A stretch of DNA of 64,000 nucleotides from Nephromyces sp. MM_2019 (lineage: Eukaryota > Apicomplexa > Aconoidasida > Nephromycida). Under the pieces are notes generated by a model, which did not search any database, had not been told where the DNA came from, and was given only the letters and a program-made list of their open reading frames with translations. A program made the position numbers and the translations under genes. Of this stretch, positions 1-64,000 are shown piece by piece; position 1 is the first letter of the stretch, and the number at the start of each line of letters is the position of its first letter. The stretch covers positions 3,427-67,426 of the forward strand of contig JADHZB010001481.1 in the NCBI GenBank assembly GCA_015657535.1, given 5' to 3'.

Positions 1-63
1 GTGTGTGAGTGTGTGTGTGAGTGTGTGTGCGAGTGTGTGAGTGTGATGATGAGAATTTGATGA
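1..63. repeat. GT-rich microsatellite
   Basis: Interrupted (GT)n/GAGTGT tract at the left edge, read as GT on the + strand, the same strand as the gamma-tubulin complex gene that follows. Between here and 639 I see only short T-rich open stretches and no convincing exon, although 5' exons of that gene must lie somewhere upstream. Confidence 0.8.
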
Positions 64-639
64 TGCGTGTGCATATATGTGTGAATGTGCTCTGAGTGTC
101 AAAGTGCCATCATCTGCTGCAGTTAGTCAGCTTATGACTATCAGTGTGTGTGAATGCGCCTCTTTTTGAGTGTTAAACCCAGCATTTCCAGCCATTTTAT
201 TCATAAAAAGCAAGCCGTCAGAATCCTCATCTCCTTGCATTAAAATATGCCAAACTCTTTAATCGTGGTCGTGTGTAGATTGAATTTTCGCTATGACAAC
301 CAACACTTAACTGATGCAGCTAGCACTAGTATTGTATTGGCATGATTAGTCTCCTCGCGTGTGTCATTTCCGATGATAACTTCTTCGTGAAAGAACCTAA
401 TCAGAGCATACTCCTTTTCCATCCTAGATTTCCCCCAAAATGTATGTTGTGCCTCTTCTTGTTGCTTTGTGTGTTTACTACTTGTTTTCTATGTATATTT
501 CTGGCTGCTGTAAGCATAGATGTTTCCACGAAGACAAAATCAGTTTCCAAATCTGTTTTTTGTGTTGAAAAAAAAACAGCTTTTTTCAGTGCCTTTGACT
601 AGCACCTTAAATCTCCTTATGTGTGTGATTTGTGTATAG

Positions 640-3600
640 CTTGATCGTTACAAAAAGGTCATGGAAGATTGGATTTTTTCTGGTAAGCTTAATGATACCT
701 ATGGGGAGTTTTCAATATCTTCTTCCAAGGAAAACTCACCAGCAAACGAGAATTTAGGAGGAGAAAACAAGTGGAATTATTTGGAATGTGATGGCGTTCA
801 TGAAGGATCTCTAAGTTTGAGAAGCTCCCGGCTTGGCCGCAAAAACTTGATCATACCATCAATATATGCTCGATATGCTTACTGGTTGATAATTGCAGGA
901 AGATCCTACTTTGAGCAAGAGAAATTGCTTGGAGGGCTTGAATCTACACACGGCCGTATAAGCAATGCCAATAATGCTTATTCTTGGATTCTTCAATCGA
1001 GTCGGATTTCGCTTGTTCACCCTACTGTCGACAGTCGATTCCCCGGAGAAAAGTTATTCGTTCGCCACTCATCGAAGCTCAAGGATCCAATAGAAAAGCG
1101 AAGGAATTCTTTCAGTGCTTTTCACAGGCTTTTCCTTCAGATAGAGAGCCACCTTCGCGACTGTAATATTGTTGCTACTCTAGAGGATGGCTCTACATTA
1201 TTGACTTCAAACTATGACCTACCTCCTGGTCTGGAAGGCCATACTAGGATACTTGGTCTTTCAAAGCATAATGCAGTGGAGGCCATCGAAAGCTTTAAGG
1301 AAACTTTATTAGTAAATTCAAACTTAATAAGTTTCCTTACAGGTGTAAGGAAAGTAGCCTTATTACAGGTTATCCTTAATGCTCAAAGACTTTACCTATG
1401 CATGCCTCAAAAGATTAGCTTTTTACGAAAAGGGTGTTGATTTTGTAGCTTTTTGCAGCAACACTAGTCTTCGAAGCTTTCAGGATTTCCTCGCTCTGTA
1501 GTGTGGGTGCCTTGTTGAGATATGTTTTAGAGAATTTTTTTGTGGTATAAAACGGCAGATTTAGATAAAATCTAATTTGTAGGATCGGATACTGCATGGC
1601 GCCTCTCTATTTAATCATTTGAGTTTCTTCTTTTTATTCTTACCAGGAAAGCGGATGTTTTTTTTTGCTACAAAAAATTGTAGAATCGTATATTTTCTCT
1701 GATGACTTATAAAGGTTACAGAAAGCTTCAGCCATTTCCTCTTTTTCATTTTTATGAAGTGCCATTATATGAACTTGATTGGAATAAAGCCAAGTTTACA
1801 GAGCTTCAAAGCCTCCGTTTTCATTGATTTTGTTAAATCTGCACATAAGGCAACTAAATTTTTCATTTGGTTTTATATTTCTAATATTCTTTTTCTAAAT
1901 GAAATACTTTCACTGAGTTTGTTCGTAAGGCTTATCGTGTCAAGGTACTGTTGTCGAATTAATAGCTCTTATTCGCTACTTTTTATGAAAAAGAGGGAGT
2001 GCTAGAGAAAAGGATTCTGCGATGTAAAGACAGAATTTTGCAATGCAAGAATTTGATTAAGAAATAGAGGAGGTTCGTTTTAGTGAGCTTTAACCTCCTT
2101 TTTAAGGTCTTCTATCTCGAAGTACCGGCAAACACACCTGACGTAGATTACAAGTACAAAGCCTGCAGTTTGCGTCTTTTACGAGATGTCACATGGGAAT
2201 GGAATTGAAATAATGCCTAGCACCTTTTTCAGTCATATTACGCATGTTTAATATCTTTGTTTTTGGCATTCCGCTGCTTTTTCTGTCGAAAAAATAAAAT
2301 TTTTTCGTGTAATTGTTTGTACCTTTTTCTTTTATAAAAGTAATGCTTATACCTTGTAAGATGATTGCGTAGCCTTTATTATTGAGTTTTACCCGGTCTG
2401 ATGTTTTTTGCGTTTGTCAGGGAGACGCTTTCATGGAGCCTTTCTACGAACTTCTCTTTCCTAACATTGAATTTCCTCTGGTTTATCATAGCTCACTGCA
2501 ATTGGATTTGAATTTAAAGCAGTGTTTAATGCAACACAGTGACTCTGCACGGAAGTTTCATCCTACGTTGCCCGTGAAGCAAGCACGCAAACAGCGAAGA
2601 CCTGAAGGTAACCAGAAGCAGCCGCTCAAGAGGACAGCTAATGTAAGGTTTCATTATCTGATATCTTATTTTTTCCGACTATGTTTCTTATTTTTTTGTG
2701 TGCTTTTTTTTATTGCAGAGCGAAGCCTCAGGTGACTGTGAAAACGAGCGAAGACTACTATCAGCGGTGCTCCAAAGCTTGTTTGTGAGAATTGAGGCAA
2801 ATCAGCTGTTCGCCGGCCATGAAATAAGTAGTGCGCTTCCGTTTAGAAATATACGTGTAAGCTGCGGTAGCTTTCTTAACTATTTAGTACATACTGATAT
2901 ATAGTTATTTCGTTCGCTTGTTCCTGCTGGGTTGTTTGTGCCGTTAGCCTTAAATGTTTGCGAATCCTTCACACTATGCTATTAGGGCCTGAAATTTTTA
3001 CTTTCTTCCTATAGCTGAGCTGTAATCCTCCGTATCCATTGGACATCTTGTTTAAAGAAGGGATCCTTAAGCGGTACGTCTTCTTCTCATTCCATTTGTG
3101 TCTTTGATCGTTTACCTAAATCAATGCTTTTTGAGGGAAGTAGATGTTGTTTTGGCCCTTGCAATAAACACGCAAAGTGAAGCCATCCTATGAAGTGCAC
3201 GATGCTTTGCGTTTTCTATTTTGCAGCTACTCCGCTGTATTTGGGCATTCTTTAGAAATTAAGAGATCCCTGAAGATCTTGCAATCATTAAGGGAGTTTG
3301 GAAAAGCCATCCATGATTTGGCTAGGGCAGGAAGTACTCCAGCTCAAAATCTGAGGGATATCTTTTCTTGCTTCAACGGCGAGCTGCTGCATTTTTTCAA
3401 TTGCTTGTTATGGTACTCTGATTGGGTTGCTTCTTACTCATGGATGACGTTTTCGGATGCAGTTTTAAAATGCATGACGATTCAAGAGATTGATTTGATA
3501 CACCAGTCTTACGTGGATCTATTAGTAACGCAATTGCTGGTCCCTATAAAGGAGTACCCGCTGCCGCACACAGCCTCGTCCACAAGTTTTTTTGTGCCTG

Positions 3601-4225
3601 GGAAGAATGGAGTGTTACCCCACTCAAATGATGCAGTTAATATTACGCGCTTGCGCCGTTTGAAGTTCCCTCTTAATGAATATTTTTCTTCTGCAGTGTC
3701 GCGCTTGCTACATACTCCTGTCGAACTTTTTAAGTTGATCAAGAGGGAGTCGTGTATATTGAAGGTGAAATTGGATTTCATATTAGAGGACGATGACGAG
3801 CAAGAAGCAGCAGAGCTGCTCCACAAAGATGTTTCCGACAATAATGAAGATATCAATTCAAGCTTGATATCTTCCACAGAAGCCATTCGAGGTAATCAGT
3901 TATTTCATTTACATATCTCTAATATGTTCTCTTGAAAAGCCAGAAATTTTGTTTTTGTTGTTCAGGCTTACGAGAATCGTTTAATAAGATGTTCAATTGG
4001 TTTCTCCAGTCCTTAAAAGCTGTAGTAACTCGTACGTACCCGGAAGATTCTCAGAAAGTATATCCAGATGATAGTATTCTTACACAATTTCCACATTTAA
4101 GTATGTTGCCTATATATGTTTCGATCACTTCTGGTGTTATTGGACTACCTTTCCAAACCCAGGTATTAGACAAGTTCCAGGTTTTTCTGGATGTAGTCAA
4201 TTATAACAATTACTATACTATGTAG
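640..4225 (+). CDS. gamma-tubulin complex component (GCP family), 3' part, seven exons
   Basis: GCP proteins bind gamma-tubulin and build the microtubule-nucleating complex at the centrosome or spindle pole. Exons are 640-1368, 2421-2642, 2719-2856, 3015-3073, 3227-3891, 3966-4100 and 4170-4225; all joins keep frame and give about 667 residues. The first exon has the family signature WIFSGKLNDTYGEF (usual form W-G-D-Y-EF). Later exons carry the GRIP2-type pattern: YPLDILFKEGILKRY, then YSAVFGHSLEIKRSL, then a W-containing helix and IHQSYVDLL, ending in LDVVNYNNYY, the expected terminal 'LD-N-YY'. The stop is TAG at 4223-4225. The exon at 640 opens directly after an AG acceptor, so the N-terminal (GRIP1) exons are missing, either upstream of the window or unrecognised in 1-639. 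An acidic, poorly conserved loop lies at 3780-3880. I cannot tell which GCP paralogue it is; a GCP4-like protein is possible. Confidence 0.88.
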
Positions 4226-4422
4226 AGTAGTTTATTAAGAATTATTCGGCTGCCCGGTACGCTAATACTGGGCTAGGTCTATAGGTTTTTCGAATATCTA
4301 CTCCAGCGTTATGTTCGTTTAAAGCATGCATCTGTGGCGCAGCTTATATTCTCCGATGCTTTTGAGCGTAAAAGTTCATCTTCTAGCATATAAAATAATT
4401 TTTTTTTGATAGCTCATTGCTT

Positions 4423-7400
4423 TTATGATATGGAAAACATGTGGAGCATTCTATGAGTGACATTAAATCCTCCTGATTGAGAAATAAGTTTCTAATTAGC
4501 TGTAATTCGTTGATGTTTTAGTTGAAATTTACCAGAAATATTTAATGCTGCTAGGAAGGTCGCCACAAGAGCGCAAAGGGTGCTAGTCTTGAACATATGC
4601 TTATCATATTGTACCATGCTTCCGATAATTATTATTCCAGAGAGCTGAGGTATATAGGGTATAGGTTTGTATATTTCTATGATATTGCTTTTTACCCACA
4701 GCATTGGTGACGGACATCAGTGGTGTGTGCAGCGCCGGAGTTACCGACCACACGCTGAAAAGTTGCATTGTATTTATTTTCAATTTAAGACGGGTAATAT
4801 AGAAAGTATGTCCACCAGTAGTATCCTACGACCTGTTAATTATTAATCGTGTTATCAGTTATTAAAAAGGTACCAGAATTGTCAATTTACCAGTGAAAGT
4901 GAGAACAGGAAGAAGTGCTGCATCTCGAGTGTATCCAGTATGGCTGCAAGTACATTCTTGAGATGATATTTCCTGCTTGAACTTATGTTTCTTACCTCCA
5001 AGGAAACCCATTAACACCAAGGCCAAAAGAACGCAGCAGAAAAATACTAGATCAGATGCGATTATTTGTTTTATGTCTATCTGTAAAAATATATATTTTA
5101 CTAGTTATATACTGAGGAATAAGATGGAGCTAGTACCTTCTTTGCTGTTTTAATTGGAACTGGCTCATTGGGTACAAAACTCTTCTGCTTGGCTGCTACT
5201 GGCTGTTGCTGCTTCCAGAGTACAGCTGTGATTATGTGATACATAAGCCAAATATATAGGTTTTAAAGTTTATTTGGGCCTTATAAACTTACTGCCATTG
5301 TAAGCCACACACATTTCTCTCAATATTTGGTCGTTTAAGTTTAAGCTAGATGGATCCTCTGAAATTTTTGTTAAAATGAGATTTGTTTCGTGAGCTAGCT
5401 AGAATGTTGGAGTACCCCCTAATTCTTCTAGTAAATTGACAATATTCATAGAGTAAAGCTCAGATGCCTGGTTTGCCCTGAAAACACTTTTCTTAATTGA
5501 CACTTTTTATGAGAGAGCTGGCAAGCTTTACATTCTTGTCTCAATCTTGCTCCTTCCTAGAATATTCACTTGGTTTACGGTTATATCACCTGCATATTTC
5601 ACCCCTATTAGTATGCGATGCATGCTCTCTCTGCTGTTAAGTACTCACCTTCGCGTACGGAACATTCGCAGTTGCCGCCCCATCTTAAAGGTGTCGTTAT
5701 TGTGATGAAATGAGCAATGCTAAACAATTAGTTAGCTATATTACCCTTCCTCGGTGGCACCATTCTAAATGAGATGATATGTATTTTTAATTTGTTTGTT
5801 TTGATTCATAACGCTTTCTGGCACCTCAGTTGCTAGGTCAACTATTACTGATCCTGGTTTCATTGTTTTCACCATTGGCTATACGTAATAGTAATCAACG
5901 GAGCGTCCAGTTCCGTAGGCAAAGTCGGTATGGAGATAGGGTAATCAAGGCATGCTGTGATTACCGTAGAGATAAGCTTCGGGGAACTTTTGCCTGCAAT
6001 TCGAAGTTTTAACAGTTGCTTCGAAAGATAAATATAGCTTTTATTACCTGGGATAGCCGCTGTGCAGACTACTATATCACAAGTCTTAATAAACTTTGAT
6101 ATGATCTTCTTCTGCGCTTCCTGTAGCCTCGCATTCCTGAAGCCCATGATTTTGATACAGTTATCAGGCTTGATTATATGCGCATGATATAATACAATTC
6201 TGTAGCATATCCAAGGGAATCCTGAGCATCTTCCTCCATCTCTATGGGTAGGAAAGTGCCCCCACAGCTTTCTACCTCCTCTCTGGTAGCAAAGCGAGTG
6301 TCATTCGCAAATACTTGTGCACCCATGCTGTGAGCAGTCGCTATAGCCTGAATGGTTTTGAATTTCTCCTTCATGTCTCCACAGATTCAAGTGATAAGTG
6401 TTACCTGTAAGCCTGCCACTCCTGCACCTAATACAAGCACTCGCGCAGCATCTACTCTGCCTGAAAAATTACCCTGACACCATAATCAATTAACTTGTTC
6501 CAAGCTGCTCTGCACACCTGCTGCGGTTATAGACGGTTTACTAAGTCTTGGTAAAGCGTTGAAGGCTTCTATCACTGCTCGGTATCCCTATCAGAGGATA
6601 GTTTTTTTCTTGGATTTTTGTGATAAGTCAGGTGTGGCCTCAATTTAGTATTCGCACCTGCAAGCTACTCATAGAGGTGCGCACATCCAGCTATGAGCGT
6701 TACGATGGATTACTTTTTAGCCTATCGTACAAACACAAGATATACCACCTTCTGTGCACGGGATGTCCTTGGAACTTCATCAACGGCGATTGCAGTAATT
6801 TTCCTGAAGCATTACATAGCGCTGCTTTATGTATCTTATTTGACGTCGTAATCAAGGTTATAACCTCGTCGCGAATGCGCTGAGCAGTTCTGGATGCCTT
6901 GCAGGCCAAATTTGACTGAGGTACATTTAAACGTGTTTAATTTTACTAGAAAACTTGATAATGTGGTACTTCTATAACCTTATGAAGAGTTGCCCAGGTT
7001 GCAAAGAGCTTATAATCTCCAGAGTAGGAGTCATTATCTGGACTATAACTTCAGATACTGATATGACTTCTTGCTGTAATTGTAAGATTACAGCTCCAGC
7101 AGTCTGAATTAGAGCATGATTTTAGGAATCTTAAGCGCGCAGAATCATTATAGACATTGCCTGGAAGGCTTCATCCGAAAAGTTAGCATGAATTCCAGCT
7201 CCAGATTGGATATACACCCTAGCAAGATACTTTGCGGATAAACTATTAGTATTTGTATTTTTATGGGTCGTACTTAATACCTGTAGCCCAATCTTCTTAG
7301 CCTCAAAATGGAGCTCGGAACAATGGAAACCTTTAGGAAACGTTTCTATAATATGGCCCAGATTTTTTTGTGCTCGATTACCAGGGTGGTATCCGAATAA

Positions 7401-10011
7401 TCATCTTTCAGCACTCCTAGGGACTTATTTGCGACCGGAAAGGCTACCTCCACAGTATTTATATCGTCTTGAAAACTCGCAGAATGAGTGATTGCTCCCG
7501 CGCATTGCACTAAATCTGCTCGAGCCTTAATCCCGGCGTATATGCTCGTTGCGCTCTGCTTAGCATCTAAAATTAGGAACAACCATTTCAATTTCTTTGA
7601 AAAATCACTTTAAGTACTACCCTACCTCCGAAAAGCATCCTTGTTCCGCCAGAATAAAACAGCGGATTATCGATACCCGCATATCCCGAAGATAGAGAGC
7701 GCTTTAGCACTATCACTCTGTTGACTTTCCATATTTCTATGACCGGCATGCCTGCTATTTTACTATCCTCTTCTAGTGACGCAGGATTTATTATGTCGTT
7801 CGCTCCTATGACTATAGTTAGGAAAATGGGCTATAGAACGTAGGAAGTCACGTCAATGCAATGCTGATGTTTCACTCACCCAACGCTACGTCAAAAGTTT
7901 CTAACTTAGGATTGCTGAAAAAAACATTTTCTACAGGGTATCATTTGTTTTTGCCAGGTTTAGAACTAACATCTCATCCATTTCTTTAACGATATAATAA
8001 GGAACATCAGCCTCCGCGAGAAGCACATTCATGTGTCCTGATATATTTTCCAGTTTTTGCGGCATGACTGAGGATAGAAGAATGCACGTAATTACCCGGC
8101 ATGCGGCCTGCTACCGGATGTATGCAGAATTGGACGTCAATGCCCCTTGAAATCAGGAACTGGATACTTAATGATTTTATAGAGTGCTATGAAGTTTTGA
8201 TGGAGTATACACATTACTCTCGCTATTTGGGCGATATCTGCCTGACATCTGAAAACAAGTCGGCGGTGAAAAATGCAGTGACTACTAACGTGCTTAACTG
8301 CTTAGCACCTGCTGACTGCCATCCCATATCCAGGAACTATCACTACTCTCTTTGCCCCTAAAAGCTCTTCGACAACCTGATTAGTAAAAGTGCTGTATTG
8401 TTTAGCGCCTGCCGGAGGCCAACTAGATGACTTACGCATTCCCAAGTAGTTTCAGCTGCAATGCCAGAACCACCGGGATGCATGTAATCGAAATTTTGAT
8501 CCCATCCTCCAAAGACTACGTTTGTGAGACTCCGATTCATGCCTTTACTGTTACAGAAGTTTTTCGATGTAGCCTTGTAGTGCCACAGGTACTTACCACA
8601 TGACGTATGAAAGAATAGCCCCAGACGCTCCAATCAACGAGCCAGATATTATAAGAAGATTGTTATCTAGCATAAAACCGCTTGCTGCTGTTGCAAATCC
8701 CGAGTATGAATTCAACAAACTAATGACTACAGGCATGTCTGCTCCACCAATAGAACCGATCAAGTGTACACCCAGTAAGATGCTCAAGCTAAGTTCGCAA
8801 TAACTGAAAAGAAGGTAATAAATTTAGGAAAATCTTTTAAAGACTGGAAAAAGAAGGTACTCACAGGGATCCCAAACGCAGCTTTGACTTCCCAGCGACG
8901 CAGAAAGTAACGGCAAAAAAGACTATAGTACCAAACAAAAAAGAGTTAATCGCATGTTTTCCCGGTAAGTTCCATGCGCTGCTGTTAATTATCTCATGAA
9001 GCTTTGCCGCTGCAATGACTGCGTAAGTTAATTGGAGAAAATTATTCTATACTTTGGTTGAAATTTAATTAGCTTACGTGATCCAGAAAAGGTGACAGCA
9101 GCTATGAAAATGCTTGTCACCAATTCAATGCTATGCGCCAAGTGCTCCTCCGAGGGATCTGCCGGTGTTGAATGAAAACTTGAAAGACTGACCTGGTAAG
9201 CGAAGCAAGGCAGGTGCACACATCCAAGCGGCGTGAATTTCATATTATGAATGATTTCACCCACCAAAATTGCCGATAGCCCCACAAAACTATGAAACAA
9301 AGCGACAAGCTGCGGAATATGCACTGTTCCCACTCTTTCTCCTATTAAGAACCCAATCACCAAAGCTGGTAATACGGCAACAAAAAAATAGAGGTACTGA
9401 GAATGAAATCCTTCTTCAGAAAATGTTACAATAACAGCTGTGGCCATTCCAAGTATCCTGATGATTGCGAAGAATATTCTTCCGCTCTCAACAAAATGTA
9501 AGTATTTCCTACCCAATAAAATTCCCTCGCTTCGCAGTGTCAGGGGTACTGAGTCCCCTGAGGCACAGTATGAACGCAATGGCCGAGAAGAGATACACAG
9601 CTCCCAACAAAGAAGGAATCCTGGAGAAAGCAGCTTTCCGAGGTATCCCCCCCTCAGGATTCCTTGGAATAGCGGAATTATCGTCGTAGTTATCATCGTG
9701 GGCGGGGGTAGGGGGGTCATTTAAGCCCTTATCTAAGGCTTCCTCTTTCCTGTTGATCCATTAAATTTAGAGAGTAGTTCAAACAAAGATTCAAGCATTT
9801 ATGAGGGTGCTAAGGCTCACGTGTTGATAGGGAAAAACAAACTATGGTTGTTCGCATGCTTTCCAGGAGCACCACGATGAGTTACATTGCTGCCATGAAG
9901 GGTGCTTCCGAGACTAGTGGCTCGGAAGCACAGCACCGTTCCGCTTTGGAGACATAGTAAGCTTACATGTACCAAGAAAAAATCCCAACGCAAATACCTA
10001 CGCGTCAGCAT
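4423..10011 (-). CDS. NNT: NAD(P) transhydrogenase, proton-pumping, single-chain beta-alpha fusion
   Basis: The enzyme transfers hydride between NADH and NADP+, coupled to proton movement across a membrane. Reading from 10011 downward: a hydrophobic N-terminus in exon 1 (9821-10011; [11 protein letters not shown]) looks like a signal or targeting peptide. Exons 2 (9513-9749) and 3 (9078-9457) hold the beta membrane domain (RGNFIG joined to [21 protein letters not shown]). Near 8600-8790 comes [18 protein letters not shown]. The NADP(H) domain follows ([37 protein letters not shown], 7590-7840), then the NAD(H) domain ([27 protein letters not shown] at 6250-6370; [11 protein letters not shown] near 6060), then the alpha membrane tail ([11 protein letters not shown]). 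The last intron is 4473-4532 and the final exon 4423-4472 gives [10 protein letters not shown] before TAA. Introns checked are 55-72 nt. Domain order dIIb-dIII-dI-dIIa is the apicomplexan one, the reverse of animal NNT. No break was seen. Internal exon ends were checked only in part. Confidence 0.93.
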
Positions 10012-11494
10012 ATTGCATAAAGGTAAAATTCATATATGGAAGATTATAAACTCTTTTGCAAACTAGCGCTGCCTCTCTTCTGGCGATGCGCTCTATGACG
10101 TTTTAAGAATACCGAGTGTACATACGCTTCAATCCGTTCTTCTTGGGTGCCCCAAATTACTTATTATACTTGTAAGTTGATAGTTAAAAACAAAATCTCT
10201 TCACACCTCGAGGACCGTAGCCCACGGTTCTTTAATATTTTCCCCCCAAAGGCCGAATATTCAAAATCTAGTGCAAAAGAATAAGTTATGGCGATTACAG
10301 AATAAATTATATGGGGGTAAGCGCAGTTTACGATACACGGCTGTTAACCATTGCAAAACAATATTTCGTGGCTTGGAAGCAACGCCAAGGGAATTCTGTT
10401 ACGTTGCGTGCCGAATCCCAGTATTACAGCTTTCCTACATTGGCTGAGAAAGCTTTGACCCCTTGAATATCCTTATCTTAATTTCATAGCATTCAGGGTC
10501 TCTAGTACCAAAAAAAATTATTTCACCTCCATCTTTCAGAGAGTTTAAGCTGGTGCATGAACTTTAACTTTCAACTATATTGATGTCCATTGCAAGTCAC
10601 AAGGGTTATCAAATTCATAGCTGATTATGCAAAAATTGGTAAACTAAAGAACTTTTACACTTGCAGTACGCGCGCTTCACAACGGAAAGCAAAACATTAA
10701 CATTTTTTGGGCCGGCATTCTTTCCGGGGTCTTAATATAGGAGAAACAGTCCTTTCAAACTATTGTGAAACAGAAAGGCCACATGCCAGCTTGCCGTTGG
10801 CCATTGTATCGCAATATGATATATGTTATAGACGTAAGGCTAGCGGCAGGAAGCCCTGATATTGCCTTTTAGGGTAAATTTTGAACAATTTTTAACGGCA
10901 TCGAACAAAGATAGAGCGCGCAACCCCCACCGAAGCACACCTATGCAGTGAAAACTCTAATAAGGCATATATGCCCGGCAAAAACCGTATTATCTGCAAA
11001 ATTTTGCCATAAATTTAAATGTTTCCTGCAGGTGGCCGAAAAAAAGCCTCGAGCAGAGACATGTTCCGGGTAAAATAGCTGAAGTAATTAATGGAAGATA
11101 ATTTCGAATTCGCAAAAAAAACCTCGAGTCATAAGTATACCCTCGTTGGATTCTAATCCATATAAATTTTCAAGTTAAATTTACAACCCTCCATTTAAAT
11201 TTTCGCAATTAAATCTAATAGCATTTTTGTATAGCACTTTTAGAAAGAGAATATTCTGAGCTTTGCTCCAATAAACTTAGTATCAAGTGGCGATTTTGTA
11301 GGCTTTCCAAAAAAAAGCGAGGTTCCGCTTGAGGAGATTAAAAGCTACGAATATACGTTTTAGTATCGCTTAAAATAGCCGCGCTTCCATGTATCAATAT
11401 TGCCGTCACAACAATACCATACTGACAAAGATTACACTCCCAAACACAGCTGTATTTTAAAAAAATGCAAACTTTGAACGGGAGGTCGTATTTA
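10012..11494. other. spacer between the transhydrogenase start and the RAP gene stop
   Basis: About 1.5 kb, AT-rich and without long open frames. Both flanking genes read leftward, so this must hold the transhydrogenase promoter and the RAP gene 3' end. I see no repeat, RNA gene or recognisable exon in it. Confidence 0.6.
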
Positions 11495-14285
11495 CTACCG
11501 CTGTATAATTTCAACAGATGCAGTGAGCATTTTCTGGAGCGATAGACTCTTTGAGTTTAACAGCAGTTCAACTAGTAAACTAGTCCTGTGCTTGAGAGAA
11601 AGTTGATCCCATGCTTTGTATGGAACAGATATGACAGTCCATCCTAACATTTCAAGGAGCCATCGCTTGAAGACAGTAGGCCCCGTCATAGTTTCTTCGC
11701 TAAAGTAAACACAGAAAGATTATATTAAAAAAGGTTTATTCAGGGCATAAATTACAACCATAATAATTTTTTTTGCATAAAGAAAAAAATTTTTCAAAGA
11801 TATCTTTGGGGAGAATAGAAATGTTTTATAGAAAAAAAAATTTATTTAAGCTTAGAAAATAAACAGCCTACTCACTGATGATGCGGACTGCTCTCCTCGG
11901 TAGTTTCCAAATTGGTCAGGTAATGACTTGGCCCATCAACTTCTAAAGCAATACGATCATCCGTGAGATTCCATATTGCAATGTCGACACTGCAGGCAAT
12001 GAGGTGCGAGGTACTTTTACACACAATTCACAGAAACTTACTGGTTTTGTTGAGTTACTAACCTTAACAGTTGCTTCAAAACTGCTTCATTTTTGTGCGG
12101 TATCTGCAAGTCAGCAAGAATCCTCGAAACCTCTTTGTGGAAGTAAGAAGAATTTGAAACATTCTTTGCTCTTCTACTTAAATCATGCTTTACTGGCAAT
12201 GAATAAAACCTTCCTAAGCCCTCCGAATAATTCATCTCCAAGTCATACTGAGTTCCCTCATTATTCAACAAATTCAGGGTGAGGTCAACCTGTTGCAGCT
12301 GAAATAAATAAAAGCAATTTATTAGATCAAATATTCCTATACAAACTTTATGAAAATTAACGACATACCAGGGTTAGGGTAGGTAAAAACCTGCGAGATA
12401 TAACAGACCAATCCTGATCCAATAAGACCTTTATATTAGAGCTAAAAATTTTTGCATATCCCAAAACACAAATACTCCAACATAAGGTAGCAATCATATG
12501 GAGAAAGGAAGCAGAAACTTCCTTTTTAATCATTAATTCAGAAGAGATAGCTTCTGCCAAATTTACGAGCCATGACATAAAAGAAATTACATTTTCTCTA
12601 TATTCTTGCGATGAATGTGCCATATTTTCCGTCGGGTAACATATCGCGAACATCCGAGAGGCAGACGTAACAAAATTTATCCATTGAACACTGTTCTTGG
12701 ACTCTAAATTAGCTTTTTCGCCAAGTTGCTCAGGAATTAGATGACAAAAGCTGTTTAGCAGACTTCTGTGAGTGCAAAGAGCCTTTGAAAATATCATGCA
12801 TAAGCTTGTCCACCCAACCAAGTTGAAAAGCTGAAACATTGGGGAATTTAAAATAAGGCCGGAAACGGCATGTAGCTCAGTATGTAAGTTAGACTTTGAT
12901 GATCTATGCAGAGCCCACAGAAACGAGGTCAAGTCACCGTTTTGAGTTCGCTGATGCTGCTTGCGAAAAGCTGTTTTGCTAGTCTTTAAGGAGTCTACAT
13001 GGGCTATAAAGCGATCGCGCATCTTTTTAAGTAGCTCGCGATTAATTTCGCTATTTTCCGAGAAAATTTGCAGCACCAGCGCGAGCTCCCTGAAAGAAAA
13101 TTTCTCATGCTCTAAACAAAGCACATTCTTGCACCGCTTTCTAAATTGCTTGAAAAGCTCAACGGTAGGCGGACCATCAGCTTTTATTTCCTTGGGACCA
13201 TAGCTGGTGCCTTTTCCAAGTTTGACAGGAAAACTCGCTTCTGCCTTCGATAAACCCGTTTTACTGGTCCAGATCTTGCTCATCTTTCCAATCCCCCATG
13301 AAAGCAGTGTAATATCCTTCGGACTAAAATATTGAGTATCTAAATCCAATTTAACTAATATAAAACCCAGCATGGGTTTCAGTGATTTCTGCGGCAAAAA
13401 ATCAAGTTTCGCCAAGCTCCACACAATCGAGGCTAACTGATCTCCTCTAAAAAAAGGTATGTTAGATTTTCGGCACAATTCGCTAGTTTGTGAAAGCTGG
13501 AAGTTGCATGACCTCAGAAATTCGTCAGCTTCTTCAAGAAGTTTGAAATTGCGATATTTCAGCTTTGCACATGACCACAAAATATAAGAAAGATCCCCTC
13601 CGCGTAAATCTTTAGGATACGGTAGTATATGATCAGAAAATTTAGAAAGAAGAGTCTTATCAAAATGCTGGACTATACCAAGAGCGCAAAGTATGAAACT
13701 GATATCAGCTACAGTCGTCGCGGAGGCTGCATCTCCAACTGAAATATCAGAACTTGATGCCTTCTGTGGGTTACGCAACGCAGATAATGCTGCATTAGAA
13801 ATTAAAGTAAACAATTTACGATTGTATACATTCATTGCCGCAAGCGAGCCCAGAACATCAGCGCTTTCTTGAACCCCAATGTTTTCCAGACTAGGAACTT
13901 TTTTAGCTTTGTCTACAAAAAGAGTAAACCCTTTGCGAATGCTCAGCATTGTTTCAAATAAAGCATCTTTCGCCTCACCAGAAAGCCCGCTGAGCCCCTG
14001 AATTTCTCTAAAGAGCACAGAAATAGACCGCATCAAGGGGGAGAAAGTTGAGATGTCTAGAGCATGTTGGCAATCTTGCTTTTCAACAAGCCTAAAAAGC
14101 AGTTCTAAGAATATCTTTACCATAAAAAGTTTTGTTATATGCCTTCTCATGGGAGTAAAAGGAATTTTCAAAAAAAATTTTACTTCTTCAGAGACTAAAG
14201 ATTTTTGGAGTACAGCAGAAGGAACTTCTCCGTGTCTGACCTCAGAAGAATCCTGATGGATGTCTGATACCCTTATTGGCAAATC
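11495..14285 (-). CDS. RAP-domain protein, C-terminal part (helical repeats plus RAP domain), four exons
   Basis: RAP proteins are putative RNA-binding or nuclease-like proteins, expanded in apicomplexans and mostly imported into mitochondria or plastid, where they act on rRNA or mRNA. Exons, in transcript order, are 12369-14285, 12063-12298, 11876-11989 and 11495-11699; joins keep frame (823 residues plus TAG). The large exon carries helical repeats of the FASTK/heptatricopeptide type with recurring 'LxxIxWSxAKLxF' blocks (LSYILWSCAKLKYRN; LASIVWSLAKLDFLP). The RAP domain spans the last three exons: HKEVSRILADL, SVDIAI, RIALEVDGPSHYL, KRWLLEMLGWTVISVPYKAW. That covers the whole domain, including the EVDGP core. 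The big exon begins at an AG acceptor, lacks its own leader, and matches in phase (0) the donor at 15460 upstream, so it is probably the second half of the gene at 15461-17668. Confidence 0.9.
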
Positions 14286-15460
14286 CTGTAGAACAAGTGC
14301 ATAGAGAAAAATCAATACATCAAAAATTTATCTTGAAGAAATATTGGCAGGTCACTTTTTTCAAGAGTGCCCAAGAGAGTATTCTACAGACGATATAATC
14401 AACATTTTCCGGGGTTCATTCCAGTGAAATTCCTACCAGAAACGCTCAAAGCTCATACAAAGAAGTAGGCTACCTCCTGTAAGCTTATACAAGTTCTTAT
14501 AACAACAAAAAATTGTCCCAATAAAGTACAAGAAATAATTACTAAAGTGTGAAAATCTGGTTTCAATTTAAGTAAAGTAGCTAGCAGCTAAATAGAATAA
14601 AAAATTTTGATTTTTGCCATGAACTTCGGCTCCTACATCTTGGATATTGATAGATATTATCATAAACCCTAACGTATCAATTACACAAGACGACAAGGTT
14701 CCAAGAAAGAGCCACAGGCTCTAAGAGTAAAATATTCCAACAAATTTGTATATTCCGCTTAAAAGCTCAAAAGAAATTAGTAAGAAACCCACCTCCTTCA
14801 GTAAAAAATCATTCAATTAGTGTAAATCCCTGATATAATATATATACTTAAACAGTTAAAATGCCATTAACAAGAGTAAAAAACAAAAGCTGACTTAAAA
14901 TTTTATAAAAAATAGCACATTAATCCCTACTTTATCAGAAGTTAGCGTCGGGGGTAACAAATTTTAGCGAATGGAAAGGAAATTATGTTCAACGCTGGGA
15001 GCACTAATACTAACTTATTCACTTGAAGCGAAAATAGATGTTTTTCGCCTCAATAACATGCAGAAGAAAACACGCAAAGGGAAACTTAGGGGGCTCAAAA
15101 CAAGACGTCACGCATGGGACATCCACTAGAAAGCTTTGCTGCAAGAATGAGCACTAAACTTTTATCTGTGTGTACTCAAACATGTTTTGTGTTCTACTTT
15201 TTCTAATTAACGGTTGCTTTCAAAGAAATAGAAAAACAGTTTGCTATTAAAACAGTGTATCTTCTTGCCCAAGAAGTGACTGAAAAAGCTCAAGATTATT
15301 CCTAGGCCAGAAGCTCTACACAAACTCTTTTAAAGTCTAAAATTGCACTTGCCTATCTTAAAAAGCTTTTCAACAGCACACAAGCTCAACTTGCAGGTGA
15401 AGTGCGATGTTTACACAGGAATATCTATCATATTTGTAGTAGAGCAGGTTAGGATTTTAC
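14286..15460 (-). other. probable 1,175-nt intron joining the two halves of the RAP gene
   Basis: No coding frame is visible. The upstream exon can end at AAA before a GT at 15460 (phase 0), and the downstream exon starts in phase 0 after TTCTACAG at 14286. If this is not an intron, the two flanking coding blocks are separate genes and the second lacks an obvious ATG and leader. Confidence 0.6.
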
Positions 15461-17668
15461 TTTGTTTTCTATGGGATTCTTTATTAAGATATCCACAGAA
15501 ATGCCACTCCAAAGAGTATATTCACTAAGGATTTCTTGCCCAGATATGGATTTACAACTGCTAAAAACACCGCGATGAAACTCGGAATCTCTATCTCTAT
15601 CTGCCCTTGTTGAAAAAAAGCAGGCAGGTCGCAGAGCATCCAGTACTAACAGGCCATCAGTCCTTGCAATAACATCCTCCAGGTCTTTCTTAATGAAAGG
15701 CAAATTCTGACTATTGAAGATTAAACTTAAGTACCAAAAATATGCCCGTGTTTGAGCCTCATAACTTATACCAAGCGGGCAGTTTTCCGAGGCACGATTT
15801 AATTCATCATTGTCGTTCGCAGTACTATATACCGATTGAAAGTCTGTTCTTTTTTTCAAAATATGCTTTAAAGAACTCGATTCACCTACAGCTTTACGTA
15901 GTCTCAATATTAATTCGGTGAATAGCGGCATCGGATATTCATGACGTAGCGCCGCTAGCCACAATGAGGTGGCTAATAAATCCGAGGTAATTGTCCGACA
16001 GGCAGCTACCGCTACATCAAGAAGTTTGACGATTACATCAGGAACAGTAAGAACATCAACTTTCACGCCAGAAGCCTGAGGGCCGCTTGGAAAATTTCCC
16101 ATAGAATTTAGGGAATTCATGTAACAGGGCATCGCGAGCCCTTGAAACTTTTCTAAAGTTGATTCCGCTGGAACAAGTGATGTATCATCTCTACTAGAAG
16201 CGTGATCCAAAGAACACTGAAAAAACAAAAAAGGAGATTGGGCAATATGAAAACCGCACCAGATGGCCTGTCTAGCATCCAAATCATCGGTTTGATCAGA
16301 TCCTGATTTATCTCGCAGATACAGCTGCGTACAGAGCTCTGAATATAATATAGCTGGATACATTGAATTCTTTGAAAAAGCGTCCAAAAGATTTATCAAC
16401 GTTGAACGGTTTCGTCCAGTGATTAAATTTCTCCTGATGTAGTCTTTCGGGATTTTCGATAGTCTAGACTCTACAAAAGTAAAAAGTTCATCCGCCTTAT
16501 GACTATGTGCCCTTGACAAAGCCCATAGGGTGTAGGAAATACTCACAAGCTCCAGGTTTTGAAGCATATCCGGTACCTTTTCGAAAGCAGACGCAATAAC
16601 TTGATCAGGAAGGTAATTTAAGTTCACAAATCCCACCAGAGCCATCGAATAACCCTGTGCCGGTAAAGAAAATTTATTCCGGAGAAAGGCCGAAGCTAAA
16701 AGGGGTAAAAGCTCATTTATTTTGTCTTTCACCCGATTCCCATTGGCATAAGAGTAACCTGTCCAGAGGGAAGAATAATTTTTCGCATCCAATTGCGAGT
16801 TATCAAAATTCAAAGCCAAATTTAATTTTCCTAAAGACCAAAGGATGGTTGATATGGCCCTCTGATACTTCTCTTCGCAGCAACTCCTGTGTTCAAACCC
16901 TCGGATAAAATCAAGCAGTGTGTTGATCAGCTCAAAAAAATCATCGCTGCTTTTTTTGGTTTCCCCATACGGCACTTTTGTTTTCTTAGAAAGTAACTGA
17001 TTTCTGCAGCGACCTTCAATGAAACTATCACTCCTTGTGCTATTTTCCATATCCCTGGTAGCCAAACCATGAATTGAATCGTAAAGCTTCAGCTTTCCAT
17101 TACGATTGAAATCGGCGGCAAAATTCGTATCTGCATTTTTTCGTAGCACGCGAATTCTTGCAAGACTGTGCAACGCTGTAACGCAGTTTATTAAGTCCAA
17201 ATTTTGCCTGTGCCATCGTATAACTTGAAAAACATCTGCGAAAGTAGCGCAATTCCTAAGGTTCCAATTAATATCAAACTTGGATGCTGTAGCAAATCCT
17301 CGCCATTCAGAAGAAATAACGGGAGAGTAAATTAAGGCTGCGAGACCATTGACATGTAGATCCATTTTCAAAGACCTTTTTCCCTGTTTCCTGCAGTATT
17401 TCTGCAGATATTTTTCAGGAACTTCATGTAAAGTTTCATCTTCATTACAACAGCCATATGATGGTATGGCGTGAGAAGATTTATGACGCGCCGCAAAAAT
17501 TTGGAAAGGAGAACCCCTTGGCCTTAGCCTTGCAGCATCGACTTCTACAGGGAAAACACTCACTGGGGAAAATAATGCTGCGATTCTTCTCCCGCGGAAA
17601 TCCGCTGCGCGATACTCCAATACTTGCAATATACGACCAAGGCGAAAGCAAAAATTTATACGTTCCAT
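15461..17668 (-). CDS. RAP/heptatricopeptide protein, N-terminal exon with organelle-targeting leader
   Basis: A single long exon of 736 codons, with ATG at 17668. The first 60 residues are rich in Arg, Ser and hydrophobics and poor in acids (begins MERINFCFRLGRIL), as in a mitochondrial presequence. The body is helical repeats of the FASTK/RAP type: NCVTALHSLARIRVL, ISTILWSLGKLNLAL, YSMALVGFVNLNYLP, ISYTLWALSRA, SLWLAALRHEYP. There is no RAP domain at its own end; the frame runs only a few codons past a usable donor at 15460 before a TAA. Spliced to 11495-14285 it would give about 1,559 residues, with repeats followed by a RAP domain, a normal layout for the family. Alternative: a separate repeat-only protein ending at 15449. 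Expected role is binding organellar RNA; the exact target cannot be read from sequence. Confidence 0.82.
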
Positions 17669-18905
17669 AGCATGAAAATAAATCGGAAAAGAGTTTTAAA
17701 AGATGCATTTTTTTGAATTGCAAACGTCAAGCGCACAATCAAGTCTTGAAGGGCTTAACAAATTCTTAGGCAATGATTCATCTCATCTCCGCATTAGTGA
17801 CTGTATATTGCAAATCCTCTGAAATAAATCCTAGCAATGACCGCTATCTTTCCACATCCTTTAAGCAACAGCAGAGTGTTTTGACCCCTGAAGATTAATA
17901 CTTCCGGACCAGTTCAGCGAAGAAAAGAACACATGCTGCGCTTTGTTCAAGACAACACTACGCAAAGAAACATATAAAAGCAGTAGAGTGATGCAGAAAT
18001 AGCCATAAATCGAATTCCGTATAATCACTCGAAGGAATGTGAGAAGCCTGGCAGATATTCACTTCTTCGAACCAAAGCCATTTGGCAGATATTCGATTTA
18101 TTTTATCCTCGTCGTGGCTACTTCATGAGATCGCAGGCCAGGGAATATCTCCACGGGTATCGGTGTAGGGTTTAGGGCTCCAAACTCCATGGGTATGTCA
18201 GCAGCGCAGGGTTTAGAACCCCAATACTACGGGTATGCAGGTGCTTCGAATTTGAAGATAGCAAAGCACAAGTTCTGCCAGCCTATAAAGTGATTTCATA
18301 GCTATGATAAAGATCCTCCCAATCTCGTACTTTGGCCGCCAGCAAATAAAAAGGAAAATCTAAATCTTGATACTACAATAGGTAATTTATTACTAGAGCT
18401 CTGAAGTGAAGTAATTTTATCTAATTCACAGCAGTTTAATCCCATTCACTTACGAAAAGTAACAAAGGGTGGTGAATTGGCAAAAAATGAAACTACGCGG
18501 TAAGTTACAAGATACTCCAATGTGTAACTTCCGCTTTATTTAGTGACATATTATTGCATCATGGAATGTTACCGGAGCCGAAATAGTGTACATCAGCTAC
18601 GCAATACTCTTGCGGTAACAAAAAACTTGAGCTGAACTGGCACCCAGCCAGCAAGCAATTCTTCTCGGGCTTGTGATAAGACATCAGGTGTGTGCTTGTA
18701 GTTTTGTGTTACTCCGGTGATGAACCTGACATTTTTTCCAATGAAGGACACTAGTAAAAGCATCTTGCTATACTAGATGTGCGTGCTTCGGTACTGCTGC
18801 ACTATAGTTTGGTAAACTTTTCTTAAAGCTAACGTGAAGACTACCTCTGGCCAGTGCCCTTCCAAGTGGTGCACCTATCGGTAGGACGATATCTCGGGGG
18901 GAAAC
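17669..18905. other. region upstream of RAP gene and of the dnaE remnant
   Basis: Contains the RAP promoter by position. The stretch 18660-18900 could be a heavily decayed continuation of the dnaE remnant (the part just before the palm), since one + frame near 18765-18835 loosely follows the 'L-ITDLDPL-LLFERFLNP' pattern. That match is weak. No host exon recognised. Confidence 0.4.
18152..18242. repeat. decayed minisatellite with AGGGTTTAG core
   Basis: Two and a fraction units of 36-42 nt, each starting CCA(C/T)GGGTAT and containing AGGGTTTAG, then a third partial start (ACGGGTATGCAG). The core resembles the apicomplexan/plant-type telomere repeat TTTAGGG, but it occurs only once or twice per unit. 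Confidence 0.6.
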
Positions 18906-21073
18906 ATGAATTTTCCCCGCTTTTCGTGACCCCTTGTTGATAACTATGCAGAGCTAATAGGGTTTCCGATTTTAAAAGCAGAAGCTTCTGCGATTAGGGA
19001 ATTTTTAGCGGTTCGTAAAAAGGCGCAGGTTACTCCAATAGATATTGTGTATGCTTCTTTTAATCACTGAATATATAAATATATAGTGTAGGGGACTTCG
19101 GTTACTTCACTCATTGATGCTATCTGTCACAAACATCCACTCGATTATAAGCTTATGAAATGGTAAAAAATAGTGTTCAAGGATAAGATTTCTATAGATG
19201 ATGCAGTAAAACTACTTGTTCTAATTGAATATTTGTAGTACTATTTGTTTTAGAGCCGGTTACTATTTCGTCTACGAAAAGAGAATGCTGCAAGTTCTAA
19301 GAAAAGTAGTTTCTACCGATAAATATAAAATACCTTATATCTAGCCTGATATAACTCAGTTACATTGAGAATGTGTTGCTGCAATTCATTTCATATTAAG
19401 ATTTGAATTTATTATTCAGGATCACACCATTAGTAACATGTCTCTGCTACCATCATCGTGACCGTCTTATTCCAAGAATCGTTTAGTAGCGTTCCTATCA
19501 TTGATGGTGAGTGATTTAATCAGTAAAAGTATGGTTTAGGACTTCAAGGTTTGAAAAATATCTTATAGCTGTTATGGCTATCATAAAACTGTAAAAATTT
19601 TATTCTGGGCTACTCTTTTTTTAGAGTATTTTAAACTTTGGATGCTACTGCCCCCCAAAAAGACGAATGTATTCCTTCTGTCGCATTCCAGAGAATGTAT
19701 TCTGAAATAGCTTTGAGTATTTTTTCTCTGAAAAAGATTGCCATATTGATGCTTTTATTTTGAGTTTATCTAATAGCTAGTATTTACTAATACAGGGTGT
19801 ATGCTGTTCACGTAAAGTTCTCAGATACCAAAACTTATGTATATTGCGTCAATAACTATGTTTGCTAGTCATGCTTTTTATAATGGGCAGTGTGCAGACA
19901 TAGTAAGAAGGGCTATGGGAAACCAAATAAAAGAGATCTATGGTCAAGAAAAAAAATTCCTAGAAGGTTGGAAAATGCACGGAATTACTCGTAAATAAGC
20001 AAAAGAAGTTTTTGGTATAGTAGCAAAATTTTCATGCTATGGCTTTAATAAATCTCATCTTTTTTTATGTTGACAATCACAGTAACTGGCCTTGGTCATA
20101 ATTTTGATAAAATGAGAGCATCTTCATTAAATGTTGATATGGATTGAGCTTGCTCGATGTTTTTTACACATAAGTTAAAGCATGATTTGGTGGTCTTTTC
20201 TTCCAGAGAAATTTTGCCTTGGATAAAACTTGGCTCCGTTTAAACTCTCTCAGTGATAGTTTCTCAAAGAAATATCAATATAAGGTTCAAAATGTACAGT
20301 ATGCTGAGAGTATTAGGCACGTCCAGCCTACACATCGGGTTTTACACTATCTCGGAGTTTTGATATAAAACTTTCAGCTTTTGCTAAGTCGTGAAAAGTA
20401 GGTATCAGAGGCAACGTTGAATTTTTTGATTTGAAACTTACCTTACGTACTGAAAATTCAAGGCTTCAAATGAATGAGATTTTAGTATATTGATTATAGC
20501 GTGCATGTGAGCGGAAAAACACATCGGCGATTATCTATTTATTTTCGCCAAGCTGCCGAGCTTTTGAGAGCAATATATACTCTTTTTGAAAATCGTAAGT
20601 ATGCCCCTTACTACATGGATCGATTGTAGCATTATGAATATACTGTACACAAGCTTGAGATTCGTGAACTGTGGCAAAATTAAGTAAAAGGCAAGTCGCT
20701 ACAGTTACCTTAAGATGGCAACCAACCTAACTGAATAATTACCATCGAAAAATATACGCACTCTTCTTCTGGAAGGTGCTTTTCGAAGTTTCCCAGTGGC
20801 AACTTATGCTGCCTCAGCTACAATGACTAGCCATGACAAATTTGCAACTACTATAGGTACCTATATTCGCGTTGCATTCATATCCCTCCACGTTACACGG
20901 AAACCTGTTCACCCGAATTAACTATATCTTGTTGTACCAAAAACCCATGCCTCACACTTAAAGCTGCAGCAGTGGAGGTTTCAATTATTGTTGAAACGAA
21001 GTGAGTTACTCTATGAGAGTCTATGCTCTATTAATATACGCAAATGGCTTATTCGATCAGCATTGAAGTCATG
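18906..21073 (+). pseudogene. dnaE: decayed bacterial DNA polymerase III alpha subunit (DnaE), palm to OB region
   Basis: DnaE is the bacterial replicative polymerase and has no eukaryotic homologue. Pieces in the three + frames follow DnaE in order and spacing. At 18930-19068, ELIGFPILKAEASAIREFLAV matches the palm 'IITFGTLKAKA-IRDV-RV' and IDIVYASFNH the following 'VDKI-KLIPFNP'. At 19106-19238 KLLVLIEYL fits 'KLEGLYRH'. Traces of KFDFLGL and VFQLES lie near 19590 and 19690. At 19894-20058 there is a long clear match, ADIVRRAMG then KEVFGIVAKFSCYGFNKSH (family: ADLLRRAMGK, FAGYGFNKSH). Near 20112-20240 come MRASSLNVDMD and EILPWIKLGSV (family 'FLAASLNLDMD', 'ILPPDIN-SSV'). At 20738-21073 one frame with a single stop may be the OB-fold. 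Stops (18927, 19996, 20145), frame shifts and missing catalytic stretches show it is dead. The N-terminal PHP part is not recognised. Confidence 0.85.
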
Positions 21074-22128
21074 ATATACGAATTCACGCTTGGCCAAAAG
21101 CGAGCAAGCCACATCGTATTGAATCAGCATTGTAGCATGACAACAAGATTCATCGCTTAATGGAGTACCCATCACTTTCTCATGTGATGGTATCACAGGA
21201 GTAACTATTCTAAATTATCAAAGTTACACGGCAACATTGTTTCCCGGGGCTGTGTATGTAAGAAACTGAAGTTTTTTTCAGCCAGCTTGATAAGGCAGTC
21301 ACAGAAGATTCATATGGGATACAAAATACCTTGTATTGTGCTTGTTTTTCGGTTTTACATCCTTGGAGGCTCCCCAACACGTTTTTCGCTAGCATTTCCT
21401 ACTTTTTAAATCCCACCAGGGTAAAAACTTCTAAATGTCAAGTCCAACGGCGTTCTTTACTAACAAAATTGCTCTTTCAAGTGCTACCTGGTGTAGTGAA
21501 TCTGCAAGATAGGGCTAAGAAAACAATTTAAATCCATATGTTCTTGGAAAAACTTAAAAAAATACCCTCCCCTTGCCCCGATAGCGCAAAACCCCACAAG
21601 GTACCATCTTCACACACTCTGTACTTATGGGCATGTTATTTAATTCATAATGCCGTGAGATAGTACGGAGTAACTCCCACAAAATATACATTGAATCCCA
21701 TAATTAAAATGGATGCTGTGTGTATTATTGAAATGGAAAAGACTGCTTATAATAATAATGTGATACAGGAAGAATTCATTTCACCGAATCTTTGATTTTA
21801 TCTACACTGCTGTAGAGGTTTGAAGCTGCATTAACAATGAAATAGGAAGGATGTAACTTCTGAGTATTATGATTTGCGGGTAGCTAAAAAAAAGAAGTTT
21901 GTGTGCCCTTTTCGCCCTTTTAGCTACATTTACGGCTCATGCAACTTCTTCGGAAACTTCGTCGGTGCAGGGTGAGCCACCGTTTGATTATCAAATGAAA
22001 CGACTTATATTGGCATTCCTCGGTCACCTGGGGAGATAAATATCCACTGGGAGCGGTTTTAACGCTTTGCACCCATAGAAGCGTGCTGAGAGAATTACCA
22101 GATAGCGTGCACAACAGGAACTTTTAAC
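21074..22128. other. unassigned stretch after the dnaE remnant
   Basis: No host exon recognised. A - strand frame at 21011-21196 (61 codons, with AKREFVYHDFNADRISHL) and a + frame at 21331-21531 are open but match no family I know. They may be chance or further bacterial debris. Unlike the flanks to the right, there are no GT tracts here. Confidence 0.45.
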
Positions 22129-22460
22129 ACTATGTGTGAATATGTTCAAACCATTTCATACTCACTGTGCTGTATGTGGTATATTGGTGCTGTGTGTGTG
22201 TATGTGGTATTGATGGATGCTGAGTGTAGAATATATTCAAATCGTTTCATTCCCACTTGGCTTTTATGTGTGTAAATTGGTGGTGCGCGGGGTATTGATG
22301 CTGTGTATGTTCGCACAATCATGGTGGTGTGCTATATTCGTGTGGTTAGGGTGTATTGGGGCTTTGTGTGCGTACGGGGTATTGATTCTGTGTGTCGTAC
22401 ATATTCAAACCGCTTCAAACTTCCCAGTGTATGGAGTTCTTTCACACGCTGTGCACACAC
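22129..22460 (+). repeat. decayed GT-rich minisatellite with ATATTCAAAYCGTTTCA units
   Basis: The motif (A)TATTCAAAYC(A/G)(T/C)TTCA recurs near 22139, 22231 and 22401, each set in GT-rich sequence with 'GTATGTGGTATTGATG' blocks. Spacing is about 90 and 170 nt, consistent with a roughly 85-nt unit that has lost one recognisable copy. Open frames across it are low-complexity and not convincing genes. Confidence 0.65.
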
Positions 22461-25147
22461 ATGCCGCCGCGCTCACACCTTCGCCTTCAGCTTCACAGAA
22501 TATCAATTGCTCAAATGCGACGAGACCTAAATTACCAAACTGCACACTGAAAGCCCTTAAATTGCACATTGCCTCGTGCCGGCGCTTCAATAAGGCGATG
22601 CACGAAAGCATGCATAAGACGGCAACGTGGATACTGCCCCGGTAAAGATAAAAAAACTCCGCAATTACCGCGGTGTGTAACAACAGAAGCGCACGCACAG
22701 ACAATACAGTGCGCACACGGCTCATCACCTTTTTCATTAGGTTCGTCGGGCTCCTTTTCCAATTTACGGCGTGCCCACGGGCACCAATTTGTTTGTGCTT
22801 TTATTATATTCAATTTACAAATTGCTTGCCCCGTGTGTTTCTACTTTTGTGTCTCTTATTGAAGTATCGGAGAATCGCATAGGCGTTTGAACGCATTGCA
22901 ATCGGGAATAGCAGGACCTTGTAGTGTTTTAAAAAGTGAGGTACTTTTTACGGGAAGAGGCATTGCAGGAAGTATATATTGGATGGGGAGAAGATGGATG
23001 ATGATGCTAAGTGATGTTTTTGGCGGTTGAAAGGGTAGACGAGAATGTTGAGTGAGGTTTTTTGTACTTCGTTTGCACGCACGCTGCTTTAAGATTCACT
23101 ATATAGCCGTGCCTTTCCTATAATGCAGTGTGTGTTAAAGTGGTCAGGAAACTTCTATCACAAGCATAAAGCAATGTAGATTGCTCAATTTGCTCAGTCT
23201 TGCGGTAGATAACGCGGCGATACCTTTTTTGAGTTAAAATACGAAGTGGCACTAACAAATGAGGCTGTTTCGTATCCATATGCGGATGGTACTTTTGATA
23301 CGTTTTGCAGGTATATGTACATCTGTGCACACATGTTTTATCGATTGATTTTTTGGTATTATGCATCCATTTTTTTCAAGGCACTGCTTTTGTTTTTTTT
23401 GACTTACGCTATTAGCATGTACTGAGTGGAATGCAGTTTGTCGTATTTTCTGCTTAGTGCATGCCTTTGCTTTTATGGTGGAAGGGGGAGGGGGGGAGGA
23501 TTAAGAAGAGGGAGAGGGAGAGAAATGAAGAAATCGAAAAAGATGGTAAAGCAGTAAAAGATGGTGAAGAAGTAGAAGAAGATGATGAGAAGGTAGAAAA
23601 GCATGATGAAAAATATGATGGAGACTTTTTTATGATTTGCAGTCTTTATCTTCCAGGTGCCCCACATAATTTTGCTTTGTCGGAATTCCCGTATCACTTT
23701 GAAAACAATTTCGAAGCAAAAAAATAAGCAAACAAGGATATTGGCTAATAACTTCACCAAATTTATAAGTAAACAAAGCTTCTCACATCATACTGTTATT
23801 TAAAAAACCTTTATAACAACTAAATAATAAGTAAATTTAGACCAGAAATAATGGTTGTATTAGGCGGTTTATATAGGTCTTAGAAGCCAGATATTAATTT
23901 GTGATAGTGTAGCCTAACTATGGCCACTGACACTCTCGTAGCACTATAGCGGCTTGTACTCTTTCGAAAGATAAAGGAAGTTTCTCATGGCTTCCTCTTC
24001 ATAGCAGGATTCTTCAATCTGCTTGGCATGTGTATGTTTACTGTTGCTTTTTATGTTGAATAAAAGGCTGTTACTGCGAGATGAGGAATATCTCTATTTC
24101 GTGCACTGTTTTGATGATTTTTTTTTTGGATGCTCACACACCATCTTCACACTGAAGTTTCTAGGTTGCTCACACACCATCTTCTGACTGATCTTTCTAG
24201 AATCCTTATGTGAGAAACTACTCCTTTTTCTTTATAGGTTATTGGTAGAACGAATATTTTCTGATGATGCTTTGAAGATATGCCGAAGCAATGTATTTCA
24301 ATATGAGTGCTCTGCAGTAGACGCGTATCTTTGTGAAAATGAAAGAACCAAAGGTTGAATTTTTCGTTTCTTGAAACTGCCTTCCTGGTGAGTGAGACTG
24401 ACTTTGATGATCGTACGATTGTCTTTTTATCACCAAAAAATGTGGTGAGCGTGTACCACTCAGCTGGTATAAGTTGGAAGATCAGCGACTATTGTGAATG
24501 TAGAGACTGCATGATTCTTATAACCAAGCTCTGTTGTATAGACTGGATGGATATGAAGTTATTAATGGTTAGTTGCTACATGTTTCACTGATTGCTGGTT
24601 TTGTGTATGTGGGATTATGATCTTGAATATTTAAAATTAAAAGTTGCTAGTTATTTCCTATATATATATATCAATCAAACTGCTATAGTACTTTTTATAT
24701 GGCTTTGTTCTGATACCTGTTTCTATTTGTATCAACGCAATAATCTAGGCACTTATTAGAAACCAGCTAAGCCTAGTGTGCTGTGTACCATTTCTTGAAT
24801 ATTGCATTGATAAGAGTTTTTATTTCATCATTGAAATCGTTATGAATCATTTTAACTCCCTCTTGGACGTTTTTCTCCTTTATTATCACTTTCTTTGCCC
24901 AGAATTTCATTTTTTATAAGAAGCTCATCTCTTTAGCATTCGCATAGCCGAGAGCACACTGGCTAATCTTTTATTTAACCTGTTGGTATTTCTATAGGCA
25001 CATAAAAGCTAGAGCTTCTCGCTGGGTTAACTGTTCTTTAAGCTGTTGGTGTTTCTGTAGACGCACACAAGCTGCAGTTTAAAATTTCGTTTTGTATAAA
25101 TTGAAGGAGTATTGTGAATCTGCTCAATATCTCATTCATCTTTAGAG
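22461..25147. other. region upstream of TFIIIA, no gene recognised
   Basis: Holds a purine-rich low-complexity frame at 23461-23727 (acidic EEVEEDDE-type, on the + strand) and an open 41-codon + frame starting after an AG at about 24238. Either might be an exon of an unrecognised gene, but neither matches a family. The T- and GT-rich + strand character starts here. The TFIIIA promoter should lie at its right end. Confidence 0.5.
24131..24202. repeat. two-copy 36-nt direct repeat
   Basis: Starts TGCTCACACACCATCTTC at 24131 and again 36 nt later. The second halves differ at a few bases (ACTGAAGTTTCTAGG versus ACTGATCTTTCTAGA). Confidence 0.8.
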
Positions 25148-28100
25148 ATGATTAAGCGCTGGCAGTGCAGTCACGATGGTTGCGAACTTTCTTTTGCAAA
25201 GAAGTCACATTTGACTCGGCATAAATTAACACACACTGGGCAGGTAAAAAGCCTATTATGCTACAGAAATAGCGAAATTTTGGCCTTCTTAAGAGTGATT
25301 TTGAGGATTTTATAATGCTGATTTAAAGCGATGATTTCTTCCATTTTAATTGCGATTTTCTTTCTTGTGGTATTAAATGTATAATTTTTTCATTTAATGA
25401 TAAAAAATTCCTTTTTTTTTATATTTGGTTAATGTATGGATTTCTTGCGTAAAACTTGGTGCATATATCACGAATTTGATTTTTTCTGTTTGGTACTGGT
25501 TGTTACCTCATGAAGAGGCTTTGGAGTGTCATTTTTTGCGTGTTTGGGATATTATTTTGTGATGATATTCGGGGTGGTGAGAGGATGTTTTTACACACGC
25601 AAGTATCGTGTTTACCGTGTATAGTTTACGATCCTTTTATCGGCTTTTTCCGTATTTTTTGCAGCCTGTTGGAGCTGTGTTTGTGTTAGTAGGAAACCTT
25701 ACCTCATTTGCTTTGCTTTTTATGATGTACTAAATTCACTCAACGCCTGATAGTACGTCGTATATATACTTCTTCAATGCTGTTTTCACAAAAAAATCAT
25801 CTTGCTATACGTTAATCTGCCGTTTTTTGAGGTTTTTGCTCTAATTTTCTCTTTGAATATTTCAGCTTTTCCTTGTTTTGTATTGCATCCCTCCTTCATC
25901 TTTTGTTTGTCTTAATATTCGCTGTCTCTCTTTTTCTGGCTTTCCTTGCAGCGTCCATATGCCTGCAGCATTTGTGATAAGACCTTTGCACGTAGAGAGC
26001 ATGTGTTACGTCATGAGAGAGGGCATTCTGCCGAGACTCCATTTGTGTGTGATGTAGGAGACTGTTCGAAAGGCTTTGCTGACAAAGGCTACCTAAAGAG
26101 GCACTTGAAAGTACACAACAAGCCGTTCGTTTGTGGTGGGTATGTCCTAACTTCACCTGAGCTGGGATTTTTACTTGCAAAAAGAGGAGTGTGTATGCGT
26201 GTGGCTTTCATCTCTTATTTTGAGTTTGAAGTCGATTTGTTTCTCGATACGGTGGTTTCTCACTAGTAATTAGGTAGATATTACATAAATACGAATAGTA
26301 TCTACCCGCAATCCTATCTCCCCTTGCGAAGCACACACCTACTACATATTTTGTATTCCATTTGCTTTTTTAATAGTATTGATTCACTGTTTTTCACGTT
26401 TATCGTCATGATGAATAAAACGTGTGTTTTTTAGTGTTCTAAAACAAAGTATTCTCATCACCTTGTGCTCTGCAGCTATGATGTGTGTAGAAAAATCTTT
26501 TTTATATTGTTTTGCTGATAATTATATGTGATTTTTATCGTATAAATCATCTTTCTTCATTGTACTTTTTCATGATATTTTGAGGGGATTTCTTGGATGG
26601 ATTTAGTAGTCATTTTAAACAGCTTTTTGGAATGTTTTTGCAGGTTTTTTTGTTTCGTTTTTAGGACTTTTTTCGTTGCCTTTTTTGATATTTTTTTCCC
26701 TTTTTTCTTAGATTCTTTAAGTGAAAAAAGTCGTTTCCATTAATTTTTTTTTTTGACTCCATTATCTTCGATTGACGTTTGTTTGGTGCTCTTTTTACTG
26801 AATGCAACTTCTACTGTATTTTTCTTTTTTTTTGCCACTTTGCAGAAGAATGTGGAATGATGTTCAGCAAGTCCTCTCATCTTCAGTTGCATATTATAAA
26901 GCATAAAGCTATCTTTGATGGCTATAAGTTTGATCAGCCATTAAACTGTCCATCGAACGACTGTAAATCTCTCTTGTTCTCTCGAGCTGATTTTTTAAAA
27001 CACTGGAGGAGGCACAAAAGTAGGTTTTTTATGTGTGTGTTGGTCTGGAGAAAATATTAGATTTAGTAATTAAAGCCTATAAATGCTGGTTGACACACTA
27101 CCGCGCCACTGAAGCTTTCATCGTGATTGTGTTTATGATGGAAAAGTGTGATGAGCAAAGTTTGGTTATTTTCGCTTTTGTTAGAGAGCTTGCATCTTCC
27201 TCTTTAACTGATTTTTTTAGCAGGATTTGATAAATTTGATGTGTGTGTGAAGATTGCTCAGAGATGCGACTGAATTGTGTCATGCCAATGGAATTTCTGT
27301 TTAGTTTGAGTTATGATTGCTTATAAAGAAGACATCCAGGGGTTGCTGCGAGTTATCTACTTGCCTTGATCTGACCTTTTGACGTTTTATGCTAAATTTC
27401 AACTTGTGAAAATTCAATTTTAGCCGTTTTTGCATTTTTATTTGGATTTCCATGAATTTTTGAAGCTTTTCGCTTGAAGATGATGGATAAAATGATGATT
27501 TTGGCTATTTTTGCATTTTAAGCTTTTTTCTGGAGTGCTTTTGATGCAAAGTTTGTGGAGCTTCAAGTTTTTTCGATCTAATCCTTTTTTTTATATTCGT
27601 CTCCTTTTGTATTTATATTTCACCCCATGTGTGCGTGTGTGTATGTTTTTTTTTGCTTCGATTTTCCTTTTCTGAACATTTTTTTTCAATAGATGTTGTG
27701 TGTGCATCATCGAGTTTAGAAGAGTTTAAAGGCAGCAGAGATTCTTGCATGAAGAAGAGATAAATGCTGTTTTTGAAGCTTTTTGAGCTTGAGTTTCTTT
27801 AGTATTGTTATTATTTACTGATAATAATTTATTTTACTCTACTATCAAGCCTTTGGTGTGTCACTTGCTCCTCAATCAGTGTGAAAGTTTTGGTTTTTTT
27901 TCGTTTTCCGTGTGTGTTTAATGCGATTTTTGCAAGGAAAATGCGCTAAGTTGCTGTATTTTTTTTTTACTTTACCAGGAGCTGTAAGATATGATTGTAA
28001 GGAGTGTGAAGGTTATTTCTTCAAGCTCGCAGAGCTACGAGCTCATGAGAAATTACATCATCCAAAACAAATTTTATGCCATTTGTGTGGAAAGGTGAGT

Positions 28101-29853
28101 TAAACTACTTTTTTCTGTTTTTTTGGAGTTTTCTTTTAATCTTCATATAACTGAGTAGCTCTGCTTTTTATTAGCTGGTGTGTGGTGTATGTTTTACTTT
28201 GCTTATTTGGTATACTCCTGGTTTAGTTGGATTCAGTGTATGTGTGTATGGGGTGGGTGTGTGTGTGTGAGGTTGGTGTATGTGGGATGGGTGTGATATG
28301 TGTGCGTGGGTTGTGTGTATGTTTGGTGTGTGTGTAGTGTGTGGTTAATGTGTGTGTGGTGTGTGGGTGTTGTCATTGTGTGTATATTTATCTATGTGTC
28401 TCTATCTCTCCATTTTTTTTCCATGTGTATGCGATAAGGCATATGATTAGCCTTTGTATTTATGCCTCTCTCGCTGGCTACCTCAAACTCTCACAGACAT
28501 ACTTCTAGCCTAATAATCACACTTTTCCCATACTTATCTTCTCTTTTGCCTCCTTTCACTTTCTTCTCTTCAGCAATTTTCCAGAGTTGGGAGATTGAAG
28601 AGCCATCTTCAAACTCAGCATCTAGCGAATAATGTTCCTTCAAGATCTGTTCATTATGCGTGTAGAATCTTCGACTGTGGAATTAGCTTCACTACTGTAG
28701 GTTTCATAATCGAGTTTTTTCCTTCATTTTGTGTATGTGTGCGAGCTGTTTCATGAAGGGAGCGTTCTCCGTGCTTTGTGTGTGTGTATGTGTTTCCATG
28801 CATTCTGTGGTTGATAGGGTATGTGTGAGACTGCGTTTTTTCTGTGTGCTTTTTCCTTTTGCCTATGATTTTGTATGTCTCTATATCTGATGCTTTACAT
28901 TGCCTTGATGAAAGCTTTAAATGAGCTATTAACCTCTATAGAGTTGATTTTCCCTTTATTACTAGAGTCTTTCTTTCCTTGGCCTTTGTTGCTTTTCTAC
29001 GCATTAGTATTGCCCTATACTCTGCTTTTTTCAACCTTTTAGGTTCATACTGTTGTTAATCTGCGCATTCTCTCATCTAAAAGCTATTTCATGCGAATTT
29101 ATGCATTGAAACTCACAACTTTGAAGATTTCCACGTTAATGTTCCTTCTAAAAGCTCTCCGCCTTTAAAATGATGAAATCTTCAAAACATGTACATCTTT
29201 TTGCACGCAAATTAGCAGTTTTTTGATGTTTTGTATTGTATGTGGCTTTGCATATGTTTTCTTGGTTTTTCAGCAAGTGTTTGTATCGTTTCATCTTGCA
29301 CCAGTATAAGTAGCTGCAGGTGTTTGCGTACACCCGTAAATGAAAAATTTGTACTCTTTCGAGAGTTTTGTGTTTATACTCGCTGATCTTCTCTTCTGGA
29401 GTGTTCTGTATGCATGTAAGCAGAAATCGTCAAGTCGTTAGCATTTGTCATCATTTCTGGAGTTTTCTAGATCTGCATCCAATAAAAAATCTTCTAGTCT
29501 TTGAAGAAACCTTCCTCTCGTGTACTAGCTGCAAAAAACATCTAAAAAATATCAAATTCCGCTTTTTTTTTCAGCGAAATGGCCTGCGAGTTCATCAGCG
29601 TGTGAAGCATTACGGAATTGGAACATTTTCTTGCAAGGATTGCGGAAAATCGTTCACCACGAAATGGTCTCTGGTACGCCACTGCCATTCTGAGCATGGA
29701 AGTTCTGATTTGGTTGGTGCTAGTGCCGGTGGCGATGAGGAGAACGGCGACGGAGTAAAAGAAGCGAAAGCCATAGAAACTGATGGTGAAGCGAAGGAGG
29801 AAGAGGGGAAGGTGGCGGAAGAAGACAAAAAAACGTGTGTGGCAGCACTGTAA
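25148..29853 (+). CDS. TFIIIA: transcription factor IIIA-like protein, nine C2H2 zinc fingers, six exons
   Basis: TFIIIA binds the internal control region of 5S rRNA genes, recruits TFIIIC/TFIIIB for RNA polymerase III, and also binds 5S rRNA. Exons 25148-25243, 25952-26135, 26846-27019, 27979-28094, 28574-28696 and 29575-29853 join in frame to 323 residues ending in TAA. Nine C2H2 fingers are seen in order: CSHDGC-H-H, CSIC, CDVGDC, CEEC (split across exons 2 and 3), CPSNDC, CKEC, CHLC (split across exons 4 and 5), CRIFDC (split across exons 5 and 6), CKDC. The mix of C-x4-C and C-x2-C spacings and the count of nine are the TFIIIA hallmark. The C-terminus is an acidic, Glu/Lys-rich tail. ATG at 25148 sits just after a possible AG acceptor, so an upstream 5' exon is possible. 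Introns are long (479-959 nt), T-rich and GT-rich on the coding strand. Another nine-finger factor cannot be excluded. Confidence 0.87.
28226..28400 (+). repeat. GT-rich microsatellite in TFIIIA intron 4
   Basis: Runs of GTGTGTG broken by GGTTG, TATG and GGG on the sense strand of the gene, well inside the intron. Confidence 0.85.
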
Positions 29854-31401
29854 AGATTGAAGTGCTTTTGGGCTGATTGTTATAAACAAGGGTAAGGATT
29901 TACCTTATTCTTTTTTAAAGTTAGTCTTTATTTTTGATGGCGTCTCTATTTTAGTTGAAGAAGCGGGAGATTATGTGGGTTTAGTTTGTTTAAAATAAGC
30001 AGTAATTTTAGAGTATATTGTCTGATGCAGAAATAATGCTTTTACGTTTGTAATTCATTGTCTTTTCTTCTATACATCATGCAGATTTATCTCTTCTTCA
30101 TTGCAAATAGCATGAAGTATGCTGGAAAGATTTTTGAGCTTTTTTTGCCTTCATTACTGTAAATCTTTGATTAATCGTGTCAGAAGATGCTATGAGTATT
30201 GAGTAGCAAAAATGCTGTGAAATAATTGAGAAATCTTATTATTTATACAGTATTTTCACGTTTAATCCTACTATACTTTTATCTTTGAATATCTGTGTAG
30301 CCTCTTCAATCTTTGGTGTTTCATGTGCTCAGTTTGAATCATATACCATTAGGCTGAGAATTTTCTGGAAATTCAGGCTTGATTTGTGAAATGTGGTAGA
30401 GATAGTTTAAGCTGTGAAGATGAACAAATTCCTGCTTCTTTGTGGCTTTTTCTGCCTGTCTAAAGGTTTGTTGCCGCTGCGTGATTACTATTAGTGACGC
30501 TATGGCAGCCTGTCAGCCTTTTGTTTATGAAAATGTTTTGGTATACAGTATATGAGTGGTGCTTTGTGAGTGACGCTTTCTTCTTCTTCTTCCTCTTCAT
30601 CTTCTTGTGCTTCTACTTCTTCTGCTTCTCCCACTTCCTCTTCTTTTGCATCTTCCAGATTCACAAGCCGAACTTTATGTAGGGCCACTTCATTTACGCC
30701 ACTTTTGATGCTTTTTTCGCAGGAAACACTGCCTTCATAAAAGTGACGCAACACACAGGAATTGGGATTACTTGGCTTCTGATAATACTATTGGATCCAT
30801 ACTAATTGAGGCTCCCAAAGAACCCTCCCTTAGAGGCATAGGGCGCTCTAGTTTCTTTTAGTTTATTCATCACTTTTGCTTAGCTTGCATGTGTGTGTGT
30901 GTCTGTATTTTTCGCTCGTTTTCCAGTTTTATTTTCACTTTATCATATTTCTCGAATATTTTTGTGTGTGGTGAAGCGTTCACTTTTGTCTTCTTTTACT
31001 TGTATTGAAGCAGCTATACTAAACCGCTTATCCGAATTTTTTTTTTCGTAGTTTTTCGCGCCTATTATGCTTCTCTAGTTACTGCTAGTAGTAAAACCTA
31101 TACCAGGTTTACAGGGATAGTATTTTCATTTCTTAGTGTCGAAAAATGAATAGTAAAGTATGTGTTTTCGTGTGCGCATGATATACTCTTCGTGAATCTC
31201 ATCTTTTTACATTCATCAAAGTGCAGTTCTATAGGAAAGTTACTGCATTTAGCGAATTGTGTGTGTGCGCGTTTGAAATTTAGCTGATGTAATATATATT
31301 TTTGCATATTCCTTGTTTAAACTTCGTTTTTTCGATGTTTTGTTAGTAGAAATGGATACAAAATCCTGTTTAAGGCTACTCAATCCCTTTTCAGAACGTG
31401 A

Positions 31402-31705
31402 ATATATATATATATGTGTGTGTATGTGTATATACATGGGTATATGTTTTTTGATGTTTGCGTGTGTATTGTTCTGTTTATTGGTGTATGTATTAGTGTG
31501 TGTGTTGGTTTGAGTATATTAATATATGTATGTGTGTATGCGTGTGTGCGTATGTATTGGTGTATGTATATCTATGTGTGTGAATTTGTATATTTATGTG
31601 TCTGTGTGTCTGTGTGTCTGTGTGTATTTGTGTATTTTTGTAAATATGTTTATACTTATAAGTGTATGTACATCAGTTTATATATACCTCTATTTTTATG
31701 TATAT
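31402..31705 (+). repeat. TA/TGTA/TGTG-rich microsatellite block
   Basis: Begins with (TA)n, then TGTGTGTATG-type runs up to TATATAT near 31700. Several frames stay open through it only because the repeat lacks stop codons; the translations (VCVYVYI-like) are not genes. Confidence 0.85.
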
Positions 31706-34647
31706 ATTTCCTCTAGGTGTAAAAGCGCCGCTTTATAGTTGGTGCAACCACCCCTGTATAGAAGGACCCACCACACCCACAAGCACACACACCGGCTGGC
31801 ACCAACGCCCACCAGCACATACATCAAAACACACCACGCATACCAATAACCCAATATATATTAATACCGCTCCATTCGTAGATTTATTGCAGACAGTGAA
31901 TTGTATATTCCCTTTTTTCCCTTCATATATACACGATAGATGCAGTAAGTGCTAGTCTAGAGTTCCAGAGAACTGTTTTCTTGTATGAGCGAATCTCAGT
32001 TATCCAGCCTGTGTTTGTACCCTTTACACTGTGTGTTCAGCTATGCCTACGAAGTACCTTCAACCATGGTTTATAAACGTCATTTTTGGCGTTTCCATTT
32101 TTGATAAAATATATACTATTCGAGTTGTTTCATACCTTAAACTCCACTAGATCTTCATGCCTTAAACTCCATTAGGGACTGCATATTTGCAGGAATCTGA
32201 GTTTTTCTTCAAGACTTCTTCCTTCTTAAACCGTTGCCTTCATGTTGGTGTTTGGGATGTTATTGGGCTATCGTTTTGCTACCTTGTAGATTGCCAGTGA
32301 ATCTGCAGGAAATGACGGTTTGAAGTGGGAGTTCCGTATATATGTATATGTGTCTTCACAGTGTTTTCTTGACTGGTTTATAAAGAAATTTATGATGGGG
32401 AGAGAATATTTTGTATGCAGCTTTTGTGATGCACTGTGTGTGTACTTTCACAATTTAAACAGGTTACTGACCAGTGTTTGACGGCGTGTGTGCGTTAACT
32501 TGTTTACAAAGGCTATTTCAGATCTTTATAGCAGGTTGAGTTTATCCCAAAATTGTGTGTGTGTTGCTGTCTGTATTTCTTAGAGTCCTTCGCCGTTAGC
32601 TGTTTTGTTATTAAGGTAAAACACTGCTATGGCATGTAATTTTGCTGCAGGACACGCAGGTGTAAATTGCCTTGTGTGTATAAATTATGTAATGTGTTTT
32701 ATATGCTTGGGTGTGTGACTCAATACATGCATCTTCATGTAGATGCTTCTTGAAATTTGGTGTAGCTCCAGTTGATTTCGTTAGGTATACTCGAAAGCAG
32801 TCTGGCTCGCATATAGCTTCTAAAATCAACATCGGTATTAGATTTTGTATCCTAAAGTGTGTGTGCTTAGGTGTGTGTCTTGTTTTTTTGCCACTCTAAA
32901 TGCTTTTTTAAAGGTTTGTGTGTATTTTACCTTTCTTGCCCTTAGGAGGATATTAGGTCATAGCTTAAACCCTAGGGAGCTGGCACAGTGATTTGTCATC
33001 TGCATGTCTCTCTTGATTATTTTCTTGGCCATTAGACATTATTTACTATTATTCAGTATGAAGTAGTAGTTTGTTGTTTTTTGTCTTCACCGTACTTGTC
33101 TTGGATGTTTTTTCGTAAACTCTGGAATTCTCGCAAACGACTGAATTTAGGTGTTTTCCAAGTATATTTCGTGAGCAAACATGTGTGTGTGTAAGAAGAT
33201 GGAGTTTTATCTTTTTTCTTATGGTGCCCCTTTTTGTGTATAATTAGAGACTATGGTGGCTTTGGTTGGAGTTGCAGTCTATTTCTATAGCTATTTTCCC
33301 TTGTGGAAAGTACTATATATTATGTTTGTTTATACAAGAGGCTATGTATATATACTTATAAAAGACTATACATGTGTGTTTATTCAACACTCTCTTGAAG
33401 AGAATCAGCTGCTTCTTGTTTCTTCATAGCACACAAGGGTAGCTTGATAAGCGCCGGTGATTTCAAAATTTTGTGTGCATTTTCTGCCAAAACTGTGTGT
33501 GTTTACACAACTGATAGCGGTTTCAGGAAGATACAATTCATTAGTCGATGATGCTTTACAGGATCATGTAAAACTCGGATAAACTAAAGTATGATAAAAT
33601 TAGATGTATTAGGTATTTTAATTGCATGAATTCACATAATAATAATAATATCAGGAAGAAGAGGATGTTGCCAAAACGTATGTATTTGAATCTATTCTTT
33701 TTTCAAAAACTCAACGATATCGGGCTTTATTTGCTTGGCTGCTTAAGTTCTTATTTGGATGCTTATTTTAAAGTTTGAATCCCTCCCTTCTAGATGTCAG
33801 TGGATCCTCCGTTAACACCATCTTCATATATATGTATAGAGAGAGAGGGATAGCGTCCTTCCGCTTGAGTGTGTTCATTTCGTGTGTTTCTCCATAGCAA
33901 ATGAGCTCCAATCACCCTCTTTGAAACTGGTTTTCTCTATAAAAAGCTTGTCAAGTTGAATATCAGTCTTGTGTGTGAAAGTCTCCTCTAAAAAACTTAT
34001 TTTTGTGGTACTCTTTAACTTTGAAATGTTTAACACCTGCTGCTGTCACTAGTACGGATTAGTTACTCTTAGTTTATGCGTGTGTGTATGCTGGTTTTGT
34101 TTGCTGATAAATCGATACGCTACCTGTTGTGGCTTGTCTTTCAAGACCCATATGCTTGCGTAAACACAAGTTCTAGGCTTATAGATCTTCAAAGCACGTC
34201 AAAATGCATGGAAGAACGTGCCCAGAAAACCGCATTTTCGCTCTTCTTACAATGCCCAATATCGGGAAAACCTCCCATAAAATGGTGGGTAGGTTGGAAG
34301 AGGATGAGAGAGTGTTTGGAGCAGCGAAGAAGCTTTGAAGATACACCACTCGTCGTAAAATGTTGATTTTTACACTTTTTTTTGTGGTTTTTCTCAAACA
34401 TTTCCCTTTTACACTTAAAGCGAATGAGTAGGAGTAAGTGCTAGTCTTTTGATGAGTAGATTGCTGAATAAGGACAGCCTCTGCCAGTCTTTGATGAGTG
34501 AAGAGATTGTAAGCTGTTGTGAGTTTTTTTACTTAATAGACCATATAGGGGGTCTCGCTTTGAAGATTTGCTTGCGCAGAAGCTTATTCGCATGCACCCT
34601 AGTGGCTGTTTCAACCCTTGTGGCATCAGCGGTTCCCTTTATAGACT

Positions 34648-34668
34648 AGGGTTTAGGGTTTGATACTT
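34648..34668 (+). repeat. short telomere-like tract
   Basis: Two tandem TTTAGGG-type units (TAGGGTTTAGGGTTTGA), followed 15 nt later by the 62-bp tandem duplication. Too short to be a telomere; it may be an interstitial trace or chance. Confidence 0.5.
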
Positions 34669-34682
34669 GAGCATTTCACCTT

Positions 34683-34814
34683 AGGAAAGGCTGATGTAGT
34701 TATCTAAGCGACTTTTGTGTGTGAAACACGCGTAATACTACGCCAGGAAAGGCTGATGTAGTTATCTAAGCGACTTTTGTGTGTGAAACACGCGTAATAC
34801 TACGCCAGGAAAGG
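34683..34814. repeat. perfect 62-bp tandem duplication
   Basis: Unit 34683-34744 is repeated without a mismatch at 34745-34806, then the first eight bases (AGGAAAGG) start a third copy that diverges. The unit holds a small inverted repeat around GTGTGTGAAACACGC. The perfect identity, against the decayed state of the other repeats nearby, means the duplication is recent or maintained. Confidence 0.95.
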
Positions 34815-36476
34815 TGATAACTCTTCCAGACGCTTTTGCTTCTGCTTCTGGTTTAACTCAATAGAGCTTTACTTTCAACGATCTCTCTTTCAAAGCTCGA
34901 GGTTCCACTGCTGAGTTCCAGCACGGAATTTTTTCTGCTAATCTGAATCAAAACTCACATACAATGAGATATATCTTTTCGGGAATTAGAGTTACGTGTG
35001 TGTTTTGTAAATTCTACAATGTTGAATTCCCTTAACTTATTCAAATAGTGGCTTCTTTCTCCAAAGTAGTGGCTTCATGTTTCTGCTTCTTTCCTCTAGT
35101 TTTGTTGTGTATTCTTTTTGGTGGCTCTTTTTCATGTACAGTTTGCTCAATATCTTAACACGGCATCTTCTTATTTTTTTCTGGTTACACACATATAGTT
35201 AATGCTGGGATCTGATCTGTTTGGAAATTTTCTTGCTCAGCTTCTCATATAGATACATTTCTTTGGGAGAAGAGTCTTCTCTTGATGGCTTGATTTATAT
35301 AAGGATCGTTTTAGGCTAATCTCTTCTTCATTATATCCACTAGTTTCATTCCCGGGATTTTGTGTTGAAAACTGGCATACCCAATTCAAATGACTCCCAT
35401 ATTTCAACGTGTGTAGCTTACTTTTGCATGCTTGCCCTTCCCTACCTCAAATTCTCTTCTGAGAAGAGCCGGTTAGGTTGGCACTTCAGCTATCTTGCGA
35501 AGCAGAGTGATTGCCTTGGTGATTGATCATGCGATGTTTTATGCGTCTTCATCCCCATTTTGCTGGTGAACTATTGCATTTGTGCCTAGCTACACACAGC
35601 TTCGTCAATTGCCGAAACGTTAGAGCTCTTGCTTTTTACCAGTTTTTAATGCTTCTCTGCAGCTGTAGAGTATTAGATTTGCTGCTTTTAGCGTATTTTT
35701 TCTCCTCTTTGATGAGCTGCCGGTATAGCTGAGGATCCTCTTTATATCCGTTTGTATCATTTTTTCTTGTGGGATTGATGCGATACAGTAGCTGCCCCCT
35801 CATTTGCTGAGAAATTGAGGAAGTTTTGAGAATCGCAGCTAATAGGAAGCATCATCATGTGTGCATTAGCTGAGAAACATGTGACTTGGTAGGCTTCCAG
35901 CAAAATATTCTCCGTACAACCTTGGTATTCATCTGGAAGGTATTATATTATCAGAGATTGTGTGTGTGGAAGGGCTGAGTAGTAGCATTTTTATTGGCAA
36001 TAAAATTGTCAATTTATTGAGATGTTTATAGTTAAGCAAACCTCCTTGGGTAAGGAAGTTTCTCTAAATTCTATCGTTTTTGGTTTGTGTTCTGGATTTT
36101 TCGTCTATATGTTGCTTTTGTGATTATTAGGATGATAAGCTGGTTTAGAGTCAGCAAGAAATGCTGGTTTTGCAGTTGTATGTCCTTCGCCTATTTTCTT
36201 TATGCTTGCTGATAGAAAACTCTTTTTCCGCTTCTAAGTTTATCACAATATTGTCAGGAATCTGCCGATGTTTGTATTAAATAGCTGTTTTTTGCCCTGA
36301 ATTTCCACAAATATATTGCTTATACTGTGTCGTTTCTTCAAGTATTTTGTGATGTTTTTATTTTAACTCCTCGTACCGTTTTCTTATAGTGAGTCTGGTA
36401 TCTTCTCACCCGCTAATGTTTCAATTTCATGCCTTTTTTGTATCCTTTAAATTTTTTTGAAAGCTATCGCCTCCTT

Positions 36477-36963
36477 AACCCTTTTGTTATGCCTTATATC
36501 CATTCTAGATCCACTTGCTGTTGCACGTGCCTTGATGCTGGGAATTAATGCATGTATCTCTGCACTCTTGACGTTGCTGCTACACTTGGGGGTGTGCGTG
36601 CCCCCCCATTTAGTTAGTGGTGGATTGACGACTTATCCACACAAAAAAAAGAATCATTTTCTTTTACCAAACATTTTCAGTCCTAAAAAATTCTTTTGAA
36701 GTTACTCTTTTATTGTTTATGCTTTTAGCGAAGCTCTTCATATCTTTCAAAAAGTGTTGAGCTCGAGAATATTTAGACTTTTAAAGTTCTTTTTCGCTTC
36801 TTTAGCGGGCCCTTGCTCTTTTCTTTGGTGGTTGTATGCAGAGTTTATAAACTAAAAGCATTACAGTACGAAGCTCCACCTTATGGAGGCATAGCTATAG
36901 GATTAGATGGGCTTTGTACTGTTTTTGATGAAATCTATGAAAGTACGATCCTAAAGGGCAAAG
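36477..36963 (+). pseudogene. aspS: bacterial-type aspartyl-tRNA synthetase fragment, motif 3 region
   Basis: AspRS charges tRNA-Asp; bacterial-type copies also serve plastids and mitochondria. At 36849-36963 the frame KLKALQYEAPPYGGIAIGLD continues into DEIYESTILKGK. This matches class II motif 3 and its tail in bacterial AspRS (ALKYGAPPHGGIA-GLDR, then a DE-NIREVI-FPKN-like run). The invariant arginine after GLD is glycine here, which should abolish ATP binding. Upstream, 36477-36494 (NPFVMP) and 36508-36545 (DPLAVARALMLGIN) resemble the '(H/N)PF-MP' and 'ARAYDLVLNG' blocks, with weaker support. The expected GGGSIRIH segment is not seen in between. No other AspRS motif was found nearby. Either this is bacterial debris like dnaE, or one exon of a host organellar AspRS (an AG acceptor lies just before, at about 36840) that has decayed or been misread. 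Confidence 0.6.
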
Positions 36964-39900
36964 AGAGGGATAAAAGAGTTGAAGCTAGTCAACGATACTC
37001 ACACAAAAATGTTCTTTTGTGTATATACTCTTACACAAAAGTGTTTATGAAATCATCCTTAACATGTGTGTGTGTTTGTGTCTTGTTGCGTGATGAATGT
37101 TTGCCTAGAAATCTGGCAAAAAATAGTGATATTCATAGAGAAATTTGCATTTTTATTTTCCAGAGGAATGCAAAATTAGATGCCTGAGTGTGCGGTTTTT
37201 TTCCGATAAAATTAGTAGGTTATTTTTTAATATATTATTAGCTGGCATATATATTAAAAGATAATCAGCTTTCCTCTTTTGTGTTTATTCTAGTAGCCCT
37301 ATTTATATAAATTTATTCTCTTTTTTTCTTGTTCTTGGCGTGCTCTATACTTGATTTTATTAGAATGTCTAAATTGAGGAACTTCACTTGCCTATAGCAG
37401 TGCATAATTGATTATATATATATGTAGTGAATTACATCAAAGTTGTGTGTGCAATTGTTTGGCTATAATGTCTATTAAGACGACTCTACATTATACTAAG
37501 CTATGATAATACTGATTGGGTAAAAACAGAGTGGATAATACACCATCTGCCCAATTATATTGTAGGTGTGAATCGAAGATTTTAATAGATGCAAGATGTG
37601 TGCTGCATGTGCAAGATTATGTTTTTGGAGTAATGTTTATAAATTTGAGCCTATACCACAGTCTGATAGTAATAGATAGCAGTAACTTCACGCCAAACTG
37701 ATAGGATTGGTACTAATGTGTTGGTGGGATGCATGTATTAAGTGCTTATGCGTTATTATTAGGGTTTTGTGTGCGAAAATAGGATTTTTAGATGATAAGT
37801 TTTCGGTTTATTAACTGATATCTTATGTTGCGTTTATGGGGCTTAAATGCGAATAGTTAAAGGAGATTGTGATGACAGTTGGCGCATAAACGCGTGTGCC
37901 GCTAGTGTTACTTCTTCCGTCATTTTAGATGAAATTACTCATCTCGTTTATCGCTCTCTGAAGAGAGTTTCTGGCTTCTCTTACAGTCTCATTGATGGGC
38001 GACGTGAACACACGCAAGAAGTTGGTATCTTTTCATTTCTGCTGCTTGCGTGTGTGTAGATCGCTGAAAACGTCTTTAGTATGGGATATTCTACCTTTGC
38101 GTATGCTCATTTTTGGACAAATGTGCTGCATAATGCTTGAACCAAGAAGTTTGAGTAAAGCTGTTTGCATCCATTGTTTTTGCGCTCCTGCCCGTATGCT
38201 TTTACTGGCTCCTTTTTCTTGTATGTGAAGGCATTTCGTTATGTAGTTGATACTCTATTTTTTTTTGTTTATTTTCAGCAACGGTGATATTTTATTAAGG
38301 GAGGAATTTTTTATGCTTTGGCTTTTTCTTGGCATGTACTGCATCTGGTGATGCTTCTGATGTTGGGCTTCTACTTGCCTTGAAAGGTTTGTGTGGCACG
38401 GATGCTAGATTGGTATCAGCATTCATTGTGGATTTCAGCTTAAATTATTTTCGTTTCCCTAACTTTCTATTTTGCTGAATTTGCGAGTCTGAAACGTCTT
38501 TTTGTCACGCTATTTGCAGCTATTTTAGAACTCGCTGTGTGTTCTAGAGGTTATTAGTTATTCATGTTTTTGCCAATGCTTGTGTTTCGATTTTGTAGTA
38601 TACTTTTTGACTATATTGCATGTTTGCAAAGTCTTATACGGGGAAACGCTGTTGACATGAGAGGCTAACAACATTTTTGAGTTGAATCCTATGGTGCGAC
38701 GAAGTTCTCGTTTGAGGAATTTTCTGCCTGTGTAATGGTTGAGCATGAAAGTTGAGTGGCATGCTCTCAATTTTGGCTTCAACGGTGCGTTTGGGCCTTC
38801 AGCAGTAGTATGCTTTGACTTTAGCTTATCCTGAACCGGAATGCATTTTCAGCAGTGCTTATTTAAGACTATTCGTTAATGGAATTGATTGTTCTTGGCT
38901 TGCTGATTCGCATAATTGCTTGCCAAATGATGCTTCGGTTATTCTCATCAGCATCGTATAGCTTGCTAGAATAATACGATGTTTTGCTATTTTGTGGTTT
39001 ACAAAATTCACCTCGTATTTCTAGACTATGTTGGCTGCCATGAACCGACATGTCTACACAGCGCATATATTCTCTTATCTTGCCCTCCTTTGTGACTTTA
39101 TTCCCGTACGCTTTTCCTCTAGAAATATTGTATTCGGTTCTATATCGTCTTAGTTTAGCCTTTATAAGCCCCTAGGTTGTACTTCTATACCTTCTTCCCA
39201 GTGAAAAAACATAAAAAAATTAACAGTATTTTTTTTAATTTATTGCTGTGATAATCGCGCGTTGTTTTTACTAGTTCTAGTATTTTTAGTTTTTTTTCGT
39301 CATCTATAATTCCTCTTGCTTTCAATGAAAGGCATTCTCTCTGATGTACTCTTTCAAGGTATGGGGGAAATTTATGGTATTTGCAGTGAAAAGCAAATGC
39401 TTTTCCTTTGCTGCACGTTTGCTACCATCTGATTCATACGCTTATGGTTGCGCTTCTCACACTAAACTTTATGGGAAAATCTGCTGATATACAAGTTTTT
39501 TGAGTTTCACACAACTCAAGAATCATGTTGACACACCTGTGTCTTCATGCAGAAAGCAGGTGCTTATAAATATTGTATAACAGATGCTTGCTCTGGTATT
39601 GCTGAAAGGGACAGTGCTTTTCCCGTCGAACTAACATGCCTGACCACTGTGTTAGTGTTGTGCCTTTTATATTATGTGTATAGGTGAGTGTTTATGCTGT
39701 AACCTTAAATAAAATCGTTATTTATCCGCTGTTTGTGCAATGTTTTGCCTGTTGTGATACTTTGTGCAAAGTACGATACTGTTCGTTGCTTACGTTGTGT
39801 TTCGTTTGCTGATTCTCTGAGGCGATGCTTTGGTGCTTGCGGTTTGCTGCTGAATGTTTCAGCGTACTAGTTACCCATTATGCATTTTGAAGGCATCCAA

Positions 39901-42630
39901 AAGAATTACTTTATATAATGTAACATCAGTCTTGCTGAGATTGGAAGAAAAATTTTTTTCGCACTCAACACGCAACCTAGTACAGATAATGCCTCAATAA
40001 CGATGTACCTATCCTTTGGCTGTAGCAGAATTTAGTTTATGGTCGCGCGGGACGAGTATCTCCAGGAGTTAGTTAAGGCACCGCTGTCAAGAAATGCAAG
40101 GATTTGTTTCCATGTATCATAATCTGCTACATTTTCTGTAGAACAGGTTTACTTCTTAATTAGAGCATTCTTTGTGTTTTTTTGGTGAATCATAGCTTTT
40201 ACTTTGTGTATATCCATGGGAAGATCATAGCAGTAGCGACCTGCACTGCTTATGTACGCCACGGACTAATTTATTTTTGGGCATCTTTAAGGGTTCTAAA
40301 CATTGACTTCCTGTCGTTTGGGTATAATAAAAGCCCTGTGGTGATCTTTTTGAGCGTTTCATAGAGTTTAAAACTGGTTATTGACTTGGGAGGTAAGCAT
40401 GACTGAAGTTAGTGGCACCGGTGATGACGCGGAATAACGACTACAAATGTGACGAAGTCTCTGCTGAGAAGAATAGTGCAATGGCGTAAAAAGCTTGGAT
40501 ATAGGCAAACAGACGTTTTGAATTTTTTTTGTAGATTTTTACCCTTGTCTTATGGGGTACGAGGGTGTCTGCTTAAGTAAATTCCTTGCTCATATATTTT
40601 TTCGATGAAGCAGCTATGGGGACCCTCCCGTTTGCTTAGCAGCGTGCTGAGGCACGCAAACTCCTTTGTCTAGGTGTTTAAGTAGTGGAAACCTTATGGT
40701 ATTTTATAGCAATTTCATTCTACTGCTTATGTGCTGCTTTTGCAAACTTATTGCACGAACGCTGCATTAATGGTGAGAGTTAGTGCTAGCGATGTTCCTT
40801 CGTGCCGAACGCCTATGTTAACGCTAATCCGTTAATTATAGGTGCTCCTTTCAAACGTAAGCAGTACCCTAGAGAAATCTGCCGTATCGTGGCCCTGCTA
40901 TTTTATCAACCTCTGGAGCTGGTGTTGCGCACTACAGACTCTGCTTCTTTTATATGATGCGTCTCTCAGGTGCCTTCGTAGTACACTTCTCCACTGTGCT
41001 TCTCCACTGTGGAGATTGCTGAGAGCTTCTAAGGCAACATTGCAATTCAACACGTGTATGTTAACTGCACTATAACTTCCTACTATTTTCATTACGTGGG
41101 GTGCAAGATAGTCCAATGTTCTGTATATATATATCTTGTATATAACTATCTTAGGGCATGAGTAGAGGTAACAATGCATTTTATTTGGGATGATGCGTGT
41201 GTTATTTTAGATGAACTTAATTAACGACCGGCAAATAATTTGCAAGGTCACCTATCACTATCAACATATAATTAATTTGTTGGAATAGCAGTCTTTTTTC
41301 TTTTGACCGTGAGCTACAGTGCCGTAATATCTGGCACTTGAGCAACCGTTAAGAGCCAAGCTTTCTTGCAGCAACATTTTGTTGTTATTCTGAGTCCCGG
41401 ATTTTTAATGATACGAGCTAGGGTTTTTACTTCACTAGTGTTTTGCTGTCACCCAATGCTAATACTGGCAGTCGTAATGCTTTTAATGGCCTTCCCGAAA
41501 GTGCGTGATGTAAAGCGGTATACTTTCGTGAGTATTTTGTAGCTCAGAATATATTCTGCCGAGGGTCCAACCTAAAGACATTTTTTTGTCCCGTAGGAGC
41601 GAAGCTCGTAAGAGAATTTTTAATTAGGTTATACTCACCGTTTAGCAGCATCCGGTGGAGTACCTGGTCTAGACTCCCTCACTTTAATGTAGAATTTCCT
41701 AAACCAAGTATTTTCGCAATGCTACTACCAGTTCATCACTGATTTAATGGCCTATTCCCAGGAAACTGCAAAAAATCGAATTCAAAAGCTTATTTTTTGA
41801 TTTTCCACAACCGCACACACGCATAAGGGTGTGCTCTCCATGTAGCATTGAAAAGTTCAAGTAAGGTAGCACACTTTTCAATACATTTTACACACACACC
41901 ATGATTTTTTATTGCATATCACGCTCTTTCTATGATTCTGGAGACTATTTCAGTCTAGAGCCTTTGCATTTGCTCCTTTCAGAGGAATTGATTGTGCTAT
42001 ATCCACGGGGAGTACAGCTATCTGCAGGAAGCGAAAACAGTGAAATGATGCGAGTCCAAACAGAGGCGCACAATGCTAATTGAAGCAGAATCGCCTTACT
42101 ACTACAACTCAACATATGATGAAAACCCATAGAGTAGCGCGTGAGACTGCAATTCAAAGCTCAAAAGTGCGAGAAAAAAAGAAATTTTCTGCTTCGAACT
42201 TCATTTCTCGAAAGCAGCAAACCGCTAAGCAGCTCTAGCTGTATTAACTAATATATGCTATACTTTTTCACGGGAAATCAAAAGAATTCGCCTCGTTTCT
42301 CAGCGTATACAAAAGACACTAAAGAATTGATTTTTACTGCTCCCTGCATGCACCTCAGCACACACTATACCGCTAACGGGAGGCAAGTTGAAGCCAATTT
42401 TTTGATGATTACTGCCAAGTTCAAGTGTTTACGTCAAGAAGATAGACTGAAAGAAGAGCTTTTGCCCTTTACGATGCTGAAAGCGAACAAATTCGATTCC
42501 CAAAACTTTGACGGCTTGTGTGTTAGTGTTGAGTATATAGCTAGAGATTACTCAACTAGTCACTTGTAAGATCATCATTATTAAGTAAAAAAAAAAGGCA
42601 GCTTTTATTTTGATAAGCGCGGTTTTTGGA
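36964..42630. other. 5.7-kb region without a recognised gene
   Basis: T-rich and GT-rich on + to about 41 kb. Frames such as 37516-37701, 38820-38960 (third frame, with YLRLFVNGIDCSW), 40810-40968 (with IIGAPFKRKQYPREIC) and 42255-42569 (104 codons) read like protein but match nothing I can name. Given the two bacterial remnants in this window they could be further debris. A bacterial-looking AAGGGAGG then ATG occurs at 38298-38313 but leads into a frame that closes after about a dozen codons. Confidence 0.4.
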
Positions 42631-42752
42631 GTGGATGAAGAGGGATTTTAGGAGCTGATGAAGAGTGGTTTAAGCTACTGAATAAAAGGAGTTTGAACTG
42701 CTGACTAAAAGGACCGTTTCAACTGCTCATTAAATGAGGTTCCATCTACTTG
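42631..42752. repeat. decayed tandem repeat, about 24-nt unit, five copies
   Basis: Successive units of the form (G/C)TG(C/A)TGA(A/C)TAAAAGGAGTTT(G/C)AA, beginning at GTGGATGAAGAGGG and ending at GTTCCATCTAC. Copies differ at several positions each, so the array is old. Confidence 0.7.
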
Positions 42753-43270
42753 GTTTTTACAATTAGATGCAGCATGTGTACCACCAAAGTCAAAGGAGCT
42801 GCATTTTCACTTATTTGAAGCTGCCGTAACCAAAATGACAAAATTTCCCGTCAGACACTCGATACCTCCAAAATTCTTACGTTTTGAAAGTAAAATTCAA
42901 AGGCATATAATTCTAGACATGCTTGAGCTGCCGATTCTGACCTGCCTCCTAAAATGCCTAAATAGTCTGCATTTCGAGACAAATCACTTTTAAGCGAGTT
43001 TACCCGATAAAAGATAGAGCTTATGAGAGAGTATATACAGTAGTAGTTGCAACTATTCGTAGCTTAATCTGCTATGCTTTTATCTGGCATTTTACTAGCG
43101 TTTTGAAAAAAAGTAAGAGGCTATTTTAAGCTGCTCTGAAGAGAATGTTTGGAAAAGAACATGTCGGGACTAAATCTGGGGAGGATATGAAGCACATCAT
43201 GCTGCAAAATTTGATGAGGAAGAATAGATTCTCTTAATCGGGTTGGGAAGCTCACGCACGCTTTAATCCG

Positions 43271-43400
43271 AATTGATAACCAATACACACTCTTCAAATC
43301 GAATGACAACCAATACACACCCTTCAAATTGATAAGTAACCCACACTCACACATACTCTTCAAATCGACAAATAACCCGCACACACACACTCTCAAATCA
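43271..43400. repeat. decayed tandem repeat, about 30-38-nt unit, four copies
   Basis: Units read (A/T)TGATAACCAATACACACTCTTCAAATCG with variation and an expanding CA tract in the later copies. Each ends in TCAAAT(C/T). Confidence 0.75.
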
Positions 43401-44517
43401 GGCACACATACAAAAATATCGCACCCCTCCATATAAGCAATGTAACACACTATTCATTGAACAGCTCCCTCAAAACGCCCTGAAAACATCAAATTATTTA
43501 AGAGATTTTTCGCAGATTATAGAGAAGCTTCCCTTAAGTTTTGGATTTGGTTGAAGCCTTCTTGTATAGCGTATTTCAACAAGAGGGTAGTTACCTCGGC
43601 ATGCACACAAGAGTGCTCACTGCTTTAATTGCAACTACTTTTCGAATTAAAAAGCATATACACCGCAGTATTATGGACATATTTTCGACGAAGAAATGCG
43701 GAAAAATTCCTTTTCAATTGTCTTTGTATTCAAATCAAGAATTCCTTCATTTCGAACGAATTCCGGAATAAAAACAGCGCGTTCAAAAGAGAAAAAATAA
43801 ACTTCTCGTCTAATCGCCTCGAAATTTTTATTATATTTTGTCGCCTTTGTAAAGGATACGCAGTGAGTAAAATTTTACTGGAACAACAGCTGCCATACGG
43901 TAACAACACACTAAAAGAACAAAAATGACAATCAAAAACAAGCAGAAATATCGACGGGGGGGGTGCGTTTGCACTCAAAAAATCCAAAAAGCATCGGGTA
44001 GACATGAAAATCAAGGGAGAATTTTCGAGATCGGCGAACATATACCCACGATCATAATAAAAACATTCAAACACACACAAGATAAATGAGAAGGAAGGCG
44101 TGAAACCCCGGGAAAAAACGTATACGCAATACTGAAAGAAGCCATGGAATACTCCGAGACACGAACTCCGCGACCAGAATCAGAATCTTGCTTACAAATT
44201 ATCAAGCTAACAAAGAAGTGCAAAAATTTGTTCAAAAGCACGACTGTTTTACGAAAATACTTCTCTCTAGATTAAAGCCGATTTAGGAAGAGGGAAAGTA
44301 GCTAGTGACACTTGTAAAAAGACCGGTAAATCAAGCATCGCATAGTAGAATTCATCCTCTTGAAAGAATGAAACTAAGCGAAATTCGTCTGCAAAATGAG
44401 GAATGCCAAGTATTCCGCCTAAAATTACACAAAGTGCTATTTTTCAGCAATTCCAGGGGGATTTTAAGCTTCAAGCAGCAAAAGAAGTGTATTCCAGGTC
44501 AATAACTTCAGTCGCCT

Positions 44518-44750
44518 TTTCTTGAGGCTATTCTAGGCTTCAGTTAAGTTTATGCTAACAAAAGAGATTTAGGCTTCAAAATAGCAGCTTCAGCTTCTTG
44601 TGCTTGAGGATATTCTAGGCTTAATTTAAGGTGATACTAACAAAAGAGATTCAAACTTTAGAATAGAAGCTCCAGCTTCTTTCTCATAGCTATTCTAGGC
44701 TTAATTTAACTTTATACTAACAAACGAGATCCACACTCCAAAGTAATGCC
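44518..44750. repeat. three-copy tandem repeat, 80-82-nt unit
   Basis: TATTCTAGGCTT recurs at 44529, 44611 and 44691. Between these lie matching blocks (ACTAACAAA(A/C)GAGAT, AGAAGCT(T/C)CAGCTTCTT). Copies are about 80% alike by eye. Confidence 0.85.
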
Positions 44751-45289
44751 TCAGCTGAGGTAGGCCATACCTCACTCATATTTCAGCAGGAGGCCACAAG
44801 GATTCCGAATAATTATAGCTTTGGTTTAGCTAGTGGAGTCACCTTTAGAAAAACTTGTAAAAATAACTATATTATGACGAAACATTAGCATAAAACAATA
44901 TACACACACATGTCGTATGTGGGATCATTCGCACACAAACAAGCTTCAAATAGCAATGAATATGTCGCCTATGATGTAGTGGTAGAGATATCAAAAAGCA
45001 CGCTGCCAAGCGTATCAAAGAGCTCTAAGATCCCTATGAAAGCTTCAAGATGATATCCTCTTTACTTTCTCCTTAAAATAGTGACTATGTATGTCTACAG
45101 CTCCTTGGCGATATCGTAAAACAATTTTAATATTCCCCCCAGAGATTGAACGGCAGGTAGCCTACACGCCACCCTAGCTTCTCCAATAATTCCTCCCTGC
45201 ACACACAAAATAAATGAGTGAGGGGTCATAAAAAAGGGTGAAAAGCAGCATAAATTTTGCATAGATTCGTAGAAGCATAAGGAAAAAAA

Positions 45290-45560
45290 TCCAGTTATAC
45301 ATAGACTCAAGGCTACAGACACACTCACACAGAGGGCGACACACACTAGAGAGAGACACGCACAGAGGCGCGTAGAGGCACACGCACAGAAAGAAACGGA
45401 GAAACACAGAGACCCGCTTAGAGATATAGAGATATAATACCTAGAGAGATATACAAACGCACATGCAGCCACAAAAAAAGAGGCAAATATATAGAAAAAC
45501 ACACACAAATAAACCCAAACACACAAACAAACCCGCGCACACAGGCATAAACACACATAT
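45290..45560 (-). repeat. CA-rich tract (GT on the - strand)
   Basis: ACACAC, CACAGAG and AAACACACA runs downstream of the stop of the giant RAP-like gene. On the - strand, which is that gene's sense strand, it reads as GT. Frames through it give cysteine/leucine/valine repeats and are not genes. Confidence 0.8.
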
Positions 45561-45919
45561 GAGAGTTTACAGAAAAGATAGCCATGATTTTAGCACAGGT
45601 GGATACTTGATATCCAACTCAAACAAGAAATTTCCTTCTTCACAAGCACCGGCCTACTTTCTGCTATACTTTATCAGCACAAACTCTTCCTGCCTGCTTC
45701 TTTGCAATAACAATACAAACTCCTAGACCAACCCCCTATATCTTCATGTTATCGCTGATAAAAACTGCAATCCCACCAACAAAAACTAACGGGCTTAAAG
45801 TGCTCTTTCCCAAATGATATCCCTTCGCTTATGCAGCTATAAATGATGGAAAAATTCATTAGAAAGTGATTCGAGAAACCTCCCATGGATGAAGAATAAT
45901 AGCCTATCAAAAAGTTCTA

Positions 45920-48900
45920 CTACTCCCCCTGATGAGGTGTACGTGCACAACTATTCCAGAAAAAATACCCCGGAAAAAAGGCTAACCGAACTCTCTCATA
46001 AGCTGCTAGCTTCAGCTTTTGCGAGACCTGAGAATTAGCACCTCTAAACGCTAAAGATTCACCAGATTGGGCTTTTTCTTCTGAAGAAAAAACATCATTT
46101 GAAGACTCCAACTCTGTGAAGTAGATGTTATCAATCTTATCAAGAAGGAAGATAGCTGTTCCATGCATTCGCGGAAATCCACCTTCACTTCCAATGAAGG
46201 GAGCTATCAGGTGCCCTGCAATGAAGATGAATAAGTTAGCATAGGAAATAAAAGAAAGCACAAGAAGACGAGCATGATGTCTAAAACAGAGGAGAGAGCA
46301 ATATATTCAGATTTCTGGAAATAGGAAAAAAAATTGACACACACGAAGACATCTCAACAAACTTTAGCACAGATTAGTGAACAAGAAAACATACAAACAC
46401 ACACAGATACACGTAACACGCAGACACATGCAACACATAGACACACGCAACACATAGACACACGCAACATGTAGACACACACCAACACACACACACTTCA
46501 CCCAACATGCTTTCAGGATACGCATAAACCTCATTCACTCAAACTCGCATAATTCCTTTTCGTACTGTTTCATACGCAACACAATGCACACAAGGTAGCA
46601 TCCACACACCTCCTAATACTTACCATTATTTATTTGATTAAAGTGTGAATGATAGGCAATCTCTCGGTAGCATGCGATTCCAGTTCTCGAATCAAACACT
46701 AGGGGCTGGCCGTCTCTATTGTATACTCTAACATTTTTGCTTACTAAAGCATCAACACTAGCTCCTGTTCTATACACAAGAGAAATAGCAAAATCCGTCC
46801 CAACTGTGTCTTGCATAATGGCCATCGATTTACTGCTTGACGTTCCCTCCTCCTCTTCTTCCTCCAATTTGTCTTGCTCTCCCTCTTCTTTGTCTCCCTC
46901 TTCTTCCTCCAATTTTTCTTGCTCTCCCGCTTCTTCCTCCCATTCGTCTTTCTCTCCCTCTTCATCCTCCTCTCCCTCCCCAACATCTTCTCCCGCTTCT
47001 TCTACTCCGTTTCGAAAAACACTACTATTTCCAAGCAATGTGGAATCATCTCGCTTTCCATTCTTTCTAACAGAGCTATTCACACTCTCTTCATGCCTCT
47101 CGCCTAGCATGAGGCTCTCATCAAAAATCTCCTCTGAAATTTCCCCAATAGCTGAATCAGTAGAGCCCACATGAATCCTCCCCCCAATCCTAGAATCCGC
47201 ATTTTTCTCCATCTTCTTTTTCATCTTCGTTTTCAACGGATTTTCCAGAGAATCAAATTCGCCTCTGTTTCTTGCTATCACGCCTCCCCCGCGATGAGAT
47301 CCATCACACGATCTAGCAGATAGATTCGAAGAAGAATCAGTAGAAGAGGAGTCATCAGGCGAAGAAGATGCTTTCCTTCTCTTCACCTTCTTCGCAGGAA
47401 AAGGAAGAGAAACTGAGTTTTTTGCAGCTAAACTGCCAGCTTCTTGCAAACTCCTTATTCTGCTATCCTTTAGAGTCATATCTTCAGCGTAAAACTCATC
47501 TTCTCCAAAAACCCACTTTTGTAGCTTTCCCTGCAACATATTTTGCGACGAAGAAGATGACCAAACATCGTTAGATGCATGAAACATACTTGATTTACTC
47601 CGATTGTGGATGCTATACTGATTAGAAGAGAAAGAAGAGCTGGAGATTGCTATATCAATAGTATATGGTGGAAAGAAGTGATTAACTGCGTGTGGAATCT
47701 TATTCTTGTGAAAGTAAGAAGATGCTTCTTCCAAGAATAAGGTTGCCTTATCAGCAAGAATCATCGGTTTCCACGGATATGAAGTCTCTATTGTAGTGCA
47801 GAACTTGTAAGCCGCTTCTGGAAACCTCTTTGAGGACTTCTTCAAGGCATCCATGCGAAGAGAAGCAGCTAAAACCTGAGAGAAGAGAGAGACCAGAAGA
47901 ATGAAGAGAAATGACACACACACACACAGAATAGGAAAAAAATGGATTAGAGCGTGATATTTACAGGGAGATGCACACAGTGAGGCACGGTGGCCCATAT
48001 ATGCAAACAGTGGTACACATATTCACATAGTGATCCATAATATGCATACAGTAACTCAAGCACAAAAAGCGACCCACACACACAGAATGACCCACACAAT
48101 CACACTGTCACCCACACACACAGAGCGACACACACTGTGGCCCACACAAACACGGTAACCCTCACAAACACAGTGACCCCAAATACAAAAAGCGACCCAC
48201 AAAAACACGCATGGTGAAACTCACGATCTCAGTGACCCACACACACATGCAAATACACACAAAAGTAGAATATCGCTTCTATAACCTGCATAAGGTGGAG
48301 ATATTGACCTTCTAGCCTTAAATGACTTCCAAGAAACCGATCAAGCAACGCTATAAAGCCTTCACTGTTGAAGGGTCCAAGGCCCCAGGTAAAGGTCCCC
48401 CATAGACAGCAGGGTACTTCAACGTCACTCAGTCTACTGGCCATCTGAATGAACACTTGAAGTAATTTTGTATCACAAACATCTTAAGCAACACTAAAAA
48501 CACACACTGAAAAAAAATTGAATGAGCCATGCTTAATCACCGCAACAAACACACTTTTCGGCTCAAGTTCATAGTGAGTGTGCGCACACTTATCACAGAG
48601 ATCTTACGTATGCTAATTCGCCAAAAAAACTCCACGAAGGCGCAAATACACTATGGACTATGTGATGGTACACACATCCGCATCACAAATACAGGAAACT
48701 CCCTTTAAAATGTTACACATACTTTACACATACATCAATAACGCACACTTATTACATACAACTAAAACTCCCATTAAATCCCCTTCAGAATGTAATTGCT
48801 TTTCAGAAATACACAAAAATATCACACAGATATGAAAAAACACTATACTTCCCATTAAATCCTCAGAAAATCCACACATGCTTTCTACACACAAAAAACA

Positions 48901-51900
48901 AAGCCCTCAAACATCCTCACACACACGATTTACAAGCTCATTCAGCTATCCACACCTTCTTGCAAGTATCGTCGAGAATAACTTTCAGCTTGTCATTTTG
49001 ATAGTCAACATTACCAAAGGCATGGAAGATAGATGGCAAATGAGATGGCTCCAAATGCCTCATATTTTCTAGTAAAAACACTGAAAAACTGTCCAGAATC
49101 TTCAAACTTCGCATCTTCAGCTCATCTAAGCCTCTGAGGAAGAACACTGCTTCATCCATTGTGAGGGTGTGAAAAATAGCTTTAGGAGGATGAGGGAGGA
49201 GATTGCCATCACTTTTTACTGGTTGAAAAGGAGGTGCGTGTGCGGCAGATGAAGTAGCTTTAGCGGAGTTGCTACTATATAGAGGACGCTTCAATGTACT
49301 GCCGGTAGTGGTGGAGGTAGTAGCCTTTTTAATAGTGGAAAAGGCGTCATTTGATGATTCTTCCGGATTTGCAGAAGGGAAAGAAGAAGAGGAGGGAGTA
49401 GGAGGGGGGGAAGAAGGGGTAAAGGGAGGAGAAGAAGAAAGAGAAGGAGAAGTAGGAAAGGCAGAAAAAGAAGATGCAGAAGAAGAGGTAGCAATAGTGA
49501 AAGAGGCAGCAGAATCAGCAGAAATAGTAGCAGAAGTAGCAGTATGAGAGGTAGAAGACACACGCTGCATATAGCCAGAAGTTGACTTATCAGTGGAATC
49601 ATTTGGAGCAGCGACTAAACGCTCAGATCTTGGAGAATCTCCAGCAGCTTCAGATCGCCTTGATATCGCCAGACATTTCGCACGCAGTAGGGTGTCACTC
49701 ATATAACTTCTCCTCCGTGAAGAAGGAGGGCCTTCTTCTCTTCCTTCAGGGAGAGAGACGCTTTCTTGAGTACTGCTGTTAGCAGAAGCCTACGTGAAGA
49801 GATTGGAAAGAGTTAACAAGTGAAAAACAGGGGAATACGTTAACACACAAAGCTATTCTAGATACTTCAAATAAGATGCTTATTCTACCGATTTCCTTCG
49901 AATAATGTGAGATTTTCAGACAAATAAAGCAGCGAAAACATCTCGGTTGCTTGCCGAGGAGTGATGAACGTATCATCCCCTCTTCATTATTATGCATAGG
50001 CGCATTCAAACTTCAGAAGCACAGAATTTGTGTGCACTTGTATATTTGTAGATGCACACACGTGCTCGAGGAGGCTAACCCTTGTATAAGCCTTACACAT
50101 AATCTGCTCAGGTATTTAGCTTGTTTACCATGAAAGCGCTTCCGTACAGAAAACTGAATAAGCTGCTAATTTTAACATACGCGCACACAGGATCTTCTCA
50201 AGGGCCATATGCTATTCTCAAATAATAGTAAAGACTTTTTCACATCAAAACAATTGAGCGTAATATGTAAACACATACACACGGCACACCCACACACGAT
50301 ACAGACACGACACACATACCAAAAATACTTGAGGGGAGATATCTTAAACACAGAGACTACCGCTCTCAAACTAACACACCATATGACATGCATTAACTCG
50401 GGTTCTCCTCAGTTTCATCAAAAGTGAAGCCTGGGGATGGGTAGTAGGAGATTCAGTGCCTATACCCTCCTCGTCTTTAAAGTCTTCATTCTTTCTGAAT
50501 TCATCTTCTTCACTCATTGAAGATGATGCCTTCATGGGGGCTGTACGTACACCAGCAGATTTCTTCGCTTCTACTACTCCTTCAACTCTCATTGAAGCAG
50601 ATCTATCATCATTTCCTCCAAGCTGATGAAACTCAAGTCTATTTGGAGAAGCAAAAGGGGCAGATTGAAAGTTCTCAAACGCTTCGTATTGATTAGCAAG
50701 CGAAAAATCTTCAGTGGATGCTGGGGGAGAAGGAGAACGAAGAGAAGAAAGAGAAGCAGCAGAATTAGAAGCAGCAGAATCAGAAGACGAAGAAGCAGAA
50801 TCAGAAGATGAAGCAAACCTCAAATTTAAAGATGAAGAAGATACAGTGGCCTCACTTCTGCCGTAGTGTGAAGATGCCTTAACTTTTTCAGTGATATCGC
50901 TATTAAGATGACTGCGGCTGCTCTGATAGCCATTCTTTCTTTTTTTGCTCAATAAAACTTCGCACACAATCCTTAATATGTCCTTCTTCTGTGGCGTGTC
51001 GTATGATGTTAAAATGAAGGGCAAATAAGCCAAAGAAGAAGCAGAGCAACCCCCAAGCTGTGCTATCCTTCGGGGGTCCGTAGTTACCATGTTGAGTAAT
51101 GCGGCAGAGTGATACTTTAGATCAGCAAAATCCCTGTAAAACGAAGAAATATAGGAGATAAAGATGAGGGAAGGACATAGAGCAAGCGAGAAGATTCATC
51201 GTCTTTAAAGTCGAGAAAGATTCGCTTTCAAGCTGTAGCAATAAAGGGCTAAATAGAAGAGATTGGTGTATCTTGAGAGAGAGAAAAGATACACACATAT
51301 AGAGAGATGGAGAGAGGTTGAGAGAGATGGAGAGAGATGGAGAGAGGTAAACGAGAGTGAAGAGTACTGGCTAAATAAACTAAAAACGGTACATTTAGCC
51401 CGCTATTGCGCACCAGCGCTACAAAGAGCAGTGTTCCAGTTAGACACACACATACAGCTATTCGAGCGGCGCAAAGAGAATGTGCTGTCAAACATTACGA
51501 GAAGGAAATTAGAAGAAGAGGTAGGAAATCTCTTTAGATTGGTGAATGATGTCCAGGTGAAATATTCGGGGATGCCTCTTTACAGAAACGCGAAACACGC
51601 TGTATTTCAATGTATATGGATAGGATACACACACATATGCATATGCATAAATATACACATAGGGGCATGCAAGCACACACACGCACACACACACACCGAA
51701 GATATCCTAGCTGCTGGTATAGCAACACTACAGTATCCCCAACTATAGCCAACCAACACTTGAAATATAAGCATTCGCACACTATACGTACATTCTGCCA
51801 GAATTCAAGCATTGAGGCTGCATCAACATAATCGCTAATAACACCTATTCAAGCTTAAATCGCATACAAAAAAAAGGATTCTAAAAGCAGTGCTAGCGAG

Positions 51901-54900
51901 CATCACACACAGTGTCTAGTTACAGTCATGGTTTTTCGGATGTACATACATCCGAAAACCACCGGAAAAATATTCCTTTCTAACCTTGAGATAGAAAGAA
52001 GATGCTCCATATGCATGAAAGAAGGGTTTCGCCTAACAGAGTCAACGATTTGAGTAAATAGAGGTTGATCTACTCTCTTTACGTGTGCGAGAGACATCAC
52101 AAGATCACACACAAGGTCAGGATCTTTGAGCTCTTGTATGCGATTTTGCTGAAGATACTGTGATAGCTTCTCATATACTCTATTTCCTGGCAAAAACACA
52201 GAAAAAATTGCATGAAAAGAAACTGGAGGTGTACGTACACAGAAATGTAAGTAGAGGATGAAGAGTTAGTAGAGTATCCTAGTCTAGAGCTGCTATTACA
52301 GCTTGAAAACAAAAATTCACTACTTCTAACATATTATTGTAGAGGACTTAAAGCAACATTTTCACAGAAATATACAGATTAACACACATGAATATCTACA
52401 ACCAAATGCAAAAATAACCACACACACACACACACACACAAGCTAAACCAGTTGAAATGTATATGGCGAAAGAATAGTAAACTCGAGGGAATTTTGCACA
52501 AACAAAACATTAGAATGGCAATATGAGCCGCACGCACACACGCACATGCACCCACACTATGGCATGAAGAGTGCGAAACAGCCTGGAGTAAGAAAAGTCT
52601 CATCAAAATTTTCTTAAGCTCATAGATATAAGAGTAATAGCTCGCCAAGATAGGCGCAAACCCAACACACCAAAGCCAGACGTACAGCAGATAAGAAATA
52701 CACAAAATATACATACAGCACACACACACAAGCCAGGCATACAGCATAGGCACACAAAAACCAGACATACAGATACTAGACATACAGCACAAACACACAA
52801 CCCATACACACATATACTCTCATCAATACAAGCAAAATCAGCATGAGAACACAGAGTAACTCGCAGTTACAAAGCAGACACACACACACCTTGATGCCCG
52901 ACTATAGCACACGCTACGAGAGTCTCTGCTATCAATTCAGCTGGCCACTTAAAGCCTAGGATTCTAGGGACATTACGTATCAAAGAACGGAATGTGCGAT
53001 CATCAGCAGTCTCTAAGAAGGCCAATACCTTAAGAGAAAAGAAAACAGCTAGGACGGTAAGGAGAGATTGCAAAAAGACTGGAGCGCAAACAAGCCTCAC
53101 ACACCAACAAACTTACGCTCAACCATACAGTCATATAAACTAAAGCACACACTAATATAAACCCAAACACCCTCACTCACCCACACACACCCACATATGC
53201 TCACATCAACACACCCATACCCGCACACACACACCTTCAACGCTTTGGCTGGATATCCATAACGCATCTTGAATACGTGCTTCCAAGCCTCAGCACCAAA
53301 CCTCATGATCATTTCTCCATCTTCAACTTTGAATTGATGGTAAAATTCGGCTAAATCAATCAAATTGTAGTAGGTATACTCGTGTAGCACGTAAGGCAGT
53401 TGACTAGATAAAGCAGGTATAAGTGTAGAAGATGAAGCTTTCACAGAGGCAGAGATTTCATCTCTATAAGCCTTAAAATGAGCGAAAGCAGTGACTTCTG
53501 GATCTTCAAGGAGAGAGTTTGAACCCTTGAGTACCGGTTTGTTGTTAGCCGCTAACGAGAGGTGTTTTGGAGCGTAGAAATCTTCAAACGATGATGAAGA
53601 TGAAGAAAGATTCTCAGATGAAAAAGATAAGGAAGTTGAAGAAGCTGAAGACAGATTCTTTGATGAAGAGATACGGGAAGATTCTTGATATGCTTTAGTA
53701 TTCATCAACGGTGGAGAGGCTACAGCAGATTTCTGGGTTGAGAAAAAACTATGTGTATTCAAGTTTAAAGCATACTTGAAACGTGTGCGTGGTGTTTCTT
53801 CAGGGAGACTAGCAACAACTCTGAGGTTACCGCTTTTTTGTGAAGTAAAAGCAGGAATTAGATTAGCAGCAGGGATATTAACTATCTCAAGAGAAGAGGG
53901 TATCTCGAGATAATCCAGGTATTCTGTAGCTTCCTTAGGTCCTAGAACGTTGATAAATCCATTAAAACTTGAAGATATGCATTAATACAAGGAAAGATGC
54001 GCTTGTACATATACAAAAAGGTATTTAGGCACACACACACAAAGCAGTCCATGCATATGCATAGATGTTTCGACACACACAATGGCATGTAGATACACAC
54101 ACCAACCGATTCACAGACTCACAACCACTAAGCGAATTACAGGCAGTGTCAAACCGAGATATAAAAAGATGACACGACGAAACCCTGCGCATATTAGACC
54201 TCAGGCAAGCAGAGGCAACACACATTACCATCAGCATTAGCATAAACACACATATCAGCATACCAACTACTATATAATAGCAAAAAAAGCACACACCAAC
54301 ATAGGTATTAACATACAGAACAGACTATCATACACATTGTATACGCACAGAAATTTCACCATAAACATGAACATACACATCACACACACATATGTTGCTT
54401 TACACACCATACGCCGTAATAGCATACACACATTTCACCACACCCACCAGACACATAGTAACACAGGCGTATACACACACTGATGCCGCCATAACCACCA
54501 TACACAAACACGCAAGCAGAAACAAAAAAGCAGACCAATACACACCAAAACACACACACACCAATGGACAGATATTTCCAAAAATACGGCATCCAAAACA
54601 CCCTTCAAGACGTTAGAGCTCACCATCATGCCTTTGCGAAGCTTCCCTATTCAATAAAAGCTCTTCAACATCTTCAGAAGCATTTCTACTGTGCGGAGAA
54701 GAAAGACCATAAAGCCTGCTAAAGGTTTTCCTGTTTCCTGGCTCAATGCTACCAGGATCAATGTAGTGTGTGCGCAGCTTGAAAGGCTGCTCGCTAGATC
54801 GCTTTATGGAGCATAACACACGCGAAATCTCCCCGATTTGATCTTCAGAAAACAAGGAAAACTGCTCTTTCAACCTTTCACCAATCATATTGGTGAACGC

Positions 54901-57657
54901 TAGCGAAAAGAAGTTAAAATGCTTCATCAAAGCTAATACCTCTAACAGCTGAGACTCATCCAAATATATGCCTTTGTGAGAGCTCGTACAGCAGGCAGCT
55001 AGTATAGCGTTAAAAAAGGCTTCATTCCTTTGCAAAAGATCGTAAACTTCTGATGGGGAAAAGATTTGAAAAACTTAAGATTGAAGGTTAGAAGCAGGAG
55101 AAAAGGAGGCTGAAAAAACAGCCTAATTTTCAGAGCAAGAGGAAGGCAAGTAATGAATTCTCAAAGCAGTGATTGCTCGTCTGTGGCTAACACACACACT
55201 TGATGGCAGGGAGGAATGGAACTCTATGTTTGTGTGAAGGAATGGGAGAACTCTTCGGTATTGAGAGGAGTTGATGTGTGTTGTATAACTTTTGTGGAGT
55301 TTTGGGCATAAAAAGGGGAATTTGGGTGTGTGTGCGGGGTGCGGGTGGGGCCTGGGTAGGGTGTGGGTGGTGGGTGTGTTAAGCACTCCCAGCATGTGTG
55401 TGGAGCACAAATAATAATACCTCTCCATTGTAAAGCACCATCGCTGCGTGTGTGACACACAGCTTATCAAAGAGTTGCTACGCGTAACATTGAATCTGAC
55501 GTTCAAAAAAAAGTAGAATAAACTCCTCACTGGCTTTACACGCAACCCACGTATACACACACTGCTCTGCTGCCTCATTCTTATACTTGAGATGCTAGAA
55601 TTGCTTACTATGATCATAGATGTTTGAATTTTTCCTCCTCTTTCCATGTTTTTTACCATCTACATGCTTGGGAGAGGCAAAAGGTGCAGATAACTCTTCC
55701 TGCAAGGCATTCTTCCCAGTTTCAGTGTGGATAGCGAAGTCTGAGAAAAGTAGAGTAGAAGAGGTTTCTTGATGAAATTTTGCCTAGGAATCAAGCGAGA
55801 AACTGATGTTTCAAACAAAAAATCAGTGTATTTTGAAGAGGATGCTTTATGCACCAAATTTCAAAGAAATGTACTCGAAGAAGCTATCATTAAACCTCTT
55901 CATTAGATCCATACAATGAAGCAAACATTAAAAGAAGAAACAGAGCAATGATGTGAAATCTCAATAGGACGGAAGGAAGTATCTTATTTCACTTCTCTGG
56001 GTTGGTCCTTCGCTTCACTAGCATCAGTATAGATGCATGTGGGTGTGTTTCTCGCTATAATTAGGTGCCTCTGCTTTTATAGCTTCAGTTAAAGGCGTAG
56101 CTCTAAAACTATATCTTTTCCTCTCTCTTTTGGCACTTTGCTTCTGACTATTTCTGCTTCTCTCTGCCTCTGCTTCTTTGCAGCTCTGCCTCTCTCTATC
56201 TATCTTCATTGCCTCTCACTGATTCTCTATTCCTCTCTCTATCTCTCTCTTTCTCTCATTGTGTCTCTCTACTTGTTTCTCCCAATCTCTCTAGAACCGA
56301 TTTCCCATAAAACCCCAACCTAACCTTCATCTTCAATGAAGAAATGCTCCCTCGAAGCCGTCTTCTTCTCTTTCATCGACTTGTTTTTTGATTCCCACTG
56401 CTGCTGAATCTCCACCTTATCAACAGCTTCATAACTTCTTCTCAGCAGGAGGAAAGCCTGCATGAGCAAGACTGCATTCTCACTGTTTACCACTTCCATA
56501 TCCAAGAGGGAAAAGAGGTGTACGTACACCTCTTTCGATAGCGGAAAATTGATCTGCATGAAGGCAATGAGTATTGGAGGGATCATAGCTCGAGGAAGAA
56601 GGTTATCTTCAACCATTTTCCACAAAAATCCCTTCAATTTCAACAGAATATCTCGTTGAGGGAACAAAAGATCATCATTAGAAACTTGCTTCATGTAGGG
56701 AACCCACTGTATAATATATCTGAAGATGTAATTAATCTCTTTTTCTAGAGCTTCAATGAAGCCAGTCTTTAACTCTTCAGAAAAAGAGCTTTTTCCAGCT
56801 AGTAGCTCTGATGAATCGTCAGAAACAGTGGAATAGTAAGATTCAGCTGAGCTTTCTCCTTCTTCGTGTGCGCGTTTTTTATGAGAGAGTTCCGAATTCT
56901 CTCCCATGAAAGGAGGTGGAAACGCCTCTTCATTTCTAGCAAGAAGAGGAAGAAGACACTTTTCCATAGTTTCCTCGCGACTTGAGGAGCTCCCATTTGA
57001 AGCGCCTTGTGTTGCTTTTTGAGTCAAGGTTGAATAAGCAGATGAGATCTTTTTTCCTGAATGAAGAAAATTTTCCTCTTCTCTGAGAGTTTTTTTATCC
57101 AATTCTGCATCAGGAATAGAGATGTTACTCACCAAAACTTTATCTCTGGATGAGAAAAAAGCATCATACGGATGACTTCTCAGACTCTTATTCAGCCGGT
57201 AAATTGGGGGAACCGTGGAGTTTTCGCTAGCCCTGTGATTAGGGCCTGTAACTAATAAACTCAAGCTTTCTTCTCCCTCTTCTTGCTTCAACAGAGAATT
57301 ACGCAGAAGGTCTTTCATAGACTCTCTCCTGCACAAAAGATGGATCTTATAGCCATCTTCAAGAGAAGGTATCACTACCTGTTTTTTGGTCTTTTTTTGA
57401 AAACGTTTCGGAGCTGGAGGCCAGTTATTTGATGAATTAAAAGGTGAAAAGGTAGAAAACCTTGAATCACGCGAAGAAGAGGGTGGAGGAGCATTAAGAA
57501 GCTTAAAGCTTCCAGAAAGTATACGGAAATCCTCATTCCAGCATCTGCCTCCCCATCCCTGCGCTAGAGCAACGACTTTGAGCATATCTTTAGGAAGATT
57601 TTGCAGGGATGAAGAGGTAGTGAGGATTTGCAAGCGTACAGATGAGGCGAGTTGGCG
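45920..57657 (-). CDS. giant helical-repeat protein (heptatricopeptide/RAP type), ten resolved exons
   Basis: Exons in transcript order: 56325-57657, 54624-55049, 53235-53941, 52890-53028, 51985-52186, 50398-51133, 48956-49789, 48286-48444, 46624-47875, 45920-46215. Total 6,084 nt, divisible by three, about 2,027 residues, stop TAG at 45922-45920. Helical repeats of the FASTK/RAP kind recur: DLAEFYHQFKVEDGEMIMRF, LVCDLVMSLAHVKRVDQPLF, RDFADLKYHSAALLNMV, HLPSIFHAFGNVDYQN, CCLWGTFTWGLGPFNS. The C-terminal exons begin like a RAP domain (FLEEASSYFHKNKIPH then YTIDIAI), are interrupted by about 250 Ser/Glu-rich residues, and resume with DFAISLVYRTG and later YERVRLAFFPGYFFW. The EVDGP core is not clear, so RAP is tentative. 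Ser- and Glu-rich inserts also occur in exons at 49300-49550, 50700-50830 and 53570-53660. Likely an organellar RNA-binding protein. The 5' end is unresolved: the first exon opens at an AG acceptor at 57658. Confidence 0.85.
46411..46490. repeat. minisatellite in an intron, about 19-nt unit
   Basis: Units CACACGCAACACATAGACA repeat three to four times with small changes (CACATG, CATGTAG), in the last intron of the giant repeat-protein gene. Confidence 0.8.
48051..48245. repeat. CA-rich degenerate minisatellite in an intron
   Basis: Repeated CACA(C/A)AGTGACCCACA-like units between exons 48286-48444 and 46624-47875. It reads GTGGGTCACTGTGT on the sense strand. Confidence 0.75.
55050..56324 (-). 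other. largest intron (1,275 nt) of the giant repeat-protein gene
   Basis: Donor GTTAGG at 56324 and acceptor CATCAG at 55050 join in phase 1 (IEDE then EVYDLLQRNEAFF). Contains GT-rich sense sequence near 55320-55380 and TCTCTC runs near 56150-56290. Open frames inside have repeat composition only. Confidence 0.7.
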
Positions 57658-60477
57658 CTTAAGGGTTACGCAGGGAAGAGATGATGAAAAAGAGCCAGGG
57701 AAGGCGGGGGGGTAGGGTACAGGCGCAGTTAGTAGGCTGAGGGCTAACTATACATGTGGAGGGCAGGGACATGAGAGAGCCATATATATATAGAAGACCC
57801 ACAGAAAGGGGCCTGGGAGAACACACAGTGCTTCAGGAAAATATAACAACGCCGGAAGTAGGAATACTATCATATAAACAGAAGAGATTATTCTGCTTAT
57901 AAGCAAGAAGGGGGGACACACAGAGCTTCACCACCACCCTGAGTGAGGTACTGAAAAAGGGGGGGTTCTATATTATGAAAAATCTGCAGTTCAGATTCGC
58001 TAGATACGTAGCCAATACGAGAAAATGCCTAAGTATCAATGCTCAGCTGTGAAAAAACGTTTGTAACATCTGTAGACGCACACACACTATGTGCGCTGGC
58101 AGCAAGCCGAGTATAAGTTCTGGGTAGTCTCTCTTTCCTTTTTGGGTATACGTGTATGTGTGCACTGCATATGATGCAGGATTTCAGAATATATAGAGCC
58201 AACGCTAATTTCTGCTATTGGGTGGGTTCTCGAGCCAGCAGTAGGAGAATAACTGAATATCTTCAAAGTTGATACTATTTGCTATCTATCCGTTATAAGC
58301 TAGCTTTTCTGGCAGGAAAAAACCAAGAGTAGCCTGGAAAGAATAGGTCATCAGCCCCTTCAAAAGCAGTTGAAGGAGGCAAAAGAACGACGGTAGAGCA
58401 CGTCAAAAAAACACACAAGGAAAGCAAAAAGAACGGATCAAAACAAAGGAGTAATTGGGTAGGGAAGGAGATGAAACTTACGGGGAAAAAACCGCAATCT
58501 GTTCATGCCTACTTTTGAATAGGATAGAGTTATAGCACGATGGAGGGATTGCTTTTAAAAGGAAATCGCTAGATTTGGAGCCAGAAAACTATAAAAAAAG
58601 CATAAAACATTAAAAATACTGAGAAAAATGCTCAAAAACGAAGGAACACACAAAGTAGAAGGCTCACATCTTATAGAGTACAAGCAGCCGTCATTCATAG
58701 AAACACAAGGCTAAAGAAGAAAATAACAAACAAGACGATGTTTTCCTTTAGAATTCAAGAGGAAGTTGAGATGTTACGGATGAAAAGTATAATAACGAAC
58801 ACAGTCACACCCACACACGCACACACATCGTCGTAAAGCACACACACACACGCGGAAACCAGAGCACTAGAATCACTAATTCAAGGAAAGACTTGAAAGT
58901 ACGATGGAGTTAACAGCTTTCGATGCTGGGAATTATGATTCAAGAAACACAGCGATACTAAAGAACTAAAGAAATTTATAGAAGAATGCAACGTTGCAGG
59001 CTTTTGAAAATTCTTCTTAGAATAGCCTTTGCAAAGAGACTAGAACATAAAGCTTTCCGTTCAAGATATCAGAGCCCTTACAGCATAATACTAGTACACG
59101 AGGGTGTTGATACTATACTTTGTCGCTCCTTAAACGCCTTGAACTACAGCAACCAAATGCGTATATGCACCTTGTTATCAAAGCATCTCATAAAGACTTT
59201 TGCACGGGTAAAAGTTTCCACATCCCAGTATTTCATTGCAAAATGCTAGGCTCTTACACGCGCACACAAAGTCAAACATGCATACTTGAAAAGTCTTAAA
59301 CACACACATACCCACTTAACATACAGATTGGAAAATTCCCGCGTACACACACAAAACCCACAAAAAATTTTTTGCTCATGACCAGGAAATCTAGGAAAAC
59401 AATTTGAAAGCCCTGTAAAAGCTATAAAACAAAACTGATGGCTTTATCTTCGCTTCAGAATAACACAGAATAATAGAGAGATATAGGCACCTTAGGAAAG
59501 TACACGGAACATAAGTAGGAAATAAGAAGTCTTTACACACACACACAAAAACAGCTAGTAACGATGTGCATGCAGTGTAAAAGCCTGAAAAAAACTTGTG
59601 GAAACTTAAATTTATTGATTAGATGCTAAACTAATAACTAATTGCTTCATGAAGAAGCGTAGAGTAGCTTCTTTAATACAAAAATAATAAAGTAATAAGT
59701 ACAAACCACTTCTTCCACGGAGAGGAGTTGCTCGCCTTTTTAAAAGCGTGAAAATTCACATTGCCTCTAATCCTTGATTTCATCCCATTCTTTGTGTAGA
59801 TAGGTTCAAGTAGGATTAGGAGAGAAGGCTAATCAAAAGTACTAACGTAAAGCTAAAAACAAAGCAAAATGCAAGTTTATGTATCGCTAATGTTTAAGCT
59901 GAGTCTTCAAGCCGTCTGCTCTGGCGGGGCCTAGAGGAGCAAACATAAGGCAAAGCAACAAATAGTCCAAAGAAATGACTAGCTAGAAAACTGATCCCGT
60001 GGGGAAAGCAGGTAGGCAAGAGCGTAGAGTCTAGGAAGAGTTCCAATGGTAAAAGAAGCAATGCAAGCAATTTATAAGCCTGGAAATGTACAAAAGTACA
60101 AAAGTACAAAATAATGAAGCTAAAAAAGATGAAGAAACAGAAAATAAAAAGGTGAAGATATCATAAATGGAACATTCATAGTAAAGGTGAAGTTCCAGAG
60201 AAGCTGCATTACAAAAACGCTAGAAGATGCCCATTTAGTAATATTTCAGGGTGATGATTAGTGACATGTTATGAAGAGAATGAGATACCGCAATCCTTTA
60301 TGGCATTCCCTCCCTCAGAAAAGAGTTTTGCCCCATAATTTGTGTGCCAAGGCGTACGTACAGGCATTCTTCGTATTTAAATCTGTACAAAAACGGTTGT
60401 TTAGCGCTTTTCATGGTTTATACGGCAAATTTTTATACCGTAGGAATGAGCATACTTTCACCAGTTGAAGTGCGTAT
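57658..60477. other. 5' flank of the giant repeat-protein gene
   Basis: Must contain the start of that gene. One candidate first exon on the - strand reads ATG AAC AGA TTG CGG TTT TTT CCC before a GTAAGT donor near 58480, but its phase does not fit the acceptor at 57658. An ATG near 57768 would be in frame only if a run of seven G at 57706-57712 were six. CA tracts (GT on -) persist to about 59540. The frame 58986-59249 (+) matches no known family. Confidence 0.45.
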
Positions 60478-60640
60478 TGCCTCCAGCGTGTGTGTGTGTG
60501 TGTCGCCTCCAATGTGGGTATGTTGACTCCAGTGTGTGTGCTGCGCGTGTGCCTCTAGTACGAGAGTGGCCGTCCCCTCCAGTGTTTGTACCTCTAACAT
60601 GAGTGTGTGTATAGCCTCCAGTGTATGCATGCTTCCTTCA
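60478..60640 (+). repeat. GT-rich minisatellite with CCTCCAGTGTG units
   Basis: (G)CCTCCA(G/A)TGTG or CCTCTA(G/A)(T/C) recurs about every 25-30 nt, six or seven times, mixed with GT runs on the + strand. This marks a switch from CA to GT on + relative to the region to the left. Confidence 0.75.
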
Positions 60641-63600
60641 CTGCGTTGTGCAGTGCAGTGCGTCTCCTAATCTGTAAGCACTGCATCATTTTGAACAAGG
60701 TTAATTTTCTGTGTACGCTCATTCGCTATCAGATTTTTAAAGCGCTCTCAGCATTTATAGCTCAACTATGCTAATAGCGTAGATTTCTCTATAAATACAA
60801 GTTTTATCAAAGATGATGAAGAGGTATATCATCTTCCTCAGTATTGTACGCTTTACTTCGCATTTAATTGTAAATTGAACATCCTGCTATTTTTTGCGTG
60901 TGCAAGGTACATTGCTGGTATAGCAGTGCATCCACGGTGTGGCAGTACACCTTCGTGACATACGTTTTATGTGAAGGGAGGTGTAAATTCGGCGGAGCAT
61001 ATCAAGTTTCATGTATAATGCAGAGCTGCACACATGCTATTGGGTTAGCTATGCAGTGTGTTCCTATGTTGTAACGGGTTTTTTTTTGTGGCTAATTCTG
61101 GCTGTGTAGCCTTATTGTGTTCTAAGTAATTAAGCCACTTAGTACGAAAAGAAGGCTAGCCGTTGATAAAGAATAGCAGCATTTATGCATCAGTTCATTC
61201 GTGGGGCAAATTGTGGAGAAGCAGGAGGAAAAACCGAAGAATCCAACTTCAAGCAGTGGAGTAAGCTAATACGACACTAAACTTGGTTTCCAGAGTAAGA
61301 TACTCTATCCAACGCAGTAGCGTTCAAGAAATTATGAAACGTGTATAAAAATCGCATGAAAAAAAACCGACGACGGAGTTGAACACTTGCGTTTCATTCA
61401 GACTGCTCAAATATCTGTATGAACATTGAAACAGGCGATATTTCTTATTACAAAATGTGCTAAGAATGTGCGCCTTCTATTTTGTATGAGTTTTTTTAGA
61501 GTTTCTCAGAAACGTACTAGTGAGTAACTCTTTTCTGGAAACCTTGGAACGAGCTATATCATGTATGCACAATAGTCAATTGAAACTTGGCGTGTGTTGA
61601 CATGCTGCACAGCCGTTACTAGCACCCGCTTAGGATACAACGGCTAGAGCTGGGGAAATAGCATGCTTGGGAATGTCCGGCTGACCAAAGGGTGAACAAC
61701 AAAGCGCCATCAATATAAGCTCTAGCAGCAGAAATATATCGCTACACACGGAGAAAATTAAGCCGCTGAATGGCAGAAGGGCTATCTCTGTGCTTTTGAA
61801 ACAATGTAAAACTAACTTTGAATCCCTCACAGGAAGTACTCACATCGCAAGAAAATTTCAGCATTCTGTATGTATACCCCAAAAAGATAGAAGCGAAAAC
61901 ATAACTTTGAACTAAATATACGGTGGTCTACCCGCATAACGTAGGACTTAAAATGAAATGTAAGTATGCGCTAACTCCCCTACATCAAGCCTACAGCCGC
62001 AGATTCACAAAAATGTAAAAGTGATTGAAAGAGAGAGACTAGATATACATATGATGCTGTAAAATTTATTGATTGTGTCATATACAATTTATCCAGTATA
62101 TATCGCACTCCTAAACATTTTGCCAGTGTAAGTGCATACCTATGCCTGTATGCAAATATAAACGTCAAAGAGTACGTCGATATTTTTTGCTAACATCTTA
62201 GATACTTGTTGATTTCACCAATTTTTACCATGGACTCACACTAATCTATTCATTTGACATAGTGCTCTTCCTCGGCAAAAGAAAATATTCTGTGTACATG
62301 CTAATAAATAATTAAACAAGCATTATCCTACATAGTAATATCGAGAATATGCACAAATACACTTTTTAGCGGCGCAAAGAAAATGTGACTCTCTGTGCGG
62401 TAATTGCACTGAAAATATGGCGCTGATATCTCTGTATCCATCACAACAGTAGACTGTATAACTTTTTGCTTACGAATCAACATCGTGTCTTTTGTTATCT
62501 CGTCCTGATCTAGAGGACTGCGGCAGGTTCATTCGCATGTCCCAGTAATTTTTCACTATTGGGTAAACAAACGTATCCTTTTTGTTCACCATGTGTAGAT
62601 TTACCGTTTTTCTCCCTCTCTAAGAAAACAATTTTTTTTACTTACAATGGAGTGTAAGCAACATTTCAAAGTGGATTGTCGAGGTTAAAAAAGAAGGAGA
62701 AACATGTTCCATTTTCTCCATTTCTTAGCCTGCCTCTACTAGTCGCTCGCAAGCGTACTTTTATCAGCTGTAAAGACGTGCTCGTGCAAAACAGCTTGTG
62801 CCTTCAGGCCACTATATTTTGGGGCATGTGGCACCATTTTTTTTATTCCATGCATTTTTTTTTTCAAAGAGGGTTTTTGAAAAGATCTCTTTAATTTGGG
62901 AAAAGGTCGCGCGCAGTGACATGCATTTTTTCCCTGAAGTTGAGCATGACCTACTCAGATTAGTACATATCGCGCATTCTTTGGGTTCATAACTTAAACT
63001 AGAATGAACTCCAGCTACAGCTTGTTTGCCCAATAGAAATTTATCCTGCAGTTTGAAAAGCGTTGAAGTTTTGCAGCCTTATTTCCTAATTCCTAATGCG
63101 TGTTTTTACTACTCGGCTTTTTCTTAAAATAAAGATTTATTGCATTCAAATTTCAATGTATCGAATTTGAGGGGAAAAAATTGTTTCGCTATTAACAGCA
63201 ACTACTAAGGAGATGCAGGAGGAGTCACCGCATAGACTCTGACGCTCGTTTTTTCGGTGATTCTCACAGTTTTAATTAATGCCGAAAGGAAAAAGTGAGG
63301 AATTAGCCTAAAAATTAAAGAATGGCCGAAACCATATCATGTACATCATGAATCTCAGACCAGAATGAGCACGCATGTCGGTTCTGGTGCACTGAATACT
63401 CAGAAACCCTTGGTTTAATTTTTTGTATGAAAGGCTAACCCTATGATCAGACTTTCAAAAATATACTTTTACGATGAAATTTGTGAATTAAAGCTACATT
63501 TCACCTCCAATATATTCATGCCGAACAGGATTATCTAGATGGAAGTCATTGGTGTTCGTGTTGTGGCAACGAGTTTAATCTTTAAATGTCTGGATTAGCA

Positions 63601-64000
63601 TGATTTTTGTTTTTGTGCAACAGCAGAGATCGCTTTAAAAAATACAGAGAATACGACACACAAATCACAATCTGTAGAATTTTAAAGAGCTTTTTTGCAA
63701 AAAATTTCCTTGTAAAGAATTCTTATTTAGAATAATTTAATTTCTTGGGAAATTACCAAGGCTAAAAATGAAAAGATAGAGAAAAAACCTCAGAAATGCG
63801 CTTTTCTTCATTTAAAAGATGACTATGCGATTCAGGGAAACGGGTGTTCAACTATTCGCTTCTCTTTGCTATTTCTGTTTTTCAATGGAGTTCACAAAAT
63901 ATCATAGGGGGTAGAAATGGTCATAGAGAGAATATGAAGCGAAGTTGTGCCTTCTTATATTGAAGTTACGAGTAAGTAAATAGTTGTAGACTTTCATGCC
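60641..64000. other. 3.4-kb right end without a recognised gene
   Basis: AT-rich, with few GT tracts. Short open frames (61630-61830 on -, 62676-62992 on +) match no family I know. No RNA gene, repeat array or exon can be supported. Confidence 0.5.

Follow-up and report, generated by a model that had tools for sequence, protein, structure and literature searches.

A broken dnaE fragment, probably Rickettsiaceae-like and one of several captured scraps, in an apicomplexan nuclear genome

The dnaE fragment and its host setting

We analysed a stretch of 64,000 nucleotides, here called the window, from an 81-kb Nephromyces contig (C760). Within it lies a short piece of bacterial dnaE. Host-like frames occur on both sides: a PNTB-like frame at 9.0-9.7 kb and a C2H2 zinc finger at 29.4-29.9 kb. 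Bacterial and host sequence are joined in one contig, as assembled rather than in reads. The relevant features are as follows.

12357..14315, minus strand: open frame read as a host gene; its likeness to FAST kinases is weak and falls under the curated cut-off
15449..17668, minus strand: open frame of 739 aa with no Pfam match, taken as a host gene
18939..18986, plus strand: the 'ITFGTLKAKA-like' motif (DNYAELIGFPILKAEA), marginal both as DnaE and as MnmE
19169..19261, plus strand: 93 bp common to the window and contig C43 (L006:1501-1591), 76% identity in a DNA search
19564..19893, plus strand: upstream flank, without significant DnaE homology before about 19834-19873 (10.2 bits)
19873..20058, plus strand: bacterial dnaE fragment of about 186 bp, from the end of the fingers domain (residues ~701-764 of Rickettsia DnaE)
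19894-20058, plus strand: certain core of the fragment, from homology searches and profile alignment
19987..20058, plus strand: 72-bp match, 83% identical, to another dnaE fragment, which lies on contig C336 (L005:1491-1561)
19996..19998, plus strand: in-frame TAA that breaks the fragment
20059..20358, plus strand: downstream flank, where the conserved ...AAAYALISYQTAYLKA... block is expected next but homology to DnaE is absent (13.1 bits)

The 739-aa frame had no homologues at E <= 0.001. Ten other open frames in the window gave only weak or zinc-finger matches in Pfam. Pfam identified the PNTB-like frame (9031-9720, minus strand) as NAD(P) transhydrogenase, and we read a second frame (8596-8823, minus strand) as its continuation. 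Read as one gene, the two make an intron-bearing host gene. Tandem arrays at 44518-44742 and 34683-34818 have units of 82 bp and 62 bp, respectively.

As the preliminary description had reported, the motifs ADIVRRAMG (19894) and YGFNKSH (20038-20058) are present and share one frame, interrupted by a single TAA. The fragment comprises 62 codons with this one stop and no frameshift. E. coli DnaE, searched against the 48.3 Mb assembly (1127 contigs), gave the window fragment as its sole match at E <= 10 (E 1.1e-6, 43% identity). The fragment reading, with X at stops, matched 295 of 561 scored candidate proteins at E <= 0.001 in a database of 5.8 billion proteins; the best reached E 1.2e-8 with 55% identity. 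Ten DnaE-type models from NCBIfam also matched (best 1e-15). Their scores were well under full-length cut-offs, as expected because only a fragment is present.

A frameshift-tolerant search, proposed earlier as a check, did recover DnaE, but confined to about 186 bp. Alignment of the window to a Rickettsiales-rich DnaE profile scored 83.6 bits; the highest of 25 shuffles reached 26.4. On 21 other real stretches of the window the same profile exceeded 35 bits twice (38.2 and 45.7), and both alignments pass through Glu-rich low-complexity sequence. Stretches inspected elsewhere in the window above 28 bits were Glu/Lys-rich. The suggested Pfam finger model, PF17657, matched the open piece of the fragment (E 0.015), but at 15.1 bits, under its cut-off of 22; over the whole assembly this model found nothing at E <= 1. 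Pfam assigned no family to three read-through frames each of the window and C336. A solved-structure search with the window fragment brought no gain, and a pattern scan of genome contigs with the fragment itself found 0 relatives among 14 pattern matches.

The window fragment is broken bacterial DnaE sequence. Homology searches support the earlier view of such sequence, alphaproteobacterial in look, between host-like genes. Compared with bacterial DNA polymerase III alpha (DnaE; TIGR00594, PRK05673), it matches in sequence at the end of the fingers domain; it differs in holding about 62 of some 1150 residues, plus one stop, and is no polymerase gene. A functional DnaE would need an uninterrupted frame spanning the PHP, palm and fingers domains; only residues ~701-764 are found, with one TAA. 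No open frame at the site is longer than 85 aa. We infer that the fragment is unlikely to function.

Length and ends of the fragment

The locus had been described as a decayed gene of about 2 kb, with stops and frame shifts. By tblastn, 112 DnaE proteins (rows shorter than 1080 aa excluded) gave significant matches only at 19834-20058; the next best had E 0.15. Two of the motifs on which that description relied did not hold up. The 'ITFGTLKAKA-like' string at 18957 translates as IGFPILKAEA; its score, 18 bits, was reached by 2/60 and 1/60 shuffles in the expected band. LNVDMD at 20127 lies in another frame, at chance level (38/60 shuffles). The spacing had been called gene-like; profile columns 423 to 748 predict about 975 bp, and the window shows about 1120 bp.

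For the upstream flank, 73 of 100 shuffles scored as high as the observed 10.2 bits; for the downstream flank, 10 of 100 reached 13.1 bits. Decaying homology on both sides of a core would mark a worn full-length dnaE, but both flanks are at the level of shuffled DNA. We compared these values with simulated decay. Briefly, for 28 of the 31 panel loci the dnaE gene was randomly decayed to five levels, and simulations were counted only if the core scored within 12 bits of that observed (206 of 560 for the window). Either flank was as low as observed in 0/206. At 15% substitution, simulated flanks averaged about 62-65 bits downstream and 103-109 bits upstream. The decayed genes had themselves gone into the profile, a bias in favour of the simulated flanks, but the margin is wide. 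Hence, the window piece is short with abrupt ends and not a worn-out gene. The flank test contradicts a decayed whole dnaE gene over about 2 kb.

The same holds for two fragments on other contigs, C336 and C869. Their flanks are without homology, and no matched simulation had flanks as low (0/123 and 0/130, from 261 simulations each, again within 12 bits of the observed core). Of the five dnaE places, three were read letter by letter, and all three fragments are short with sharp ends.

Upstream of the fragment, 18925-19001 scored 26.5 bits against the GTPase MnmE with a one-sequence profile; the maximum in 60 shuffles was 28.3. With a score below the shuffle maximum, MnmE was rejected as a proven identity for this piece. 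The surrounding open stretch (18909-19067) reads ...AELIGFPILKAEASAIREFLAVRKKAQVTPIDIVYASFNH and has a marginal likeness to MnmE or the DnaE palm. NCBIfam had no match in the pieces 18909-19067, 19148-19330 and 20052-20144. Rfam, run on the window and on 18800-20300, had none either, including for the 93-bp piece shared with C43. This piece may represent a further insert or a repeat of the host genome. Its partner on C43 sits on a 3-kb stretch that also carries a BolA-like frame.

Related fragments and the donor

Five dnaE places were found in the assembly: the window fragment and those on C336, C1047, C747 and C869. A single DnaE from a Rickettsia MAG matched four of them (C760, C336, C1047 and C747; E 6.4e-9 to 0.0099). 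The C336 fragment, found by a DNA search with 17700-22200, reads FDTVAKFAGHGFNKSHASA, followed by a stop. The C869 fragment matches the Pfam palm model (E 6.4e-4) and reads ARMNYELDVICKLNLS*YFLLVSDLVQ. Two places are search matches only: C1047 covers residues 201-243 with no stop, and C747 covers residues 791-822 with one TAA. The three fragments that were read are about 80-190 bp long. The window and C336 fragments overlap at residues 743-764 but start differently, which favours at least two insertions. Among the compared stretches of four contigs, the only common sequence was dnaE and the 93-bp match.

The wording of the window fragment had been likened to Rickettsia. This likeness is backed mainly by the sister fragments; the window fragment alone leaves the order unsettled. 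It matches 274 of 289 alphaproteobacterial genomes. The proposed tree of the block was built, from 98 distinct rows of 141 fitting the motif expression, and UFBoot support for the window fragment was 7 and 27. Its median score was 57.4 bits in a non-Rickettsia panel (P0002-P0121), itself selected by words shared with the fragment, versus 54.7 bits in Rickettsia-type DnaE; the means were 58.4 and 54.9. We rejected an order-level placement from the window fragment alone on these grounds: the breadth of alphaproteobacterial matches, the low support and scores that favour the other panel. By its sequence, this fragment appears alphaproteobacterial-like, and no finer.

The sister fragments are more informative. 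The C869 fragment scored a median of 42.0 bits in 111/120 Rickettsia-type DnaE, against 18.1 bits in 85/120 others. For the C336 fragment the values were 36.6 and 33.5 bits. The Rickettsia-type set comprises the 120 proteins most like one Rickettsia-MAG DnaE, many named Rickettsia and others nameless, with one named Stellaceae and two with insect names. Rows shorter than 1080 aa were omitted from those added to the profile for donor scoring. The window and C336 fragments share the same best protein, P0122. Together, the C869 and C336 scores favour a Rickettsiaceae-like donor. Alphaproteobacterial endosymbionts of Nephromyces and Cardiosporidium are placed in the Rickettsiaceae, sister to Rickettsia (PMC7737231).

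Base composition was also compared. GC at codon positions 1/2/3 of the window fragment is 0.44/0.33/0.22, as in AT-rich coding sequence. GC3 is 0.26 for C336 and 0.28 for C869, beside 0.15-0.40 for the Rickettsiales-rich panel and 0.63 for E. coli dnaE; that panel comes from an AT-biased pattern, and a low GC3 could also result from drift within a host genome of about 38-40% G+C. The panel holds 31 loci, some titled Alphaproteobacteria only. Since these loci were drawn by an AT-biased motif pattern, the tree and the GC3 comparison lean towards them.

Other bacterial queries were searched against the assembly. Occidentia RpoC matched 20 places, nine of them on three apicoplast-like contigs. Eight lie on C2, C577 and C1113 and, judged by their open frames, are read as host polymerase genes. 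The remaining three, search matches only, are short and isolated: C511 (63%, one TGA), C728 (44%, three stops) and C1051 (58%, E 0.007). Wolbachia 16S gave an isolated 92-bp match on C1084 at 82% (search match only) and a long match, at 70%, on the apicoplast-like C1009. The RpoC and 16S pieces may be partly apicoplast-derived. A 608-aa part of Wolbachia SecA, searched without a positive control, had no match. E. coli UvrA found no fossil among its seven places, none of which has a stop: six fall in the ABC-ATPase part and one is a 29-aa match at E 0.08. E. coli queries are weak probes because E. coli DnaE finds only one of the five dnaE places.

We also compared 829 Rickettsiales open frames, by tblastn, with 141 kb of host sequence surrounding the fragments. 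The 18 resulting rows fell to dnaE, to BolA- and glutaredoxin-like frames, and to two weak matches interrupted by stops; within the 141 kb, no other bacterial gene stood out clearly. One weak match, to Wolbachia ribosomal protein L5 on C43 (L044, about 6472-6669; E 0.001, two stops), is possibly another bacterial scrap. The other, to an unnamed Rickettsiales frame, lies on C760 (E 0.003, one stop).

The apicoplast-like contigs C1112, C318 and C1009 are three different contigs that carry rpoC with in-frame TGA, like apicoplast genomes. This suggests several co-assembled species, and would suit a mixture of Nephromyces species.

Origin of the fragments

We consider it probable that the window holds a dead Rickettsiaceae-like dnaE fragment of about 186 bp in an apicomplexan nuclear chromosome, one of several scraps, joined most likely as filler in end joining. 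DNA would have been freed from lysed Rickettsiaceae endosymbionts. Pieces of it would then have served as filler during end-joining repair of double-strand breaks, and the captured pieces would have drifted afterwards. Because the pieces are short, have abrupt ends, lie on several contigs and include overlapping copies that end differently, capture at breaks is the simplest account.

Four other histories were weighed. The least unlikely is that dnaE entered the nucleus once and that rearrangements later broke it into the pieces on several contigs. Most pieces do come from separate regions of dnaE (residues 201-243, about 305-355, 701-764 and 791-822). However, the window and C336 copies overlap (743-764), have unlike left ends and are 83% identical, which implies at least two copies, and we regard this history as unlikely. 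More doubtful is the entry of a complete dnaE, or of a longer stretch of bacterial DNA, that decayed over about 2 kb. Motif-like strings do stand in gene order, at 18957 (equalled in 1-2/60 shuffles) and at 20127, and in two of three settings a codon-decay model extended as far as 20144. Against this, tblastn detects the core only; the core is well kept, yet its flanks lack homology where about 60 and 100 bits are expected, a result seen in 0/206 simulations.

Wrong joining of symbiont reads into a host contig is, if anything, slightly less credible than a decayed whole gene. Such libraries contain host, tunicate and bacterial DNA (PMC7737231, PMC6320678). Yet the window and C869 fragments contain stops, the window and C336 copies differ (83%), and three of the pieces are internal to contigs without clear bacterial flanks. 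We give hardly any credence to the idea that the host has co-opted the sequence as a functional exon or domain. The 62 codons free of frameshift, with a single stop, are what such an exon has in its favour; the in-frame TAA, open frames of at most 85 aa and more broken fragments elsewhere in the assembly speak against it.

Our preferred reading, capture of endosymbiont scraps at breaks, has parallels in other systems. The pieces are very short, in contrast to the typical lengths of Wolbachia inserts. The closest likeness is to the nuclear mitochondrial sequences (NUMTs) of Toxoplasma gondii. T. gondii has 8118 masked NUMT sites with a mean of 92 nt (PMC10948144), and PMC9490983 describes NUMTs integrating following a double-strand break. 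Both cases concern an apicomplexan nucleus with many short pieces (92 nt mean there, about 80-190 bp here). Entry at breaks is described for the Toxoplasma NUMTs in these sources; the join route proposed here is drawn from short length and abrupt ends. The donor differs, being a bacterium and not a mitochondrion, and the comparison covers three read pieces, not abundance. Nuclear Wolbachia insertions, for example in Glossina (PMC3998919), likewise place Rickettsiales endosymbiont DNA in a host nucleus. Here the host is instead an apicomplexan. Nuclear integrants of endosymbiont DNA are a known phenomenon, and our searches of the open-access literature showed no earlier report of them in an apicomplexan nucleus. 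Bacterial endosymbionts are called rare among apicomplexans (PMC6320678).

A broader proposal is tentative, and we lean slightly against it: that this nuclear genome carries about a thousand short shards of a Rickettsiaceae endosymbiont genome, a fossil record laid down by NUMT-type break repair. The estimate of a thousand or more scales five dnaE places per 3.4-kb gene to a donor of about 1 Mb; it rests on one gene, and two of the five places are search matches only. If the shards were numerous, they would record the timing and the closeness of the bacterium's association with this lineage. They would also suggest that the repair of breaks, the presumed source of the mitochondrial DNA in Toxoplasma, takes up other available DNA. 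Were such a record true, the symbiosis would be datable, symbiont lysis measurable, and the conversion of shards to genes open to study. Such shards would also be a warning that a short bacterial match in an assembly of this sort is not necessarily a contaminant or a transferred gene.

Two Rickettsia-type DnaE proteins in the panel, P0124 and P0143, carry insect names (Pseudolycoriella and Chrysoperla) and lie on chromosome-size contigs; each is probably a contaminant or an insert.
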